Assembly (NCBI GenBank): GCA_002839185.1
Contig: PGXO01000003.1
Coordinates: 62,001 to 126,000, forward strand
Source: Synergistetes bacterium HGW-Synergistetes-1
GTDB lineage: Bacteria > Synergistota > Synergistia > Synergistales > Synergistaceae
Length of the DNA stretch: 64,000 nt
Reading direction: 5' to 3'
Shown: positions 1 to 64,000 of the stretch, piece after piece
Numbering within the stretch: position 1 is the first letter of the stretch
Layout: every line of letters begins with the position of its first letter
Program-made: the position numbers and the translations under genes
Notes under the pieces: generated by a model
Databases searched by the model: none
Told to the model about the DNA's origin: nothing
The model's input: the letters and a program-made list of their open reading frames with translations, nothing else

Positions 1-194
1 CGGTCACCGGACCAACAACAAGATTCACTGAAAATATCATTGCAGGACTTAAAGAAAGGATACCTCAATATTGCATGGAGATATCCAAGACTTTTGGCTG
101 GACAGAAAACCTCACAGAACCGGGCATAATGTTTAAAAGCCCCTCTTTTGACCACATAGTTTCAGAACTGGATGGCATCGACGCTTTAAAATAA
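1..194 (+). CDS. C-terminal end of an unidentified protein (5' end outside window)
   Basis: An open frame enters at the window edge and ends at a TAA at 192-194, giving 63 residues that finish ...DGIDALK. I do not recognise the family. The piece has ordinary composition, with no obvious membrane segment or signature motif. A perfect 13-bp hairpin followed by a T run starts 44 bases after the stop, which supports this being the true 3' end of a transcribed plus-strand gene. What it encodes cannot be decided from the visible part. Confidence 0.6.
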   Translation, partial: VTGPTTRFTENIIAGLKERIPQYCMEISKTFGWTENLTEPGIMFKSPSFDHIVSELDGIDALK

Positions 195-237
195 ATCAAC
201 AGTCAGATTTTATCCAGCTTATCAGAGGTTAATAGAA

Positions 238-276
238 CCGGGCTTTCGTCATTTGACGAAAGCCCGGATTTTTTTG
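238..276 (+). terminator. Rho-independent terminator
   Basis: A perfect 13-bp stem (238-250 with 255-267) with a 4-base loop is followed directly by a run of seven T. It lies downstream of the partial plus-strand gene ending at 194. Confidence 0.9.
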
Positions 277-668
277 ATAGCGAGTAAAAATTATTCTTCT
301 GTCCCGTTATTACCGCTGGGGCTACATGCCCGCTTCGAGGCATACAAACTATCTGTTTCCTTATTCCTCAATTCCTCGCCATGTTATGTCCCAGGTGCTT
401 ATTGCTTCAAACTCTGAACGTTTAAAAGAAATTGAGTCATTTATTATTAGTTTTCTTGTCGCACCCTCAAGAGGGTACATTGTAAACTTATTTAGTTCTA
501 TGGGAATTGTAGCGATTAAGTATCCCTCTTTATCCAGCAAATCAATATTAATATTTGCATTATTGGAGTATTGCGAAGATTTTTTATAAGTACTTTCTGG
601 TAGACTTAAGTAAGCTATGTAATATAAACGTCCATTTCCCCACTTGATTGTTTAATGCATAATAAAAG
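277..668. other. Gene-free stretch before the IS21 remnant
   Basis: I see no supportable gene here. An 87-codon open frame at 326-589 has no convincing ribosome binding site and no recognisable composition, so I do not call it. The stretch is moderately AT-rich and looks like inter-element debris between the terminator at 276 and the left end of the IS21 remnant near 669. Confidence 0.5.
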
Positions 669-1845
669 TGTAACGAAACGCAATCAAAAAGTGCAACAGT
701 AGGCATAGACAAAAAAGTCCATTGCGATCCTCCCTTCAAACACATATCCTCTGGTTATCTGACGACCTGAGGAGGAAAGAAAGGATGCTCACAATGGACG
801 ATATTAAGTATATCAGGAGAATGTACGAAAAAGAAGGATGCAGTATTCGTGAAATCATGAAGAGAACCGGCTATCACTACGAAACTGTCTCCAAATATCT
901 GGACATGGAAGATTTCAACCTGCCTATATACAGAACGGACAAAAAACCTTCCAGGCTTGATCCACTTAAGCCAGTAATAGGCCAATGGCTCGAGGATGAC
1001 ATGAAAGTTCCGCGCAAACAAAGGCATACGGCAAAACGCGTATATGACCGACTGGTTGCGGAATATCCCGAAGAAATTGGAGTAAGACTTAGAACAGTAC
1101 AATATTATGTAAACGAAAAGAAGAAAGAGCTTTACTCAAACAGATCCGAGGGTTATCTGCCGCTCGAACATCCGGCAGGAGAAGCACAGGCTGATTTCTG
1201 CGAATTTGCATACTATGATGAATGCGACCGGCAGAGGACAGGACACAAACTTACATTGTCATTTCCGCAGAGCAACGCGGCGTACTGCCAGATATTCAAA
1301 GGAGAAAACCAAGAATGCCTGCTGCAGGGAATAAAGAACATAATAGAGTATATGAACCAGGTTCCTTACAGGATCTTATTCGACAATCTTTCAGCAGCAA
1401 TAGTATCATTGAGGAAAGGTCACGACCGAAAGCAGACAGAGGGATTCAAACGTTTTATGGAACATTACGGTATGGACTCTGCATTTTGTAATCCTTCATC
1501 CGGGAATGAAAAAGGAAATGTTGAGAACAAAGTAGGCTATGAAAGAAGGAACATGTTTGTTCCTGTACCGCATATAACAGACTTCGCGGAATTCAACAGG
1601 CAGCTTTTCAGTGCTTCAGAAAAGGACATGTACAGGAAACACTACATTAAGGAAATACCCATAAAAGAGCTTTTTGCCAGTGACAGAAAAGCTATGCTGC
1701 GTCTTAATCCCATTCCTTACAACGTTTTGAGATTTGAGACAGTGAAAACTGATAAATACGGCAAAGTCATGTTTGAAACAAACAGATACTCATCGTTTCC
1801 GATCGACACTTATCAATACCCCCCATACAATACTCCGAAATATCA
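669..1845 (+). mobile_element. IS21-family insertion sequence remnant, right part missing
   Basis: The left end is suggested by a TGTAAC start near 669 and by the near-repeat aagtgTaac / aagtgCaac (666-696), like the repeated end-binding sites of IS21 elements. It carries istA. No istB helper-ATPase gene and no right end follow; instead the sequence passes around 1806-1845 into an unrelated ATP-grasp coding region. The element is therefore not autonomous. The exact left boundary and the right junction are inferred. Confidence 0.6.
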
Positions 1846-1882
1846 ATGGGGTATTCTACGACAACAATTACAATTGGCTTGA
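785..1882 (+). pseudogene. istA: IS21-family transposase IstA, C-terminally truncated
   Basis: DDE transposase of an IS21 element, which would cut and join the element ends together with the helper ATPase IstB. The start at 785 is chosen because AGGAGG lies upstream; the open frame itself extends back to 722. An N-terminal helix-turn-helix covers about residues 17-40. The catalytic triad is visible as D138 in a GEAQADF context, D200 in LFDNLS and E247 in KGNVENKV. After the family's NRYS motif near residue 333 the protein runs into about 25 residues of unrelated sequence and stops at residue 365. The normal C-terminal domain is missing, and so is istB, so activity is very unlikely. Confidence 0.85.
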
Positions 1883-2573
1883 TTTACGCGAGTCCCAAAT
1901 GGTATTGGAAAGAGAACATAATGTAATAGCAAAACCGACCATAGATTCAGGACTTGGAAAAGATGTTAAGCTCTACAGTTCAAGAGATGAAATATTGTCT
2001 ATTTTAGATGATTATTCATCAAATTATATTGTCCAAAGAGTAGTTGAACAGCATGATATCCTAAAAGAACTTAATTCCAGCTCAGTAAATACATTTAGAA
2101 TCATGAGCTGGTTCAACGATGGAGAAGTATATATACTGACAGCAATACTACGGGTTGGGGCACCTGGCAGTTTGATAGATAATGCTTTTGCAGGAGGGTT
2201 TGCTTTTTGCGTAAAAGAAGACGGAACGATCACTGGTCAGGGGCGCAACGTGGCGGGAAGGATTGTCGAAGGTACTGAGAATATGATTAGCGATAGTAAC
2301 GCTCTTGTTAATTATTATGAGAAAATAATCGCGTCTATTAAAGAAATGCATCCTCAGCTTCCTCATTTTGGGATAATTGCTTGGGACATTACAATTGATA
2401 AAGAGGGATTGCCCGTACTTATTGAGTATAATTTACAAAACCCTGGTCTTCATGTCATACAAGCACTTTGCTATGTTTTTGAGAGACCTGTGTGCGAAAA
2501 GCTTTTTCTTGAAACAAAAAGAAGGAGTGACAAGCTAAAATATATTTTACAAGGATGTAATCAAATTGTCTGA
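1773..2573 (+). pseudogene. Headless ATP-grasp (sugar-transfer-associated type) gene fused to the IS21 remnant
   Basis: From about 1845 (residues NGVFYDNN) to 2573 the frame reads as the C-terminal two thirds of an ATP-grasp protein of the sugar-transfer-associated type (Pfam ATPgrasp_ST-like). Visible landmarks are a lysine strand (VIAKPTIDSGLGKDVKLY), an acidic RVVEQHD segment, the FRIM...YILTAILRVG core and the Mg-ligand region IEYNLQNPG near the C-terminus. The first 24 residues of the open frame are read from transposase DNA in another frame, so the original N-terminus has been lost. Related proteins act in envelope polysaccharide or peptide ligation clusters. There is no ribosome binding site or native start, so I treat it as a pseudogene. 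Confidence 0.65.
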
Positions 2574-2590
2574 TTTTCAGAATTTTCTCC

Positions 2591-2755
2591 ATGTGCATGG
2601 CCCCGGTATTTAAGCCTGTAAAAAAAGCGTACAGAGATAATGTGATTTTTAATAATGATTTTGTAAAAATATGCGATCCTTCAATGCCTAAGCTTACCGA
2701 TGTGATCAGAAAAAAGAACTTGACGCCTTCTACGGCAGATATGGTTTCTGAATGA
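2591..2755 (+). pseudogene. Short gene remnant, 54 codons
   Basis: An open frame running MCMAPVFKPVKKAYRD... to ...STADMVSE has protein-like composition, but it is short and lacks a good ribosome binding site. It begins 17 bases after the ATP-grasp remnant and overlaps the next small frame by the sequence ATGA. It is probably a leftover of the same decayed polysaccharide-type cluster. I do not recognise the family. Confidence 0.3.
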
Positions 2756-2883
2756 AATCCTATTACAGTCATTATCGCTTTTTGTCAGCAGCAAAAGGTG
2801 TATTTTCAACTGAATTCATGCCGGAATCATTTTTAAATAAAGAACTTAAACTTCGCAGTAAAGCAGATATGACAGCACCTTGA
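2752..2883 (+). pseudogene. Short gene remnant, 43 codons, start overlapping the previous frame
   Basis: The ATG at 2752 overlaps the TGA of the previous small frame (ATGA), a translational-coupling arrangement that is unlikely by chance. The frame begins MKSYYSHYRFLSAAKG and stops at 2883. Composition is protein-like but no family is recognisable. It looks like the intact start of a longer gene cut off by a later rearrangement. Confidence 0.3.
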
Positions 2884-3064
2884 CAATGTATTTGCATCTT
2901 CTTGTTTTAGCTTACAACAAACACTTTGATGATTATGGAGTCATAGAACTACAGGAGGGTGTACAATTTGACACGTCATGTTCATGTAGGTCTGTCCCCA
3001 CTGTCTGTTAAAGAATATTCCAACCATATTTTTCCAAGGTTAGCTATTCTGTCAATTATCCACA

Positions 3065-3142
3065 TTTTGTCAAATGTGTAGGTCAGACCCCAATGGTGTT
3101 TTCTTTTGTCAAATGTGTAGGTCTGCCCCCAATGGTGTTTTC
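3065..3142. repeat. Two tandem 39-bp direct repeats
   Basis: Unit 1 (3065-3103) and unit 2 (3104-3142) share TTTTGTCAAATGTGTAGGTC, differ at only a few bases around GACCCC/GCCCCC, and both end CAATGGTGTTTTC. A third partial match to the GGTCTGTCCCC core lies at 2989-2999. Such GGTCTGNCCCC cores are often found at the edges of IS-like elements; no transposase is present here. Confidence 0.75.
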
Positions 3143-3147
3143 TTTAC

Positions 3148-3354
3148 CTACCTTAACTGATCTGTTCCGTTTGCTTCAATCCATGCAATATAATCTTGAA
3201 GGTTTGCTGATTTAAATCCTTATTTATTAGGACCATGCCTCTGTATTCCAGTAGGTTTAACTCTGAAAGTTACACTTACGCGGCCGCGTTGTTTTTCAAT
3301 GATAATGGGTTCATAATACAAAGGTTTCATAATTTCACTTAATCTCTTTGCCAT
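3148..3354 (-). pseudogene. Small minus-strand gene with an in-frame stop
   Basis: Reading from the ATG at 3354 gives a basic 44-residue protein beginning MAKRLSEIMKPLYYEP and stopping at TAA 3222-3220. The same frame continues for 23 more sensible codons (GFKSANLQDYIAWIEANG...) to TAG at 3148. A single nonsense codon in otherwise continuous protein-like sequence suggests recent decay. It ends next to the 39-bp tandem repeats, so it may have been a passenger of that element. Family unknown. Confidence 0.4.
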
Positions 3355-3654
3355 TATGATGCCTGCTATTTATATAAATATAGCCCTGACATAACAGAGA
3401 CTAACACACACATTATTGTCAGATACCGAACGATGTTGTAAATAAAAAGACACAAATCCCGCATACTATGTTGGCTAGTATAAAAAAATCATAAGACCAA
3501 TGTAAATCTTTTCCCATTTCATCCAAGTTAGGTCCTAAAACATTATGCAGGACGCATTTTTAATTTATTGATATCTCTGGATTGCTAATACTAATAGAAA
3601 CAACAACATTGTAATAAATGAAGTAGTAAAATTTAAGTTCTCAATGAAATTCCA
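3355..3654. other. AT-rich gene-free stretch
   Basis: I find no supportable coding or RNA feature between the small decayed gene and the DUF4435 gene. This stretch would hold the 3' end of the minus-strand defence transcript, but I see no strong terminator hairpin with a T run. Confidence 0.5.
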
Positions 3655-4611
3655 CTAAGTAGATTTTTCTTGTATATAGGACAAGTATGTTGCGTTAACA
3701 AAACTATTTAACGACTGAGGAGTCCTTGAACGTGGAGCCAAGTCTATTATCGCATTTTTAGGACATAAATCCCTACCTCTAGTAAGCTTTTTTTGTGTCC
3801 TAGGTATGATATTATTATAATTATCACAAAGTGATTTTATAAAATTAATAAAATACCACATAATAAATTTACCTCTTGTATGTTTATATGTTGTATTTTT
3901 CTTTGAAAAATCTTTATATATTTTTTTAAAGTTTAATTCATCATAATCATAAGGCCATTTTTCCTTTACATAATTTACAATAATTTTCCTTGAGGCCGTT
4001 TTAACTTCACATTTATTAATATTAACAAGATCCTTAAGATTTATTTTATCAAAAATTACATCTTTTTTATTTTTTTTAAAATATATATAAAAACTAGAGA
4101 TAATATTTATTAATAAAGAGAGATCTTTGAGTCCCTTACTAAAAAGATTGCTAATTACATCAAATTCATCATCTGTAAAACTTAAACCAAATAATTCAAG
4201 TAGTGCTCTTTTTAAGGTGTGTATAGTAACAATATCATTTTCAATAGAATAATTATCAGTGATATATAAGTTTATATAATCATCATCAATACAAGTCCCA
4301 CAAAAATCATTTAAATCTTTGTCAATAAAAAAAGCTGTCTGCTTACAGGAATAATTATTCCAATCAATTAATTTTAATAATCTTAAAACACGGTCTTTAT
4401 TACCATTAGGAAAACCTGATTCAATTAAAATTAATTCCCAATCATCATTATTTATAGTATGAAGTATATGATGGTTATAATAAGCATAATCATCTTTACC
4501 TTCAATAAATCCGAATAAACGTTTTTTAGTATTTAACTGCGCACGAAGAAATTCACTATATGGAACGATAACCTCTTCTAGGGCTGACCGGTGAATTTCA
4601 ATCATAGACAT
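3655..4611 (-). CDS. DUF4435 / TOPRIM-like defence effector (AriB-like)
   Basis: A 318-residue protein with the hallmarks of DUF4435, a TOPRIM-fold nuclease family. It has an EG-x-x-D motif (E37, FIEGKDDYAYY), a DxD motif (D97 and D99 in FFIDKD) and the family's conserved NYSIEND at 120-126. In the PARIS anti-phage system the DUF4435 protein AriB is the toxic effector, held by the ATPase AriA and released on detection of a phage trigger; studied AriB proteins cleave host tRNA. Here it starts 3 bases after the AAA/ABC ATPase gene, with GGAGG 11 bases upstream, in the same order as ariA-ariB. The region is visibly AT-rich compared with the housekeeping genes. Family membership is clear; the PARIS assignment is inference from the pairing. 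Confidence 0.75.
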   Translation of the reverse strand: MSMIEIHRSALEEVIVPYSEFLRAQLNTKKRLFGFIEGKDDYAYYNHHILHTINNDDWELILIESGFPNGNKDRVLRLLKLIDWNNYSCKQTAFFIDKDLNDFCGTCIDDDYINLYITDNYSIENDIVTIHTLKRALLELFGLSFTDDEFDVISNLFSKGLKDLSLLINIISSFYIYFKKNKKDVIFDKINLKDLVNINKCEVKTASRKIIVNYVKEKWPYDYDELNFKKIYKDFSKKNTTYKHTRGKFIMWYFINFIKSLCDNYNNIIPRTQKKLTRGRDLCPKNAIIDLAPRSRTPQSLNSFVNATYLSYIQEKST

Positions 4612-4614
4612 ATT

Positions 4615-6006
4615 TTACTTAGCCTCCTCAATATACTCACCTAAACTATGAGTGTATTGTAGAAGTTCATTGTCATATATAAAGGGGGAATGTGTAGCTG
4701 CGATTAATCCAACACATAATGAGCTATTTTTTATGTCATTTAAAAATCGTTTTTGCCAAGGAACAGAAAGAGAAAGTTCGGGTTCATCAATAATAACAAA
4801 ACTTTTTTTGTTTTCAGTTAAGAATAAATGGCTAAATAAAGATACTATTTGTTTTTCTCCCGAAGATAAATCACTCATATCTATTGAATCATTATTATAG
4901 TTATTTTCTTTTAAAATTTGAACTTTGAAGGTTGACATGTCATAAGTAATTTTTTTATCTGAAGAAGATAAATACTTATTACATATATTGCAAAAATTAT
5001 TGATATTCTTTTCTTTTTTTTCTAAATCACTTTGCAATGATAATAAGTTTTTAAAATAATATAACAAAATTTGATTATGTGTATCATCTTGGACATTGTC
5101 GGTGGTACCTATGGCTTGTATTAATTCTTCAACTTGTTTTTTAGAAAGCATTTCTTTATTATTTCTTGAAAGGCATAATTTAAACTTTTCTATGTCATTT
5201 TTTGAAATAGTTACATTAGCAGCATTACTAGAAATATATTTTTTATCAATAACATCTCCTAAATTCATATAAGCTAGGTTTTTAAAGCTGCTCTCTGAAA
5301 ATCTACTTAATTCAGAACATATTTTATCAATTTTATCTTTTACATCTTGCATTCCAAATTCAACTAATTCAATATAACTATTCATTTCATTATCATCATA
5401 TTCTCCATATAAATATTTTTTATCATTTATTTCCTTATTTAATGCATATTTTCCCCTTACTACATGCGGTAGATCTTCTTCTATTCTACGATAAGTAGGC
5501 AGATAAATTACTCTAGCTTTTAATGCAGCTGAAATCTGCAATGCTATTTTTCGTCCATTTTCAAATAAATCAACTGAATCTGTTTCTGAAATATAGTGAA
5601 ATTTCTGAAACACTCTTTCTGCAGGGTACCCTGTTTTTTCGCATGAATCAATAATGTCTTGCTTTGTGATAAATAAGTTATTTTTTCTTAATTCTAAATT
5701 ACGCCTTACTGGGGCAGGCATAAATCTAAATATGTCTGAATCAATTTTATATTTTGGGTGAAGGTCGTCGTATGTTAATTCGTGAATCTTATTGTTAATA
5801 GTAACAATAATTTTTTTAAATTTATGAACAGGCAACTGAAAATAGCCACCAGATAAAACAGCAAATAAATATTTCAATATAGTTGTCTTGCCTAATCCAT
5901 TCTCTCCAACAAAAATAATAATATTATCTTTTATATCAATGTCTATATTTCTAAATCCATATAATCCAATAATTTGAAATCTGTTTAACTCATTTATTTT
6001 AGCCAT
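4615..6006 (-). CDS. ABC/AAA15-type ATPase, AriA-like sensor of a PARIS-type system
   Basis: A 463-residue SMC/RecF-type ATPase. Walker A is GENGLGKTT at 34-42, the ABC signature LSSGEKQ at 380-386, Walker B FVIIDEPELSL at 403-413 and the switch region ATHSPF at 437-442. The part between contains a long charged helical stretch. The frame extends to 6087, but I place the start at 6006 (MAKINELNRF) because GGGGG lies 10 bases upstream and the family fold begins there. Its immediate partner is the DUF4435 gene 3 bases downstream, the defining arrangement of PARIS. OLD-type and other ATPase-TOPRIM pairs are the alternative, but there the TOPRIM is usually fused. Confidence 0.75.
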   Translation of the reverse strand: MAKINELNRFQIIGLYGFRNIDIDIKDNIIIFVGENGLGKTTILKYLFAVLSGGYFQLPVHKFKKIIVTINNKIHELTYDDLHPKYKIDSDIFRFMPAPVRRNLELRKNNLFITKQDIIDSCEKTGYPAERVFQKFHYISETDSVDLFENGRKIALQISAALKARVIYLPTYRRIEEDLPHVVRGKYALNKEINDKKYLYGEYDDNEMNSYIELVEFGMQDVKDKIDKICSELSRFSESSFKNLAYMNLGDVIDKKYISSNAANVTISKNDIEKFKLCLSRNNKEMLSKKQVEELIQAIGTTDNVQDDTHNQILLYYFKNLLSLQSDLEKKEKNINNFCNICNKYLSSSDKKITYDMSTFKVQILKENNYNNDSIDMSDLSSGEKQIVSLFSHLFLTENKKSFVIIDEPELSLSVPWQKRFLNDIKNSSLCVGLIAATHSPFIYDNELLQYTHSLGEYIEEAK

Positions 6007-6122
6007 AACAATCATTCCCCCTAATATATATTTAATATATAATTTTAATATAAAAACATAGATAATTTGATTTGTCATAAACGACAATTAAGCGAAACAG
6101 CAATATGTTTTTTTCTTTATTT

Positions 6123-7187
6123 CTATCCACGATCAGCAAGGTACTTATTTGCCACTTGGATTATCTGATCTGCATATTTATATATATCGCTTGGCGATTC
6201 AAGCGGCTGTTTTGCTTCCTTTTTGTTCGCATCAAATAGACCAATTGTTGCCGTTGTCTTCCCGAAATAGAATCTGCATATCGGCAGTCGGTTATTGTCA
6301 TCAAAAAGGATGCCGCAGTAGCTTTGGGTGTCACGCAGTGAGATGCGCTCCAGCGGAATTACTTTACAGAGTATTGCACGGACTATGTTATAAGCATCAA
6401 GCTCTTCCTGGGTTGTGATAATTTTCTCTTCAGCTGACTCTACCGGCTCAGTTTCAGCAGGAACAGACGCTTTTTCTTCCTGTAGAGCGGAAGCCAGGCG
6501 GTCACTGACTCTTTCGCTGATAAACTGGGAAAGAGCTTTCTTCGTGATAACTTTAAACTTTTCTGTCATAGCAGCCGTCATACGTCCGTCATAAACCTTT
6601 CGTGTTAGCAGTCTCACAAAATCCTCGTCAGGCTCGTTAAGTGCGTCAAAAAGATATTTCTTCATTTCGTTTGTGTATTTAAGTTCTTCTGCTGCCGGAA
6701 TGATCGTGTCGATGCTAAAAGAGCCCTTGCAATACTTTTTTAATTCTCGAAGAGTGGCTTCGTTGATTTCATTTATATTAAATTTAAAGAATGGTTTTTT
6801 ATCAAGGATCTTGGGTTCATCGATATCTGAGTAAAATTCGTAGTCTAGCCCGTTCGTCAGGACCCCAATTCTTGCAGGCACCACCATGAAATATCGGGCC
6901 AATTGCCCGAGATTGTCAGGTATTAATTTGGCTGATGACCACTTACATTCGATCAGCATAATCGGTTTGTTGTCCGACATTATTGCAAAGTCAATTTTTT
7001 CACCCTTGCGGTCGACTATGTCAGCAGTAAACTCAGGGGTTACTTCTGCGGGATTAAAGATATCGTAACCAAGGGCTTGAATAAAAGGAAGAATCAATGA
7101 AGTCTTAGTTGCTTCCTCAGTTTGGATACTGTTTCCAGATGCCTTAAACCTTTGGGCAATGACCTTAATAGAATCGACAAGTTCCAT
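6123..7187 (-). CDS. Restriction-endonuclease-like protein (type I R-subunit N-terminal domain, COG4748-like)
   Basis: A 354-residue protein with a PD-(D/E)XK nuclease core near the N-terminus: KIDFAI with D66, then LIECKW with E80 and K82, and Q95 after it. This is the arrangement of the HsdR N-terminal domain and of COG4748 proteins. A linker around residues 245-265 is rich in Glu and Ala, and a C-terminal domain of unknown role follows. The start at 7187 is preferred because GGGAGG lies 9 bases upstream. No helicase domain and no methylase gene are nearby, so it is not a complete type I system. It sits just upstream of the ATPase-DUF4435 pair and may be part of the same defence block or an independent passenger. 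Confidence 0.6.
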   Translation of the reverse strand: MELVDSIKVIAQRFKASGNSIQTEEATKTSLILPFIQALGYDIFNPAEVTPEFTADIVDRKGEKIDFAIMSDNKPIMLIECKWSSAKLIPDNLGQLARYFMVVPARIGVLTNGLDYEFYSDIDEPKILDKKPFFKFNINEINEATLRELKKYCKGSFSIDTIIPAAEELKYTNEMKKYLFDALNEPDEDFVRLLTRKVYDGRMTAAMTEKFKVITKKALSQFISERVSDRLASALQEEKASVPAETEPVESAEEKIITTQEELDAYNIVRAILCKVIPLERISLRDTQSYCGILFDDNNRLPICRFYFGKTTATIGLFDANKKEAKQPLESPSDIYKYADQIIQVANKYLADRG

Positions 7188-7756
7188 ATAAAACATCCTC
7201 CCTAAGACATAATAGATTTAAGATAACCCTGATTAGCGTGAGCAAATGGTTTTGTCTCATTTGTCTGTTTGTTTATATGCGATATGAGCTAGCCAAGATC
7301 TGCCCTGTTTCGGGAAAAAGTGGGGTAGATAAATTTAGTTTTAAGGGACTTTTGTCAGATCAACGGCCTATCTATTAAACTCCTGCATTCAGCAGGTAAT
7401 TGTCACAAATGGCACCTTGTTTTCGGAAGCAATATCAGTATCCTGAATCAGTTATTAGCAGCGAAGTTCTTGTTTTTTCTCTGGGTGCAAAAGCAATTCG
7501 GTAACACAATGAATCAATTCTACCAAATAACTTAATTAATGCAATCTTTTATAAATATTTGTAAGGGCATCTGTCTGTTTAGTACCACTTAGCGGAAGAA
7601 AAATGACAAACGACTTTGGATATGATCAAGAAATATAAAGAAATTTCGGCGTTTAAAAGTAAACGTCAAATATACCGGATTACTGGACGTTATCCAGGTC
7701 CGGGATATTTACGCTTACTGTTACTCGAAGAAAGACATTTAGCATCCGGACAAAGG
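7188..7756. other. Gene-free spacer between the defence block and the tRNA operon
   Basis: No gene, integrase or tRNA-end duplication is apparent. Short open frames (for example one crossing into the tRNA-Gly gene) have no coding signal. This spacer should carry the promoter of the minus-strand defence genes, but I could not identify a convincing one. Confidence 0.5.
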
Positions 7757-7786
7757 CAAAAAAAAGATCCCCTTATTAGGGAATCT
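7757..7786 (-). terminator. Terminator of the tRNA operon
   Basis: On the minus strand, a stem of about 8 bp (7786-7779 with 7772-7765, one mismatch) is followed by a run of eight T. It begins ten bases after the tRNA-Gly CCA end. Confidence 0.75.
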
Positions 7787-7795
7787 GAGATTTTC

Positions 7796-7870
7796 TGGAG
7801 CGGAAGACGGGATTCGGACCCGCGACCCCAACCTTGGCAAGGTTGTGCTCTACCACTGAGCTACTTCCGC
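7796..7870 (-). tRNA. tRNA-Gly (GCC anticodon)
   Basis: A cloverleaf can be drawn with acceptor GCGGAAG/CTTCCGC, a TTCGAAT-like T loop (GTCCGAATC) and anticodon loop CTTGCCA. The CCA end is encoded (7796-7798). It is the last of four tRNA genes in this minus-strand operon. Confidence 0.95.
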
Positions 7871-7890
7871 AATATAGTTTTATAAGTTAC

Positions 7891-7966
<76 letters not shown>

Positions 7967-7986
7967 ATCTCAGTGGCGTTAAAAAG

Positions 7987-8063
<77 letters not shown>

Positions 8064-8079
8064 ACTTTTTACAGTTGTA

Positions 8080-8154
8080 TGGTGGGCGGAATAGGTTTCG
8101 AACCTACGACCCCCTGCGTGTAAGGCAGGTGCTCTCCCGCTGAGCTATCCGCCC
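8080..8154 (-). tRNA. tRNA-Val (TAC anticodon)
   Basis: Acceptor GGGCGGA/TCCGCCC, discriminator A, CCA encoded, anticodon loop CTTACAC. First gene of the tRNA operon, about 40 bases downstream of a consensus promoter. Confidence 0.95.
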
Positions 8155-8193
8155 GCTTCGCAAAGTCGTACCGCATCTGCAACAACGTTAGCT

Positions 8194-8221
8194 ATTATAC
8201 TGATTTTGCCAGACATGTCAA
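8194..8221 (-). promoter_or_regulatory. Consensus sigma-70-type promoter of the tRNA operon
   Basis: On the minus strand TTGACA (8221-8216) and TATAAT (8199-8194) are separated by 16 bases. Both hexamers match the consensus fully, as expected for stable-RNA genes. Confidence 0.85.
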
Positions 8222-8252
8222 CAGTTTTTGAAATCTATTTTTCTGACCTTCC

Positions 8253-9545
8253 TTACCTTCTGATGAAGAGAGCCTTTCCCCAGTCCGCCCCCACTCCGAC
8301 CCAAATAACCGGAACTCCGGCCTCTTCTTCGATAAATTTTATAAACTCTTGAGCCTGTATCGGAAGTGTTTTGAAATCGTTGCAGAAAGAGAGCTCTTCT
8401 CTCCATCCTTCAAAAGTCTTGTAGACAGGACGTGCTTTCCAGGAATCACTGTTCGTTATGTCGAGGATCTTTTTTTCTTCCCCATCGACATCGTATGCAG
8501 TACAGATCTTTAGCTCATCCACCCCTGTGAGGATATCGAGTTTCGTCAGCGCGAGTGCGTGCACGCCGTTTTCTTTCAACGCGTATCTGAGGGCAGGCAG
8601 ATCAAACCATCCGACTCTCCTTGGCTCCATGGTCACCCCCGCAAACTCTTTTCCCCTGTTTCTGATAAAAGCAGTCACGGCGCTTGTTTCTTCCGTAACG
8701 AAGGGACCGTCGTCGTTTCTTGTCGAGTAAGCCTTGGCAACACCGATTATGCGCATCGGAGAATTCCACCTGAGACCTGTCCCCGTAAGTGCCGCCGCAG
8801 ATAACGAAGATATTGGCATCACATATGGGTAGAGACCGCGTTCAACGTCGTTAAGAGCTCCGTCGCAGGCTTCGAAGAGGATCCCTTGATTTTTTGATAC
8901 AGCCTTCTCAACTATCTCTTCAGGGTTTCCTATGTACGGTATGAGCCTTTCTCCAAGACGAAGACATTTTGCATAGAGCTCGTCGGGATCCAGTGCCTTT
9001 TCACCGTAAATTTTTATGAAATATTCGTTCTTTACATTCAAGTTCTCTTTTATTTTGTCGTGGAGTATGTCCGGATAGAGAAGATCGGTTATCCTTATCC
9101 CCATTCTTCTGTATTTGTCTGAACAGCTGTGCCCAAATCCCTGTTCGACCATTGTCCTGTTCCTGTTGTGACCAAGTTTGCGGCCATCAAGCACATCAAG
9201 TTTTTTATGATAGTCGAGTATAAGGTGGCATGACTTGCTTATGGTAAGCCGGGCTTTGAGGACCCCTGCCTCCTTTAGCATCGCTATTTCGTCTGATACC
9301 TTTTCAAGGTCCAGCGTCACGCCGCCGCAGATAAGGCAGTTTTTGCCGTCATGGTGGATCCCGCTGGGCAGGTGGCTTACTCTGTATTTTTCACCGCAGG
9401 CAAATATTGTCCGCCCGCCGTTTGAACACCCCTGAAAACGGACAACGACATCAGATCTGTTTGCAATGAAGTCCACAATTCTTCCCTTGCCTTCATTGCC
9501 CCACTGAGTTCCAATGACCATGTTCGTCTCTGAGCCTGTCATCAT
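8253..9545 (-). CDS. Divergent adenylosuccinate synthetase homologue with substituted catalytic residues
   Basis: At 430 residues this has the full length and clear colinearity of PurA, the GTP-dependent enzyme joining IMP and aspartate. GTP-site motifs remain: GNEGKG at 16-21 and TKLDILTG for the guanine. Compared with E. coli PurA from memory, the catalytic base Asp13 is Asn17, the general acid His41 is Arg45, the GTTGRG IMP loop (T129) is rewritten, Gln224 is Asp and Arg303 is Glu, while Arg143 and Arg305 appear kept. I checked the AAT (Asn17) and CGG (Arg45) codons in the DNA. It should therefore not do ordinary PurA chemistry; it may be a neofunctionalised ligase or a pseudoenzyme. Its ATG overlaps the stop of the deacetylase gene (ATGA), ending a cell-envelope and division operon rather than a purine one. 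Confidence 0.85.
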   Translation of the reverse strand: MMTGSETNMVIGTQWGNEGKGRIVDFIANRSDVVVRFQGCSNGGRTIFACGEKYRVSHLPSGIHHDGKNCLICGGVTLDLEKVSDEIAMLKEAGVLKARLTISKSCHLILDYHKKLDVLDGRKLGHNRNRTMVEQGFGHSCSDKYRRMGIRITDLLYPDILHDKIKENLNVKNEYFIKIYGEKALDPDELYAKCLRLGERLIPYIGNPEEIVEKAVSKNQGILFEACDGALNDVERGLYPYVMPISSLSAAALTGTGLRWNSPMRIIGVAKAYSTRNDDGPFVTEETSAVTAFIRNRGKEFAGVTMEPRRVGWFDLPALRYALKENGVHALALTKLDILTGVDELKICTAYDVDGEEKKILDITNSDSWKARPVYKTFEGWREELSFCNDFKTLPIQAQEFIKFIEEEAGVPVIWVGVGADWGKALFIRR

Positions 9546-10561
9546 TGTTCTTCTCCATCCTCATTTTCTTTCTGTGTTTCAGCCATCTCTGGAATCGTCA
9601 CCAGCCGGACCGGAAGTTTCGTGTATTCCTTATTCAGTGTTTCGAGAAAGAGAAGGGTAGCCGGTCTGAAATGGCAGATAACTATCATATCCCCTCTCTG
9701 CAGTGTCGTTTTTACGACCTGGTCAAACCTGGCTTTTATTGAATCCTTGTCCGGTGTCCCATCGAGGAATCCTCTGTTTCTTAAGGTCATTATACCCGCA
9801 GCTTTGGCTGCCTCATAAGCAACGCTTTTGCCGGAAGTCCTGCTGTCCAGAAACAACAGTCTCCTCTCTTTAAGCACATCAATTATCGGGACCATTATGT
9901 CCCATTTTGAAGTCGCAAGGGAACCTCTGTGGTTGTTTATGCCTATCGGTGAAGGAAGCGAGTTCAGAGCCTTGATCGTTACTTCTCGTATCCTGTTCCG
10001 GTCCATTCCCTCGCCCACCAGGTATTCTTTGGAGTCCTTGTCTATCTCAGCCTGCATTGGCAGATGCAGCAGATAGGGTATTCCGGCGGCATCTGCAATG
10101 GCTGCTGTTTCGCCGGCGTACCTAGTGTAGGGAAGTATCGCCCATGTCAGAGGCAGGTTGAATGATGCGACTTTTTTTGCCATATCGGCGGCATTTCCCC
10201 CATCATCGACCACTATTGCCAGAATGGGTCTTTTGTCCGGGGTCTTTTGGGGGAGAACTTCTTCCTCGACTCGCACATCTTTGCTCAGCACAGGAGGAAA
10301 CTCTTTCTCTTCCTCCTGCGGTTTCGTGCCTGATATCACTTTTGGATCGTCTTTATTCCCTCTAAAGAGAGATACCGCTTTGGATCTGAACTGATCAGCA
10401 GTGGCCGATATGTTCTCTACCCTTCTCACCACAGAAGGAGAAAACTTTTCAGGATAGATCCTGCAAAAGGCGAAGAGCAACACTAAAGATAGGACTGCCA
10501 GCAAAGCCAGTTTGAGAAGACCATTTATAAGGCTCTCTTTGTTCTTGTAGTGGCGTCCCAT
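9542..10561 (-). CDS. YibQ-like divergent polysaccharide deacetylase
   Basis: A 339-residue protein with an N-terminal membrane anchor (about 13-34), a low-complexity charged linker and a divergent polysaccharide deacetylase domain of the YibQ/DUF610 family (about 110-330, beginning ILAIVVDDGGN). In this family the NodB fold is present; visible are the HLPMQ, INNHRGS and LDSRTS segments. It is expected to act in the periplasm on cell-wall or envelope glycan. YibQ genes commonly follow envC and ctp genes, as here. The start at 10561 is chosen from AAAGGTGG five bases upstream. It overlaps the following purA-like gene by four bases. Confidence 0.8.
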   Translation of the reverse strand: MGRHYKNKESLINGLLKLALLAVLSLVLLFAFCRIYPEKFSPSVVRRVENISATADQFRSKAVSLFRGNKDDPKVISGTKPQEEEKEFPPVLSKDVRVEEEVLPQKTPDKRPILAIVVDDGGNAADMAKKVASFNLPLTWAILPYTRYAGETAAIADAAGIPYLLHLPMQAEIDKDSKEYLVGEGMDRNRIREVTIKALNSLPSPIGINNHRGSLATSKWDIMVPIIDVLKERRLLFLDSRTSGKSVAYEAAKAAGIMTLRNRGFLDGTPDKDSIKARFDQVVKTTLQRGDMIVICHFRPATLLFLETLNKEYTKLPVRLVTIPEMAETQKENEDGEEQ

Positions 10562-10575
10562 TCGATCCACCTTTT

Positions 10576-11784
10576 CTATTTAGCTTGTTTTTTCTTCTTT
10601 GCAACTTCCTTGCGAAGTATTTCAAGCCCTTTACGGAGCTGTTTGTCGTTGATCTTTTCTTTTGTTATCTCACCTTCGACCTTTACGTTGGGTTCAAGGC
10701 CTTTGTGGTCGATAACGAACCCGGAAGGTGTCGTATAGCGTGCGATAGTTATATAAATGCCTGAGTTGTCCGGCAGGTTGAATAGTGACTGCACGGATCC
10801 CTTGCCGAATGTCTTTTTTCCGACAATAGTTGCCCTCTTGTGGTCTTTTAAGGCTCCTGCAAGTATCTCTGCTGCGCTTGCGCTTCCCTCGTTTACCAAA
10901 GCTACGACCGGCAGCTTGGTAGCCCTTCCTTCAACAGCGTACAGCGTGTCATTGGCCTTTTCGAAGCGGCCCTTCATTCCTACCACTACTCCTCCGCTTA
11001 TGAACTGTGACGTTACATCAACGCAGGAATTAAGAAGGCCTCCGGGATTGTTTCTGAGATCCAGCAGGATCCCTGTTGCTTTTTTAGCTTTGGCAGATTT
11101 TATTATCGCCTCGAGCTCAGCATCAGTCTTCAGGTTGAACTGATTTATTTTTATATATGCTGTCCTTCCGCCAAGCATTTCCAGCCTTACTGTCTTTATC
11201 TTAATTATTTCCCTTACTATGACAAACTCCAGTAATTTTTCTTCATTTTTACGCCTGACACCGATCTTTACCGACTTTCCGGCGGGACCCCTCAAAAGTT
11301 TGACGACCTCGTCGCTGGTCATCCCAATTACATTCTTTTCGTCGACCTTCACGATCTCATCAAGCGGCTTCAGACCTACCCTGTCGGCAGGAGTGTTCTC
11401 TATAGGTGCTATAACTATAGTACGTCCGTCACGGGAGGTGATGTATATCCCCAGACCTCCATACTCGCCCTCCATCTCAAGGTTCTCTTCCTCCAGCTCC
11501 TTGGGTTCCACAAAACGCGTAAATGGGTCACCTACAGAGCTGACCAGACCTTTCATGGCCCCGTAATACATTTTTGTGTCATCGATGGTGCCTTTTTTGT
11601 CTCCGTCGACCTGGTACGTCTCAAGAACCATCTTAGTTTGTTTGATTATCGCAAGCTGCTGGGACGAAAAAGGAAGCCCCTTTGGCCAGTCGGCGCTGAT
11701 CGCCTGGGGGGTCATATATATACCTGCAGCCACCATCAGACCTAAAACAATGCCAAGAGCTACATCTCTGTATTTATTAAACAT
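10576..11784 (-). CDS. ctpA: C-terminal processing protease, S41 family
   Basis: A 402-residue periplasmic serine protease. It has an N-terminal membrane segment (about 7-24), a PDZ domain (about 100-180, with GGLGIYI and the LRGPAGKSV segment) and an S41 catalytic core. The core shows the NEGSASAAEIL nucleophile motif near residue 300 and the catalytic Lys in TFGKGSVQS near 328. Enzymes of this type trim periplasmic or envelope proteins and often regulate murein hydrolases. It is in the classic envC-ctpA-yibQ order. The frame opens at a GTG at 11793; I prefer the ATG at 11784 because AAAGG lies closer to the usual spacing. Confidence 0.9.
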   Translation of the reverse strand: MFNKYRDVALGIVLGLMVAAGIYMTPQAISADWPKGLPFSSQQLAIIKQTKMVLETYQVDGDKKGTIDDTKMYYGAMKGLVSSVGDPFTRFVEPKELEEENLEMEGEYGGLGIYITSRDGRTIVIAPIENTPADRVGLKPLDEIVKVDEKNVIGMTSDEVVKLLRGPAGKSVKIGVRRKNEEKLLEFVIVREIIKIKTVRLEMLGGRTAYIKINQFNLKTDAELEAIIKSAKAKKATGILLDLRNNPGGLLNSCVDVTSQFISGGVVVGMKGRFEKANDTLYAVEGRATKLPVVALVNEGSASAAEILAGALKDHKRATIVGKKTFGKGSVQSLFNLPDNSGIYITIARYTTPSGFVIDHKGLEPNVKVEGEITKEKINDKQLRKGLEILRKEVAKKKKQAK

Positions 11785-11824
11785 GAAGACCACTAACCTT
11801 TCTTTGTGCTTGTAAATTTATTTG

Positions 11825-13039
11825 TTACTGCAGGTATCTCATTGGATTGACAGCATCTCCGTTTACCCTGGTTTCGAAATGGAGATGGTTTCCGGTAGCG
11901 ACCCCGGTGGCTCCTACCCTGCCTATAAGACTCCCCCTGTTTACCTTTGCCCCTTCTGTACATTCTATCTTTGAGAGATGAGCGTATACCGTGGTGAGGT
12001 TTCCCCCGTGGTCAAGGATGACCACGTGTCCGTAGCCGCTAAGCCATCCGGTAAAGAGAACTTCGCCTGTATCAGCGGCTTTGACCGGAGTGCCGTTAGG
12101 GGCGCTGATATCAAGCCCCGTGTGGGTAATTTTTGTTTTGAATATCGGGTGTATCCTGGTTCCGTAGGTGCTTGTTATTGTACCCTGTACCGGCCAGGCC
12201 AGCCTTCCGCCTCTATAGTAAACTGTCTGTGGTTTCCCGGGGTGCTTCTGTGCAGCCAGTTTTCTTTTTTCTGCCAGCAATCTTTTGACTGTTGCCTGGA
12301 GCTCTTTTGACGCCCTGAGAAGCTCATTCTGCTGAGCCATGTAGAGATCCTTGTCCTTGCGTACTCTGGCAAGTATCGCGTTTCGCTCATTTGCCGCACC
12401 TTTTAGCTCATTTGTCTGCGTTTTCAGTTCTTTCCCGTGTGATTCAAGGCTTGACTTTTGAGTCTTAAGCTGTTCCTGTGTTTCGCTCAGTTTCTGTTTC
12501 TGGAATTTTAGTTCGTTTATGAGCTGCTGGTCCTGCTCAGCTATTTTGCCGAGCAGATAGGAGTTAGCCAGAGCATCCTCCGCTCCCTGCGATGAGAGTA
12601 AAAGGTTAAAGTCACTTACTCCGCCGTACTTATAGATAGAGACGAGACGATGCTTTAAGAGCTCTTCTACCTCGGCTATCCTTTTGTTTTTCTCAACTAT
12701 TTCGTTTGAAAGATTCACAATGTTCTTCTGGACCTTTCTTACTTTTAGACTTACTACATTTACCTTCTGCTGGGTTATCGTTATTTTTTGGCTCAATACC
12801 TCTATTTGCTGCGTAACTGTCTTTTCCTTTTTGGTGGTCTCATTGAGTTTTTTCTTTGTAGTTGATATCTGATTTTGTATCCTCTTATACTCTTCTTCCT
12901 GTTTTTTGATCTGCCTGTCAAGGTCATCCTCTTTTTTTTCGGCAGCATAAATCAGTCCTCCTGAAAAAAAGAGAAGGAGTGATGCGGTGAGAAAAAAGAA
13001 AATTAAAAAACCTGTGATCCTTTTGCAGTACAAATTCAT
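11825..13039 (-). CDS. EnvC-like murein hydrolase, coiled coil plus M23 (LytM) domain
   Basis: A 404-residue exported protein: signal peptide about 1-31, a long Lys/Glu/Gln-rich coiled coil from about 33 to 255, and a C-terminal M23 domain (about 279-404). Unlike E. coli EnvC, whose LytM site is degenerate, the zinc and catalytic residues all appear present: H306 and D310 in HTGLD, H354 in YAHLS, and H385 and H387 in HLHFE. It may therefore cut peptidoglycan itself rather than only activating amidases. It lies directly downstream of ftsE-ftsX, whose complex is known to bind and control EnvC-type proteins by their coiled coil. Confidence 0.9.
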   Translation of the reverse strand: MNLYCKRITGFLIFFFLTASLLLFFSGGLIYAAEKKEDDLDRQIKKQEEEYKRIQNQISTTKKKLNETTKKEKTVTQQIEVLSQKITITQQKVNVVSLKVRKVQKNIVNLSNEIVEKNKRIAEVEELLKHRLVSIYKYGGVSDFNLLLSSQGAEDALANSYLLGKIAEQDQQLINELKFQKQKLSETQEQLKTQKSSLESHGKELKTQTNELKGAANERNAILARVRKDKDLYMAQQNELLRASKELQATVKRLLAEKRKLAAQKHPGKPQTVYYRGGRLAWPVQGTITSTYGTRIHPIFKTKITHTGLDISAPNGTPVKAADTGEVLFTGWLSGYGHVVILDHGGNLTTVYAHLSKIECTEGAKVNRGSLIGRVGATGVATGNHLHFETRVNGDAVNPMRYLQ

Positions 13040-13060
13040 TTTTACCCCCCGAAAAATCCT

Positions 13061-13945
13061 TTAAAGCGGTTTCGATGCTTTCCTTATAAATTTTTCCACT
13101 GCCATCAGACTTGAAATAAGACTCACTGTTGCACCGCAGCATATAAGCATAAATGCAAGTTTACCTGTAAGTTTTGTCGATTCTATGAACGGTATGAAAG
13201 GAAGCATGTCTTTTAATCTGGTCACCGCGGCATAGTATGTGCCTCCAAGAAGGAGAGATGCAAAAAATGCCCCTGTAAGACCAAGTATAAAGCCCTGAAT
13301 GACAAATGGAAGAGTCACATAGGTCGACGTAGCTCCTACCATCATCATTACGCCTATCTCTTCTTCCCTCGAATAGACAGATATCCTTATTGTGTTGAAA
13401 AGGACTACCCCGCTTGCCGCTATAGCGACCAGCAGCATAACGATCGAAAACTTTTCAACAAAGCCTGATACTTTCGTTAGTTTTTCAGCAACTCGTCCAG
13501 CGTAAACGATATCCTCTATCTCAGGAACAGCGACAAGCAGACGCGCCGTTTCGGCTACATCTGAAGCTTTTCTCACCTTTATCTCAATGCTTTCGGGCAG
13601 CGGGTTCTCTCCCAGCAGCATAACAGCTTTTGCCTGCTCTCCGATCCTGGAGCGGAGACGTTCAAGCGCCATATCTTTTGTTATCAGTTTCGTCTCTTTG
13701 ACATAAGGAAGCGCTTCAATAGCTTTTTCCGCTGCCTTAACATCAGCTTTCGGTTTGAGGTAAGCCTGTATCGTCATCTGGTTTTCAAGCGAACTGACGA
13801 TATTTCTTACGTTAAGCACAAAGAGGGTGCTGGCTCCTATTATGAAAAAAACAGACATGGCAGTAAATATTGTCAGCAGGCTCATGCCCCAATGGCGAAC
13901 GATAAGCCTCCATCCGTCCCTGCACGCATATCTAACAGCTGCCAT
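13061..13945 (-). CDS. ftsX: Cell division protein FtsX
   Basis: A 294-residue membrane protein with one N-terminal membrane segment (about 21-42), a periplasmic loop (about 45-160) and three C-terminal membrane segments, the standard FtsX topology. With FtsE it forms an ABC-type complex that passes cytoplasmic signals to periplasmic murein hydrolases, here presumably the adjacent EnvC-like protein. The start at 13945 is supported by GGGAGGT about 10 bases upstream; the frame extends to 13954. It overlaps the end of ftsE. Confidence 0.93.
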   Translation of the reverse strand: MAAVRYACRDGWRLIVRHWGMSLLTIFTAMSVFFIIGASTLFVLNVRNIVSSLENQMTIQAYLKPKADVKAAEKAIEALPYVKETKLITKDMALERLRSRIGEQAKAVMLLGENPLPESIEIKVRKASDVAETARLLVAVPEIEDIVYAGRVAEKLTKVSGFVEKFSIVMLLVAIAASGVVLFNTIRISVYSREEEIGVMMMVGATSTYVTLPFVIQGFILGLTGAFFASLLLGGTYYAAVTRLKDMLPFIPFIESTKLTGKLAFMLICCGATVSLISSLMAVEKFIRKASKPL

Positions 13946-14627
13946 GAAGTTCATACCTCCCCTGCTCTTCGTCCCTTACGATGCGTCCTCTGTGTATTTC
14001 TATGACCCGGTGCCGGTATGTGTCGACAAGGTACTGGTTATGCGTCGCCATCATCACTGTCGTTCCTGCCGCGTTTATTCCCAGTATCAGCTGCATTATC
14101 TCATCTGCTGTATGAGTATCAAGGTTACCGGTAGGTTCGTCTGCGATCAAAAGCGAAGGGCTGTTTACTATAGCTCTTGCAATTGCCAGTCGCTGCTGTT
14201 CACCACCGGAAAGCTGCGGCGGGTATAAATTTCTCCTGCGCCATATCCCTACAAGCTTAAGGACCTCAGAGACCCTCTCAGTAATCTCCCGCGGGGTAAG
14301 TCCCATTACCTCAAGAACAAAGGCAACATTCTCGAATGCTGTCAGGTTCGGAAGAAGAAGAAAACTTTGGAAGACGACCCCTATGTCCCTCCTGAAAAGG
14401 GCAAGGTCGAATCTGTTGATCTTCCTTAAAAGGTTCCCTCCTACGCTTATTTGCCCCCTGGTCGGGATGACCTCACGTGTAATACAGCGCATAAGTGTCG
14501 TTTTCCCTGATCCGGTCTCCCCTACAAGGTAAACGAACTCTCCTTTTTCAACCTGCATATATATATCTTCCAATGCTATTATGTCGGGCTGGAATATCTT
14601 TGTTACCCCGGAAAATTTTATTTCCAT
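13932..14627 (-). CDS. ftsE: Cell division ATP-binding protein FtsE
   Basis: A 231-residue ABC ATPase. Walker A is GETGSGKTT at 36-44, the signature LSGGEQQRL starts at 139, Walker B is LLIADEP at 159-165 and the H-loop is MMATHN. It has the short single-domain layout of FtsE. It overlaps ftsX by 14 bases and follows the transketolase-like gene by about 10 bases, so it belongs to the long envelope operon. Confidence 0.93.
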   Translation of the reverse strand: MEIKFSGVTKIFQPDIIALEDIYMQVEKGEFVYLVGETGSGKTTLMRCITREVIPTRGQISVGGNLLRKINRFDLALFRRDIGVVFQSFLLLPNLTAFENVAFVLEVMGLTPREITERVSEVLKLVGIWRRRNLYPPQLSGGEQQRLAIARAIVNSPSLLIADEPTGNLDTHTADEIMQLILGINAAGTTVMMATHNQYLVDTYRHRVIEIHRGRIVRDEEQGRYELHGSC

Positions 14628-14637
14628 ATCAGAAAAA

Positions 14638-15582
14638 CTACCTCCTGCGAAGCGCCCATGCCTGCGCTGCTGCGTTAACTATCTCTTTCCATGTCAGTCC
14701 AAAATACTCCCGGAGCTCTTCAGGGGTCCCGCTGTGGACGAATTGGTCGTCTATCGCGACAAACCTCACCGGCACCGGATAGGTTCTGCAAAGGCACTCT
14801 GCAGTTGCGCTGCACAGACCTCCTATATAGCTGTGCTCTTCTGCTACAACACAGCAGCCGGTCCTTCTTACAGAGGCGAGGAGTGCCTGCTCAGGGAAAG
14901 GCTTCAGGCTGTAAAAGTCGAGTATCTCGATATCGATTCCCTGCTGGTCCAGTATATCAGCAGCCTTAAGAGCCTGATGGCCCATAATGCCGCAGGTGCA
15001 TACTGTGACTGAGGTACCCTCGCGCAAAAGCCTTGCTCCTCCGAAACTGAAATCTCCATCAGGGTCATCGTTCAGCTGCGAAAGCGGAGTTTGTCCAAGC
15101 CTTATATAAACAGGGCCTTCAGACTTGCGCGCGGCATCTGCTATGCCCCTGACTGAATTTCTGTCAGAAGGAACAGCTACACTCATATTGGGCATTGCTC
15201 TCATGAGAGTCAGATCCTCTGTCATTATTCTTGAGGCTCCCTCCTCACCGCAGGAAAGCCCTCCGTCAGGCACTGCTATCCTAACAGGCAGCGACGGAAG
15301 GGCAAGCGACTCTCTTATCTGTGAATAACTCCTGCTCAGAATTTTTGAAGATATCCCTGCTATCCATGGTTTTTTACCGTTCAATGCAAGCCCTGCGGCA
15401 TTGAGTATCATGTTTGGATCTGAGGCAGATGACACGAATATTTTTTCCTCCGGCAGGTCCTTTAAGGGACCAAGATCCATGTCCATTTCCTGGACAACTA
15501 GAATGAAATCTTCGTCCTCCGCGAACGAAACAAGATATTCACAAAAATCATTCCACGTACATGTTTTCGTCCTGTCATCCAT
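14638..15582 (-). CDS. Transketolase-like protein, C-terminal half, divergent
   Basis: A 314-residue protein colinear with the pyrimidine-binding and C-terminal domains of transketolase/DXS. LMRAMPNMSV with PSDRNSV, and GPVYIRLGQTP, are typical. The usual GIAEQ segment with its catalytic Glu reads SASDPNM, and the SHQ region reads ASRIM, so key catalytic positions are altered. The start at 15582 is chosen because GGAGGG lies upstream and the ATG overlaps the stop of the N-terminal-half gene by eight bases, implying coupled synthesis of the two halves. Split transketolases are common in anaerobes, but they normally keep these residues. The neighbours are envelope genes, not pentose phosphate genes. 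Confidence 0.75.
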   Translation of the reverse strand: MDDRTKTCTWNDFCEYLVSFAEDEDFILVVQEMDMDLGPLKDLPEEKIFVSSASDPNMILNAAGLALNGKKPWIAGISSKILSRSYSQIRESLALPSLPVRIAVPDGGLSCGEEGASRIMTEDLTLMRAMPNMSVAVPSDRNSVRGIADAARKSEGPVYIRLGQTPLSQLNDDPDGDFSFGGARLLREGTSVTVCTCGIMGHQALKAADILDQQGIDIEILDFYSLKPFPEQALLASVRRTGCCVVAEEHSYIGGLCSATAECLCRTYPVPVRFVAIDDQFVHSGTPEELREYFGLTWKEIVNAAAQAWALRRR

Positions 15583-16399
15583 TTGATTTACCCTCCAGCT
15601 CTTCCAAAGCCCTGTCCATTGCTTCAATGCTCAGTCCCTTTTTCGTTCTGGTATGATCGCCTTCTGCAAAGGAGAGTCCTCTTCCGTTCCTTATTGAGGT
15701 AAAGATGGCTGTTGGCTTCGATCCGTCAGGGTCGAGCCTGTTAAAGATCTCCTCCATCGAGGCGAAATCGCTTCCATCCATTTCAAGTATTCTCCATCCG
15801 TATCCGGAAAGACGATCACGGCACTTCACCTGCAGGTCATTTGAATCAGATCCGTCTCTGTGTTTATACGCTGCGATCACGATAATGTTTTTTATATTTT
15901 TATTCGCGCATCTTTCTGCCTCAAGAAAAAAATCATCGCAACTGCACTCGCTCTCTTCCATGAGGCAAAAGACCCTTGCGTTGAGGCCTTCCATGCTTAG
16001 AGACTCGGCAAGAGGTGCAGCTACGGCAAGCTCAGTTCCTGATGTCACACATGGTGCATCTATACCAGGTGTCCTTCTGAAATCCGGCAGGGCCTGCAGC
16101 ATCGCTCCCAGCCTTCTATAGTGCCAAAGTTCTTCTCTCCCGTAGTATCCGCGTTTTGCAAGTATTGAATAGAGGGCAGGGACACCATATTCCGTTCCGA
16201 GGATAAACCTGTCTCTGTCATTTCTCTTCGGACTCTGTGCAAGCAACAGCATCTCTTCCCAGTAGAGATATACAAGGATATCAGATATCAGAAGAGGGAA
16301 TTCAAGGGGACCTGATCGTGCGACACCAACCATCCGCACGATATCTTTCCTTACTTCAGAGGCTATTTGTTCCAGTTCATTTATTCTGGTTATCTCCAT
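15575..16399 (-). CDS. Transketolase-like protein, N-terminal half, lacking thiamine diphosphate motif
   Basis: A 274-residue protein colinear with the N-terminal, thiamine-diphosphate-binding half of transketolase. Family features include IRMVGVARSG-like opening segments, RDRFILG, PALYSILAKRGYY and EELWHYRRLGAMLQ. The cofactor signature GDGE...N is replaced by EESE...KHR, the SKGHA loop reads GTEYG and the GHPD motif reads ALPD, so the conserved histidines and Mg ligands are missing. I checked the EESE codons in the DNA. Cofactor binding and normal catalysis are unlikely. GGAGAA lies upstream of the ATG at 16399, which overlaps the csaB end by 23 bases. Confidence 0.7.
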   Translation of the reverse strand: MEITRINELEQIASEVRKDIVRMVGVARSGPLEFPLLISDILVYLYWEEMLLLAQSPKRNDRDRFILGTEYGVPALYSILAKRGYYGREELWHYRRLGAMLQALPDFRRTPGIDAPCVTSGTELAVAAPLAESLSMEGLNARVFCLMEESECSCDDFFLEAERCANKNIKNIIVIAAYKHRDGSDSNDLQVKCRDRLSGYGWRILEMDGSDFASMEEIFNRLDPDGSKPTAIFTSIRNGRGLSFAEGDHTRTKKGLSIEAMDRALEELEGKSNG

Positions 16400-17402
16400 A
16401 AGTTTCTCCCAACACCGCGTTTAGACCCTCTTTGAATGACCCGGCCACTTTTTCTGCTGTCTCTTCAAGTATACCTGCTTCAGGCAATGAGGAGAACTCG
16501 GCTCCTGCTGATCCTACAACAGGGATATCCCATTCCTTGCAGAATGAGACTACCTTTGGATCATACGGGGCTCCGCGAACAGGCAGTCCGGCAATAAATG
16601 CAAGAATAATGAAATGCAGCCTCATGCCAATGGCACAACAACTCCTGCTCAGTGTATCTTCAAACTGAGACAGAGTTTTTACAACAGTAATTTGATCTAA
16701 TTTTAAAGTACCTTTGTAAACGTACTTTTCGAACTCTTTAAGGTCATCATTCGAAAAAGCTATCGCGGATATTTTCAGGTTTCTTTCCTCCGCTGTTTTT
16801 ATCGCGGAACTGACAGCCAGCCTTGAGACCTTATCATACCCTGTGCGAAGGTTGAGTAAAAGCCTGTCGCCTCTCTCAAAATCCCTGTTGACCTCAAGGG
16901 ACATTACCAGGTCGGGAGACTGTGTGCCGAAGAAGCCCCAATTGTTCAGCATTCCCAAAGAGCTTCTGTTCCTTACATTTCTGTAAAGGCATCTGCTGAA
17001 GGACTTTTTTGCAAAATATGAACCGAGTGCAGTATTGAGCGGTCCCAGTGACTGTCCCACCGCCCATGTCTTTACAGAGCACAAACGGGCCATCTGAGAC
17101 AGGGACCAGTAGTACAGACATGATCTGAGGCTCGTCTGGTCCTGAAAAAGACCTCCTCCGCCAAAGAGCATGGTGTTTGATTCCTTAAGAACTTTGTGGA
17201 TCTCAGACAGCTTCCATCTGTCAAAAGCACTGACTCCAAGTGATTTTTTAGTGCCTTCCGTGTCAGCAGAAAGAACAGCGATCCTCTCTCTGGGAACTCC
17301 GTTGCTCACAAGCATTCTTACACAAGCCTCTGCCAGGAGTTCGTCACCCAGGTTGCCAAAGCCGTAATAACCGGCCAGCAGGACATCATATGCACGGTTC
17401 AA
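16377..17402 (-). CDS. csaB: Polysaccharide pyruvyl transferase, CsaB type
   Basis: A 341-residue cytoplasmic transferase that adds ketal-linked pyruvate to a cell-wall or surface polysaccharide, creating the ligand for SLH-domain proteins. GYYGFGNLGDE near the start and FGGGGLFQDQTS are the family's nucleotide-sugar-type motifs; LRTGYDK and the GMRLHF segment (with its histidine) are present downstream. The frame is open further upstream, but I choose TTG at 17402: it overlaps the previous stop as TTGA, has AGAGAG about 8 bases upstream, and places the GYYGFGN strand near the N-terminus as in the family. It follows the DUF5693 gene, a common pairing in this kind of genome. Confidence 0.85.
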   Translation of the reverse strand: MNRAYDVLLAGYYGFGNLGDELLAEACVRMLVSNGVPRERIAVLSADTEGTKKSLGVSAFDRWKLSEIHKVLKESNTMLFGGGGLFQDQTSLRSCLYYWSLSQMARLCSVKTWAVGQSLGPLNTALGSYFAKKSFSRCLYRNVRNRSSLGMLNNWGFFGTQSPDLVMSLEVNRDFERGDRLLLNLRTGYDKVSRLAVSSAIKTAEERNLKISAIAFSNDDLKEFEKYVYKGTLKLDQITVVKTLSQFEDTLSRSCCAIGMRLHFIILAFIAGLPVRGAPYDPKVVSFCKEWDIPVVGSAGAEFSSLPEAGILEETAEKVAGSFKEGLNAVLGETYGDNQNK

Positions 17403-19309
17403 CTGTGGATCTCTCTTGTAAGTTTTTTCGACATCGGAACCACTGCGTAATTTATGACAGCAACTGCTATTACACCTATCAGAAGCCCCAGCCACCATCC
17501 ATTGATAGTCCTAATGACGCTCAGTGAAAGCAGCGTGTGGAAATGGCAGAAGGTGTTTACTGCGGAGCTGAAAGCCAGTACCGAGACTATTCTCACTGCC
17601 TCGCGGTAGCCTGGTATCCATCCTTTTCTGACCACATACCAGTAAAAAACAAGGGCAGGATATCCGATAAGGAACTCTTTGGTCCTGGGTCTGACAAGCA
17701 GGGTCCTCTCCATGAATTCGCGGAAAGCGACCTCCCAGGTCGGAACATTGGAAACATTGTCGCTTCTGAGAGCCATAACAAGCATTGCAATCATCATTAT
17801 GCCTATCAGAAAGAGTTCCCCCCAGACAGCAGGCCTGTTGATGATCTCAGGCAGCGATTCCGGGTGTACTCTCCTTCTGAGGTCATGGATCAGCACAAGG
17901 AGTGGCGGCAGCAAAAGCGTCAGCTTGACTCCTGAGAAGGGAGTCAGCCTCAGCGCAGCCATAGTTGTACCGTAGAAAGCAGCGATAGCCAGCCCTCCCG
18001 CAGCGACAATGAAAAGTCCTTTTACGGCTCCAAGAACGGGTTTTTTGTAGCTCTCAAGAGCAGTGAGGGCTGCTTCTGACGCAGCCAATGCTCCGCATAA
18101 CCCTCCGAATACACGTGCCAGCAACGGGACTTTCCACATTCCCACAGACATCATCAAAGATGCAAGGATCAGGAAAGAGAGTGCCTTGATACTTACTCTC
18201 TCATTTTCACCTGCGTTGAGGCGTACAATATAGAACCAGCCGCAAAATATCAGGGTGATACCGCATGCCAGCGCGCCGGCAAGACTGTCGGGCCAAGCTC
18301 TGAGATTTGACGGCCATCCGAATTCGTAACCGCGGGCTTTTATCGATCCGCCCGTAAACTCGAGGTCTTCGATAAAGGCCTCTAACCTTCCGCCCATGTT
18401 CAGGTCATAGGGCCTCACCATTATCAGCCTCACTGAACGTTCATGGATAGCTCTGACAAAACGCTCGGTTATCTGAAGCCTTGATATGCTCCTTGATACA
18501 ACTTCATCACGTGTAAGGCTGTGAAGCGGTATCACCATTGGGTAGATGGCTTCTGCAAATCCTGCAGCTCCAACCTGTTTAATAAACTCTGTCTGGGAAA
18601 AAGTTATCCCTTTTCGCTTCATGACATCTGCAAGCTGTTTATAGTCAGGATATCCCGCCATTATCATGCCGGAGGCAGTAACATTTTTAATATTGCTGTA
18701 GATAGAAGTAAGTTGATCGAAGGCGGCGGCAGTATCTGCAGCGCCTGATGCAGGACAGGAACCTGGTCTGAAAAGGACAGGGATACTGTTCTCCCTGCAA
18801 AAATCAAGACCGTAGAAATCTGGGACAAAAGATGAAATTTTAAAGTCAGAGGTGTTTCCGGGAAGTATTATTGCGGCTTCCGGTCCGATCTCGATAATTT
18901 CCACAGCAGGCATCTTCAGCTTCAGGTATTCATAAAGAGGTCCAAAGTATGGAGAAGATTTGTCTATGAGGATGACAGCTCTGTCAGGAAGTATTTTTTC
19001 TGAACTGAGCCCGAACTGCTCTGCAGGACCATACTTGAGGGAGAGTGGGTTTATAAGTGAGAGCTCCTCACCAGTGAATTCAGAGACAGAGAGGCCAATG
19101 ACCCCCAGCCTGTTTATTTCTTCCCAGATCTTACCAGCAGGAGAGTCACTCTGTACTGCAAGTGTCATCAGATCCCTGAACTCCATAGCGAATGCGACCG
19201 TCTTATTAGACTGTTCAGCCCTGAGCCTTGGGATCATACCCAGACACGCCAGCAGCATTGCTGCAGCCATTGCTGTCATAATGATTTTTCTGGCTTTCAG
19301 ATCGATCAT
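17399..19309 (-). CDS. DUF5693 family multi-pass membrane protein
   Basis: A 636-residue protein. It has an N-terminal membrane anchor (about 10-29), an extracytoplasmic domain to about residue 340, then about seven to eight hydrophobic segments to the C-terminus. The function is unknown. The gene's place directly upstream of csaB suggests a role in surface polysaccharide or S-layer anchoring. The start at 19309 has GGAGG eight bases upstream and overlaps the maf stop as ATGA. Confidence 0.7.
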   Translation of the reverse strand: MIDLKARKIIMTAMAAAMLLACLGMIPRLRAEQSNKTVAFAMEFRDLMTLAVQSDSPAGKIWEEINRLGVIGLSVSEFTGEELSLINPLSLKYGPAEQFGLSSEKILPDRAVILIDKSSPYFGPLYEYLKLKMPAVEIIEIGPEAAIILPGNTSDFKISSFVPDFYGLDFCRENSIPVLFRPGSCPASGAADTAAAFDQLTSIYSNIKNVTASGMIMAGYPDYKQLADVMKRKGITFSQTEFIKQVGAAGFAEAIYPMVIPLHSLTRDEVVSRSISRLQITERFVRAIHERSVRLIMVRPYDLNMGGRLEAFIEDLEFTGGSIKARGYEFGWPSNLRAWPDSLAGALACGITLIFCGWFYIVRLNAGENERVSIKALSFLILASLMMSVGMWKVPLLARVFGGLCGALAASEAALTALESYKKPVLGAVKGLFIVAAGGLAIAAFYGTTMAALRLTPFSGVKLTLLLPPLLVLIHDLRRRVHPESLPEIINRPAVWGELFLIGIMMIAMLVMALRSDNVSNVPTWEVAFREFMERTLLVRPRTKEFLIGYPALVFYWYVVRKGWIPGYREAVRIVSVLAFSSAVNTFCHFHTLLSLSVIRTINGWWLGLLIGVIAVAVINYAVVPMSKKLTREIHS

Positions 19310-19896
19310 GACATTTTCCTCCATTGTTCAGAGAGAGGCCACCCGAGGTCGGCAAACATTCTGCTCAGTCTCTGGAGAGGGAGTCCAACAACGTTGAAGT
19401 AGCACCCCACTATGCTTTCTACCAGGAGCATGCCCTGTCCCTGTATGGCATATGAGCCGGCCTTATCAAAACTTTCCCCGCTGCCGACATAAGAAATGAT
19501 TTCTTTTTCGTTAAGCGGCCTAAATTTGACATTCGTCTTTTCCGCCTCAACCAGTTTTCTTCCATCAGGAGCAATGAGTGCGACACCCGTTATCACTGTG
19601 TGCATCTTTCCCTGCAGCATTTCGATCATACCCAGCGCACCTTCGTATCCTGATGGTTTGCCCAGGACATGATCTCCCGCTGCCACTACAGTATCAGCAC
19701 CTATGACCCAGCTGTCGGGGAATTCATTGTAAACAGAAAGCGCTTTTGTGTATGCAAGCCGGCAGACCATCTCTTCCGGGTTTTCCCCCTGCACTGCAGA
19801 TTCTTCTGCTGTCGGCACCTTTACCTTTATGTTCCAGCCCAGTTCTCTGAGGAGCATTTGTCTCCTGGGGCTTCCTGAAGCCAGGATGATTTCCAT
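19306..19896 (-). CDS. maf: Maf-type nucleoside triphosphate pyrophosphatase
   Basis: A 196-residue housecleaning enzyme hydrolysing noncanonical or excess nucleoside triphosphates. LASGSPRR at the N-terminus, IGADTVV, GKP and the FDKAGSYAIQG motif are all present. I choose the ATG at 19896 because AAGGTGA precedes it; the frame also opens at a GTG at 19902 that overlaps the previous stop. It ends overlapping the DUF5693 start. It is often linked with septum and envelope genes, as here. Confidence 0.92.
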   Translation of the reverse strand: MEIILASGSPRRQMLLRELGWNIKVKVPTAEESAVQGENPEEMVCRLAYTKALSVYNEFPDSWVIGADTVVAAGDHVLGKPSGYEGALGMIEMLQGKMHTVITGVALIAPDGRKLVEAEKTNVKFRPLNEKEIISYVGSGESFDKAGSYAIQGQGMLLVESIVGCYFNVVGLPLQRLSRMFADLGWPLSEQWRKMS

Positions 19897-19898
19897 AG

Positions 19899-20147
19899 TC
19901 ACCTTGAGGCCACGATACCTGCGATAGCCCCGATAAGCGTTCCCAGATTCATTTTGAGGGCAAATTGGAAACCGAACCTCAGCATGATCAGGTCTACCTG
20001 TTTAACATCTATCACAAAATCTATCACATTTGAAAAAAGAGCGGCTGAAGCAGTGAAACGCTGAAGGAAAATGCCCAGCCAAGTACCTAGTATGAGAAAG
20101 AGAAAAATTATTCCCCATCTCAGTCTGCCCGATTTAACAAGAGCCAT
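19899..20147 (-). CDS. Small membrane protein, DUF4321-like
   Basis: An 82-residue protein with a basic N-terminus (MALVKSGRLRWG), a hydrophobic helix (about 12-31) and a second glycine-rich hydrophobic helix at the end. This is the pattern of DUF4321 proteins found in clostridial and synergistete genomes beside maf. The start at 20147 has GGGGGTG upstream and overlaps the uppP stop as TGATG. The function is unknown. Confidence 0.55.
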   Translation of the reverse strand: MALVKSGRLRWGIIFLFLILGTWLGIFLQRFTASAALFSNVIDFVIDVKQVDLIMLRFGFQFALKMNLGTLIGAIAGIVASR

Positions 20148-20956
20148 CACCACACCCCCAAGAATGAAGTAATTACCGACAATGAGCCAAGAACGAGACA
20201 GTATATTCCAAAAATCCACCATTTTGAAGCTATCACTAGCTTCCTCAAAACAAATAATGAAACAAATCCGCTGACAAATGCCGCTGCAGCTCCCAAATAC
20301 CACCCCTGAGGGAGTGAGGAGATGAATACGTCAAATCCTCCGACCTCTCTTGCCTGCAAGAGCGCTGCACCCAGTATAGCCGGTATGGAGAGGAGGAATG
20401 AAAACCTGAAGACTTCTTCACGGCTGATCCCGGCAGCTGTCCCTGCCATCATAGTCATTCCCGAGCGTGATACACCAGGCATCACAGCAATGCCCTGAGC
20501 AATACCGACCCAAATCCCGTCAAAGGGAGATACCCTGCCAAGCCCTTTCCTGATAAAACGGCTTGATATAAGCACTATACCGGTAAAGACCAGACCAAAA
20601 CCGACCATGAGAGAGTTCAGCATGGCTTCCTCTGCAAAATCTTTAATCAGCATCCCTATTGCGCCTGTTACCATGGTTCCGATAAATACGGCCCATCCTA
20701 CCGACCATCCCGGAAGACTTCTGTCTTCCTTTGTGAAAATACCCGAGACCCATTCGCTGAACAGCTTAATGATATCATTAAAAAAGAATAGAACTGTTGC
20801 CGTCATTGTAGCCACATGAAGCACCAGATCATAAGACAGAGGCGGCATCTCCACCCCTAAAAATATCTGTGCAAGAGCCAGATGCCCTGAGCTGCTGACT
20901 GGAAGAAATTCTGTAAGACCCTGGATAAAGCCTAAAAGCACTACATGATAATCCAT
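20147..20956 (-). CDS. uppP: Undecaprenyl-diphosphatase UppP (BacA)
   Basis: A 269-residue integral membrane enzyme that dephosphorylates undecaprenyl diphosphate to recycle the lipid carrier for peptidoglycan and polysaccharide synthesis. The two conserved catalytic regions are clear: LTEFLPVSSSGH near residue 15 and PGVSRSGMTM in the second half, with SREEVFRFSFLLSIPAI. The start at 20956 (MDYHVVL) has AGAGGTG upstream. It heads the overlapping minus-strand run leading through maf, csaB and ftsEX. Confidence 0.95.
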   Translation of the reverse strand: MDYHVVLLGFIQGLTEFLPVSSSGHLALAQIFLGVEMPPLSYDLVLHVATMTATVLFFFNDIIKLFSEWVSGIFTKEDRSLPGWSVGWAVFIGTMVTGAIGMLIKDFAEEAMLNSLMVGFGLVFTGIVLISSRFIRKGLGRVSPFDGIWVGIAQGIAVMPGVSRSGMTMMAGTAAGISREEVFRFSFLLSIPAILGAALLQAREVGGFDVFISSLPQGWYLGAAAAFVSGFVSLFVLRKLVIASKWWIFGIYCLVLGSLSVITSFLGVW

Positions 20957-21064
20957 ACAATGATGCACCTCTTCTGATCATTCACTTCATATGACGTATA
21001 GTTAAGGTCAGGCTGACCCGGTAGTTCATTCCGGAATTATGATCCTAGGAATGACTGCTGATGT

Positions 21065-22687
21065 TTACTCTCCGTGGCTGTGCATGCGTTCGATGTCAAA
21101 AACCACCATGGCTATATTATGCGCGTGGTCGCCGACACGTTCAAGGTTACTGAGAATGTCTATAAATATAACTCCTGCATCAGGGCTGCATCCTCCGGCG
21201 TTAAGCCTTGCAATATGCCTTGCCCTGAGAGTCTTTTCCATGTAGTCTATCCTATCCTCAAGATCCAGCACTTCCTGGGCTATCTTGGGGTTCTCCTCTT
21301 CAAGTGCCTGAACGCTCTTGGCAACAGCGGAAACGACGAGATCAAACATCTCTTTGCACTCTTCCAGCGCCTTTGGAGAGAATTTCAGCTTGTGATCCTG
21401 AAGGAACTGATACATCTCTACCAGATTGGTAGCGTGGTCCCCTATCCTCTCTATGTCTCCCACACCGCTTATGCATGAGTTCAGTATCATTGAAAGATCC
21501 GGAGAGAGACCTGCCTGACCGACTTCTGTACCATATCGTACGATATCATGGGTTATTTCGTTCACGTTCCGTTCCATCCTGTCGATCTCTGCTACAAGCT
21601 TTTCATTGTCGGAAAGGAACATGGTCCGGCATGCTTCTATCATCCTTAAGGAGGATATTCCTAGACGGATCATCTCCTTACGTACGGCGTCAACTGCAGC
21701 GGCTCTCGATGCAGTGATGAGCGTCGGGTTCAGGAACAATGCGCCAAGCACCTTTTCATTTTTATCATCCGGGAGAAGTTTTCTGATGAACTTTGAGTAC
21801 TGTGTGACGAAGGGAAGGAACATAAGTGCGATTATCACGTTGAAGATCGTGTGGGCGTTTGCTACCTGACGCGATATATCCGATGCAGTGCTCTCTATCA
21901 AAGAAGTATAGAAAGGCAGGATCATCATTATTACGACCGTTCCAAGCACTTTAATCATTACGTGCGCCGCTGCGGCTTGCTTTGCTGACCTGTTTGCACC
22001 AAGTGACGCAAGGACGGCTGTGATAGTCGTGCCGATATTGTCTCCCAGAATGATTGCAATGGCGGTCTGAAGCGGTACTACACCCTGGGCCGCTATCGCC
22101 ATCGTAAGACCAACTGTGGCGGAACTTGACTGGACAATAAGCGTTATAGCAAGACCTGAAAGGAAAGCAAGGAAGAGATGATCTCCGAAGACAGTAACGA
22201 TCTCAGGCCGTTGTTTAAGGAAAGCAAGAGGTTCCTGCATCATATCCATTCCTATGAAAAGCAGTCCGAAACCAACAAGTCCTACACCTATCTGCTTGTG
22301 TCTCTTCTTCTGGCACAGGATGCAGAGACCGGCTCCTATCATCGCACAGACGTAAGCCACGTCAGTGATCTTGAATGCTATCAGCTGTGCTGTAACTGTT
22401 GTACCTATGTTTGCTCCGAGAATTACACCTATCGCCTGCGTAAGGCTCATAAAACCGACGTCTACGAAGCTGACTACCATGACTGTTGTTGCACTGCTGC
22501 TTTGAAGTATACTGGTTACCGCCGTACCGAGAAGCAAACCTTTTAATGGGGTTCCTGTGAGGGATCCAATCAGTTTTCTCAGTTTGTCCCCTGCAATTAT
22601 CTGAAGTGATTCTCCCATGATAATTATTCCGTAGATCAAAATTCCAACTCCTGCAAATATCTGCAGAAATGAAGTAATAGACATCAT
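21065..22687 (-). CDS. Na/Pi cotransporter family protein with PhoU-like domain
   Basis: A 540-residue protein. The N-terminal part holds two Na/Pi-cotransporter repeats (about 1-310) with the family's QSSSATT and QSSSATV motifs. A cytoplasmic PhoU-like helical domain (about 340-530) follows, with ERIGDHATNL and ERVGDHAHNI repeats. It probably imports phosphate with sodium, or acts as a phosphate-responsive regulator as in other bacterial members. Tandem ATG codons at 22687 and 22684 follow GAGGAGAG; either could be used. Confidence 0.9.
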   Translation of the reverse strand: MMSITSFLQIFAGVGILIYGIIIMGESLQIIAGDKLRKLIGSLTGTPLKGLLLGTAVTSILQSSSATTVMVVSFVDVGFMSLTQAIGVILGANIGTTVTAQLIAFKITDVAYVCAMIGAGLCILCQKKRHKQIGVGLVGFGLLFIGMDMMQEPLAFLKQRPEIVTVFGDHLFLAFLSGLAITLIVQSSSATVGLTMAIAAQGVVPLQTAIAIILGDNIGTTITAVLASLGANRSAKQAAAAHVMIKVLGTVVIMMILPFYTSLIESTASDISRQVANAHTIFNVIIALMFLPFVTQYSKFIRKLLPDDKNEKVLGALFLNPTLITASRAAAVDAVRKEMIRLGISSLRMIEACRTMFLSDNEKLVAEIDRMERNVNEITHDIVRYGTEVGQAGLSPDLSMILNSCISGVGDIERIGDHATNLVEMYQFLQDHKLKFSPKALEECKEMFDLVVSAVAKSVQALEEENPKIAQEVLDLEDRIDYMEKTLRARHIARLNAGGCSPDAGVIFIDILSNLERVGDHAHNIAMVVFDIERMHSHGE

Positions 22688-22732
22688 ATCTCTCCTCGGA
22701 TACCAGCGGTCGTTCAAGCCCGCATGAGTCTT

Positions 22733-24445
22733 TTATTCTACAAATGTTATAAGCGGAACTATAACTGGGTAGTTTCGGGAAAGCTTTCCAAAAACATCCC
22801 TGATCCTTTTACGAATCTCTGTGGGCAGTGTTTCAGGTTTTGCTCCCGGTGTACGGGCAAACTGTTCCAGTCCCATTTTCACTGCATTTTCAAGCTCTCT
22901 GAAAGTGCTTCCGTCTTCGGTAGAGAAGACACTGCCCTTTGTCTGTATCTGGATTGGAGCCGTCAGACGGGATTTAGAATCAAGCGTTATTGAGATCGCT
23001 ACTATGCCATTTTCTGAAAGCTCCCGGCGCTCCCTTAAGAGACCGCCTTCGAATTCGCCCAGAGCTATGCCGTCTACCAGAACCGCACCTGCCTGGACCC
23101 TGCCCTCTACAGAGGCGTTGCTTTTGCCTTTGAACTTAAGAACGTCGCCGTTCTGCATTACAAAAACATTTTTTGAGGCAACACCCATCTCACGGGCAAG
23201 CTGTGCATGACGCACAAGGTGTCGGTACTCTCCGTGGACAGGAATAAAATATCTTGGTTTAAGCATGCTCAGCATGATCGTAAGTTCATCGCGGGCGGCA
23301 TGACCGGAGACATGTATCTTCTCCCCACGCTCATAGATAACCTCGCAGCCGCAGGCAAAGAGCCTATTGACTGTGTGGCTTACAAGTTTCTCATTGCCCG
23401 GGATCGGAGTGGCGGATATTATCACAAGGTCTTTAGGACCCAGTTTTACCGTCCTGTGGGTCCCCCTGCTCATCATTACTAGTCCGGAAAAGGGCTCTCC
23501 CTGGCTGCCGGTAGTAAGGATAACCACCCTGTTTCCCGGCATCTGATCCGCCTCCTGTGAGGTAATGATCAGCCCTTCAGGTACATTTATATACCCAAGA
23601 TCTATCGCAAGCTCAACGTTTTTGATCATGCTCCTGCCGGCCAGGACCACCTTGCGGTTAAACCTTCCGGCAGCGTTGATGACCTGCTGAGAACGGTGCA
23701 GGTTACTGGAAAAGGTGGCTATGACGATCCTCCGGTCCTTGTGAATTCTGAAAAGACGTTCAAAAGTCTGTCCCACCGTCTTTTCAGAAGGAGTTATACC
23801 ATCTTTTTCAATGTTAGTAGAATCAGAGAGCATCAGCATCACACCCTCTTTACCAAGAGCAGCAAATGAGCTGTAGTCAGTTCCGACTCCGTCTATGGGC
23901 GTTGGATCGAGTTTGAAGTCCCCTGTGTGGACTATCATTCCCATTGGTGTGTGAATGGAAAGCGCCAGTGCGTCGGGGATGGAATGGCAAACAGGAATAA
24001 ATTCAACAGAGAAAGCTCCGGCTTCAATGATATCTCCGGGGAATATCTCCCTGTACTTAGGCTTGTAGTTCGTTCTTGCATCTTCCATTTTATTCGCTAT
24101 CATACCTGCTGCCAGCCTGGAACAATAGAGCGGCACATCAAGCCTCGGAAGAATAAACGGGAGAGCTCCTATATGATCTTCGTGTCCGTGTGTTATAAAT
24201 ATTCCTAATATCTTATCTTTGTTTTCTATCAGATACTGCACATCCGGGATGACAAAATCGATCCCTAGCATGTCTTCTTCAGGAAATTTAAGGCCGCAGT
24301 CTACTATGATAATGTCATTATCATATCTGAAAACTGTAAGGTTCTTACCGATCTCCCCTAATCCTCCAAGCGGGATAACGCTAAGTTCTCCTTTGCTGCT
24401 GCTGATCTTCTTTGTTCTCTTATCTCTTTTTTTATCCATGGGCAT
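22733..24445 (-). CDS. rnj: Ribonuclease J
   Basis: A 570-residue metallo-beta-lactamase/beta-CASP nuclease for mRNA decay and rRNA maturation. HGHEDHIG sits at 86-93, HTGDFKLDPTP follows, and the beta-CASP motifs TTGSQGEP and HVSGHAARDE are present with the C-terminal domain. The length is typical. It begins with a Lys/Arg-rich tail. It is followed on the same strand by the phosphate transporter after 45 bases. Confidence 0.95.
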   Translation of the reverse strand: MPMDKKRDKRTKKISSSKGELSVIPLGGLGEIGKNLTVFRYDNDIIIVDCGLKFPEEDMLGIDFVIPDVQYLIENKDKILGIFITHGHEDHIGALPFILPRLDVPLYCSRLAAGMIANKMEDARTNYKPKYREIFPGDIIEAGAFSVEFIPVCHSIPDALALSIHTPMGMIVHTGDFKLDPTPIDGVGTDYSSFAALGKEGVMLMLSDSTNIEKDGITPSEKTVGQTFERLFRIHKDRRIVIATFSSNLHRSQQVINAAGRFNRKVVLAGRSMIKNVELAIDLGYINVPEGLIITSQEADQMPGNRVVILTTGSQGEPFSGLVMMSRGTHRTVKLGPKDLVIISATPIPGNEKLVSHTVNRLFACGCEVIYERGEKIHVSGHAARDELTIMLSMLKPRYFIPVHGEYRHLVRHAQLAREMGVASKNVFVMQNGDVLKFKGKSNASVEGRVQAGAVLVDGIALGEFEGGLLRERRELSENGIVAISITLDSKSRLTAPIQIQTKGSVFSTEDGSTFRELENAVKMGLEQFARTPGAKPETLPTEIRKRIRDVFGKLSRNYPVIVPLITFVE

Positions 24446-24692
24446 CTAAAAACAACTCCCCCTCAGCATATTATCGTACCACTTAATACCGCTTAGAGCT
24501 ATAGGGCTTTAAATATTCTCAACACTTTAATTACTCCTCCAAAAAATTAACGCGCCTTCTATTTTTAAGTTATTTTTCCAATTTCCTCTCTGCTCATTTG
24601 TAGTTGTATCATCTAATTCTATCTATATCAAGAGATCTCATTTTCCTTGACGGGTGGTCCCATGACAATATCCCTCATCAACAACATTCGGG
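24446..24692. other. Divergent spacer upstream of RNase J and the tRNA pair
   Basis: AT-rich spacer with no gene. It must contain the minus-strand promoter of the RNase J gene, but I see no unambiguous one. Confidence 0.4.
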
Positions 24693-24720
24693 TTGACAAT
24701 GCTCAAATATCCGATATAAT
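24693..24720 (+). promoter_or_regulatory. Promoter of the tRNA-Gln/tRNA-Glu unit
   Basis: TTGACA (24693-24698) and TATAAT (24715-24720), 16-base spacing, both perfect matches, about 47 bases upstream of tRNA-Gln. Confidence 0.85.
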
Positions 24721-24766
24721 TTTCACTTGTCATGTCAATGCCGTATATTGACAGGTCGGGCCTTTT

Positions 24767-24840
24767 TGGGGTATGGTGCAACGGCAGCACGCCTGACTCT
24801 GGATCAGGTAATCTAGGTTCAAATCCTGGTACCCCAGCCA
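24767..24840 (+). tRNA. tRNA-Gln (CTG anticodon)
   Basis: Acceptor TGGGGTA/TACCCCA, discriminator G, CCA encoded, anticodon loop CTCTGGA, T loop GGTTCAAATC. Confidence 0.93.
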
Positions 24841-24855
24841 TATCATCAGTGATGT

Positions 24856-24931
24856 GGTCCCTTCGTCTAGGGGCCTAGGACGGCGGGTTCTCAGCCCGTT
24901 AACAGGGGTTCGAATCCCCTAGGGACTGCCA
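24856..24931 (+). tRNA. tRNA-Glu (CTC anticodon)
   Basis: Acceptor GGTCCCT/AGGGACT with a terminal G-U pair, discriminator G, CCA encoded, anticodon loop TTCTCAG, T loop GGTTCGAATC. It lies 15 bases after tRNA-Gln. Confidence 0.93.
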
Positions 24932-24940
24932 ACATATAGA

Positions 24941-24985
24941 AGCCGAAGCCGGGATTTTTAGTCCCGGCTTCGGCTTTATGTTTCT
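24941..24985 (+). terminator. Terminator of the tRNA-Gln/Glu unit
   Basis: A perfect 14-bp stem (24941-24954 with 24962-24975) with a seven-base loop, followed by a T-rich tail. Confidence 0.9.
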
Positions 24986-24988
24986 TAT

Positions 24989-25036
24989 GCAAAAAAAATA
25001 CGGAAAGAGCGTTATCTGCTTTTTCCGTATTTTTTA
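24989..25036 (-). terminator. Terminator after the membrane protein gene at 25043
   Basis: On the minus strand AAAATACGGAAA pairs with TTTCCGTATTTT across a loop and is followed by T residues. The same stem has T residues on the other side, so it may act in both directions. Confidence 0.75.
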
Positions 25037-25042
25037 ATTATT

Positions 25043-25480
25043 CTATCTTTCTATTGAGATGTCTTCCTCATCCATATATTCAGTTACAGTATCGATCAGT
25101 TCTTTTTCCTGTTCAGGCAGGAAGGTAAATGGCCATAGCGGCATATTGCTGTGGAAGATGGCATAGATCTTCTTCCCTTTGTTGAGAATGATGCGCGCAT
25201 CGCTTATTTCATCCCATGAAGCACGTTGAAGTTTCCTCTGTCCCCAGAATGAAGTTTCTTTTGTTACACCGTTCTCGTCAATGTACATCCTGCGTTCGTA
25301 ACCCGAGACATAGATCATGACGGCTCCCACAAATATCGGAATTATGACAGTCCTCATGGGACCTCCCGAAATGAAACTGCTCATGCCGAAACCGGTAAAA
25401 AGTATTCCGGTCGCAGAGGATAGCAGCTTTGCCCACAGGGGAAGCTTCGTCCCGGTAACGCCCTGTACTGTCTTTGGCAT
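25043..25480 (-). CDS. Small membrane protein with PH-like C-terminal domain, unknown function
   Basis: A 145-residue protein with two hydrophobic segments (about 15-33 and 40-58) followed by a soluble part rich in beta-strand-like sequence (MYIDENGVTKET, WDEISDARII) resembling bacterial PH-type domains. The start at 25480 is chosen because the ATG follows the stop of the isomerase gene by one base, which implies coupling. I do not recognise a specific family. Confidence 0.6.
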   Translation of the reverse strand: MPKTVQGVTGTKLPLWAKLLSSATGILFTGFGMSSFISGGPMRTVIIPIFVGAVMIYVSGYERRMYIDENGVTKETSFWGQRKLQRASWDEISDARIILNKGKKIYAIFHSNMPLWPFTFLPEQEKELIDTVTEYMDEEDISIER

Positions 25481-25481
25481 T

Positions 25482-26363
25482 TTACTTCTGGGCGGCTGCA
25501 GGAGCCGGGATGCCTCCGAGATTTTCAAGAGTTTTTTCATCTATGTTGACGCTGAACTTTGCCTCAAGTTCCTTAAGTTCGTTCTCCAGATACTCTCTCT
25601 GTAGTCCCTGTGCCGCTTTCTCCCCGGATTCATTAAAAGAAAGCTGCCTTCCGGAACGGCGTTCTGTGACTTCAATGATGTGCCATCCGTAGTCACTCTT
25701 GACAGGCCCGACAAGAGAACCGATCGAAGCTCCGTCGATAGCTGCTTCCACTGGCGCAACCATCATGCCCTTTTCTACCCAGCCAAGATCTCCGCCATTC
25801 TTCGCGCTGTTGGGATCACGGCTGTATTCAGAAGCGACCTTTGCAAAATCCTTAGTCTTGTAGATCTCCATTGCCGCGTTCAGAGCATCTCCCTCTGTCT
25901 GTGTCAGGATGTGCCTTGTGTGAGCCGCGGGGGCTTCATAAAACTCATTTTTATGTGTGTCATAGTAATTCTTCACAGTCTTCTCACTCATGTCCCACTT
26001 AGAGGCGTATTGTTCGAAATATGCCTGCATAAGGATCTGCATCGTCTGCCATTTGATCTGAAAGGCGACATCGGGACGTGAATCAAGTCCCTTTGCCTTT
26101 GCTGCCTCTGCAAAAAGGAGCGCATGTGCCATTTGGTTCACCAGTTCCACTCTCTCAGGAAGTGTCGACTGTGCAAGCATAAGGCCTACCATCATCTGGT
26201 TGCCTCCTGTTGTAGTGGCCATCAGGTTTAGTACCTCTTTTTCATCGAGAGTCGATGTTCCGACTGTCAGGACCGGTTTATCGGCAGCCATGGCAGCTGA
26301 AGTGCCAATTAAGAGAACAAATGAAAAAACTGCAATGACCTTTGTGACTTTTTTGATAGACAT
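25482..26363 (-). CDS. Exported parvulin-type peptidyl-prolyl isomerase
   Basis: A 293-residue protein with a signal peptide (about 1-28, ...SAAMAA), an N-terminal helical chaperone region of the SurA/PrsA kind, and a rotamase (PpiC) domain at about 145-245. That domain contains ARHILTQTE, NGGDLGWVEKGMM and GPVKSDYGWHIIEV. It acts outside the cytoplasm in folding of exported or outer-membrane proteins. A signal peptidase II lipobox Cys is not apparent, so it is likely soluble periplasmic rather than a PrsA lipoprotein. Confidence 0.88.
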   Translation of the reverse strand: MSIKKVTKVIAVFSFVLLIGTSAAMAADKPVLTVGTSTLDEKEVLNLMATTTGGNQMMVGLMLAQSTLPERVELVNQMAHALLFAEAAKAKGLDSRPDVAFQIKWQTMQILMQAYFEQYASKWDMSEKTVKNYYDTHKNEFYEAPAAHTRHILTQTEGDALNAAMEIYKTKDFAKVASEYSRDPNSAKNGGDLGWVEKGMMVAPVEAAIDGASIGSLVGPVKSDYGWHIIEVTERRSGRQLSFNESGEKAAQGLQREYLENELKELEAKFSVNIDEKTLENLGGIPAPAAAQK

Positions 26364-26420
26364 AACAAAATCCCTCCTGGATCTTCCCTGTTATTTTAAA
26401 AAGCAGAACAAATGCTATCA

Positions 26421-26468
26421 CAAAAAACGAAAACCCGAGAGGATAAAAATACATATCATCCTCACGGG
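26421..26468 (-). terminator. Terminator of the ctsR-mcsA-clpC operon
   Basis: On the minus strand CCCGTGAGGAT (26468-26458) pairs with ATCCTCTCGGG (26444-26434) across a loop and is followed by a T-rich run. It begins 18 bases after the clpC stop. Confidence 0.8.
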
Positions 26469-26486
26469 CTTTGTTATTTACTCAGA

Positions 26487-28961
26487 TCACTTTTTTTCTG
26501 TCTCGAATTTCAGTTCTCCGTCGGCGACAGTTACCAAAACTTTATCTCCTGCTTTGACAGTTCCCTCAAGCATAAGATTGGAGAGAGAATCCTCCACCAT
26601 CTTCTGTATTGCCCTGCGAAGAGGCCTTGCTCCGTACCTGGGGTCATAACCGCGCTCAAGAAGCAGTTTTTTTGCTTCTTCATCGATTTCCAGAGTTATC
26701 TGGCACTCCGAAGTCCTCGATTTAACCTCATCCAGCATTATATCCACTATCCTGAGCAGTTCTTCCTTTCCAAGCGGGTTGAATACTATGATCTCATCGA
26801 CCCTGTTGAGGAATTCGGGCCTGAAGCCCTTCCTTGCTTCATCCATGACAATGCTCTTCATTTTGGCGGTATCTATGCCTCCGACAGCACCTTCCACCTC
26901 TGCAAATCCAAGGCTGCGTCCCTTCATGGCCTCAGTCAGTCCGATATTGCTCGTCATTATGATGACGGCGTTTCTGAAATCCGTCAGATGTCCCTGTCCA
27001 TCAGTAAGTCTTCCGTCTTCCAGCAGCTGGAGCAGTATATTGAAGACATCCGGATGGGCTTTTTCTATCTCGTCAAAAAGGACTACCGAGTATGGCCTGC
27101 GCCTTATTGCCTCTGTAAGCTTGCCTCCCTCTTCAAAACCTATGTAGCCCGGAGGGGCGCCTATCAGTTTAGCGGCTTCGTGCCTCTCCATATATTCGCT
27201 CATGTCGAGCCTTATCATGGCATCATCGCTGCCGAACAAAAATTCCGCAAGCGATCTTGCCATTTCAGTCTTTCCGACTCCTGTGGGTCCAAGGAACATG
27301 AAGCTTCCAACCGGCCTCTTGGGATCCTTCATACCGCTCCTTGATCTTCTGATCGCACGCGCGACAGCCTGTAGCGCCTCATCCTGTCCAACAAGTCTCT
27401 GCCTTATCTCGTCTTCCATCCTCAGAAGCCTGCGGCTCTCTTCTTCCGTAAGCTGTGTGACGGGAATTCCTGTCCACTCTGAGACGATAGAAGCGATGTC
27501 CTCCGCTTTTACGTCGGGCGTGAACTGGTTCCTTGATTCAGTCCAGCTTTTGCGCCACTCAGCTATCTGTGCAATAAGATCTTTTTCCTGGTCCCTTAGG
27601 TCAGCTGCCTTTTCAAACTCCTGGGCTCCGACCGCGGCTTCTTTTTCTCTTCGGATGTCAACAACGCTTCTCTCAAGCGCTTTAAGATCATCCGGAATTT
27701 CAAGCGTCTGAATCCTTGCCCTTGCAGATGCCTCATCTATGAGATCTATGGCCTTATCCGGCAGAAATCTTTCTGTGATGTAGCGCTGGGAAAGTCTTGC
27801 TGCTGCTTCGAGCGCATCATCAGTGATCTTAACTCTATGATGGGCTTCATAATTGTCCCTCAGTCCCATCAATATCCTTACCGTATCCTCTTCTGTCGGT
27901 TCTTCGACCTGGACCGGCTGGAAACGTCGTTCAAGTGCGGCATCTTTTTCTATGTACTTTCTGTATTCGGTGATCGTCGTCGCTCCTATTACCTGGAACT
28001 CTCCCCTTGAGAGGCTTGGCTTGATGATATTTGCGGCGTCGACAGCGCCTTCCGCTCCTCCGGCTCCTACCAACGTGTGTATTTCATCTATAAAGAGAAT
28101 TACTTTTTTAGTTTCTCTGACCTCTTTTACGATCCTGCGCATACGCTCTTCAAACTCGCCCCTGTATTTAGTTCCTGCTACCAGGTTGGCAACGTTAAGC
28201 TGCATGACACGTTTGTCTTTAAGGATCTCGGGGATCTCTCCTGAAATGATCCTCTGGGCAAGTCCCTCGGCTATGGCTGTTTTACCCACACCTGGTTCAC
28301 CAATCAGTACAGGGTTGTTTTTGGTCCTGCGCGAAAGTATCTGGACTACCCTCTGTATTTCCTTATCCCTTCCGATCACCGGATCCAGCTCCCTGTTCCT
28401 GGCCATGTTCGTAAGGTCTATGCCTATCTGGTCAAGAGTCGGTGTCCTGCTCTGCTTCGGGCCTTCCGATCTGCCGGGCAAGATCTCCTCAGCCTTGAAA
28501 GGATCGGATTCGGGCTCAGACTGGTTTCCGTTAATGATATTCCTTACCATCATCCGCGTCCTTATAAGATCCATTCCATGAGAGGCAAGGAGCTGAGCAG
28601 CCATGCCTTCACCTTCTGCAAGTATCCCGAGAAGAATATGCTCTGTACCTATGTAATTGACTCCCATCTTTCTGGCTTCCCTCATGGAAAGATCTATCAC
28701 AAGTTTTGCCCTTGGGCTGGAGGGAAGATCCACAGGTTCAGATCTGGGTTTTCCTGTTCCGATAAGGCTCTCTATCTCTGCTTTGAGCACTTCATGATGC
28801 AGCCCGTAATTTGCAAGGATCTGAGTAACTATTCCATCAGCATCATCCAAAAGTCCTAAAAGTATGTGTTCTGTTCCTACGACCTCGTGTCCAAGACGCA
28901 AAGCCTCACGATGGGCAAGCTGGAAAACCCTCTTGCCCCTTTCAGTAAAATTCTGCCACAT
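26487..28961 (-). CDS. clpC: ATP-dependent Clp protease ATPase subunit ClpC
   Basis: An 824-residue HSP100 unfoldase. It has two N-terminal Clp repeats (1-145), AAA module 1 with GEPGVGKTAIAEG, a middle region with a UVR-like segment (FEKAADLRDQEKDL near 430), AAA module 2 with GPTGVGKTEMARS, and the C-terminal D2-small domain. It feeds substrates to ClpP and works in protein quality control. It is the third gene of an operon with ctsR and the mcsA-like gene and is expected to be repressed by CtsR through the operator at 30000-30016. Confidence 0.96.
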   Translation of the reverse strand: MWQNFTERGKRVFQLAHREALRLGHEVVGTEHILLGLLDDADGIVTQILANYGLHHEVLKAEIESLIGTGKPRSEPVDLPSSPRAKLVIDLSMREARKMGVNYIGTEHILLGILAEGEGMAAQLLASHGMDLIRTRMMVRNIINGNQSEPESDPFKAEEILPGRSEGPKQSRTPTLDQIGIDLTNMARNRELDPVIGRDKEIQRVVQILSRRTKNNPVLIGEPGVGKTAIAEGLAQRIISGEIPEILKDKRVMQLNVANLVAGTKYRGEFEERMRRIVKEVRETKKVILFIDEIHTLVGAGGAEGAVDAANIIKPSLSRGEFQVIGATTITEYRKYIEKDAALERRFQPVQVEEPTEEDTVRILMGLRDNYEAHHRVKITDDALEAAARLSQRYITERFLPDKAIDLIDEASARARIQTLEIPDDLKALERSVVDIRREKEAAVGAQEFEKAADLRDQEKDLIAQIAEWRKSWTESRNQFTPDVKAEDIASIVSEWTGIPVTQLTEEESRRLLRMEDEIRQRLVGQDEALQAVARAIRRSRSGMKDPKRPVGSFMFLGPTGVGKTEMARSLAEFLFGSDDAMIRLDMSEYMERHEAAKLIGAPPGYIGFEEGGKLTEAIRRRPYSVVLFDEIEKAHPDVFNILLQLLEDGRLTDGQGHLTDFRNAVIIMTSNIGLTEAMKGRSLGFAEVEGAVGGIDTAKMKSIVMDEARKGFRPEFLNRVDEIIVFNPLGKEELLRIVDIMLDEVKSRTSECQITLEIDEEAKKLLLERGYDPRYGARPLRRAIQKMVEDSLSNLMLEGTVKAGDKVLVTVADGELKFETEKK

Positions 28962-28967
28962 TCAGCT

Positions 28968-29453
28968 TCACACATCCTTTTCTTTTTCAGTCTTTTCTTC
29001 CAGGTCTTTTATCTGATCCCTGATCTTAGCTGCAAGTTCATAGTTTTCTAATTTAACGGCATCTGCCATCTCGTCTCTCAGCAAAGAAAGCTTATCTCTT
29101 TTCACCGCAGGTACGCCTATGTTTTCAGCACAGGGGATCTTCTCCGCGCATTTTTTCTCAGTCGGCGCAAGCATAGACCATGAAATGGGCTCGCCGCAGT
29201 GGGGGCAGGTCAATTCGATGTCTGCATCGTCATTCATTCCGGTCATTGCAGGTAATATCAGATCTTTGAGAGCTTCCTGGAGATCCAGTATCCCTTCAAG
29301 AGAGAATGTCATTTTCATCATCTTAGCGGCCTCGTCAAACGGTATGACTTCTTTAGCACACTGCTTGCAAAGATATTCGACAGCACGTTTTCCGTTTACG
29401 ATCCTCACAAGATGCACTTCGGCATTATTTGCACCGCATCTTTCGCACAGCAT
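28968..29453 (-). CDS. mcsA: McsA-like zinc-binding protein with UVR domain
   Basis: A 161-residue protein with CxxC pairs at C3/C6 and C29/C32, another (CPHC) in the middle and a C-terminal UvrB/UvrC interaction motif (about 130-155, LENYELAAKIRDQIKDLEE). In Firmicutes McsA activates the arginine kinase McsB, but no mcsB gene follows here: clpC comes next. The start at 29453 has GAGGTGATCC upstream; the frame extends to 29477, overlapping ctsR. It probably acts as a ClpC adaptor or redox/zinc sensor without a kinase partner. Confidence 0.85.
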   Translation of the reverse strand: MLCERCGANNAEVHLVRIVNGKRAVEYLCKQCAKEVIPFDEAAKMMKMTFSLEGILDLQEALKDLILPAMTGMNDDADIELTCPHCGEPISWSMLAPTEKKCAEKIPCAENIGVPAVKRDKLSLLRDEMADAVKLENYELAAKIRDQIKDLEEKTEKEKDV

Positions 29454-29463
29454 TAGGATCACC

Positions 29464-29955
29464 TCATCCAAGCGCAAGGCTTGTTAGTATTTTTTTCAGC
29501 AGTTCAGCTCTCATCAGATCCCGCCTGTACGGCGAAACATCAAAGAGTGACCTTCCGTTTTCCTCCTGACTTCTCAGCGCCACTTCGATAATAAGGCGTT
29601 CCCTGGGGGAAATTACATCTCTGTTTTGAAGATTTACCAACAGTTTCCTTGATTCCTGTTCCGTTATTGCATTTCCTACAAGGTCTGCAAGATGAACTAC
29701 CTCTTCATCACAGTTGTTGAACGTCAGCTGGATAACTTTAATGTAACCATGCCCGCCTCTCTGGCTCTCAACGAGAAATCCGTTTTCGGGGGCAAACCGG
29801 CTTCTTAGTACATAGTTGATCTGACTTGGCACACATCCGAATCTTTCGGCCAGATCTTTTCGCCTTAGAGATACCTCCCCTACTTCGTTTTCTTCCAGAA
29901 GCTGGGCAATGTATTCCTCGATAATTTGGGTAAGACTTGATGACGGCAAGGACAT
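29464..29955 (-). CDS. ctsR: Transcriptional repressor CtsR
   Basis: A 163-residue repressor of class III heat-shock genes, with an N-terminal winged helix-turn-helix (LAERFGCVPSQINYVLRSRF) and the RGGHGYIKV wing that is the family's hallmark and heat-sensing loop. The start at 29955 is supported by GGAG eight bases upstream; a GTG at 29964 is also in frame. It is the first gene of its own operon, with a CtsR heptad repeat over the promoter. Confidence 0.93.
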   Translation of the reverse strand: MSLPSSSLTQIIEEYIAQLLEENEVGEVSLRRKDLAERFGCVPSQINYVLRSRFAPENGFLVESQRGGHGYIKVIQLTFNNCDEEVVHLADLVGNAITEQESRKLLVNLQNRDVISPRERLIIEVALRSQEENGRSLFDVSPYRRDLMRAELLKKILTSLALG

Positions 29956-29986
29956 TCGTGTCACTCCATTTCCTTAGACTGGAACG

Positions 29987-30016
29987 ATTATATAATTTTG
30001 GTCAGTATAAGTCAAG
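29987..30016 (-). promoter_or_regulatory. ctsR promoter overlapped by a CtsR operator
   Basis: On the minus strand -35 TTGACT (30015-30010) and -10 TATAAT (29992-29987) are 17 bases apart. Read on the plus strand, 30000-30016 is GGTCAGT-ATA-AGTCAAG, a tandem heptad that matches the CtsR consensus (RGTCAAA-NNN-RGTCAAA) at 5 and 6 of 7 positions. The operator covers the -35 box, so binding would block transcription: autoregulation of the operon. Confidence 0.8.
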
Positions 30017-30148
30017 GATAAAAGGGCGGAAGCAGAATGCTCTGCCGGAATGAGAAAGCATGCATTTTTTCAGAAAAAGAACCGGGCAAAAACCGGCATT
30101 TGGGGGTAACAAGAGATCAGCAGAGGGGGTCAGGAGCCTGCGGTATTT

Positions 30149-30745
30149 TTAATTGTGTTCGCCGGCCTTGTCTTCCTTGCCTTCGATCAGTCTCTGTATA
30201 TTGCCCTTGTGGCGCCATGTCGAAAGCGCCGCCAGGAAGAGGCCTGCCAGATAATATGGGCGCGGCATCCCCAAGAGCGGCATGAGGAGGGCGGAAGAAA
30301 AGAGTGCTGTTATGGAAGCCACACAGACATACTTTGTTGTCTTGAGGACCGTATACCATACAACTCCTCCTATGAGAGCAGGGAGGGGATTGAAGAAATC
30401 AAAAAATGCAAATACACCGAATGTCGTAGCCACACCTTTGCCGCCTTTCCATCCAAGCCAGACAGGGTAGTTGTGGCCAAGGACCGAGAAGACACCAGTC
30501 AGTGCCAGTATAATGCTGCTCTCAGTAAAGAAAGATGCCATGAGCACAGCTATACCGCCCTTAAGCATGTCAAAGACAGCAACAGCGATTGCCCATTTTT
30601 TTCCGAGCACCCTTCCTGTGTTTGTCGCGCCGATATTGCCTGACCCGAAGTCACGGACATCCTGGCCTTTCAATATTTTTACGGCAAGGTAGCCTGTAGG
30701 GCACGAACCTGCAAAATATCCGAAAATAAGCCAGAAAATTGACAT
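30149..30745 (-). CDS. plsY: Glycerol-3-phosphate acyltransferase PlsY
   Basis: A 198-residue integral membrane enzyme that acylates glycerol-3-phosphate from acyl-phosphate at the start of phospholipid synthesis. The conserved segments are FGYFAGSCPTGYLA, DFGSGNIGATNTGRVLGKK and the GWKGGKGVATTFG motif. The start at 30745 is chosen from GGCGGTGATC upstream. Confidence 0.95.
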   Translation of the reverse strand: MSIFWLIFGYFAGSCPTGYLAVKILKGQDVRDFGSGNIGATNTGRVLGKKWAIAVAVFDMLKGGIAVLMASFFTESSIILALTGVFSVLGHNYPVWLGWKGGKGVATTFGVFAFFDFFNPLPALIGGVVWYTVLKTTKYVCVASITALFSSALLMPLLGMPRPYYLAGLFLAALSTWRHKGNIQRLIEGKEDKAGEHN

Positions 30746-30778
30746 TAGATCACCGCCGATCAAAACTTATTCACAGAG

Positions 30779-30815
30779 ACTAAAAAAGCGCCATCCCGAA
30801 TTAACGGAACGGCGC
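30779..30815 (-). terminator. Terminator after the OmpH-like gene
   Basis: On the minus strand GCGCCGTTCCG pairs with CGGGATGGCGC (one or two wobble pairs) and is followed by TTTTTT. It lies 18 bases after the stop. Confidence 0.8.
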
Positions 30816-30832
30816 CCAACTTATTCAGAGTT

Positions 30833-31252
30833 CTACCTCTTAAGGGCGGTCACCACATCATTTGTGATATCGATACCGCCATAGTAGACAAGTCCCTTGT
30901 TCAACACTATTGTGATGCCCTTCGTCTTGGCGACCTTTGCGATAGTCTCTTTGATCTCCTTAAGGATAGGGTTCATTAATTTGGCCTCTTCTTCCCTCAT
31001 CTCAAGCTGAAGGGTCTGTACGATGTTGGCCTTTTTCTTTTCATCAGTTTCCTTGTCGAATGCAGCCTTAGCCGCTTCAGATTTTTTCTTTCCTATTGCA
31101 TCGATCTGCTGCTGAGCCTGCTTGAATTTCGGAAACTGCTGAAGCACTGTCATCTCATCAACAAATCCCACCTTCTCATCTGCTGCTGATGCAACGGTAT
31201 ATACAGAGAATATTGCAAGCACTGCAACCAATAATACTGCCAATTTTTTCAT
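30833..31252 (-). CDS. OmpH/Skp family periplasmic chaperone
   Basis: A 139-residue protein with a clear signal peptide (1-23, ...VASAA) followed by VGFVDEMTVLQQFPKF, the standard OmpH opening, and a Lys/Glu-rich coiled-coil arm. The C-terminus holds the small beta domain (ITIVLNKGLVYYGG...DITNDVV). Skp-like trimers hold unfolded outer-membrane proteins in the periplasm, so this gene argues for a diderm cell. Confidence 0.9.
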   Translation of the reverse strand: MKKLAVLLVAVLAIFSVYTVASAADEKVGFVDEMTVLQQFPKFKQAQQQIDAIGKKKSEAAKAAFDKETDEKKKANIVQTLQLEMREEEAKLMNPILKEIKETIAKVAKTKGITIVLNKGLVYYGGIDITNDVVTALKR

Positions 31253-31327
31253 CTGGTGTAACCTCCTGTAATTTCCTGTCTGAGTTCACGGAGAATTTTA
31301 TATCCTGATATGGATATTGTCCATAGC

Positions 31328-33175
31328 TTATTTTACCATTCTCCGCCTGAAACGGCGCTCCTGAACAAGGCATTTATTGTCATTTCCTATCAGATCTTCG
31401 CGTCCCGCTTTGATCAGCGCTTTTTTAACTGTTGCAGCGTTTTCCGGAACCCAGTACTGCAGCAGGGACCTTTGCATCTCTCGTTCTTCATGATCCCTGG
31501 GGACGTAAACCTCTTCTCCTGTCATTGGATCGATGCCGGTGTAGTACATGCATGTCGATACCGATCCCGGGGTCGGTGTAAAATCCTGTACCTGCTCGGG
31601 CCTCAGTCCGCTGTCCCGGATAAACTCAGCCAGATCCACAGCCTCTTTGAGGGTCGACCCGGGATGGGAGGACATGAAATATGGGACTAGAAACTGTTTC
31701 ATTCCAAGTTCCCTGTTTTTCTTCCTGTAAGCATCGATAAACTCAACAGTGACATTTCGCGGGACTTTTTTCATTAACTTCAGGACTGCGGGACTAACAT
31801 GTTCCGGCGCGATCTTTAGCTGACCGCTGACGTGATATCTGCAAAGCTCATCGAGAAAATCAGTTTTTTTATCCTCAAGTATGTAGTCGTACCTCAGCCC
31901 TGAGCGGATGAAAACTTTTTTTATCCCCGGGATCTCCCTCAGTTTCCTAAGGAGATCGATATATCGGGAATGATCCGCTTCAAGCTTTTTGCATGGCCCG
32001 GGGTAAAGGCATGATTTTCCGGCGCACGTGCCCTTCTTATCCTGGTCAGGGCATGACGGTACAACAAAGTTGGCCGTGGGTCCCCCAACATCATGGATGT
32101 ATCCCTTGAAATCCTTCATTTTCTTAAATGACGATGCTTCTTCGATCATAGACTTGTCGCTTCTGGTCTGAATGATCCTTCCCTGGTGCATGGCAATGGC
32201 ACAGAAGGAGCACTCTCCGAAACATCCCCTGTGGCTGGTTATGCTGAATCGGACCTCTTCGAGCGCCGGGATACCGCCGGCCTCATCATAGCCGGGATGG
32301 GCGGATCTTGTGTAGGGAAGGTTGTAGACCTTATCCATCTCTTTCTCGGTCATGGGCCTTGCAGGCCTGTTCTGTACGATATTCCAGGCCCCTTGATCCT
32401 GCATGAGCCTGCTTCCCCTCGAGTGGTTCTGTTCAAGGTAGAATTTTTTGAAAGCCTGTGCAAAGACTTTTTTGTCTGACCTGACTTCTTCAAAAGAAGG
32501 CAGGACAACTGCATCCGCTGCATTGGTGGGATCGTGGGTTTTCCAGCAGGTACCGGGAACGTCCCTTATCTGGCTTACTTCTCTTCCCTGAGAGAGCGCG
32601 TGTACTATCTCCGTAACAGGAAGTTCTCCCATGCCGAAGACGAGCAGGTCGGCACGGCTGTCAGCAAGTATGGACCTCCTTACGTCGTTGCCCCAATAGT
32701 CATAGTGGGCCATCCTTCGAAGGCTGGCTTCGATCCCTCCGATTATCAGGGGGATTTCCTTCCACAGCTCCCTCACTCTGTTGCAATAGACTATAGTGGC
32801 CCTGTCAGGGCGCAGCCCTGCTGCTCCGCCCGGTGAGTAAGGATCTGTCTTTCTTTTTTTTCCCGAGGCTGTGTAATGGTTGAGCATTGAATCGAGATTG
32901 CCCGCAGTTACCATTACACCCAGACGAGGCCTTCCCATTTTTTTGAAATCTTCGGTGCTCCGCCAGTCAGGCTGGGCAATAATGCCGACACGAAAGCCAA
33001 GTTTTTCGAGCCACCTTGATATTATCGCGTGGCCAAAGCTTGGGTGGTCAACATATGCATCTCCCGATATGACAAGAAAATCCAGCTCTTCCCAGCCGCG
33101 CTTTTCCATGTCTTCCCGGTCAATGGGTAAAAATTTATCTCTCTCTGGCTTCTGGTCCTTTTTTGCTTTTTCCAC
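31328..33175 (-). CDS. YgiQ family radical SAM protein
   Basis: A 615-residue protein with an N-terminal B12-binding-like region (about 30-230), a radical SAM cluster motif CFGECSFC (CxxxCxxC) near residue 320 and a C-terminal cysteine-containing extension. The sequence GGPTANF and the LKIAPEHVSP segment are typical of the UPF0313/YgiQ family. Its chemistry is not established. The start is a GTG at 33175 with GGAGAG upstream. Confidence 0.9.
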   Translation of the reverse strand: MEKAKKDQKPERDKFLPIDREDMEKRGWEELDFLVISGDAYVDHPSFGHAIISRWLEKLGFRVGIIAQPDWRSTEDFKKMGRPRLGVMVTAGNLDSMLNHYTASGKKRKTDPYSPGGAAGLRPDRATIVYCNRVRELWKEIPLIIGGIEASLRRMAHYDYWGNDVRRSILADSRADLLVFGMGELPVTEIVHALSQGREVSQIRDVPGTCWKTHDPTNAADAVVLPSFEEVRSDKKVFAQAFKKFYLEQNHSRGSRLMQDQGAWNIVQNRPARPMTEKEMDKVYNLPYTRSAHPGYDEAGGIPALEEVRFSITSHRGCFGECSFCAIAMHQGRIIQTRSDKSMIEEASSFKKMKDFKGYIHDVGGPTANFVVPSCPDQDKKGTCAGKSCLYPGPCKKLEADHSRYIDLLRKLREIPGIKKVFIRSGLRYDYILEDKKTDFLDELCRYHVSGQLKIAPEHVSPAVLKLMKKVPRNVTVEFIDAYRKKNRELGMKQFLVPYFMSSHPGSTLKEAVDLAEFIRDSGLRPEQVQDFTPTPGSVSTCMYYTGIDPMTGEEVYVPRDHEEREMQRSLLQYWVPENAATVKKALIKAGREDLIGNDNKCLVQERRFRRRMVK

Positions 33176-33305
33176 CGATCATCTCTCCACTTGTTTCAGC
33201 TGTCAGCCACAGCATCAAATTTAATCGCCTTTGCCCGTGAGCGCCTCAGTAATAGTGCCCCTTTTTAACCGTTACTGCTATAGTATACCTTTAGGACTGC
33301 GGGGG

Positions 33306-34010
33306 ATGGATTTGAAGGAGACTCTCAGTATAAATTCGATCAACTTCGAGGTACGGCGAAGCATCAGGCGCAAAAGGATATCTGTGGGTCTGGATACCAC
33401 GGCAGGAGCTTTCTATATAGCCGCGCCGACCAGGCTCTCAGCAGGTGAAATAAGCCGTACCCTCCTTCCTCAAATCGACGGATTAATTAAAAGGATCAAA
33501 AAGAGTGAAAATAGAATTATTCCTCCGCACAGGTATGAGAATGGTGAAAAATTCTTTTATAAAGGGGTAGAATATCCCTTGAAGCGCATCATCTCTGACA
33601 AAAACGAAACACTAAGGCTTGAAGATGCGACCTTTTACATAGCGGATAGTACATCAGGCAGTGAAAGAAAAACTTTTGAGACTTGGTACAAAAGGACCCT
33701 TTACGAGGAAATACGCGGGCTCCTTCCTTTTTGGACAAAAAAGATAAAGGTTAATCCAACTTCAGTAAATATCAAGACAGTGAAGTCTATCTGGGGAAGC
33801 TGCTCAGCCAAAGGGAGCCTGACTTTTTCGACAAGGCTTGCGCTTGTTCCGCCTGAACTCCTTGAATATGTCATAGCGCACGAACTATGCCACATGCGGC
33901 ATATGGATCATTCAGCCGCCTTCTGGAAAGAACTTACGGTATACATAAGCGACTGCAGGGAAAGAAGAAAATGCCTCAGAGATAGTGAATACCTATATAA
34001 ATGGTGGTAA
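33306..34010 (+). CDS. M48/YgjP-type metallopeptidase-like protein
   Basis: A 234-residue protein of the YgjP/WLM-like family. It has an N-terminal beta-rich part (INFEVRRSIRRKRISVGLD), a conserved WGSCSAKGSLTFSTRL segment and the zinc motif HELCHMRHMDH near residue 195. The frame is open to 33231; I prefer the ATG at 33306, preceded by AGGACTGCGGGGG. Substrates of the family are not well defined. Confidence 0.85.
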   Translation: MDLKETLSINSINFEVRRSIRRKRISVGLDTTAGAFYIAAPTRLSAGEISRTLLPQIDGLIKRIKKSENRIIPPHRYENGEKFFYKGVEYPLKRIISDKNETLRLEDATFYIADSTSGSERKTFETWYKRTLYEEIRGLLPFWTKKIKVNPTSVNIKTVKSIWGSCSAKGSLTFSTRLALVPPELLEYVIAHELCHMRHMDHSAAFWKELTVYISDCRERRKCLRDSEYLYKWW

Positions 34011-34048
34011 TGAAACAAACAAATTAGATCGGGAGCTGTATAAATAAT

Positions 34049-34906
34049 ATGAACGAACCTTTTTCCTATCCGAATAATTTTTTGCGCTTCCTCGGCACCG
34101 GAGGCGCGAGATTTGCAATGCTCAAACAGCTTAGAAAAACAGGCGGCATATGGTTCACTTACGGAGGCCTGAATGGCGTTGTCGATCCGGGACCGGGGTC
34201 CCTTTATCACATGTGCAGCGCTACTCCTCCTCTCGATCCGCATGAACTGAGGGCAATAATGCTCACGCACAGGCACCTTGACCACAGCACGGATATTAAC
34301 GTAACAGCGGAGGCAATGACAGGAGGCGGCTTTGAAAAACAGGGAATGGTAGTGCTTCCCGAGGATTCAGCCTTTGGCTCAGGTCCGGTGCTTCTCAAAT
34401 ACATTGCGCAAAAGGTCGGTGCTGTTGTCATCGCGGAAGACGGCAGAAGAATAGACCTTGGGATGGGAGTTACCGCGGAACCTGTGATGCACATCCACCA
34501 CGGGGTGGACTGCTTCGGCTACATATTCCGCAAAAATGGTCTCAGGACATGGGGAGTAATAAGCGACACAAGACCCCTCGAGCACCTGGCAGAAAGATAC
34601 AGCGAGTGCTCATTCGTCTCTTTGAACGTGACCTTCCCCAACAAAAAACCAAGACTCGATCACATGTCGGTTGAGGATGCCGGCGAACTTCTGCAGAAGC
34701 TGCATCCGAAGGTGGCCCTGATCACTCACATGGGGGTCATTATGATAGAGGCGGGGCCGGAAAAATTCGCAAAGATGATATCAACGCCACAGACAAGAGT
34801 GATCGCAGGTCAGGATGACATGATAATAAATCTGGACACGCTAATTGCATATTCAGAAATTAAGACGGGATGTACAGATAGCTCTTTTCTGTCTATAGAT
34901 GGCTGA
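34049..34906 (+). CDS. Metallo-beta-lactamase-fold hydrolase
   Basis: A 285-residue MBL-fold protein with the metal-binding motif THRHLDHS near residue 75, a second histidine region (HIHHGVDC) and SDTRPLEHLAE further on. A GTGGARFA opening is like RNase Z and phosphonate-lyase-associated members. Substrate unknown. It runs downstream of the YgjP-like gene, with a 38-base gap. Confidence 0.85.
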   Translation: MNEPFSYPNNFLRFLGTGGARFAMLKQLRKTGGIWFTYGGLNGVVDPGPGSLYHMCSATPPLDPHELRAIMLTHRHLDHSTDINVTAEAMTGGGFEKQGMVVLPEDSAFGSGPVLLKYIAQKVGAVVIAEDGRRIDLGMGVTAEPVMHIHHGVDCFGYIFRKNGLRTWGVISDTRPLEHLAERYSECSFVSLNVTFPNKKPRLDHMSVEDAGELLQKLHPKVALITHMGVIMIEAGPEKFAKMISTPQTRVIAGQDDMIINLDTLIAYSEIKTGCTDSSFLSIDG

Positions 34907-35483
34907 TATAGAGCCTGGCTGTGATCAGGATAGTGACCAGAAGGTTCATTCTTATCGAGTAAATCTCTTCGGACCATGCCCTGCCGCGGTCGAATGGCTG
35001 ATGATAAGGAGAGTGTTCCGGAAAACCTTTTCTCGGGTATGGAAATAACGAGGGAACGTTTTCCCTGTAAGCAAGATATTGAGGTCCGAATTTGGAAGCA
35101 AGGAACTCTTCTTCCGCAGGGATCACTATAAAACAATAAAGAAGCAGAAACGCAGCAGTAAAAGCCGCTACCCACATCCACCCAAGCATAAGCGCCCAAC
35201 CAAGCCCCATAATAAAATTCCCTGCGTAGAGGGGATTTCTTATCCAACTGTAAGGACCCCATGTCACTAGGATAGGCGCACCGATCTTTTCCGCCCTGTA
35301 TTTAGGAATATATCCTGCAGCCCAGAACCTTACCAGCTGCCCTGAAATAACGATAAGCATCCCTAATGAAAAACGGACCGGATCGAACCGGCTTGGAAAA
35401 ACGAGAGCCGCAGCCGCAAAGAAAGCCCAGAAGAGCCCTCTGCATTTAAAAGCTATACTGCTGATCTTCTTATTTACCAACAT
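34893..35483 (-). CDS. Isoprenylcysteine carboxyl methyltransferase family / phospholipid methyltransferase-like membrane protein
   Basis: A 196-residue membrane protein with about five hydrophobic segments and the family's C-terminal pattern: GPYSWIRNPLYAGNFIM, then EEEFLASKFGPQYLAYRENVPSLFPY. Members methylate lipids or small substrates using S-adenosylmethionine at the membrane. It overlaps the flippase-like gene upstream by 14 bases and converges with the MBL gene, overlapping its end by 14 bases. Confidence 0.85.
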   Translation of the reverse strand: MLVNKKISSIAFKCRGLFWAFFAAAALVFPSRFDPVRFSLGMLIVISGQLVRFWAAGYIPKYRAEKIGAPILVTWGPYSWIRNPLYAGNFIMGLGWALMLGWMWVAAFTAAFLLLYCFIVIPAEEEFLASKFGPQYLAYRENVPSLFPYPRKGFPEHSPYHQPFDRGRAWSEEIYSIRMNLLVTILITARLYISHL

Positions 35484-36525
35484 TATCTAATCTCTCTGAC
35501 TCTTCCTTCATTACCTTTTCAGCTCCGCCCCAGCCAAGCAATTTTATCGCCACTGCTGTTCCAAGAGCTATTCCTGTGTATTCCGATATAAGTCTCCATG
35601 CGATCGCCATCACACCTGCAAGGTTCCATGGAACGAAAAGTCCGAAGACCGCCGCAGCTCCGCCCTCAGCGGCCCCGCTTCCTCCAAGAGTTGGCACGAA
35701 ATACAGAAGGAAAAGGAGGAGGGATTCAGCCAGCATGCACTGCATGTACTCGACATGAAAGCCGGCTGCCATTATTAGGCACGGCATTATCGAAAGGTAT
35801 ACCCACAAATGGACAACTGCCGTCAGGACTGAAAGCATGAACCAGTATTTGCCCGTCGACTGGAAGAGTCTGATGTTGGTGCTGTAATTATCTATCTCCC
35901 TGCTGGCCCAGCGTGCTGCTCCAAGCAGCAGACGCGGCTTGAGGATACCTATCCGCTTCATCCTTACAAGGAAACCGTTGCTCCATCTTTTTATCAAATG
36001 CGGCCTGACAATGCTAACTGCAAGGAGGAAGGATGCGATCACGATAAATATCAGCACATATACGACGAACCATTTAAGCATTATGTGTCTTTCAATGAAA
36101 TCTGCCTCTGAGACTATTGAAAAGGGTATTATCAGCGAGAGTATAAAGATCACCTGAAGTGTCCTTACGAGGGTAATGGCAACTGATTTGCCAACAGAGA
36201 CGCCGTTCTTGTAAAGCAGATATATCTGGAAGGGACCGCCACCGCTCTGCATTGGGGTTATCGCGCTTCCGAAATAATTTATCCAGACTACTGATATTGT
36301 CTGCCTGAAGGAAAGGTACTCTCCTGCTGCCCTTGCAAGGAAAATAAATTTGCAGGCATCAAGACACCATCCCAGCACCACAAGAAGCACTGCCAAGGAA
36401 AGCAGGACCGGATCTGTATTTTCGAGGACATCGAATGTAGCCGAATCGATACTTAGAAAAAGAACGCTGGTTATCGATACAATAACGATGCAGATAAATA
36501 TTGTAAAACTCTTTCTTACTGTCAA
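35470..36525 (-). CDS. Lysylphosphatidylglycerol synthase TM / flippase-like membrane protein (UPF0104)
   Basis: A 351-residue membrane protein with about eight hydrophobic segments, the SAITPMQSGGGPFQIYLL motif and a C-terminal FVPTLGGSGAAEGG motif of the YbhN/AglD flippase-like family. It may move lipids or lipid-linked sugars across the membrane. I choose a TTG start at 36525 because AAAGGAGG lies seven bases upstream; the frame extends to 36576 without a better site. Confidence 0.85.
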   Translation of the reverse strand: MTVRKSFTIFICIVIVSITSVLFLSIDSATFDVLENTDPVLLSLAVLLVVLGWCLDACKFIFLARAAGEYLSFRQTISVVWINYFGSAITPMQSGGGPFQIYLLYKNGVSVGKSVAITLVRTLQVIFILSLIIPFSIVSEADFIERHIMLKWFVVYVLIFIVIASFLLAVSIVRPHLIKRWSNGFLVRMKRIGILKPRLLLGAARWASREIDNYSTNIRLFQSTGKYWFMLSVLTAVVHLWVYLSIMPCLIMAAGFHVEYMQCMLAESLLLFLLYFVPTLGGSGAAEGGAAAVFGLFVPWNLAGVMAIAWRLISEYTGIALGTAVAIKLLGWGGAEKVMKEESERLDNVGK

Positions 36526-36632
36526 AGTCCATCCTCCTTTGAGAACAACGGATGAGGGATGGGAAATGCAGAACAAAAATATTTAAAGGATACTACCACA
36601 AGTAAACTTCTTTGTCCTGCACTATCACACGT

Positions 36633-37310
36633 TCAATTCATCTTAGACGGAGTGAAAAAATCTTCAGGGATAAGGGGCAGTCCCTCATGCCATGCAAAAG
36701 CAGCAGCTTTCGTACGGTCGCTGAGATCTAGTTTTTTAAGGATGTGGCTGACATGGTTTTTTACAGTCTTTTCCGAGAGAAATATCCTCGCAGATATCTC
36801 TTTATTTGTCAGTCCATGTGAAACCCAGTAAAGGACTTCCCTCTCCCGCTGCGTTATGTAGTCCAGAGGGTCTTCGCTGATCAGCTCATCCGAGAACGGA
36901 TTTTTCAGGTATTCGATAACCTCTGCACTGATGTAGCGCTCTCCTCTGATCACGCTGTGAAGCGCTGTCAGAAATTCGGGGATGTCGCAGCTCTGTCTAA
37001 CTGCACCAACAGAATCCATGCTGCTCAGAAGAGAGAGCATATCAGCGCTCCCATCCCTGATCATGAATAAAAACCTTATCCCCCTGACACTGCGTCTGAT
37101 CTCCTTTGCCGTTTCCACTATAGTAAGATCAGGCAGGACTTCGCCTATGACTGCCACATCTGGCTGGAGGTCTATGCAGTTCCTCAGTGCATCAACTCCG
37201 CTGTTAGCTCTGGACAATAATGCTATTTCAGGCTCCTTTTCGAGGACCAGTTTAAGTGCATCGATGAAAAGATTGCTGCCGTCAGCCAGGACAATTTTAA
37301 TCTTTTTCAT
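36633..37310 (-). CDS. LuxR/NarL-type regulator with an atypical receiver domain
   Basis: A 225-residue protein: response-regulator receiver (about 1-120) and a LuxR-type helix-turn-helix (about 155-220, ITQREREVLYWVSHGLTNKEI then SEKTVKNHVSHILKKL). The phospho-acceptor position, normally Asp after the third strand, reads Gly in PDVAVIGEVLPD (codon GGC, checked), and the usual acidic pair near the N-terminus is ADG. Phosphorylation-dependent switching is therefore unlikely. No histidine kinase gene is adjacent. The start at 37310 follows AGG by five bases. Target genes unknown. Confidence 0.85.
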   Translation of the reverse strand: MKKIKIVLADGSNLFIDALKLVLEKEPEIALLSRANSGVDALRNCIDLQPDVAVIGEVLPDLTIVETAKEIRRSVRGIRFLFMIRDGSADMLSLLSSMDSVGAVRQSCDIPEFLTALHSVIRGERYISAEVIEYLKNPFSDELISEDPLDYITQREREVLYWVSHGLTNKEISARIFLSEKTVKNHVSHILKKLDLSDRTKAAAFAWHEGLPLIPEDFFTPSKMN

Positions 37311-37421
37311 AAAAACCTGCTCCATCTGTGATAGGATAAACTGCATACTTACAAGATATTCAGGGAGGTATTCCCGCTGAAAGAAGATTTTACAGAAAAA
37401 TACCCCATATCGCAAAAAATC

Positions 37422-38114
37422 ATGCGCTTTGTCGGTGAAGCCATCCGTGATTATAACATGATAGTACCCGGAGACAGAATAATGATAGGCCTCTCTGGCG
37501 GCAAAGACAGCTTAGTAATGTCACTTTCCCTCGCGGTGCTTCGCCGCAGAAGTCCTGTTAAATTCGGCCTCACTGCATGCCTTATTGATCAGACGGGCGG
37601 CACGATGGACACGTCGATGCTTGAAAGGTTCATGGATGAACTGGATATTCCGCTTAGCACCTTCAAACACCCGACATACAGCATTATGGAGGAAAGGGAT
37701 GAAAGGTCTCCCTGCAGTCTCTGCGCGAACCTCAGAAGGGGAATTCTTGCCGCCCAGGCAAAGGAAGCGGGATCAAACGTTCTTGCGCTGGGGCACCATA
37801 AGGATGATGCAGTGGAGACAGTCCTGCTGAATCTTTTCTACGGAGGAAGGTTCAAGTGTTATCAGCCTAACATGTTTATGAGCAGGACTGAGGTAAAGGT
37901 CATCAGGCCGCTTATATATATCGAGGAAAGAAGGATAGCGCTCGAAGCAGTGCGACTTAAGCTCCCGGTGACCAGCGCATGCTGTCCTTACAGCGAAAAG
38001 TCAAAAAGATTATCTGCAAAAAAGATCCTTGAAGAGATGGAAAAAGAGATCCCTGAAATAAAAAGCAACGTTATCCATGCACTTAAAAACGTGCTGGAAA
38101 GCGATGTCTGGTAA
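37422..38114 (+). CDS. ttcA: TtcA-like PP-loop ATPase, probable tRNA thiolation enzyme
   Basis: A 230-residue protein with the PP-loop SGGKDSLVM at about 24-32, the CSLC cysteine pair (near 92) and LGHHKDDAVET, all typical of TtcA, which makes 2-thiocytidine at position 32 of tRNAs. The family usually binds an Fe-S cluster through these cysteines and a distal one (CC near 185). It is transcribed divergently from the LuxR-type gene with about 110 bases between starts. Confidence 0.88.
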   Translation: MRFVGEAIRDYNMIVPGDRIMIGLSGGKDSLVMSLSLAVLRRRSPVKFGLTACLIDQTGGTMDTSMLERFMDELDIPLSTFKHPTYSIMEERDERSPCSLCANLRRGILAAQAKEAGSNVLALGHHKDDAVETVLLNLFYGGRFKCYQPNMFMSRTEVKVIRPLIYIEERRIALEAVRLKLPVTSACCPYSEKSKRLSAKKILEEMEKEIPEIKSNVIHALKNVLESDVW

Positions 38115-38145
38115 GTTAATAAAAAAATCCTTGCCTTAAGAGATC

Positions 38146-39060
38146 CTATTTTCTTGCCAGCCCTTTTATATCCTCAAGCCTTGAACAGCAGTACTGACGG
38201 ACATACTTTTCAAGGTCTTCGCTTATTTCTTTTCCGGCATCAAGGTTTCTGAAGAAAGCCGTTCCCACTTCAACAGCGGAAGCTCCGGCGAGGATCATTG
38301 CAGCACAGTCTGATGCCGAAGAAACTCCCCCGCACCCTATTACCGGTATCCTAACGGCTCCGCAGACCTGCCAGACAAGACGCAGGGCAAGGGGGAATAT
38401 TGCCGGGCCGGAGAGGCCAGCAACGACCCGGTCAAAGGCCGGCTTTGCCCTTTGCATGTCCATACCCATGCCAAGCCATGTGTTTGCGGCAACTATTGCA
38501 TCAGCGCCCTCTGCTTCTATCGCACGGGCAACATCTTCAGGGCAGGGAGTCTGAGGGGTCATCTTTACCCACAGATCACCTTTCCATGCCTTTCTGGCAG
38601 CACTGACGGCTTTTGCGGCGCTTGAGGGATCTATCCCCCATGCCATACCGTCCCCGTCGACATTGGGGCATGAGATGTTCAGCTCGGCCGCTGCAAGGGC
38701 ACCCGTATCCTGAAGTATTTTTAGTGTCTCCGACGTCTCTTCTGCACTTTCCATCACTACATTGGCAATTACAGGAACCGGACAGGTCTTCGTCATTTTC
38801 AGATATTTTTCAACGAAGCCAGTAGCTCCTACGTTCTGAAGTCCTATGCTGTTGAGGACTCCAGCCGGAGTTTCCCAAAGCCTTACCCCTTTATTGCCGC
38901 ACCTGGACTTTAGGCTAATGGCCTTTGTACAGATCGCGCCTATCCCGGCAAGCCTTTCCGCCTTCCAGAAATCATCTTCGTAAGGCCAGACTCCGGATGC
39001 AGGGATAACAGGCCATTCAAGTTCAATATTTCCAATTTTCATCCTCATATCAATTTCCAT
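38146..39060 (-). CDS. pyrD: Dihydroorotate dehydrogenase, catalytic subunit
   Basis: A 304-residue FMN enzyme of pyrimidine synthesis, class 1B. VIPASGVWPYE, LNSIGLQNVG, ELNISCPNVDGDGMAW and the GCGGVSSASDCAAMILAGASAVEVGTA phosphate-site region are present. The usual active-site residue is the Cys of NISCPN. It overlaps pyrK by 11 bases, matching the PyrD-PyrK heterotetramer that uses NAD. Confidence 0.93.
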   Translation of the reverse strand: MEIDMRMKIGNIELEWPVIPASGVWPYEDDFWKAERLAGIGAICTKAISLKSRCGNKGVRLWETPAGVLNSIGLQNVGATGFVEKYLKMTKTCPVPVIANVVMESAEETSETLKILQDTGALAAAELNISCPNVDGDGMAWGIDPSSAAKAVSAARKAWKGDLWVKMTPQTPCPEDVARAIEAEGADAIVAANTWLGMGMDMQRAKPAFDRVVAGLSGPAIFPLALRLVWQVCGAVRIPVIGCGGVSSASDCAAMILAGASAVEVGTAFFRNLDAGKEISEDLEKYVRQYCCSRLEDIKGLARK

Positions 39061-39841
39061 AGTCTCTCACCTCATCGGCTCTGAAAAGAGACTGATCGGC
39101 GCAAAGCCTCTTTTGTCCGTTCACTGTCTCTACGACACAGCCCATGCAGCCCCCATAGCCGCACGCCATCCTCTTGTCCAGCGAAAAATAGAGCTTATCG
39201 GGTTCATCCTCATAGTGTTTCTTAAGGGCTTTTAAAAACCCAGGAGGACCGCAGGACCATAACCTCTCTCCTTCTCCGAGTCCTTTAGGCAACACTTTGA
39301 ACATGCTGTTTCCTTCTCCAAAAGTGCCGTCATCTGTGAAAATGCGAACTTTCGGAATGAGTTCGGATATGCGGGCGGCATACTTTTCATAACCGCATCC
39401 CGGGATCCCAAGGAATATATCCGCTGTCTTTTCAGGATATTTCTTTGCAAAATATAGGAAAGTGGCAATGCCCGCTCCTCCGGCGGCAATGTTTATCTTT
39501 CCGTCGACAGAGGGCAACGGGACTCCGAATGGCCCTCTCAGCCTGACTTCGCTTCCGGGTGACATCCTAAACATCATCTCTGTCCCTCTTCCTATCACCA
39601 TGTAGCAGACAGACAATTCGCCCTTTCTGACATCAACGTCCGCAACTGCAAAAGGCCTTCCCAGGAAAGGATCATTGCTCTCTGAGGGAAAGACCATCAC
39701 GCATGTTCCCGGTAAGATCCGCTCCGCCAGTTCCGTGCATCTGACTGTTAGCCAGCCTATCCTGTCCGAAAGCGCTTCGGATGATGCAACTATGCCCTTA
39801 AAATCATCTATTTTATTCGTATGACTGCAAGTATCAGACAT
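39050..39841 (-). CDS. pyrK: Dihydroorotate dehydrogenase electron transfer subunit
   Basis: A 263-residue FAD/2Fe-2S protein that passes electrons from PyrD to NAD. It has the FAD-binding barrel with GRPFAVADV, the NAD-binding GGAGIATFLYFA motif and a C-terminal cluster motif CGYGGCMGCV with a fourth Cys near LCADQ. It lies upstream of pyrD and overlaps it. Confidence 0.93.
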   Translation of the reverse strand: MSDTCSHTNKIDDFKGIVASSEALSDRIGWLTVRCTELAERILPGTCVMVFPSESNDPFLGRPFAVADVDVRKGELSVCYMVIGRGTEMMFRMSPGSEVRLRGPFGVPLPSVDGKINIAAGGAGIATFLYFAKKYPEKTADIFLGIPGCGYEKYAARISELIPKVRIFTDDGTFGEGNSMFKVLPKGLGEGERLWSCGPPGFLKALKKHYEDEPDKLYFSLDKRMACGYGGCMGCVVETVNGQKRLCADQSLFRADEVRDYGN

Positions 39842-39940
39842 TCTTTTTCCCCCGTAAAAACAAAGATCGTCTATCTGTGAACATAAGAAAATAAAGCCTC
39901 GTCAATTCTAACATTCGGCGTCCCAATACGCCATCTTGCC

Positions 39941-39970
39941 TTGCGGCTAAAAGTTGATTCGGGTTATAAT
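39941..39970 (+). promoter_or_regulatory. Probable promoter of the encapsulin operon
   Basis: TATAAT at 39965-39970 with a TTGCGG hexamer 18 bases upstream (39941-39946), about 60 bases before the cargo gene start. The -10 is perfect, the -35 is weak. Confidence 0.6.
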
Positions 39971-40031
39971 CACTGCTGATAAGAGTTAACAAATATTTTA
40001 ATTCATTTATAAAATGAAAGGGGTAATATGA

Positions 40032-40376
40032 ATGGCATACTCAGAACCTTATGACAAGATGGACAGCAAGACTCTCGACATTTCAAAAGCAATTACCAGC
40101 CTTCGCGAAGAGCTTGAAGCAGTAGACTGGTACAATCAGAGGGTCGCAACGGCCACAGACGAAGAACTTAAAAAGATAATGGCCCACAACAGGGATGAAG
40201 AAAAAGAACACGCCGCCATGTTAATAGAATGGATCCGCCGCAATATGGACAATTGGGACAAGGAACTGAAGGACTACCTCTTCACCTCGGCTCCTTTGGG
40301 TGAACACGAAGCTGCGGCCGGAGGAGAAAACGTTTCTGAAGGCGGCATGGCAAATCTCGGAATAGGAAAACTTTAA
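40032..40376 (+). CDS. Encapsulated ferritin-like cargo protein (EncFtn)
   Basis: A 114-residue half-ferritin. The motifs EELEAVDWYNQR and HNRDEEKEHAAM, WIRRN and YLFT match EncFtn closely, and the ferroxidase ligands correspond to E27, E57 and H60. The C-terminal tail after residue 86 is flexible and ends NLGIGKL, the short hydrophobic targeting peptide that docks cargo inside an encapsulin shell. EncFtn oxidises ferrous iron and passes it into the compartment for storage. The shell gene follows 26 bases downstream. A GGGG run lies upstream of the ATG. Confidence 0.95.
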   Translation: MAYSEPYDKMDSKTLDISKAITSLREELEAVDWYNQRVATATDEELKKIMAHNRDEEKEHAAMLIEWIRRNMDNWDKELKDYLFTSAPLGEHEAAAGGENVSEGGMANLGIGKL

Positions 40377-40402
40377 TACACACATAAAAGGGGGACAAAA
40401 AT

Positions 40403-41212
40403 ATGGATATTCTTAAAAGATCATTAGCTCCAATTATGCCGGCTGCATGGGATGAGATCGACGAACAGGCAAAAACAGTACTCAAGGGAGCCATTGCGGG
40501 AAGAAAGGTCGTCGACGTAAAAGGACCGCTCGGATGGAACACCGACGCAGTCTCTGAAGGCACACTATCTCTCGTAGAAGAGTCACCTGTCGAAGACGTA
40601 AGCTACGGTATACGTGAATCTCTTCCTCTTGTAGAAATAAGGGTCCCCTTCACAATGTCTATGTGGGATCTGGACGATATAAGCAGGAATTCAAAGACGA
40701 TCGACTTCACGCCGGTGTTCGAAGCCGCACGCAAAGCAGCCCTCTTTGAAGATACAGCAGTATTCCAGGGACTTGAAGAAGCAGGCATCCTCGGTCTGGA
40801 ACTTGAATCTGACAATGAGCCCGTAGAGGTTAAGCTTGACGATGAAAATATCATCGGTTCAATAGTTGGAGCTATAACCACTCTCAACAGCCGTTCAATG
40901 GAGGGGCCCTACGCCTTGGTCTGCTCGTTGCCGCTCTGGACAAAGATCAAAACATCGGGCAAAGGCTATCCTCTTCTCAAGAGAGTAAAGGACGCCCTCG
41001 GCGACGACGGCCGCATCGTTCTTTCACCGCAGTACGAGACATCGATGCTCGTATCGATGAAAGAGGGCAACAGCGAACTGATAATCGGACAGGATTTCTC
41101 AATCGGATATCAGTCACACACAAACACAGAGGTCAACTTCTACATCACAGAGACCTTCACCTTCAGGGTGATCGCTCCTGAGTCGATCGTACCTTTCAAA
41201 ATAGTTAAATAA
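40403..41212 (+). CDS. Encapsulin shell protein, family 1
   Basis: A 269-residue HK97-fold protein of the linocin/encapsulin family. It has an N-terminal helix (MDILKRSLAPIMPAAWDEID), the RKVVDVKGPLGW strand region, the E-loop, and a C-terminal FTFRVIAPESIVPFK. Such shells self-assemble into a 24-32 nm compartment; here it should enclose the EncFtn cargo as an iron store. AAAGGGGGAC lies before the ATG, and a terminator follows at 41249. Confidence 0.96.
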   Translation: MDILKRSLAPIMPAAWDEIDEQAKTVLKGAIAGRKVVDVKGPLGWNTDAVSEGTLSLVEESPVEDVSYGIRESLPLVEIRVPFTMSMWDLDDISRNSKTIDFTPVFEAARKAALFEDTAVFQGLEEAGILGLELESDNEPVEVKLDDENIIGSIVGAITTLNSRSMEGPYALVCSLPLWTKIKTSGKGYPLLKRVKDALGDDGRIVLSPQYETSMLVSMKEGNSELIIGQDFSIGYQSHTNTEVNFYITETFTFRVIAPESIVPFKIVK

Positions 41213-41248
41213 ATTTTTGGCAGCATAGAGTGTTTCTAAACAAGCAAA

Positions 41249-41287
41249 GCAACAGGGAAGATGCGACGCATCTTCCCTGTTGCTTTT
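41249..41287 (+). terminator. Terminator of the encapsulin operon
   Basis: A near-perfect inverted repeat of 15 or more bp (GCAACAGGGAAGATG with its complement) around a CGACG loop, followed by TTTT. Confidence 0.85.
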
Positions 41288-41346
41288 ACCAAATATTTTT
41301 TATCCGTATGATCTTAAACAAAGACTGACGCCTGCATCTTGGTAAA

Positions 41347-41964
41347 TCATATTTTCTTCAGCACGGGAAGGTTGATGTCAAAATATACTGAAATTATGCG
41401 TATAGAGAAGATCATTGCAAGGCCCAACTTCATTGCCGCCCCTTCTCCGACAATCGGATAAATGAACCACATACATATAACTCCGGCAAATGCTGCTAAC
41501 GCATAAATATCCCTTCGAAAAATAACAGGGACTCTCTGCGCCAGGACATCTCTCAGTATGCCCCCGCCAACAGCCGTTATCACAGCCACAAAAACAAACT
41601 GCACAAAACTATAATTTTGATTTATAGCCTTTATCCCGGCATCAACGGCAAAAAAACTTAGACCTATTGCATCCAGCACGACAAGGACCCATTTGACATA
41701 AAAAAACTGAGGCAAAATAAAGACGAAAAGAACGGATAACATCACAAGAACAATGGTCGAATAACTTGAAAAAAAGACAGGCACACCTACATCCATGATC
41801 ACGTCCCTTAGTATTCCTCCCCCGCATGCAGCTGTGAAAGCAAGAACAGAAACCCCGAAGAGGTCCATCTTTTTCTGCATTGCCGTGAATGCGCCAATAA
41901 CAGCAAAGCTGATAACCCCGATATATTCAAGAATGCTGATTATCCCGATCTGGAAAGAGAACAG
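41347..41964 (-). CDS. TRIC/UPF0126 family cation channel
   Basis: About 205 residues with seven hydrophobic segments and the duplicated family motif: FTAACGGGILRDV in the first half and VITAVGGGILRDVLAQRVP in the second. Bacterial TRIC proteins are trimeric potassium channels; many were annotated UPF0126 with suggested glycine links. The frame is open back to 42072, but that would place the start upstream of a strong hairpin at 42005-42036. I suggest initiation near 41964, eight bases after AAGAGG, at a CTG or neighbouring non-ATG codon; this also gives the family's normal length. The start is uncertain. Confidence 0.8.
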   Translation of the reverse strand: MFSFQIGIISILEYIGVISFAVIGAFTAMQKKMDLFGVSVLAFTAACGGGILRDVIMDVGVPVFFSSYSTIVLVMLSVLFVFILPQFFYVKWVLVVLDAIGLSFFAVDAGIKAINQNYSFVQFVFVAVITAVGGGILRDVLAQRVPVIFRRDIYALAAFAGVICMWFIYPIVGEGAAMKLGLAMIFSIRIISVYFDINLPVLKKI

Positions 41965-42004
41965 TATAAGTACCTCTTTTCTGGAAATATTGTCTGTCCA
42001 AATA

Positions 42005-42036
42005 CTGCGGGAACGGAAGGATAGCCGTTCCCGCAG
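42005..42036 (-). terminator. Strong hairpin between the antiporter and channel genes
   Basis: A perfect 12-bp stem (42005-42016 with 42025-42036), eight-base loop. It lies about 60 bases after the antiporter stop, but only a short T stretch follows on the minus strand, so it may be a weak terminator, an attenuator or an mRNA-stabilising element. Confidence 0.55.
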
Positions 42037-42096
42037 ATAAGTATTTTTATTTGTTCTTTGTGCAGAAATCAAATGCAGTCTGATGCAGATATTTAC

Positions 42097-43569
42097 TTAC
42101 TTTTCGTATTGCGCCGCCTGACTCTTCAGGTAAACATCCGGCTCCGAAGGTATCTTAAAGAGCGGGATAAACCTGTCCAATCCTGTAAAGGTTAGGAAGA
42201 GCATAGAACCTACCGCGATCCAGGCAAGGTAGTTGTGGGTGATTATATCTCCGACCGTAACATTTGCAGCAAGCGGATAGACAGATGCGCTGATGCCGAG
42301 GAAAAAACCCATATAAACATGCCATGGGATGAGCTGTGATCCAAGAACACCCATCGCGTCAGAGAAGGTTGCATTTCTAAGAGCAAGCGTGTACATATCT
42401 TCCTTGCTTCCAACAACACTGGATTCGGTCATGTCCTTTATGATCGGACCTATCGTGACTATCTGGGCCATTTCGTCAGCAAGTGCCGCGTTCCCAAGAA
42501 GACATATGACCGCATTGGAGAACATAAGGTGTCTGACCTTGCGTACCATCTTCAGGACGACAACAGCTATTGGATCGAATGCATTCATCTTTCTCATTAC
42601 CCCTCCAAAAGCTCCTACCCAAAGCATCATCGCAATGGACCAGCTCCCGGCATCGGAGAAACCAGTGTAAACAAGTTCCAGAAATTCGGAAATGCTGCCG
42701 ACAGTTCCTGCCATAAGTCCAAATATCAGAGAAGAAATGATACCGGCACCAAGACAAATTAGGGTACTGAATCCCTTTATTGCAAGCCCGAGTACGATGA
42801 TAAGCGGAAGGATCATATACGCAGGTACTCCTGCTTTTACAAGTTCAAGAAGCGTAACAGCGGAAGGTCTCTTTTCAGCAAGAGCTGCCCATACATCCTG
42901 AGGGATCTGTGCAATAGCGTCCGCAGCCTGGCCTGTCGTACTGGGAAGTCCCAGAGCAACTCCTACAAAATAGAATACGACTGCAGAAATCGCTAAACAG
43001 AGAAATGACCAGACTCCCTGGTGACGGACCCTTTTGATGATCTCAACTTCCTGAATACCGGAACTGACTATAGTAGTATCTGATATAAGACCTATATTGT
43101 CTCCAAAGCATGACCCACCTGCTATGGCTCCTATAGTGAGAGCAATGTTTCCACCTACGATGTGGTTGAGCCAGAGGAATATAGGGGCACATGCCGCAAA
43201 CGTTCCCCATGATGTACCTGTGGCTATGGAAAGTATTGCTGTTACCATCAAGGCCACGACTGCCAGGACCTTCGCGTTGAGTCCCGCTGCAAGCGACATG
43301 TTGATAACAGAAGCGGCGACCCCTGTAGCCATGAAGCATTCTGCAACGGCGTAAGCTGCCTGTAAGATAAGGAAAACGATCAGGAAATGCTTAAGGTTGT
43401 CCAGGGCTGCATCAAGAAGTTCGTTGAACTTGTAGCGATCGACGATCATAGCGATCAAAATTGCATACATAAAAGAGAGAGGCGCGGCAAGCAAAATATC
43501 CATTCCCGAAAGCATCAATCCTGCGATAACAACGATCGGGGTCAATCTTAGCAAAGCTTTCATTTTCAA
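42097..43569 (-). CDS. NhaC-type Na+/H+ antiporter family protein
   Basis: A 490-residue membrane protein with about 11-12 hydrophobic segments and NhaC features: ATGTSWGTFAACAPI, GGSCFGDNIGLISDTTIVSSG and, in the second half, LWVGAFGGVMRKM. Family members exchange sodium for protons, or sodium and malate for lactate, or act as amino-acid/amine exchangers. It sits downstream of two oxidoreductase and glycine decarboxylase genes, so export or import of a fermentation substrate is possible. A TGTATACC element lies about 57 bases upstream of its start. Confidence 0.85.
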   Translation of the reverse strand: MKMKALLRLTPIVVIAGLMLSGMDILLAAPLSFMYAILIAMIVDRYKFNELLDAALDNLKHFLIVFLILQAAYAVAECFMATGVAASVINMSLAAGLNAKVLAVVALMVTAILSIATGTSWGTFAACAPIFLWLNHIVGGNIALTIGAIAGGSCFGDNIGLISDTTIVSSGIQEVEIIKRVRHQGVWSFLCLAISAVVFYFVGVALGLPSTTGQAADAIAQIPQDVWAALAEKRPSAVTLLELVKAGVPAYMILPLIIVLGLAIKGFSTLICLGAGIISSLIFGLMAGTVGSISEFLELVYTGFSDAGSWSIAMMLWVGAFGGVMRKMNAFDPIAVVVLKMVRKVRHLMFSNAVICLLGNAALADEMAQIVTIGPIIKDMTESSVVGSKEDMYTLALRNATFSDAMGVLGSQLIPWHVYMGFFLGISASVYPLAANVTVGDIITHNYLAWIAVGSMLFLTFTGLDRFIPLFKIPSEPDVYLKSQAAQYEK

Positions 43570-43625
43570 TTGCCTCCTTTTATTTTTTTTAAAAAATAGA
43601 ATAAAACAGATATATCAGAATACAA

Positions 43626-43633
43626 TGTATACC
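43626..43633 (-). promoter_or_regulatory. Possible GntR operator upstream of the antiporter gene
   Basis: TGTATACC (43626-43633) lies 57 bases upstream of the antiporter start. Its complement GGTATACA is identical to the core at 49802-49809 beside the GntR gene, which suggests shared control. Motif similarity only; short palindromes arise by chance. Confidence 0.4.
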
Positions 43634-43742
43634 TTAAAACTTCTTCATTCTTATATATAGACGGGACAACTCGCGCTATCCCCTCTTCGGCATCATCTTC
43701 TTTCTTCTGGTTTTTGAAAAAATGTTACTCCGTTGAGAGGGC

Positions 43743-44495
43743 TTAATAGAGACCGGCTGTCTCTCCTCCATCGATCCTTATATCTGCGCCGGTTATGTAT
43801 TGGGCATCGTCAGATGCTAGGAAGGCGTAAAGTGCACCTATCTCACCCGGTTCCGCATGACGCTTCATAGGGATGCCCTCGTTAACTTTAGCAAGCATTT
43901 CGTCCGTGTATTCGGCCCTCTGCATGGGAGTAAGGACATATCCAGGGCAGACGCAGTTGACTCTGACATCAGGAGCAAGCTCAAGTGCCATGCTCTTGGT
44001 AAGAAGTATTACTCCCGCCTTTGAAGCATTGTAGTCCGTGTACCAGCGGTGGCCTTCCGTTCCGTTAGAGGATGCCGTCATAAGAATGACTCCGCTTTTC
44101 TGGGCTTTCATTCTTCTGGCGGCCTCGCGCGAGCAGAGGAACATACCGTTAAGGTTAATGTCGATAACCTTCTGCCACTGTTCATATGAGATGTCTACAA
44201 AGTCTTTGCGTATGCTTATTCCCGCATTTGAGATCAGTACATCTATTCCGCCAAGCTCCCTGTCCATCTTTTCAAATGCAGCGATAACATCATCTTCACT
44301 GCTTACATCGCAAATACATGACCCTGCAAACTGCGGATTCTCAGCCATCACTTTTGATATTGCCTCTTTGTTGCAGTCAAGGATAAAAACCTTCGCACCT
44401 TCAGCCGCGAACCTCTGTGCTGTAGCAAGTCCTATGCCGCTTGCCGCGCCTGTTACCATTACCTTCTTATCTTTCAGTTCGCTGTATTTTGCCAT
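43743..44495 (-). CDS. Short-chain dehydrogenase/reductase
   Basis: A 250-residue classical SDR: TGAASGIG cofactor motif at 16-23, NAGIS, a catalytic Ser in ILMTASS and YNASKAG with Tyr and Lys. The C-terminus ends GADIRIDGGETAGLY, usual for the family. The substrate is not predictable. It lies between the COG3199 kinase gene and the antiporter on the same strand, with GGGGGCAG before the ATG. Confidence 0.9.
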   Translation of the reverse strand: MAKYSELKDKKVMVTGAASGIGLATAQRFAAEGAKVFILDCNKEAISKVMAENPQFAGSCICDVSSEDDVIAAFEKMDRELGGIDVLISNAGISIRKDFVDISYEQWQKVIDINLNGMFLCSREAARRMKAQKSGVILMTASSNGTEGHRWYTDYNASKAGVILLTKSMALELAPDVRVNCVCPGYVLTPMQRAEYTDEMLAKVNEGIPMKRHAEPGEIGALYAFLASDDAQYITGADIRIDGGETAGLY

Positions 44496-44547
44496 CGAAC
44501 TGCCCCCTTTATTTTTTAGTGTTTAGTTTCGATTGGATGTGGAAAAA

Positions 44548-45663
44548 CTATCCAATTTTTGCCATTATCTTTTTTCCGAAACCTGTTATCACTGGGATAT
44601 AGCCTTTGAACTCTTCGTCCAGTGCCGGATCTCCTGTATCTGCTATCAGAGACTTTCCAAAAAGATCAGACATTTTAGATGAATTTGCAATTACAGTTAT
44701 ATTATCTCTTGGTATCATCCTGATGACATCGGGACTCAGTTGCTGGTTGCCCCTGCCGAAGATGTGCCCTTGACCTCCGATGACTGTGATGACCAAATGA
44801 CGTTTGTTTTTTTCGAAGCCTGAAAGTGCGCTTCTGATCTCTTCCTCAGTCATGTCTTTTCCTGCAAGGCCTTTATTTACTGCGGCATCCACACCCAGCA
44901 GGGTACCCTCTATGCCAAGGTTCTCAATTATCGAGTATGCAGTGCTTCCCGACCCTATCAGATATATTTCTTCTTCGCGCATGTTTTTGATGACATAGGC
45001 TGCGATATCAAGCCTTTCGGAATCATCAGAGGACGAGCTTCCGGATTTCCTGTCCTGCATGAACTCCCTGTCATCGGGGACTTTCATATATCCATAAAGC
45101 TGAGCCCTGACTATGTTGTTTCGGAAAGCATCCTCATCGAGATCCATTACCTCTGCAAGAATAAATCTTTTGACCTTGCCCTGAAGCAGGTTTTTAATCA
45201 TCATACCGGCGTCCTTCGGTTTTTTGGCGTAGACGGCTGAATGGATCTTTACTCCCGCCGGTATCCCAATGACAGGAACCTTTTCTCCGACTGCTGAGCA
45301 TATGTCACGTGCAGTCCCGTCACCGCCTGCAAAGACTATTGTTTCGACTCCTGCCTCCAGCATGAGAGATACCGCTCTTTTAGTATCATCGGCGGTCGTT
45401 TTTGCTGTGGGATCGAATACTATCTCAGGTTCCAGCCCGTTTTTGGACAGCAGGCTTCCTCCCATTTCGCCCGCAGGAGCATAAAACCGATGATCTGAAG
45501 CGGCTTCCCTGAATACGGCAAGTGCGGTCTCCGCACGGCTGTTTGCCGTAGGGACCGCACCAAGCTCTATGGCCCGACGGAGAATATCTTCTCCGTCGGT
45601 GCCCTTGAGAGCAACCTTTCCTCCCATACCTGCTACCGGGTTTACGAGGAAACCGATCTTCAT
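44548..45663 (-). CDS. ATP-NAD/AcoX-type kinase family protein (COG3199)
   Basis: A 371-residue protein of the NAD-kinase-like superfamily. It starts KIGFLVNPVAGMGG and carries the diagnostic FAGGDGTARDI motif (GGDGT) near residue 118 with IGIPAGVKIHS after it; GSGSTAYSIIENLG is further on. Members of this group occur in acetoin and glycine catabolic clusters, and their exact reaction is unsettled. It begins one base after the gcvPB stop, so it is tightly linked to glycine decarboxylase. Confidence 0.82.
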   Translation of the reverse strand: MKIGFLVNPVAGMGGKVALKGTDGEDILRRAIELGAVPTANSRAETALAVFREAASDHRFYAPAGEMGGSLLSKNGLEPEIVFDPTAKTTADDTKRAVSLMLEAGVETIVFAGGDGTARDICSAVGEKVPVIGIPAGVKIHSAVYAKKPKDAGMMIKNLLQGKVKRFILAEVMDLDEDAFRNNIVRAQLYGYMKVPDDREFMQDRKSGSSSSDDSERLDIAAYVIKNMREEEIYLIGSGSTAYSIIENLGIEGTLLGVDAAVNKGLAGKDMTEEEIRSALSGFEKNKRHLVITVIGGQGHIFGRGNQQLSPDVIRMIPRDNITVIANSSKMSDLFGKSLIADTGDPALDEEFKGYIPVITGFGKKIMAKIG

Positions 45664-45664
45664 T

Positions 45665-47230
45665 TTACTTAGGCTCGAAGTAACCTTTGTACTTCTTGTT
45701 ATAAGAGCGCCAGGTTATCGAGTATTTTGCCGGATCATCGAAATAGTCGTGGTCGATATGGTGGACCGTGCTGTTCGATGGAGCACGTTTCACTGCTTCA
45801 GGCTCCTCGTAGCACATTCTCGATATCTCAGCCAGAACCGTGCAGTAATCGTCAATGTCAGTCTTAGAGTAGGACTCGCTGGGCTCTATCGTGAAGGGTT
45901 CGGGAATCACAAAGGGCTCGTGGCTCGACCAGTAGTGGGTCCCGAAGTCAGCAATGCAGCGCTGTAGATCGGCAGTTCCAAATCCGGTATCTTCCTTGAG
46001 TTTCTCCCAGCTGTAACGTGCCTGCTCAATACGTGAAGGATGGTGCGGGAAGCTCATTGAAGCGCCCTTTATCGCAAGGATCTTCTTCATGCAGTAGTTA
46101 TTGTTCAGGATGGCGACCCTTGATACTTCTCTCAACCCATCTGCACCAAGTGTCATTATCCATGAATAAGCCTTGAGGATCACCGGAATGACACCCCAGA
46201 AAGATTTGATCTTCCCGCATGACTTAGGCAGATCGAAGTCAAGGTAGTATCCCTTTTCCGGGCGGTACTCTACAAGCGGAACTGGCATGTACGGACGAAG
46301 CTCTTTTCTTGCCGCCACCATCCCCGTGGCAGGTCCGCCGCATCCGTGGGGGGCCGAGAAGGTCTTGTGGAGGTTGAAGAATGACATGTCAAAGTCAGCT
46401 TCCGCAGTCCTTGTGATACCCAGCAATCCATTTGCGTTCGCCTGGTCATAGCAACAGAGGACTCCCTTTTCATGGGCAAGTCTGGTAAACTCTTTGATCC
46501 TCACGTTGAAGATGCCCGTATCTTCTGGGTTGGTGAAGAAGATGGCGGCAGTTCTGTCAGAAAGAGCAGCCTTGAAAGCTTCGATATCGGGATATCCTTC
46601 AGAGTCTGGCTGTATGATGGTTACCTTGTATCCCTTCACAATAGGCACAGCCGCATCTGCAGGATGCGAGAAGAGCGTCGTGATGACTTCATCGCGTTTA
46701 TCCTCTTCACCTTTGTCGCGCCAATATGCCCTCACTATTGAAGCAAGAGCCAGCACTCCGTGCGATCCGCCTCCGGGCTGGACACTGAATACATCAAGCC
46801 CTGAGATAGATTTGAAGAGCTCACACGTTTTATACATTATCTCGAGCACTCCCTGAGCCGTCTTTTCAGGCTGCAGCGGATGCATGTGCAGCAGCTTAGG
46901 CGAACCTGCCAGGCGTTCGTTGACCTTTGGGCTGTATTTCATGGTGCATGTGCCCTGTCCTATGTCTATGTTGCCGTCAACTCCGATATTCTCCTGGGAA
47001 AGGTGGTTGTAGTGCCTCACAAGCTGGAGCTGTGCGATCTCGGGAAGATTTGCCGTATCCTTCCTAACCATGTGTTCAGGAAGGGTTCCAAGGACTTCTT
47101 CTTTTGATACGCAGTCACAGCAGGGTCCGGGAACGAGCACACCGCGTTGCCCCGGCTCGCTGAGCTGGTAAATGATCGGTTCGTTCCATCTGGCCTGATG
47201 AAAATTTTTCATTCTTGTCAGTCCGTCCAT
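45665..47230 (-). CDS. gcvPB: Glycine dehydrogenase (decarboxylating) subunit 2
   Basis: A 521-residue PLP enzyme subunit. With GcvPA it decarboxylates glycine and transfers the aminomethyl group to the lipoyl arm of GcvH. The PLP-lysine motif NLHKTFSAPHGCGGPATG is present near residue 290, with QPGGGSHGVLA earlier. It is 13 bases downstream of gcvPA with AAGGAGGGACAG before the ATG. No gcvH, gcvT or lpd lies in this window. Confidence 0.94.
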   Translation of the reverse strand: MDGLTRMKNFHQARWNEPIIYQLSEPGQRGVLVPGPCCDCVSKEEVLGTLPEHMVRKDTANLPEIAQLQLVRHYNHLSQENIGVDGNIDIGQGTCTMKYSPKVNERLAGSPKLLHMHPLQPEKTAQGVLEIMYKTCELFKSISGLDVFSVQPGGGSHGVLALASIVRAYWRDKGEEDKRDEVITTLFSHPADAAVPIVKGYKVTIIQPDSEGYPDIEAFKAALSDRTAAIFFTNPEDTGIFNVRIKEFTRLAHEKGVLCCYDQANANGLLGITRTAEADFDMSFFNLHKTFSAPHGCGGPATGMVAARKELRPYMPVPLVEYRPEKGYYLDFDLPKSCGKIKSFWGVIPVILKAYSWIMTLGADGLREVSRVAILNNNYCMKKILAIKGASMSFPHHPSRIEQARYSWEKLKEDTGFGTADLQRCIADFGTHYWSSHEPFVIPEPFTIEPSESYSKTDIDDYCTVLAEISRMCYEEPEAVKRAPSNSTVHHIDHDYFDDPAKYSITWRSYNKKYKGYFEPK

Positions 47231-47243
47231 GATCTGTCCCTCC

Positions 47244-48629
47244 TTATCCGAGTATCTCGCACAGGGCGTCGGCTATGGCTTTGATATCTTCCGCCGTTGT
47301 CTGTTCTGTCACACAAAGGAGCGAGCAACCTTCAAGCTCGGGGAAGCATTCTGCAAGATCATACCCACCGAGTATTCCCTTCTCAAGAAGCTTCTCGTTA
47401 ATCTCCTTTACTGTTTTGCCCGTGCTGCTGAAATCAACAACTATCTCTTCAAAAGGAGTCCCGGTGAACCTGTCCAGGTCAACTCCCTTTACCTTAGCAA
47501 GAGCTTTTTTCAGGCAGACCTGACGCTGCAGTATAGCTTCGCCAAGTTCCCTCATTCCATGGGGCCCCATAGAGGCAAGATAGACGCCTGCGGCGATCCC
47601 CCATAGAGCCGAGTGAGTGCCTACAAACTCCTTGGCACTGTCCCTGTTGGCAAAAGAGGTACGCTCCCAGAGGACGTCACCGAACCCCCACTCGCCTTCG
47701 CTTGTGGGTGCTATTCCAAAGAGCCTTGAAGGGTATTCCTCAATGATCTCCGACTTCTCGTTCGCTGCAACGAACCCTGCAACTCCGCCGCCATAGTTCA
47801 TATGGATACCAAGGGGCTGGATATCACCGCATGCCATGTCTGCCCCGTAACGGCTTGGAGGTGTGAGGACTCCCAGCGTAGAAGGTTCAACATATGCGAC
47901 CATAAGAGCTCCAACCTTATGGGCCATATCAGCTATTTCCTGAGCTTTATCCTCAATGATCCCGAAGAAATTTGGGTTCATGACGAGGACTGCGGCGGCC
48001 TTGTCCGTCAGGCAGGCCTTGAGGCTGTCCAGGCAGATGCGGCCTGTTTTGTCGTTATAATTTACGTATGTGATCTTCACATCAGGCTGCAGATAGGTCT
48101 CAACAACCTTCAGGACATCTGGGTTTAGGTTCCTCGGTATGAGTACCTCTTTCCTCTTCGTTATCCTTGTCGCCATCCTGAGTGCTGTGCCGCAGGCCTG
48201 GCTTCCGTCATAGTTGGGAACGTTGCAGATGTCAAAATCCAGCAGCTCCGCCATCATCGATTGATACTCAAAAAGCGCGTGAAAACGCCCATGATCCTCG
48301 TAAGGCTCGCCCGCGTAGGCTGTAAGGAATTCGGACCTGTTGATGACCTCATCGACAACTGCAGGCACATAACGGTTGTAGCAGCCTGCTCCAAGGAAAC
48401 AGCGAAGCTCTTCCGCCGTTGTATTTTTGTTCATGATCCCGCTCACATGCCTGTATATCCCCGCTTCATCCTCAAAAGGTTCAGGAAGCTCCATCGGTTC
48501 CTTCATGCGGACCTCTTCAGGAATGTCCGCGATCAGATCCTCGATCGACCCGACCCCGATAAACTTCAGCATCTCCTCCTGGACCTCAGCCACCGAATTA
48601 GGAATATAAGGGTAAACCTTCTTCCCCAT
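47244..48629 (-). CDS. gcvPA: Glycine dehydrogenase (decarboxylating) subunit 1
   Basis: A 461-residue partner of GcvPB. The standard N-terminal region (YIPNSVAEVQEEMLKFIGV), GAGCYNRYVPAVV and FLTAYAGEPYEDHGRFHALFEYQSM are present. The start at 48629 has GGGAGG upstream. It is transcribed with gcvPB and the COG3199 kinase. Two tandem long-hairpin repeats separate it from the SDR gene upstream. No glycine riboswitch is recognisable in the spacer. Confidence 0.94.
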   Translation of the reverse strand: MGKKVYPYIPNSVAEVQEEMLKFIGVGSIEDLIADIPEEVRMKEPMELPEPFEDEAGIYRHVSGIMNKNTTAEELRCFLGAGCYNRYVPAVVDEVINRSEFLTAYAGEPYEDHGRFHALFEYQSMMAELLDFDICNVPNYDGSQACGTALRMATRITKRKEVLIPRNLNPDVLKVVETYLQPDVKITYVNYNDKTGRICLDSLKACLTDKAAAVLVMNPNFFGIIEDKAQEIADMAHKVGALMVAYVEPSTLGVLTPPSRYGADMACGDIQPLGIHMNYGGGVAGFVAANEKSEIIEEYPSRLFGIAPTSEGEWGFGDVLWERTSFANRDSAKEFVGTHSALWGIAAGVYLASMGPHGMRELGEAILQRQVCLKKALAKVKGVDLDRFTGTPFEEIVVDFSSTGKTVKEINEKLLEKGILGGYDLAECFPELEGCSLLCVTEQTTAEDIKAIADALCEILG

Positions 48630-48724
48630 GTCACTACCTCCCAAAATCAAAAATTAAATCCCTGTTTATCTCTTAAAAAATCTTTTGCTTTTGACTTTTC
48701 ATTTCCCCAACCCCAACCGCCGGT

Positions 48725-48851
48725 AAAACGGCGAATAGATGGGGCAGATGCGATGTGGCTGGTTGGCGCCCATACCGGAGGCGTATATCTGATACGTCGA
48801 GGATTGGACACCAGCCTTCCACGAAGCAGATGTCCCATATATTCTCCGTTT
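48725..48851 (-). repeat. Long-hairpin repeat, copy 1
   Basis: A 127-bp imperfect palindrome. The outer arms begin AAAACGGCGAATA and end complementary, and the apex is CGACGTAT-loop-ATACGCC on the minus strand. The two 60-base arms can be aligned along their whole length with scattered mismatches and G-U pairs. It is tandem with copy 2, four bases apart. Confidence 0.8.
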
Positions 48852-48855
48852 AAAC

Positions 48856-48983
48856 AAAACGGCGATTAGACGTGCCAGATACGAAGTGATTGGTCGGCGT
48901 TCGCACCGGAGGCGTATATCTGATACGTCGAGGATCGAACGCCGGCCGGTCACAAAGTAGATGGCGCGTATAATCGCCGTTTT
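48856..48983 (-). repeat. Long-hairpin repeat, copy 2, abutting the SDR stop codon
   Basis: A 128-bp palindrome with arms of about 61 bases that are mostly complementary; several exceptions are G-U pairs, as expected if the RNA fold matters. The apex on the minus strand is CGACGTAT-CAGAT-ATACGCC. It begins at the TAA of the SDR gene at 48982, so the hairpin would form directly behind the stop codon. Confidence 0.85.
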
Positions 48984-49764
48984 AGGCGATGCCGCCACCA
49001 TCGACCACGAGACTCGAGCCCGTCACCCATGGTGCCATATCGCTGCAAAGGAAGAACACACACATTGCGACATCCTCAGGTGCCCCCAGCCTGGACATCG
49101 GCCGCTGTGCGCAATCCTCCTTGTACTTCTCGTCATACACTCCGCCCAGCTGCTCACACTCGCTCTTCAGCATCGGCGTATCTATATCACCGGGGCAGAC
49201 ACAGTTCACGTTTATATTGTCGGGACCATGGTCGATCGCCATCGCCCTCGTCATGTTCCATACTCCGCCCTTCGCAGCACAGTATGAGACCGCGTGGTCT
49301 CCGCCTTTCAACGCCCAACCTGACCCTATATTTACGATCTTTCCTCCGCCCGCCTTTTTCATGTAGGGGACAACATGCTTGCTCATCAGAAATACGCTCT
49401 TCAGCGTCACATTCAGGGCAAGATCCCAGTCCTCTTCGGATAAAGTCTCTACTGTATGACGGCGGGCGACACCCGCACAGTTCACAAGTATGTCTATCCT
49501 TCCGAATTTCTCAATAACGGCGTCAGCCAGAGTTTTGCAGTCGGATTCTTTTGTGACGTCGCATTTAATGAAAACGGCATTGTTGCCGGCGGAGGCTATT
49601 TCACTCTGGACACACTTCGCAAGCTGATCATTGATATCAGCCATTACAACTGTAACACCTGCATTTGAAAAGAACCTTGATATCCCGGCACCTATCCCGG
49701 AAGCTGCCCCCGTCACGACAGCGATCTTTCCCTTCATACCACAGAGTTTGTTCAGATCGATCAT
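48982..49764 (-). CDS. Short-chain dehydrogenase/reductase
   Basis: A 260-residue classical SDR with TGAASGIGAGI near residue 18, NCAGVARR, YCAAKGG with the catalytic Tyr-Lys, and an ending GSSLVVDGGG. Substrate unknown. The start at 49764 is chosen because GAGGAGTGATC lies upstream; the frame opens further back at 49800. It is divergent from the GntR regulator gene, which probably controls it, and upstream of the glycine decarboxylase genes. Confidence 0.9.
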   Translation of the reverse strand: MIDLNKLCGMKGKIAVVTGAASGIGAGISRFFSNAGVTVVMADINDQLAKCVQSEIASAGNNAVFIKCDVTKESDCKTLADAVIEKFGRIDILVNCAGVARRHTVETLSEEDWDLALNVTLKSVFLMSKHVVPYMKKAGGGKIVNIGSGWALKGGDHAVSYCAAKGGVWNMTRAMAIDHGPDNINVNCVCPGDIDTPMLKSECEQLGGVYDEKYKEDCAQRPMSRLGAPEDVAMCVFFLCSDMAPWVTGSSLVVDGGGIA

Positions 49765-49800
49765 ACAGATCACTCCTCTAATGTCAAAAAATATAATCAA

Positions 49801-49893
49801 TGGTATACAATGAATACATGCTTTAATACTTTATATATGATACTTATTTTTATGTCAAGCAGTTCTGCTTGCACTATACAGGACAACTGTATA
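49801..49893. promoter_or_regulatory. Divergent control region with candidate GntR operators
   Basis: Two palindrome-like sites lie between the SDR gene and the GntR gene: TGGTATACAA at 49801-49810 and TATACAG-GACAA-CTGTATA at 49875-49893. GntR/FCD regulators typically bind short GTATAC-type palindromes and control the neighbouring divergent gene. The first site resembles the one upstream of the NhaC gene (43626-43633). Confidence 0.5.
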
Positions 49894-49923
49894 TATTTGT
49901 TACAATTGGGTGGAGGTGATCAG

Positions 49924-50571
49924 ATGGCGAGAAGTAACACTCCCGGGAAAACATCAGCGGATCATGTATACGAAGGTATCCGCAGAGGCATTTTCGATAA
50001 GACGTTGAAAAGCGGGCAGAGGCTTCCCGAAATCTCCATAGCTAAGGAATACAACGTCAGCAGGACTCCTGTAAGGGAAGCTCTGCGACGCCTGGAGAAC
50101 GAGGGGCTAGTGCAGATCGTCCCCGGATGGGGTGCGTGCCTCTCCTCCCCTACTAAACAGGAAATTATAGACACCTACGAAGTCAGGGGCAACCTTGAGA
50201 TTATGGCAATAAGAAAGGCATCACACCTCATCACCCCCTTACAGCTCTGCATGCTCCAGGAGCAGATAGACAACGAAAGAAAAGCTTTCGAGGAAAAAAA
50301 CCTCGAGCTATACATGAACGTCAATGACGCTTTCCACCAGATAATTGCCGAATCTTCAGGCAACAGCACCCTGGCTGGATATGTAAAGAACATCCTCTCA
50401 AGGACCTATGTCCAAACAATATTCTTCGAATCCTTCTTCAATTTCGCTGACAACCCCAGCCTCGAAGAGCACATCAAGCTCCTTGAAGCCCTCAAAGAAC
50501 ATGATGAAGCTAAGTGCGTAAAATTAATGCATGAACACATCCGCCTGGCAATGGAAGCTTTGCATCAATAG
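49924..50571 (+). CDS. GntR family regulator with FCD domain
   Basis: A 215-residue regulator with an N-terminal winged helix (about 8-75, LPEISIAKEYNVSRTPVREALRRLENEGLV) and an all-helical FCD ligand domain (about 85-210) with NDAFHQIIAESSGN and a C-terminal EHI. FCD members sense small carboxylates or amino-acid-related metabolites. The start at 49924 has GGAGGTGATC upstream. It is divergent from the SDR gene and presumably controls the catabolic cluster. Confidence 0.9.
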   Translation: MARSNTPGKTSADHVYEGIRRGIFDKTLKSGQRLPEISIAKEYNVSRTPVREALRRLENEGLVQIVPGWGACLSSPTKQEIIDTYEVRGNLEIMAIRKASHLITPLQLCMLQEQIDNERKAFEEKNLELYMNVNDAFHQIIAESSGNSTLAGYVKNILSRTYVQTIFFESFFNFADNPSLEEHIKLLEALKEHDEAKCVKLMHEHIRLAMEALHQ

Positions 50572-50874
50572 GCTGCGGCGTGGACACGCCGCAGGGAATT
50601 TGCCAGAAAAAGCTTCTGGCGGGAGTCAATTGGGAATCAATTGCAAATCGATGGCAAATCAGTTGGTTGGTGCAAAAAATAGCTCATAGAGCAGATTCAG
50701 AGCCGCTAGATCCCCGATTTATGCATTCGGGGACGACGAAGATGGACCTAAGTCAAGACTAAAAAAACCTGGTTCCCGGTCAACCTCATATCGGGAAGAC
50801 GCCAAGGTCATAGGCATAGGCAGAACTTGGACCTGGGTTCCGGGCTCAAGGGCACACGGGAACGACGGTGAGGG
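50572..50874. other. Gene-free region packed with hairpins
   Basis: No coding region. Several inverted repeats occur in series: CTGCGGCGTG/CACGCCGCAG just after the GntR stop (a terminator without a T run), GCCAGAA/TTCTGGC, CCCCGA/TCGGGG, and two similar CCTGG...GGGAA(G/C)GAC segments near 50770 and 50832. It looks like decayed or related copies of structured intergenic repeats, next to long-hairpin copy 3. Confidence 0.5.
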
Positions 50875-51004
50875 AGCAATTGGGGCAGATCGTGGATGAT
50901 GACGACGCAATGCGCAGTGGAGCCTCACGAAGGCGTATATGAATACGTCGAAGTGAGGCTCCACAAGCTTTGCTAAGTCAGCGCCGCGATATGCCCCAAG
51001 TGCT
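50875..51004 (-). repeat. Long-hairpin repeat, copy 3, abutting the argG stop codon
   Basis: A 130-bp palindrome. The outer arms (AGCAATTGGGGCA / TGCCCCAAGTGCT) and an inner perfect block (GTGGAGCCTCAC / GTGAGGCTCCAC) flank the apex CGACGTAT-TCAT-ATACGCC. On the minus strand it starts at the argG TAG (51003). The middle of the stem is less paired than in copy 2. Confidence 0.85.
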
Positions 51005-52265
51005 AGAAGGCGTCCTTACCCTTGGCGTTAATAAAGGCATCGATGGGATTGACGTTCTTCTCCGAATGTGTCTGTCTCCATGTCTTTATCGGCATGCCCC
51101 AGATCTTGATGAATCCTACTGAAGCTGACTGATCAAAAATGTCTCCTGCGGAATATGTGGCAAGGGCTTTGTTATAGACAGAGCTCTCTGACTTCATTCC
51201 GTTCACTGTTCCATTACCCTTATAGAACTTCATCCTTACTGTGCCGCTGACAGCCTTCTGCGTGCTGTCCATGAATGCCTGTACAGCTTCCATCAGGGGT
51301 GAGAACCAGTAGCCCTCATAAGCCATTTCGGCGAACCTGACCTCAAGTTCTTTTTTAGTCTTGAGAGTGTCCTTTGAAAGGGTTATGGTCTCAAGTTTTT
51401 TGTGAGCTTCCATGAGTGCAAGTGCCCCCGGGCACTCGTATACTTCGCGGCTCTTGAATCCAACAAGTCTGTCTTCGACCATGTCGATCCTTCCATAGCC
51501 GGCTTTTCCCGCAGTCTTGTTCATGATGTCGATCAGTTCGATGCTTCCCATCTTCTGGCCGTTGATAGCAACAGGGATACCTGCCTCGAAGGTGATCTCG
51601 ACAGTTACCTCTTCATCAGGAGCTTCTTTGGGATCCGCGGTGAGGGCATATGCATCTTTGGGAGGCTCGTTCCAGGGATCTTCAAGAATGCCGCACTCTA
51701 TCGACCGTCCCCAGAGGTTGTCATCAAGGCTGTAGGGGCTCTGACGAGTCGTGGGTACGGGCACGTTGTGGGCCTCGGCGTAGTCCATTTCTTCTTCGCG
51801 GGTGAAACCCCAGTCACGAACGGGGGCTAGGACTTCGATTTCAGGATTGAGCGCGTTGCAGCAGACTTCTATACGGACCTGGTCCTGGCCTTTGCCGGTA
51901 CAGCCGTGTGCTACCGCTACTGCTCCCTCTTTCTCTGCGCACCAGATAAGTGCCTGGGCTATCATAGGGCGGGAGAGGGCGGAGTTAAGAGGATATACTC
52001 CCTGATATACCGCGTTTGATTTGAGCGAGGGCCATACGAATGTGTCAATAAAAGCCTCACGAAGGTCAACTACATAAGCTTTCACTGCACCTGCAGCATA
52101 GGCCTTCGCTTTGATCTCATCAAGGTTGTCAGCCTGCTGGCCAACGTTCATAGTAAGAGTCACAACATCGTAACCCTGATCATGGAGCCATGGGATCGCA
52201 ACTGAAGTATCAAGTCCACCGCTGTACGCCAATATTACCTTACCTTTTTTTTCTGCTGTCATCAT
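51003..52265 (-). CDS. argG: Argininosuccinate synthase
   Basis: A 420-residue enzyme that joins citrulline and aspartate with ATP in arginine synthesis. It has the PP-loop AYSGGLDTSVAI near 10-21, GCTGKGQDQVR, and SPYSLDDNLWGRSIECG, all conserved. The length is normal. The 5' leader holds a T-box (52328-52680), so expression should respond to an uncharged tRNA. Confidence 0.96.
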   Translation of the reverse strand: MMTAEKKGKVILAYSGGLDTSVAIPWLHDQGYDVVTLTMNVGQQADNLDEIKAKAYAAGAVKAYVVDLREAFIDTFVWPSLKSNAVYQGVYPLNSALSRPMIAQALIWCAEKEGAVAVAHGCTGKGQDQVRIEVCCNALNPEIEVLAPVRDWGFTREEEMDYAEAHNVPVPTTRQSPYSLDDNLWGRSIECGILEDPWNEPPKDAYALTADPKEAPDEEVTVEITFEAGIPVAINGQKMGSIELIDIMNKTAGKAGYGRIDMVEDRLVGFKSREVYECPGALALMEAHKKLETITLSKDTLKTKKELEVRFAEMAYEGYWFSPLMEAVQAFMDSTQKAVSGTVRMKFYKGNGTVNGMKSESSVYNKALATYSAGDIFDQSASVGFIKIWGMPIKTWRQTHSEKNVNPIDAFINAKGKDAF

Positions 52266-52327
52266 TTCAATTTCCTCCTTAATTTTTTCAAAAATTTATT
52301 TTTTGAGCACCTGTCCGCTCAAATAGA

Positions 52328-52680
52328 CAAAAAAAACTCGTCCCTCTTCCGGTTAAGGAAGAGGGACGAGTATACTTTACCCGCGGTGCCACCCTCGTTG
52401 ACGCTCTGCGCCCACTTGGTTCGTTTGTTTTCGGAAAACTACCGGACCCCTACTTGATCGTGACGATCTTTCTTCGGGTTCTGCTCAGGGGTGCGGGAAC
52501 TTCGATACTACCTGCGAAAAGTGCTTTCAGCCGATGGCACTTTATCTCTGTCGCCGAGCGATCGAATCCATGGCCCCGTCATCGCATTTGTTATGCGTAA
52601 CAAGGGTGATTCGTCGGGTACGTCGTGCTCGTTCGACAGCGGTATAATGCAAAGCTCCAGCCTCCTTTTGATAGTATCCT
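52328..52680 (-). promoter_or_regulatory. T-box riboswitch leader of argG
   Basis: On the minus strand the diagnostic T-box AGGGTGGCACCGCGGG lies at about 52395-52380. It is followed by a terminator with a 14-bp stem (52370-52337) and an eight-T run. A long Stem I closes with GATACTATC near 52678 and GGTAGTATC near 52505. A candidate Arg AGA triplet lies in the likely specifier region (CGACAGAGATAAAG), which would fit arginine, but I could not fold it reliably. An uncharged tRNA would stabilise the antiterminator and turn argG on. Confidence 0.92.
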
Positions 52681-52696
52681 CGAAAAACTGTGTGGT

Positions 52697-52724
52697 ATTT
52701 TATCACCTATTGCCTAAATGTCAA
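52697..52724 (-). promoter_or_regulatory. Promoter of the argG T-box leader
   Basis: Minus-strand TTGACA (52724-52719) and TAAAAT (52702-52697), 16-base spacing, starting transcription just ahead of Stem I. Confidence 0.75.
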
Positions 52725-52756
52725 CTAAAAACTATGGTTTACTTTTAAAATATGAT

Positions 52757-53557
52757 CTAATTTTTGTTTATTTCAGTCTCTATATAGGCTTCCAGACCGG
52801 CTTCCTTGCATTCCTTCTGGGTCTCAAAACTTGTCATCTCCATGTGAACAGGAGTCACTGAAACATAATTGTTAGCAACTGCCCATACATCTGTTCCATC
52901 AGACATGTCATCCTCTATGTTGCCGCCTATCCAATATGCATCGCCGCCGGAAGGAGTCTTTATAGTCCTTATCTTGTCTACGTAGCGGCGTACGCCCTTC
53001 CTTGTAACAAGCACCCCTTTTATCTCTGATATTGGGATATTGGGTACGTTCACGTTGAAAAGTACGCCCTCAGGGACCGGAGATCCCTTCGTCCAGTCAA
53101 GCATTGCCATAAGGGTCACAGCAGCCGTATCATTGTAAAGTTCTTTGTCCTTTGAGCTCATAACAAGAGATACAGCTATCGAAGGGTATCCGAAAATGAC
53201 ACCTTCCATTGCCGCGCAGACTGTTCCTGAATAAGTAAGGTCATCGCCCAGATTTGGTCCCTGGTTTATCCCCGATATCACCATGTCAGGTTCAAATCCC
53301 ATCGCGTCTATAGCCATTATGACACAGTCTGTCGGAGTCCCGTCGCAGGCCTTTGCCTCAAAATCTGCAGAGAGAAAGAGCCTGTTCACGTTGCGTATGT
53401 GCACCGGCCTGTCCATCGTCATCGCGTGACCGCATCCGCTCCTTTCCCTGTCCGGAGCTACAAGGAGGACATTGTGTCCCGCCTCGGTAAGTTTTTTGGC
53501 AAGCGTCTGTATCCCTATCGAGTAAACTCCGTCATCGTTTGTCAGCAGAATATTCAT
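52757..53557 (-). CDS. surE: 5'/3'-nucleotidase SurE
   Basis: A 266-residue nucleoside monophosphatase. MNILLTNDDGV at the start, GTPTDCV and SGINQGPNLGDDLTYSGTVCAAMEG are the conserved metal and phosphate-binding segments. The start at 53557 is chosen because GGTGG lies four bases upstream. It follows the site-2 protease gene closely. Confidence 0.95.
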   Translation of the reverse strand: MNILLTNDDGVYSIGIQTLAKKLTEAGHNVLLVAPDRERSGCGHAMTMDRPVHIRNVNRLFLSADFEAKACDGTPTDCVIMAIDAMGFEPDMVISGINQGPNLGDDLTYSGTVCAAMEGVIFGYPSIAVSLVMSSKDKELYNDTAAVTLMAMLDWTKGSPVPEGVLFNVNVPNIPISEIKGVLVTRKGVRRYVDKIRTIKTPSGGDAYWIGGNIEDDMSDGTDVWAVANNYVSVTPVHMEMTSFETQKECKEAGLEAYIETEINKN

Positions 53558-53566
53558 TTTTACCAC

Positions 53567-54184
53567 CTAGAGTATTATATTCAGGATAAGGCTCATTATC
53601 GGGCTCATCAGCACTGGGATCACTCCCAGTATCATCAGCGCTACAATGACGAACATCCCGTACCTTTCCAATGTGTAGTAGACATTCAAATATTTATAAG
53701 GAAGCATGACATAAAGGACACGCGACCCGTCAAGTGGAGGGATGGGCAAAAGGTTGAATGCAGCAAGCCCCACGTTCATGTATATCATTATCAGGATAAA
53801 CTGCTGCGCCGCATATGTCTGGAAGAGCGCTGGGAAGATCTTCACAAGCTGTGCACAAACAAATGCTGTAAGTATGTTCCCGGCTGCCCCCGCCAGGCTG
53901 ACGATTGCCATGTCCCTTCTCGGATTCTTAAAATACCCGGGGTTGATAGGCACAGGTTTAGCCCATCCAAATCTGAAGAGAAGTAGACAGAGCGCTCCAA
54001 TAGGGTCCAGGTGGTGCATAGGATTCAGACTGAGCCTTCCGTCCATCTTCGCAGTGGGGTCTCCAAGTTTCATAGCAGCATAGCCGTGACAAAATTCATG
54101 AAAAGTTATAGCCCAAAGCACTGCAGGCAGGCTGAGAAGAAGTTCAGCCAGACGTGCTGTAATATTTCCGCCTCCAAAAAACAC
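53567..54184 (-). CDS. Site-2 protease family (M50) membrane metallopeptidase
   Basis: A 205-residue protein with about five hydrophobic segments. The zinc motif HEFCHGYAA is near residue 27 and the third ligand is in PPLDGSRVL. This short type of S2P lacks PDZ domains and is widespread; substrates are unknown. It lies directly upstream of surE. Confidence 0.88.
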   Translation of the reverse strand: MFFGGGNITARLAELLLSLPAVLWAITFHEFCHGYAAMKLGDPTAKMDGRLSLNPMHHLDPIGALCLLLFRFGWAKPVPINPGYFKNPRRDMAIVSLAGAAGNILTAFVCAQLVKIFPALFQTYAAQQFILIMIYMNVGLAAFNLLPIPPLDGSRVLYVMLPYKYLNVYYTLERYGMFVIVALMILGVIPVLMSPIMSLILNIIL

Positions 54185-54274
54185 TGCCGATCACATCCCT
54201 ATCGATCCAAAATCTAACAGAAAGTATTTTATCATGACTGACAAATTGCACTGTCTCATAAATTACGCATATCT

Positions 54275-54982
54275 TTAAATTTCCCAGACCCAGTATACTC
54301 CGACAGTTCCCTCTTTGACGGAGACCTCCGCTTGTTTTCCATCTGCAAGCCTGTTGCTGACACTGTAAGGTTTCCCATACTTAAGGCAGACATCCTCAAG
54401 GGGCCACCTGACTCCTTTTATTGAGACCCCCCTGCTTTCGCCGGTGAAGGGTATAAGTGAAATTGCGCCAGGTGATCTCTTAAAATCGATCTTCAGTTTT
54501 TCAGGCCCACTCAGGAAGATCATTCCCTCTATCTCGTCAGCCATCCCAAAAGGCCTGATATTTTCGCCGCAGTTAATAAAAGAAATGACAGTAGCCCAGA
54601 GATGGTCAAACCTGCCTGCCAACCCTCCTGTAATAAATAGAGCCTTCTGTTTTTCCCCGCCTTTTCCGGACAAAAGATCAAGGGCGATCTGAAAGTCTGT
54701 AAGATCCTTGTCCCTGTTGAATTTTGAAACGTCTACGCCGTTATCCACGGCCCACTGCCATGCTTCAGGAGAGGCACTGTCTCCGTCTCCCACAAGTTTA
54801 TCCGGCAGGATCCCAGCTTCAAAGCAGGGATCTACGCCGCTGTCCACTGCCCACAGGTTCTTATAAAAACCAAGGGATCTCATCCAGTCGGCAGAGGGCT
54901 TCCTGCCGCCAAGCACCATCATAGTTATATCGAGATCACACTCTGTCTCAATGGTCAGATCAGGCAGAACAATCGTTTTCAA
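54275..54982 (-). CDS. Thiamine pyrophosphokinase
   Basis: A 235-residue enzyme converting thiamine to thiamine diphosphate. VLGGRKPSADWM, VGDGDSAS, the Asp-rich FNRDKDLTDFQIALDLL and GGLAGRFDHLWATV match the TPK catalytic domain; the C-terminal barrel follows. I choose a TTG start at 54982 with GGGAG nine bases upstream. It is divergent from the ThiW gene, making a thiamine uptake-and-activation pair. Confidence 0.88.
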   Translation of the reverse strand: MKTIVLPDLTIETECDLDITMMVLGGRKPSADWMRSLGFYKNLWAVDSGVDPCFEAGILPDKLVGDGDSASPEAWQWAVDNGVDVSKFNRDKDLTDFQIALDLLSGKGGEKQKALFITGGLAGRFDHLWATVISFINCGENIRPFGMADEIEGMIFLSGPEKLKIDFKRSPGAISLIPFTGESRGVSIKGVRWPLEDVCLKYGKPYSVSNRLADGKQAEVSVKEGTVGVYWVWEI

Positions 54983-55184
54983 TAAAAACAACTCCCGTGA
55001 AAAGGCTGACTATTGGGCAATTATACATTAAGGGAAGGGTAGGCGGCTGAAAATTACTTTCATTATTACCCTCTCTCTGATAGAATATGCTGGCCGGCAT
55101 AGGCCTGCTCCGGTTCCCTGAAGCTTAGCCAGAACAATAAGCCAGACAGTAAAATGCAAAGTTACATTTATAGAGGTGTACAGA

Positions 55185-55715
55185 ATGAATAAAAATGAAA
55201 CATTAAAAAAAATTATCTTCAAAAAGGCACTCGCTGCGGGGATTCTGGCAGGTGTGGGAGTAGCTCTCTCCTTTGTCTCCATTCCTGTGGGACCAACCAG
55301 ATGCTTTCCTTTCCAGCATTCCATAAACGTGATCGCGGGTGTTTTACTTGGTCCATTCTGGGCTGTAGGAGCAGCGTTCACTACAAGTCTGATAAGAAAC
55401 CTGATCGGCACAGGCAGCCTTTTCGCATTTCCTGGAAGCATGTTCGGGGCACTCCTTGTCGGAATGGCGGGGCGATCGCTGCACGGGAGGCATAAACTTT
55501 TTTCAGCTATGGCTGAACCTTTCGGGACAGGTATCATCGGTGCATGGGTCAGCGCAGCCATCGTTGCTCCTCTGACAGGAGCTTCTGTAAGCTTTGCTTT
55601 CTTTGCCTTCTCTTTCCTCGTAAGCAGTGTGCCCGGTGCCGCTATCGGTGCGGCTGTGCTTTATTCCCTTGAAAAGAGATCTGTGATAGGCCGGTTCGAG
55701 GATATTATGATCTAG
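55185..55715 (+). CDS. thiW: ThiW-type S component of an ECF vitamin transporter
   Basis: A 176-residue membrane protein with about five to six hydrophobic segments and the ThiW pattern GPTRCFPFQHSINVIAGV, LGPFWAVGAAF and RNLIGTGSLFAFPGSM. ThiW is the substrate-binding component for a thiamine precursor, working with a shared ECF energising module located elsewhere. The start at 55185 has GAGGTG upstream. No TPP riboswitch is recognisable in the leader. The stop overlaps the converging coaE end. Confidence 0.88.
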   Translation: MNKNETLKKIIFKKALAAGILAGVGVALSFVSIPVGPTRCFPFQHSINVIAGVLLGPFWAVGAAFTTSLIRNLIGTGSLFAFPGSMFGALLVGMAGRSLHGRHKLFSAMAEPFGTGIIGAWVSAAIVAPLTGASVSFAFFAFSFLVSSVPGAAIGAAVLYSLEKRSVIGRFEDIMI

Positions 55716-56301
55716 AAGATCTTTCCTTCTCTAAGAAGATCTTTCCGAGCTCCCTGGCCTTGGTTTCCCACTCTTCTTTCGAGCCGGAGTTCTCCAGGAC
55801 CCAGTCTGACTTCCTGATCTTTTCATCCCTCGGCATAAGCCTGCTCTCGCGCCTTTTTATCTCAGCGGCATCCCATCCCCTTAATGCGTTGCGTTCAACA
55901 CGCTTTTCTGCGGACGCCGAAACGAATACCACAAAATCCATCCATTCGGGACGCCCACATTCAAAAAGCAGCGGTATCTCGACAACGACCCAGCCTTCGG
56001 CATTCCTTACGATGTCTTCTATAGCCGCGATAGTTGCAGGATGCAGAAGATCTGATACAAACTCATACTCTTCCTCTTCAGAAAATATCTTTGCAGCTAT
56101 TTTTGCAAAAACGGACTTCTGATCGCCCTCGAAAAAATCACTGCCCCATCTTTCAGCGGCCTTCTTCTGCACATCGGGAAATATCCACATATCACGGGCG
56201 ACCCTGTCGGCATCGATGATTGTTGCGCCCATCTCTTCCCACACCCTCGACAGGGTACTCTTACCAGCGCCAACGTCTCCTGTCAGTCCTACTGTCAGCA
56301 A
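55705..56301 (-). CDS. coaE: Dephospho-CoA kinase
   Basis: A 198-residue kinase for the last step of coenzyme A synthesis. It has P-loop GDVGAGKSTLS at about 9-19, IIDADRVARDMW, VVEIPLLFECG and the KRVERNALRGWD region. It overlaps the 3' end of the uvrD/pcrA gene by 41 bases. Confidence 0.93.
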   Translation of the reverse strand: MLTVGLTGDVGAGKSTLSRVWEEMGATIIDADRVARDMWIFPDVQKKAAERWGSDFFEGDQKSVFAKIAAKIFSEEEEYEFVSDLLHPATIAAIEDIVRNAEGWVVVEIPLLFECGRPEWMDFVVFVSASAEKRVERNALRGWDAAEIKRRESRLMPRDEKIRKSDWVLENSGSKEEWETKARELGKIFLEKERSSRS

Positions 56302-58225
56302 AATAACCGCCTCCGGCTGTATCGTCTTTTATCTCAGTTGAGCTCTTTGGGATCTCTCCGATGAACCTTGAAGTTCTGTTCCTCTGTACTCCTCCGAAGA
56401 GCAGCCTCGATGACGAACCGCTCATGTATAGTCTTTCCTTGGCCCTCGTCATGCCAACGTAGCAGAGCCTGCGTTCCTCGGAGAGGTCGCTCTCTCCCTC
56501 GACAGCGCGCGCACTCGGGAAGATGCCCTCTTCCATGCCCGTTATGAAGACGACAGGGAATTCCAGTCCTTTTGCCGCGTGGAGTGTAAGCAGATTGACC
56601 CTGTCCTCCATGTCATCCTGCGTATCCTGATCCGTAAAGAGTGGAATTTCTGTCAGCACCTGTGCAATGTCTCCGTCCTCAGGAACAAGTGAAAGTATCT
56701 CAAGAACGTTCTCCACCCTCTCTTCCCAGTCTTCGGGATAATTGGCCTTTAAATATTCTTCGTAACCCTGAGAGTAGAGGACAGTCCTCACTGCCTCATG
56801 GACATCCGAAGAGAACCCCAGTATCTCCAGCATGTTCTTTGCCAGTTCCTTCGCACCATTTCCAGATTTGCCCTTCAGTCCCCCGCCTGTCTTTGCCATC
56901 TCACTCCAGACAGTTGCGGGATCCAAACCGGTCGTCATTTGGAGCTGTTCCGAAAGTATCTCGACGCTCTTTTTTCCTACTCCGCGCACGGGAACGTTAG
57001 CGACCCTGGAAAGAGATATGCTGTCCCTTGGATTTACTGCAAGGCGCAGCATCGAAAGGACATCCTTGACTTCCAGCCTTTCATAGAAGGCAAGTCCCCT
57101 GATGACCCTGTACGGGATCCCTTTTTCCAGAAGCGTCTGTTCGATGCCGCGGCTGAGCGCGTTCATCCTGTAAAGTACCGCCATCTCACAGTACCTGTAC
57201 CCGTCGTCCCTCAGGCTCTCTATCTGATCGGCAATCCAAACTGCTTCATCCTGATCGGTGCGAGACCTGTAAATGCTTATAAACTCGCCCCTTGGCGCAG
57301 CTGTCCACAGATCCTTGGGATGCCTGTCGGAGTTCTTTTGTATGACTCCGTTCGCACCCTCAAGTATCTTTCCGGTAGAGCGGTAATTCTGGTCAAGGAC
57401 CACTATCTTCGCGCCTTTGAAGTCATTGGCGAAGTTCATGATCATACCCATGTCTGCTCCGCGCCATCCATATATTGACTGGTCCGGATCGCCGACCACC
57501 ATTATCTTTCTTCCTGAATCTACGAGACAGCGCAAAAGCAGGTACTGGGGCCTGTTGACATCCTGGTATTCATCGACGAGGAGCCAGTCAAGACGGGAGC
57601 GTTCACGCTCGCGAACTTCCTTGTCAGTGGCAAGAATATGCAGGGGAAGCACCATAAGATCGTCAAAATCCAGTGCTCCCTGTGAAATCAGATACTGCTG
57701 GTATTTTTCATAGAGGGGGAGCCATCTGGTTTGTATTGCAGGCTCCCTAGTGACCGGATTCGACTCCGTTTTGACCCTAGATATAAGTTCTATTGCTCCT
57801 CCGGCGTCCATTATCCGCGGATCGATGTCAAGCTGGTTCAGAACTTTTTTTATAACGTTCCTTGTGTCTCCCCGGTCAAAGATGACAAAGCTCTTTGGAT
57901 ACCCAAGCCTCATTAAGGAATCGGAATACCTGTGAAGAAAGCGGAGCCCGTATGCGTGGAAGGTCGAGACCTCCATCCCTCTGAGGTCTGAGCCAAGGAG
58001 ACTTTCCACCCTTGTCTTCATCTCTTTTGCAGCCTTGTTTGTAAAAGTAAGAGCAAGTATCCTCCAGGGGGCGACCTTCTTAGTCCCGATCAGATAAGCT
58101 ATCTTTGAAGTAAGGACGCGTGTCTTGCCGCTGCCCGCACCGGCGAGCACAAGTTCATGACCGTCGCAGTATACAACGGCTTCTTTTTGTTTGGGGTTTA
58201 AAGAATCAATGATTTTATCTGACAT
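56261..58225 (-). CDS. UvrD/PcrA-type DNA helicase
   Basis: A 654-residue superfamily 1A helicase. It shows motif I GAGSGKTRVLTSK near residue 30, LVDEYQDVN (II), GDPDQSIYGWRGAD (III), QNYRST (IV), LLTLHAAKGLEFPVVF (V) and EERRLCYVGMTRAKERL (VI). It acts in nucleotide excision and mismatch repair or in clearing recombination intermediates. The C-terminal tail is slightly shorter than in Bacillus PcrA. It overlaps coaE downstream. Confidence 0.94.
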   Translation of the reverse strand: MSDKIIDSLNPKQKEAVVYCDGHELVLAGAGSGKTRVLTSKIAYLIGTKKVAPWRILALTFTNKAAKEMKTRVESLLGSDLRGMEVSTFHAYGLRFLHRYSDSLMRLGYPKSFVIFDRGDTRNVIKKVLNQLDIDPRIMDAGGAIELISRVKTESNPVTREPAIQTRWLPLYEKYQQYLISQGALDFDDLMVLPLHILATDKEVRERERSRLDWLLVDEYQDVNRPQYLLLRCLVDSGRKIMVVGDPDQSIYGWRGADMGMIMNFANDFKGAKIVVLDQNYRSTGKILEGANGVIQKNSDRHPKDLWTAAPRGEFISIYRSRTDQDEAVWIADQIESLRDDGYRYCEMAVLYRMNALSRGIEQTLLEKGIPYRVIRGLAFYERLEVKDVLSMLRLAVNPRDSISLSRVANVPVRGVGKKSVEILSEQLQMTTGLDPATVWSEMAKTGGGLKGKSGNGAKELAKNMLEILGFSSDVHEAVRTVLYSQGYEEYLKANYPEDWEERVENVLEILSLVPEDGDIAQVLTEIPLFTDQDTQDDMEDRVNLLTLHAAKGLEFPVVFITGMEEGIFPSARAVEGESDLSEERRLCYVGMTRAKERLYMSGSSSRLLFGGVQRNRTSRFIGEIPKSSTEIKDDTAGGGYFADSRTDRRRWRW

Positions 58226-58263
58226 ATGTCTATTATCACCTTTAGTCTCTATTTACGGTTTAT

Positions 58264-58288
58264 AAAAAAAGGGGCCTTTCGGCCCCTC
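58264..58288 (-). terminator. Terminator after hpf
   Basis: AGGGGCC-GAAA-GGCCCCT on the minus strand (58287-58270), followed by a run of T. Confidence 0.85.
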
Positions 58289-58366
58289 TATATTACAACT
58301 AATCACTCCTGCTACAAATAAAACTTTAAATGCTGCAACAGGGTCCGCTCTGCAGTCAGCCGGAGA

Positions 58367-58909
58367 TCACTTGGGCTCCAACAGGCCGTATCCGCCTTCC
58401 TCCCTGCGGTAGACTACATTTATACCTCCGGACTGGTCGTTCTTGAAAATAAAGAAACTGTGTCCGAGGAGGTCCATCTGCATCGTCGCCTCAATAGGAG
58501 TCATGACATCAACGTTAAACTTCTTCGTCTTGACTATCTCGCGCGACATCTCTTCCTTATCAGGATATGCGGGCAAAAGTTCGGGATCTATGTCAAATGA
58601 GAAATCCTGTACTTTCATCCTTGCCTTGTCTGTAAGATATCCCTTATGCCTCTTGACCTGGCGCTCAATATTCTTCAGTGCCTTGTCAAAAGCCTTCCTG
58701 AGGTCAGGCGCGTAGTCTTCGCCCCTCATTACTACCCCATTAACGTTGGAGGTTATCTCAACTACATTCATCCCGCGCTTGAAGTTCAACGCAACCTGCG
58801 TGTCAATGATCTTGTCAAAGAATTTTTCGATCTTACCGACCTTCTTCTCCATATATTCTCTGACCTCTGCCGGCAGTTCCACATTGCGCGTAAGAAAACG
58901 TACCTCCAT
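58367..58909 (-). CDS. hpf: Ribosome hibernation promoting factor, long form
   Basis: A 180-residue protein with an N-terminal S30AE/YfiA ribosome-binding domain (1-110, VELPAEVREYMEKKVGKIEKFF) and a C-terminal dimerisation domain (about 125-180, MTPIEATMQMDLLGHSFFIF). The long form pairs 70S ribosomes into inactive 100S dimers in stationary phase. Confidence 0.94.
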   Translation of the reverse strand: MEVRFLTRNVELPAEVREYMEKKVGKIEKFFDKIIDTQVALNFKRGMNVVEITSNVNGVVMRGEDYAPDLRKAFDKALKNIERQVKRHKGYLTDKARMKVQDFSFDIDPELLPAYPDKEEMSREIVKTKKFNVDVMTPIEATMQMDLLGHSFFIFKNDQSGGINVVYRREEGGYGLLEPK

Positions 58910-59097
58910 AGCAACTCCTCCATTCGTACTGATGTGGATATATTAATTGCTGCTGTATCAATTGTATCATCATATCAGGCTACTCTCAAACCTATATAAT
59001 ATGTATAATTACCTATTCGAAAAAGTGCTCGATTGACGCAAAAAAAGCCTAAGGTATAATCTCAAAAGAGCAGAAAAATGAAAGAGGGGAAAATGTC

Positions 59098-60261
59098 ATG
59101 AAAATGTCAAAGAGAATACTTGAGATCAAACCTTCAGCTACTTTAAGTATCTCAGCCAAGGCAAAAACAATGAAAGCGGAAGGCAAACCCATAATATCAT
59201 TCAGCCTAGGAGAACCTGATTTCAATTCTCCTGAATGCGCATCAAAAGCCGCAATAGACGCTATCAACCGCGGTGAATCGCACTACACACTTAACTCCGG
59301 AATAATTGAACTCCGCAAGGAGATCTGCAACTACTACAAGAGACGTTTTGGCCTCGAATACACTCCTGACGAAGTGCTCGTAGCTCCCGGAGCAAAACCG
59401 CTCCTCTACGAGGCGCTCCAGATGCTTGTTGACCCCGGCGATGAGGTGCTCCTTTTCTCACCGGCATGGGTCAGCTATGTTGAACAGGTACATCTCGCCG
59501 GAGGCAAAGATGTCATAGTCGATACCCTCAAGACAGACCTTATACCCACAAAGGAAGCCATTGAGGCCGTCCTGAGCGATAAGACGGTGGGTATGATAAT
59601 AAACTCGCCATCAAACCCTTCAGGGGCCATCTATAACGAAGAGACACTGAAAATGATCGCCGATGTGGCAAGGGAGAAGGACCTCTGGATCATCTTCGAC
59701 GAGATATACGAGAGATTGGTCTACGCACCGGCAAAACATGTCAATATCCTCAACGTAGCCCCGGATCTCAGAGACAAGGTCATCATCATAAACGGCGCAA
59801 GCAAGGCCTATGCGATGACCGGCTGGCGTATCGGCTACGCACTTGCACCGAAACCTCTCATTGCCAAGATGAACACGCTGCAGACACACCTTACCTCAAA
59901 TGCATCCTCGATAGCCCAGTGGGCAGCCTGGGGAGCAGTAAAAGACGCCGACCCGGATGTTGAAAAGATGCGCGAAGCTTTCGAGGAACGCCGCAAGGTC
60001 ATCCTTGAGCTCGTCAGGAGCATGCCCTATGTAAAGGTCAGGGACCCGGAGGGCGCCTTCTACATCTTCATCGATGTAAGGGAGAGCCCGATCCCCGACG
60101 ATATTAAGTTCTGCGAAAAACTCCTGGAGGAAAAATTTGTTGCCGCAGTTCCCGGCGCTGCGTTCTTCGCCCCCGGGTTTGTGAGATTCTCCTATGCGTG
60201 CTCAATGGAAAATATACGCGAGGGGATGCAGCGCCTAAAGGAATTCCTACAAGCTTTGTAG
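59098..60261 (+). CDS. Class I/II PLP-dependent aminotransferase (aspartate aminotransferase type)
   Basis: A 387-residue fold-type I aminotransferase with SLGEPDFNSP near residue 36, INSPSNPSGAIY, DEIYERLVY and the PLP-lysine motif NGASKAYAMTGWRIGYA (K236). It is closest in pattern to the AspC subgroup Ib enzymes. GAGGGGAAAATGTC lies before the ATG at 59098. A long-hairpin repeat follows the stop codon. Confidence 0.92.
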   Translation: MKMSKRILEIKPSATLSISAKAKTMKAEGKPIISFSLGEPDFNSPECASKAAIDAINRGESHYTLNSGIIELRKEICNYYKRRFGLEYTPDEVLVAPGAKPLLYEALQMLVDPGDEVLLFSPAWVSYVEQVHLAGGKDVIVDTLKTDLIPTKEAIEAVLSDKTVGMIINSPSNPSGAIYNEETLKMIADVAREKDLWIIFDEIYERLVYAPAKHVNILNVAPDLRDKVIIINGASKAYAMTGWRIGYALAPKPLIAKMNTLQTHLTSNASSIAQWAAWGAVKDADPDVEKMREAFEERRKVILELVRSMPYVKVRDPEGAFYIFIDVRESPIPDDIKFCEKLLEEKFVAAVPGAAFFAPGFVRFSYACSMENIREGMQRLKEFLQAL

Positions 60262-60410
60262 GCGCAATTGGGGCTTCTCGGAGCGCTAGCTTAGCAACAT
60301 TTGCGGACCCTCGCTTCGACGTATGTTTAGTGCTTTGGCGAAGTGCGGCATGAAGATGCCGCGCGAAGCTGCGACCTTAAAAATGTCGCGGGAAGCAGTT
60401 GCGAAGCGAT
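60262..60410 (+). repeat. Long-hairpin repeat, copy 4 (half conserved), after the aminotransferase stop
   Basis: From 60266 to 60325 the sequence matches, base for base in many places, the strand that follows the argG stop: TTGGGGC, CGCT, CTTAGCAA and CTTCGACGTAT in the same order and spacing. The second half has diverged and instead forms GCGGCAT-GAAG-ATGCCGC (60345-60362) and another imperfect hairpin. It begins right after TAG 60259-60261. Confidence 0.7.
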
Positions 60411-60848
60411 CGTAAGGGCAAAAAACCACTGTCAAAACAGCTTGATTACGGTGAAGATAATGTTTTCAGGGAGCGGGAGTATTCTGCTCCCTTCTTTATT
60501 ATCAAATATTATTACCTAAAATTACTTGAAAAGTTTTCAATTCAAACTTTGGCGTTATCTTTTCATCGTCTCTCCCGGAAGCCTCCAAACGGGAGCCCAG
60601 TGTCTCTGGCTTCAAGTTATTGTTGCTTTTATTATTACTAAGACCCAAATCACTTGATCCCGGCATCTCAAAACGCATTCGAAATAGTTCGAGCACTAAG
60701 GTAAATTTTACAAGTTTTCCTAATCGGAAAACAGTGCTCTCCTGACAACTGCATACCGGGAAGACTATCAGGAGCTAAGTCCATTAGGTTTTTCAATCGT
60801 TTCACCATTGCTTCACTACAGTTTCACGCGACCGTATTTGTCGCAGTT
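60411..60848. other. Gene-free stretch between the aminotransferase and CCA-enzyme genes
   Basis: No coding region. It contains a terminator-like hairpin GGGAGC...GCTCCC followed by T-rich sequence (60469-60496), GTTTTCC-TAAT-CGGAAAAC (near 60714-60732), CTCCTGA...TCAGGAG (near 60740-60774) and three GTTTCAC repeats at about 60801-60853, next to the CCA-enzyme stop. The function of these is unknown. Confidence 0.45.
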
Positions 60849-62024
60849 TCACAATATTAACTTTGAAACTGCCTCTATTTGCCGTGCGCGGATCCACTCT
60901 CCTCTGGCCCTTCCTTCTATTCCTGCCGGGAGTTCCGCACGGGCTTTTTTCATTACATCAAGATACATCTCGCTGTTCTCAAGGAAGGGATAAGAGTCTA
61001 TAGTACCCTCCGCTTTTGTTATGGCTATGCATCCGTCAATTCCTATGGGGTGATTTTGAAGTTTAGTAAGAGTATCCACGGCGACAGCGGGGGCTTTCCC
61101 TGTTGCGGGTTCAGGCAGATGCAGGGATGCGAACTCAGCGCACCTTCGCCATACACCCGGCAGCCTCAGCGTTCGATCGATCTCATCCAACAGATCTTCA
61201 CGACCTTCAAGTGAGAGTCCAATCGATCTTACAAGCGAGGCAAACCTGACATCTGGCCGTTGGCATAGCTTCGCAGTCTTATCCAACAGACTCATCGCAT
61301 AGCTGAAATCTTCCCCGCCATCTTCAGACTGCCTTTTCCAAATCTCACCAAGGGGAAGGATAACAGCAGCAATGACACCCGCCTCCGCCAGCATCGAGAA
61401 GAATATGGAGGGTCTGTCAGACATCATCGCCCTCTTCAATTCGCCAAAGATCCTTTCTTTCGGCTCGTACAGAAGTTCTGGGCCGCAGCATTCCATCATC
61501 TCAAGGGTCCGCATTTCAATAGTGAAATCGAATTCGGCTGCCTGCCTGGCAGCACGAAGAGCCCTTACGGGATCCTCACAGAAGTGATCAGAGGTCGCCC
61601 TTATTTTCTTTCCTTCGATGTCAGTCTGTCCGCCAAATGGGTCTATCAGCTTATCCTCTTCAGGCGACCATGCTATGCTGTTTATCGTAGTATCCCGCCT
61701 GAAAAGATCTTCTTCTATCTTTACGTCAGGTCCGTATTCGACCACAAATCCCTTATAGCCAATACCTTTTTTCTTCTCGGTCCGTGCCATGGCAACATCG
61801 CAGGGGCGGCCGTCAATGTATAAAATAAAGACCGGAAAGGAGTTTCCTGTTTTCTGAGCATCAGGAAAGCCTGAGGTAAAGTTGTTTTCGTTAATCCCGC
61901 AAACCACGTAATCCTTGTCGTGGGGGCAGCGCCCCATTAGCCTGTCCCGAACCCAGCCTCCCGCGACATAAGCTGTTCCACCGATCTCTGTGACTTTCCT
62001 GAGGAACTCTATCTCTGTCATCAT
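60849..62024 (-). CDS. CCA tRNA nucleotidyltransferase / poly(A) polymerase family protein
   Basis: A 391-residue protein of the class II nucleotidyltransferase family. AYVAGGWVRDRLMGRCPHDKDYVV carries the GG...RD motif and the DxD metal pair, followed by RRDTTINSIAWS, LIDPFGGQTDIEGK and EDPVRALRAARQAAEF. All six tRNA genes in this window encode their CCA, so the enzyme may serve mainly in repair of damaged ends. A poly(A) polymerase role cannot be excluded. Confidence 0.88.
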   Translation of the reverse strand: MMTEIEFLRKVTEIGGTAYVAGGWVRDRLMGRCPHDKDYVVCGINENNFTSGFPDAQKTGNSFPVFILYIDGRPCDVAMARTEKKKGIGYKGFVVEYGPDVKIEEDLFRRDTTINSIAWSPEEDKLIDPFGGQTDIEGKKIRATSDHFCEDPVRALRAARQAAEFDFTIEMRTLEMMECCGPELLYEPKERIFGELKRAMMSDRPSIFFSMLAEAGVIAAVILPLGEIWKRQSEDGGEDFSYAMSLLDKTAKLCQRPDVRFASLVRSIGLSLEGREDLLDEIDRTLRLPGVWRRCAEFASLHLPEPATGKAPAVAVDTLTKLQNHPIGIDGCIAITKAEGTIDSYPFLENSEMYLDVMKKARAELPAGIEGRARGEWIRARQIEAVSKLIL

Positions 62025-62045
62025 TTGAATAATATAACACAGGGA

Positions 62046-62074
62046 GGCACTGCCTAAGCAATGCCTCCCTGAAT
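62046..62074 (-). terminator. Hairpin between frr and the CCA-enzyme gene
   Basis: GGGAGGCA and TGCCTCCC form an 8-bp stem that extends imperfectly through GCAATGC/GCACTGC. It lies 20 bases after the frr stop. The T run is weak. Confidence 0.6.
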
Positions 62075-62093
62075 ATGTCTTATTTTTATGAAG

Positions 62094-62651
62094 CTATTTT
62101 TCCATTATTTCCTTTTCTTTATCAGCCAGCATCGCGTCTACCTTCTTGATAAATGCGTCTGTATGATCCTGGGCTTCCTTCTGATACTTCTTCAGGTCAT
62201 CCTCAGTGATGATACTATCTTTCTCCATCTTCTTAAGAGAGTCTATGGCATCCCTGCGAACGTTGCGGATAGCTATCCTTGCTTCTTCAGCCGACTTGTT
62301 GACTATCTTGGACAGTTCAACACGGCGGGCCTGAGTAAGTTCGGGCAGGTTGAGACGTATTGTTTCTCCGTCGTTTTGTGGATTTATCCCAAGTGGGGAA
62401 GCCTGAATGGCTTTTTCAATTGCTTTCATAGCAGTCTTGTCCCAGGGGTTAATCATGATCTGACGCGCTTCCGGAACACTTACTGTGCCCATATTCTTAA
62501 TAGGTGTGGCGGTTCCGAAGTAGTCGACCCTTATGTCTTCTACAAGGGCAGGATGAGCCCTTCCCGTCCTTATGCCCTGAAGCGTCCCCTTAAGGAACTC
62601 CAGCGTCTTTTCACTGCGGGTCATTAAGTCTTTCATCAAATTTTGAGGCAC
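62094..62651 (-). CDS. frr: Ribosome recycling factor
   Basis: A 185-residue factor that with EF-G splits post-termination ribosomes. RTGRAHPALVEDIRVDYFG, TATPIKNMGTVSVPEARQI, INPWDK and the C-terminal three-helix arm are canonical. A GTG start at 62651 with AAGGAGTGATC upstream gives the exact length of most RRFs. Confidence 0.96.
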   Translation of the reverse strand: MPQNLMKDLMTRSEKTLEFLKGTLQGIRTGRAHPALVEDIRVDYFGTATPIKNMGTVSVPEARQIMINPWDKTAMKAIEKAIQASPLGINPQNDGETIRLNLPELTQARRVELSKIVNKSAEEARIAIRNVRRDAIDSLKKMEKDSIITEDDLKKYQKEAQDHTDAFIKKVDAMLADKEKEIMEK

Positions 62652-62867
62652 GCAGATCACTCCTTATAAGATTAATATACCGTTCCTGCAGGCATTCGAT
62701 CAGTCTTGAAAACCTCAGCGGATCATCAGCCTACTCCACTCCAAGTCATCCGACCTGAACAATAGTATATACCAAATTTCACACAAAATGGGCGATTTTA
62801 TTGGGCACTGCAATTGTTTTTAAGATTTCAGGCAAATAATCAGGGCTTCTTTTATATACTTCTTGAG

Positions 62868-63578
62868 CTAATCACTTACTGTCGATCCTATGTCCTGTCC
62901 TTCGATAAGAAGCTTTCTTAGGTTGCCTTTTTTATGAACGTCGAAAACGATTATCGGTATCTTATTTTCCTGGCAAAGCGAGAAGGCCGCAGCGTCCATG
63001 ACCTTGAGCTGCATCCTCAGCGCATCCATGTAGGTAAGCTTTTTAAGACGCTTAGCATCGGGATACTTCTCCGGATCTTTGTCGTAAATACCGTCTACCT
63101 TGGTCGCCTTTATTAGACATTCGGCCCCTATCTCAGAAGCCCTTAAAGCTGCTGTTGTGTCTGTAGAGAAATAAGGGGAACCTGTTCCTGCGGCAAAGAT
63201 GACGATCCTTCCCTTTTCCAGATGGCGTATCGCCCTCCTGCGGATCACAGTTTCAGCGACCTGCTTCATTTCAATGGCAGACTGTACCCTTGTCGGCTGA
63301 CCGAGACGCTCAAGAGCATCCTGCAGGGCAAGTGCGTTTATGACGGTACCCAACATTCCCATATAATCGGCCTGCGCCCTCTCAACACTCACTGTCTGCG
63401 CACCGCGAATGATGTTTCCGCCACCGACTACCATAGAGATAGCAACACCTTCTCTTGCAACCTCTACTATCTCTTCGCATATCCCTCTGATAGCTTCGTA
63501 GTCCAGTCCAAAATGCGCATCACCTGCAAGTATCTCTCCCGAGAGTTTTAACAAAACACGATTATATTTTCGATCCAT
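62868..63578 (-). CDS. pyrH: Uridylate kinase
   Basis: A 236-residue UMP kinase of the amino acid kinase fold. It has RVLLKLSGEIL, VVGGGNIIRG, the DYMGMLGTVINALALQ segment, GTGSPYFSTDTTAALRA and IKATKVDGIYDKDP. It is transcribed in the standard tsf-pyrH-frr order. Confidence 0.96.
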   Translation of the reverse strand: MDRKYNRVLLKLSGEILAGDAHFGLDYEAIRGICEEIVEVAREGVAISMVVGGGNIIRGAQTVSVERAQADYMGMLGTVINALALQDALERLGQPTRVQSAIEMKQVAETVIRRRAIRHLEKGRIVIFAAGTGSPYFSTDTTAALRASEIGAECLIKATKVDGIYDKDPEKYPDAKRLKKLTYMDALRMQLKVMDAAAFSLCQENKIPIIVFDVHKKGNLRKLLIEGQDIGSTVSD

Positions 63579-63725
63579 CAGGGCACACTCCTTGTTTATA
63601 TTTTTTTAAATATATTGATCTAATGTAATAAAGCCGGGTAAATAATGATGCTGCTCAAATAATTATCCCGCATAAGCCCGCGACTTGTGCAGTTATTAAC
63701 GTCCGTTTCCTGTAAAAGGTTATAA

Positions 63726-63755
63726 AAAAGAGCGAGGGATTCTCCCTCGCTCTTT
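63726..63755 (-). terminator. Terminator after tsf
   Basis: GAGCGAGGGA and TCCCTCGCTC (63752-63743 and 63739-63730) form a perfect 10-bp stem with a three-base loop, flanked by T or A runs on both sides. Confidence 0.85.
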
Positions 63756-63767
63756 TTATGAATTATT

Positions 63768-64000
63768 TTATCCTTCGATGATAAAACGGGAGAAGCGACC
63801 TACTTTAATGTTTTCTCCGATTTTAGCTATGTTCTCGACAACGAGATCCTTGATCTTTTTATCGGGATCACGGATGTACTTCTGCTCCATCAGGCAGTTC
63901 TCTTCGTAGAACTTATTAATACGGCCTTCTGCGATCTTGTCAAGCATCTTTTCAGGCTTGCCCTCTTCGAGAGCCTGTGCCTTGATGACTTCGATCTCGT
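63768..64000 (-). CDS. tsf: Elongation factor Ts, C-terminal part (5' end outside window)
   Basis: 77 full codons at the C-terminus of EF-Ts, the nucleotide exchange factor for EF-Tu. The translation includes [36 protein letters not shown] and ends [11 protein letters not shown], as in the family. It is upstream of pyrH in the usual order, separated by a terminator. Confidence 0.93.

Follow-up and report, generated by a model that had tools for sequence, protein, structure and literature searches.

The window analyzed here, that is, a 64,000-nt stretch of contig PGXO01000003.1 from Synergistetes bacterium HGW-Synergistetes-1, encodes on its reverse strand (positions 8253–9545) a 430-aa degenerate paralogue of adenylosuccinate synthetase (PurA), a near-universal enzyme. 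We use the name PAL for this open reading frame and its orthologues. Taken as a whole, the profile match, structural model, residue table, gene order and selection data make it likely that PAL is a PurA-derived pseudoenzyme. We infer that it has lost the ability to bind IMP and aspartate and to perform phosphoryl transfer, whereas it would still bind GTP or GDP; its role is probably regulatory. By position PAL has succeeded purA, standing at the ancestral site of that gene, and it forms a vertically inherited clade under selection, a clean natural case of conversion of an enzyme into a pseudoenzyme with the ancestral gene position preserved. An open-literature search combining adenylosuccinate synthetase and pseudoenzyme returned no paper, and this lineage is, as far as we searched, undescribed there.

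Fold and active site of PAL

PAL starts with an ATG codon that overlaps by four bases the stop codon of the preceding yibQ-like gene. As originally predicted, its product is homologous to PurA over the full length: a Pfam search aligned it to profile positions 1–411 of 416 in PF00709 (420.8 bits, E = 6.7e-126), and its identity is about 33–35% to PurA proteins of known structure from bacteria and 42% to the canonical copy encoded in the same genome. PAL passes the general NCBIfam PurA model (414.8 bits; cut-off 402) and fails both the TIGR00184 purA model (350.7; cut-off 395.55) and the PurZ model NF038379 (74.7; cut-off 300). The best structural matches of an AlphaFold2 model built from 40 sequences (pLDDT 86.9, pTM 0.87) were bacterial PurA proteins (TM 0.96 to 4m9d), those to PurZ structures being weaker (TM 0.52–0.66). 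Model confidence was lowest at the first ten residues, the IMP loop and segment 231–260, the latter two being where PAL departs from PurA. Retention of the PurA fold is supported, rather than independently proven, by this model, given that its alignment includes viral PurA rows, consists mostly of canonical PurA and biases the outcome to the PurA fold; an alignment of only four near-identical sequences gave a pLDDT of 30.8.

In PurA, which works as a dimer, Asp13 serves as general base and also coordinates Mg, and Arg143 is contributed in trans to the partner's active site. The residue roles and the lists of IMP, aspartate and GTP sites used throughout are those that we take to be established in the PurA literature rather than derived from coordinates; R143L, K16Q and R303L figure as active-site mutants in the titles of solved E. 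coli PurA structures. Codon checks and the residue table place Asn17 (AAT, 9495–9497, reverse strand, as for all residues of this gene) at the position of catalytic Asp13 and Arg45 (CGG, 9411–9413) at that of catalytic His41, just as had been read from the sequence. Equally correct was the prediction that the Thr-Thr-Gly-Arg IMP loop (128–131) is replaced, here by Met132-Val-Glu-Gln135 (9141–9152), and that Asp228 (8862–8864) and Glu307 (8625–8627) stand for the IMP contact Gln224 and the aspartate contact Arg303, respectively. That list was nonetheless incomplete, as five further residues with little or no variation in canonical PurA are lost too (Leu228 to Asn, Thr239 to Met, Ser240 to Pro, Val273 to Asn and Thr300 to Val). 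All IMP contacts (Thr128–Arg131, Gln224, Thr239 and Val273) are thereby replaced except Arg143, and the aspartate loop 298–305, with Arg303 and Arg305 in PurA, departs from the PurA pattern although Arg305 itself persists. The GTP motifs claimed to be kept are indeed present, namely Gly12, Glu14, Gly15, Lys16 and Gly17, along with the guanine-recognition elements Gly416 and TKLD (Thr334–Asp337, 8535–8546), the latter with Lys335 and Asp337.

In a broad sample of prokaryotes, conservation of the catalytic Asp of PurA is reported to be 99% (PMC12884076). A parallel had been drawn with PurZ, the phage 2-aminoadenylosuccinate synthetase that uses dGMP (PMC8342488, PMC12884076), likewise a paralogue within the PurA superfamily whose catalytic Asp is changed. 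That parallel is weak: the PurZ profile score is low, Ser rather than Asn occupies the position in 100% of phage PurZ sequences (PMC12884076), and PurZ is shorter than PAL. A PurZ relation was rejected on profile scores.

The ancestral purA site and the origin of PAL

PAL closes a run of reverse-strand genes that comprises the N-terminal (15575–16399) and C-terminal (14638–15627) transketolase halves, ftsE (13932–14627), ftsX (13061–13954), an envC-like gene for a coiled coil plus peptidase M23 (11825–13039; PF01551, 115 bits), ctpA for an S41 carboxy-terminal processing protease (10576–11793), and the yibQ-like gene for a divergent polysaccharide deacetylase (9542–10570; PF04748, 190 bits). 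Apart from yibQ, these genes were assigned with the help of synteny (by tblastn for ctpA); the names of ftsE, ftsX and ctpA follow the original prediction and the translations, and those of the transketolase halves the translations. Among 183 Synergistales genomes, 13 carry PAL, and they belong to six genera of one family, Synergistaceae. Seven, including that of the window, are of the window's genus (the other six copies being 79–97% identical), and six (G016, G020, G021, G026, G027 and G035) represent five other genera (51–64% identity), the next-best matches in the order being canonical PurA at no more than 45%. At the PAL loci the gene lies directly after yibQ, its start at or within four bases of the yibQ stop.

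Gene order was surveyed by tblastn of the operon genes against loci of Synergistaceae and eight further families of the order; statements on the canonical purA position do not extend to family f7. Among those other families, it is canonical purA that ends the tktN-tktC-ftsE-ftsX-envC-ctpA-yibQ run, as it also does in Synergistaceae genera g3, g6, g11, g12, g16 and g18, so that PAL shares its position after yibQ with the canonical gene of most other members of the order examined. Canonical purA often overlaps yibQ just as PAL does; in G038 and G048 it follows ctpA, with no yibQ match by tblastn. In g8 and g13 canonical purA sits beside glmS and the division-gene run ends after yibQ, where a search for PAL remnants found none; PAL is thus dispensable in these two genera, since it is missing there without trace. 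In g9 the apparent lack of PAL may reflect a contig end, since L095 stops 186 bases past yibQ.

Since canonical purA held this site first, the place of PAL among division genes says nothing about its function, and the linkage to the ftsEX-envC run predates PAL, given that the canonical gene shares the position elsewhere in the order. The deduction of an envelope or division role from the neighborhood was therefore rejected, which illustrates how gene context can mislead: this one belonged to ordinary purA before.

The expectation of a second, canonical purA elsewhere in the genome was borne out. The window's genome (2.17 Mb, 99.93% complete) has it downstream of glmS (G000:C2:79401-80654; 606.8 bits), with all active-site residues intact. 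Only one purB scores over the cut-off in this genome, which leaves no obvious second succinyl pathway. Canonical purA is found in every PAL genome except G020 (66% complete), and it adjoins glmS in those PAL genomes whose surroundings were read; we infer that this relocated copy now makes AMP in them. A gap of ~700–800 bases separates glmS from relocated purA in genera with and without PAL alike; that of the window's genome contains a small open reading frame (L066 8285-8596, reverse strand) whose translation we take to be GIY-YIG-like. Four small, near-complete Synergistaceae genomes (G008, G010, G011 and G030; 1.5–1.6 Mb) gave no PurA match of any kind in a homology search and are presumably those of purine scavengers.

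Phylogenetically, PAL forms one clade (100/100) on a very long stem of 1.7 changes per site, and the relocated canonical copies another (100/99), nested in Synergistaceae. The point at which PAL joins the tree is unstable, its long stem drifting to other long branches; AU tests did not reject a clade of PAL with the glmS-linked copies (p = 0.264) or with all Synergistaceae rows (p = 0.31). Synteny, together with this non-rejecting tree rather than a tree result proper, suggests that one duplication within Synergistaceae gave rise to both PAL and the relocated purA. No PAL relative was retrieved from viral contigs, and a search for phage homologues yielded none above 38.3% identity. A horizontal or phage origin was rejected in favor of the vertical synteny.

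Residue losses and selection across orthologues

Residue counts over the 12 distinct PAL proteins confirmed that the active-site replacements are conserved as losses, and this recurrence excludes chance. Asp13, Thr128, Gln224, Val273 and Arg303 are lost in all 12. The Asp13 position holds Asn in nine and otherwise His, Gln or Ser, and that of Arg303 holds Glu, Ala, Thr or Gln. The question of whether orthologues have the standard catalytic pair thus received a split answer: the Asp is standard in none, whereas His41 is kept in 4 of 12, the remaining eight having Arg. Arg305 is preserved in 10 of 12 proteins, Arg143 in 11 (Ala in G027), Lys331/Asp333 of TKLD in 11 and Gly416 in all. GTP binding may not be general in PAL, however, because TKLD is lost in G020 and, except in G016 and the window's genus, residues on the phosphate side have eroded too (Gly17 to Asn, Lys or Ser; Thr42 to Gln, Glu, Arg or Pro). 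Other residues are specific to the clade and fixed or nearly so, namely Asn232 and Pro244 (11/12 each), Trp422-Gly423 and Asp111; the C-terminal Trp422-Gly423 and Asp111 may mark an interaction surface.

PAL is clearly constrained and under purifying selection. Its dN/dS between congeners is 0.04–0.14, versus 0.04–0.08 for its canonical counterparts in those genomes, and all 13 copies are full-length open frames. Between the window's genus and G016, dN reaches 0.26–0.30 for PAL versus 0.13–0.14 for canonical purA, about twice the amino-acid rate. We then compared site entropies in the ten genomes that carry both genes, where 14 IMP/catalytic and seven aspartate-loop sites are all invariant in canonical PurA. 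Relative to the canonical-invariant background of PAL (mean entropy 0.73), IMP/catalytic sites (1.08; permutation P = 0.035) and aspartate sites (1.50; P = 0.002) evolve faster, whereas GTP sites evolve more slowly at borderline significance (0.42; P = 0.057). A retention test of contacts against other sites over all 12 proteins was weaker (P = 0.074). Catalytic loss, a PurA fold, purifying selection and an active paralogue, the marks of a pseudoenzyme, are thus found together in PAL.

Candidate functions and alternatives

As a tentative proposal, PAL would tune AMP synthesis to the guanine-nucleotide level by pairing with canonical PurA. The duplicated canonical purA beside glmS would have taken over AMP synthesis, while PAL has stayed at the ancestral purA site and keeps its parent fold together with most of the pocket for guanine nucleotide. 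In putative mixed dimers, PAL would lend or withhold the dimer arm carrying Arg143, and the guanine-nucleotide level would thereby set AMP synthesis. Such a dead subunit could matter because PurA of E. coli has activity in the dimeric state only, with a Kd of 10 μM in the absence of ligand (PMC6136348). Precedents come from the AdoMetDC prozyme and deoxyhypusine synthase of trypanosomatids, in which dead paralogues activate their partners (PMC5201418, PMC3663545). Like PAL, they are conserved inactive paralogues beside the active one of an oligomeric enzyme; their interaction was shown biochemically, whereas that of PAL with PurA is conjectured here. In a broader form that we hold with similar reserve, PAL may sense guanine nucleotide and either control PurA through heterodimers or, via the FtsEX-EnvC-YibQ operon, couple purine status to septal wall hydrolysis. 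If true, either sensing role would make PAL, as far as our search extends, the first regulatory dead PurA.

The fixed clade-specific residues could also be explained by a new function of another kind. It is rather unlikely, in our assessment, that PAL is a neofunctionalized enzyme that activates a different substrate with GTP in a rebuilt active site. Purifying selection would fit it, as would the near-fixed Asn232, Pro244 and Asp228 (the latter in 10/12) near the old site; however, the replacements at Asp13, Thr129, Arg303 and the 298–301 loop vary between orthologues, the sites for IMP and aspartate rank with the faster-evolving ones of PAL, the general base is replaced, and no second purB exceeds the cut-off. 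Because the old substrate sites are fast and mostly without a fixed new residue set, we favor a pseudoenzyme over a new ligase; accordingly, between the two options first put forward, a GTP-dependent ligase or kinase and a GTP-binding pseudoenzyme, it is the second that fits best. Quite improbable is a pseudoenzyme devoted to the envelope, which would bind guanine nucleotide and adjust septal peptidoglycan hydrolysis. The tight attachment of PAL to the end of the run speaks for it, but canonical purA shares that position in the rest of the order, and the run persists in g8 and g13, where PAL is absent. It has a precedent in Glp, a repurposed MoeA paralogue of Actinobacteria whose active site is lost and which is linked to division (PMC11733289). 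Glp resembles PAL in being a metabolic-enzyme paralogue with an apparently lost enzymatic role and two or more gene copies per genome; it is itself linked to division, whereas PAL owes its place among division genes to inheritance. By this analogy a division role is possible but, once the ancestral position is recognized, unsupported.

We give very little credence to the view that, despite its unusual residues, PAL continues to act as adenylosuccinate synthetase or acts on dGMP in the manner of PurZ. Almost all contacts to IMP and to aspartate have changed together, a canonical purA is present in the same genome, and the TIGR00184 and PurZ scores as well as the distant phage homologues outweigh the pass of the general PurA model and the change of Asp13 shared with PurZ. 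Just as implausible is a decaying redundant copy heading to loss: the long stem, the absence from g8 and g13 and the doubled amino-acid rate are what decay would produce, yet the open frames of all copies and their low dN/dS led us to reject a pseudogene.

About 100 bases after PAL lie four tRNA genes (Val, Asp, Phe and Gly; 7796–8154, reverse strand), a cluster conserved in three genera (the window's genus, G016 and G020). Gene content beyond it differs between genomes, for instance IS66-like genes in L033 and defense genes in the window, a pattern that resembles an insertion hotspot. In the window, a gene for a DUF4435 protein (AriB model, E = 2.5e-19) adjoins one for an AAA ATPase (AriA model, E = 8e-32) at 3655–6087 on the reverse strand, and the two look like a PARIS anti-phage pair; an HSDR_N-type protein is encoded nearby (6123–7196), just past the tRNA cluster. 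Separately, a 557-aa protein that joins a P-loop kinase-like domain (AAA_18) to a PurA/PurZ-like domain is encoded in another genome (L065 6440-8113, reverse strand; G025:C76); Ser takes the place of the catalytic Asp in the latter domain, and the island on which the gene lies also carries an integrase and genes of relaxase-like and Fic-like type. Similar fusions (40–43%), mostly labeled adenylosuccinate synthetase, occur on Rhizobium, Agrobacterium, Sinorhizobium and Methylobacterium replicons, and the L065 gene is possibly an undescribed nucleotide-based defense gene.
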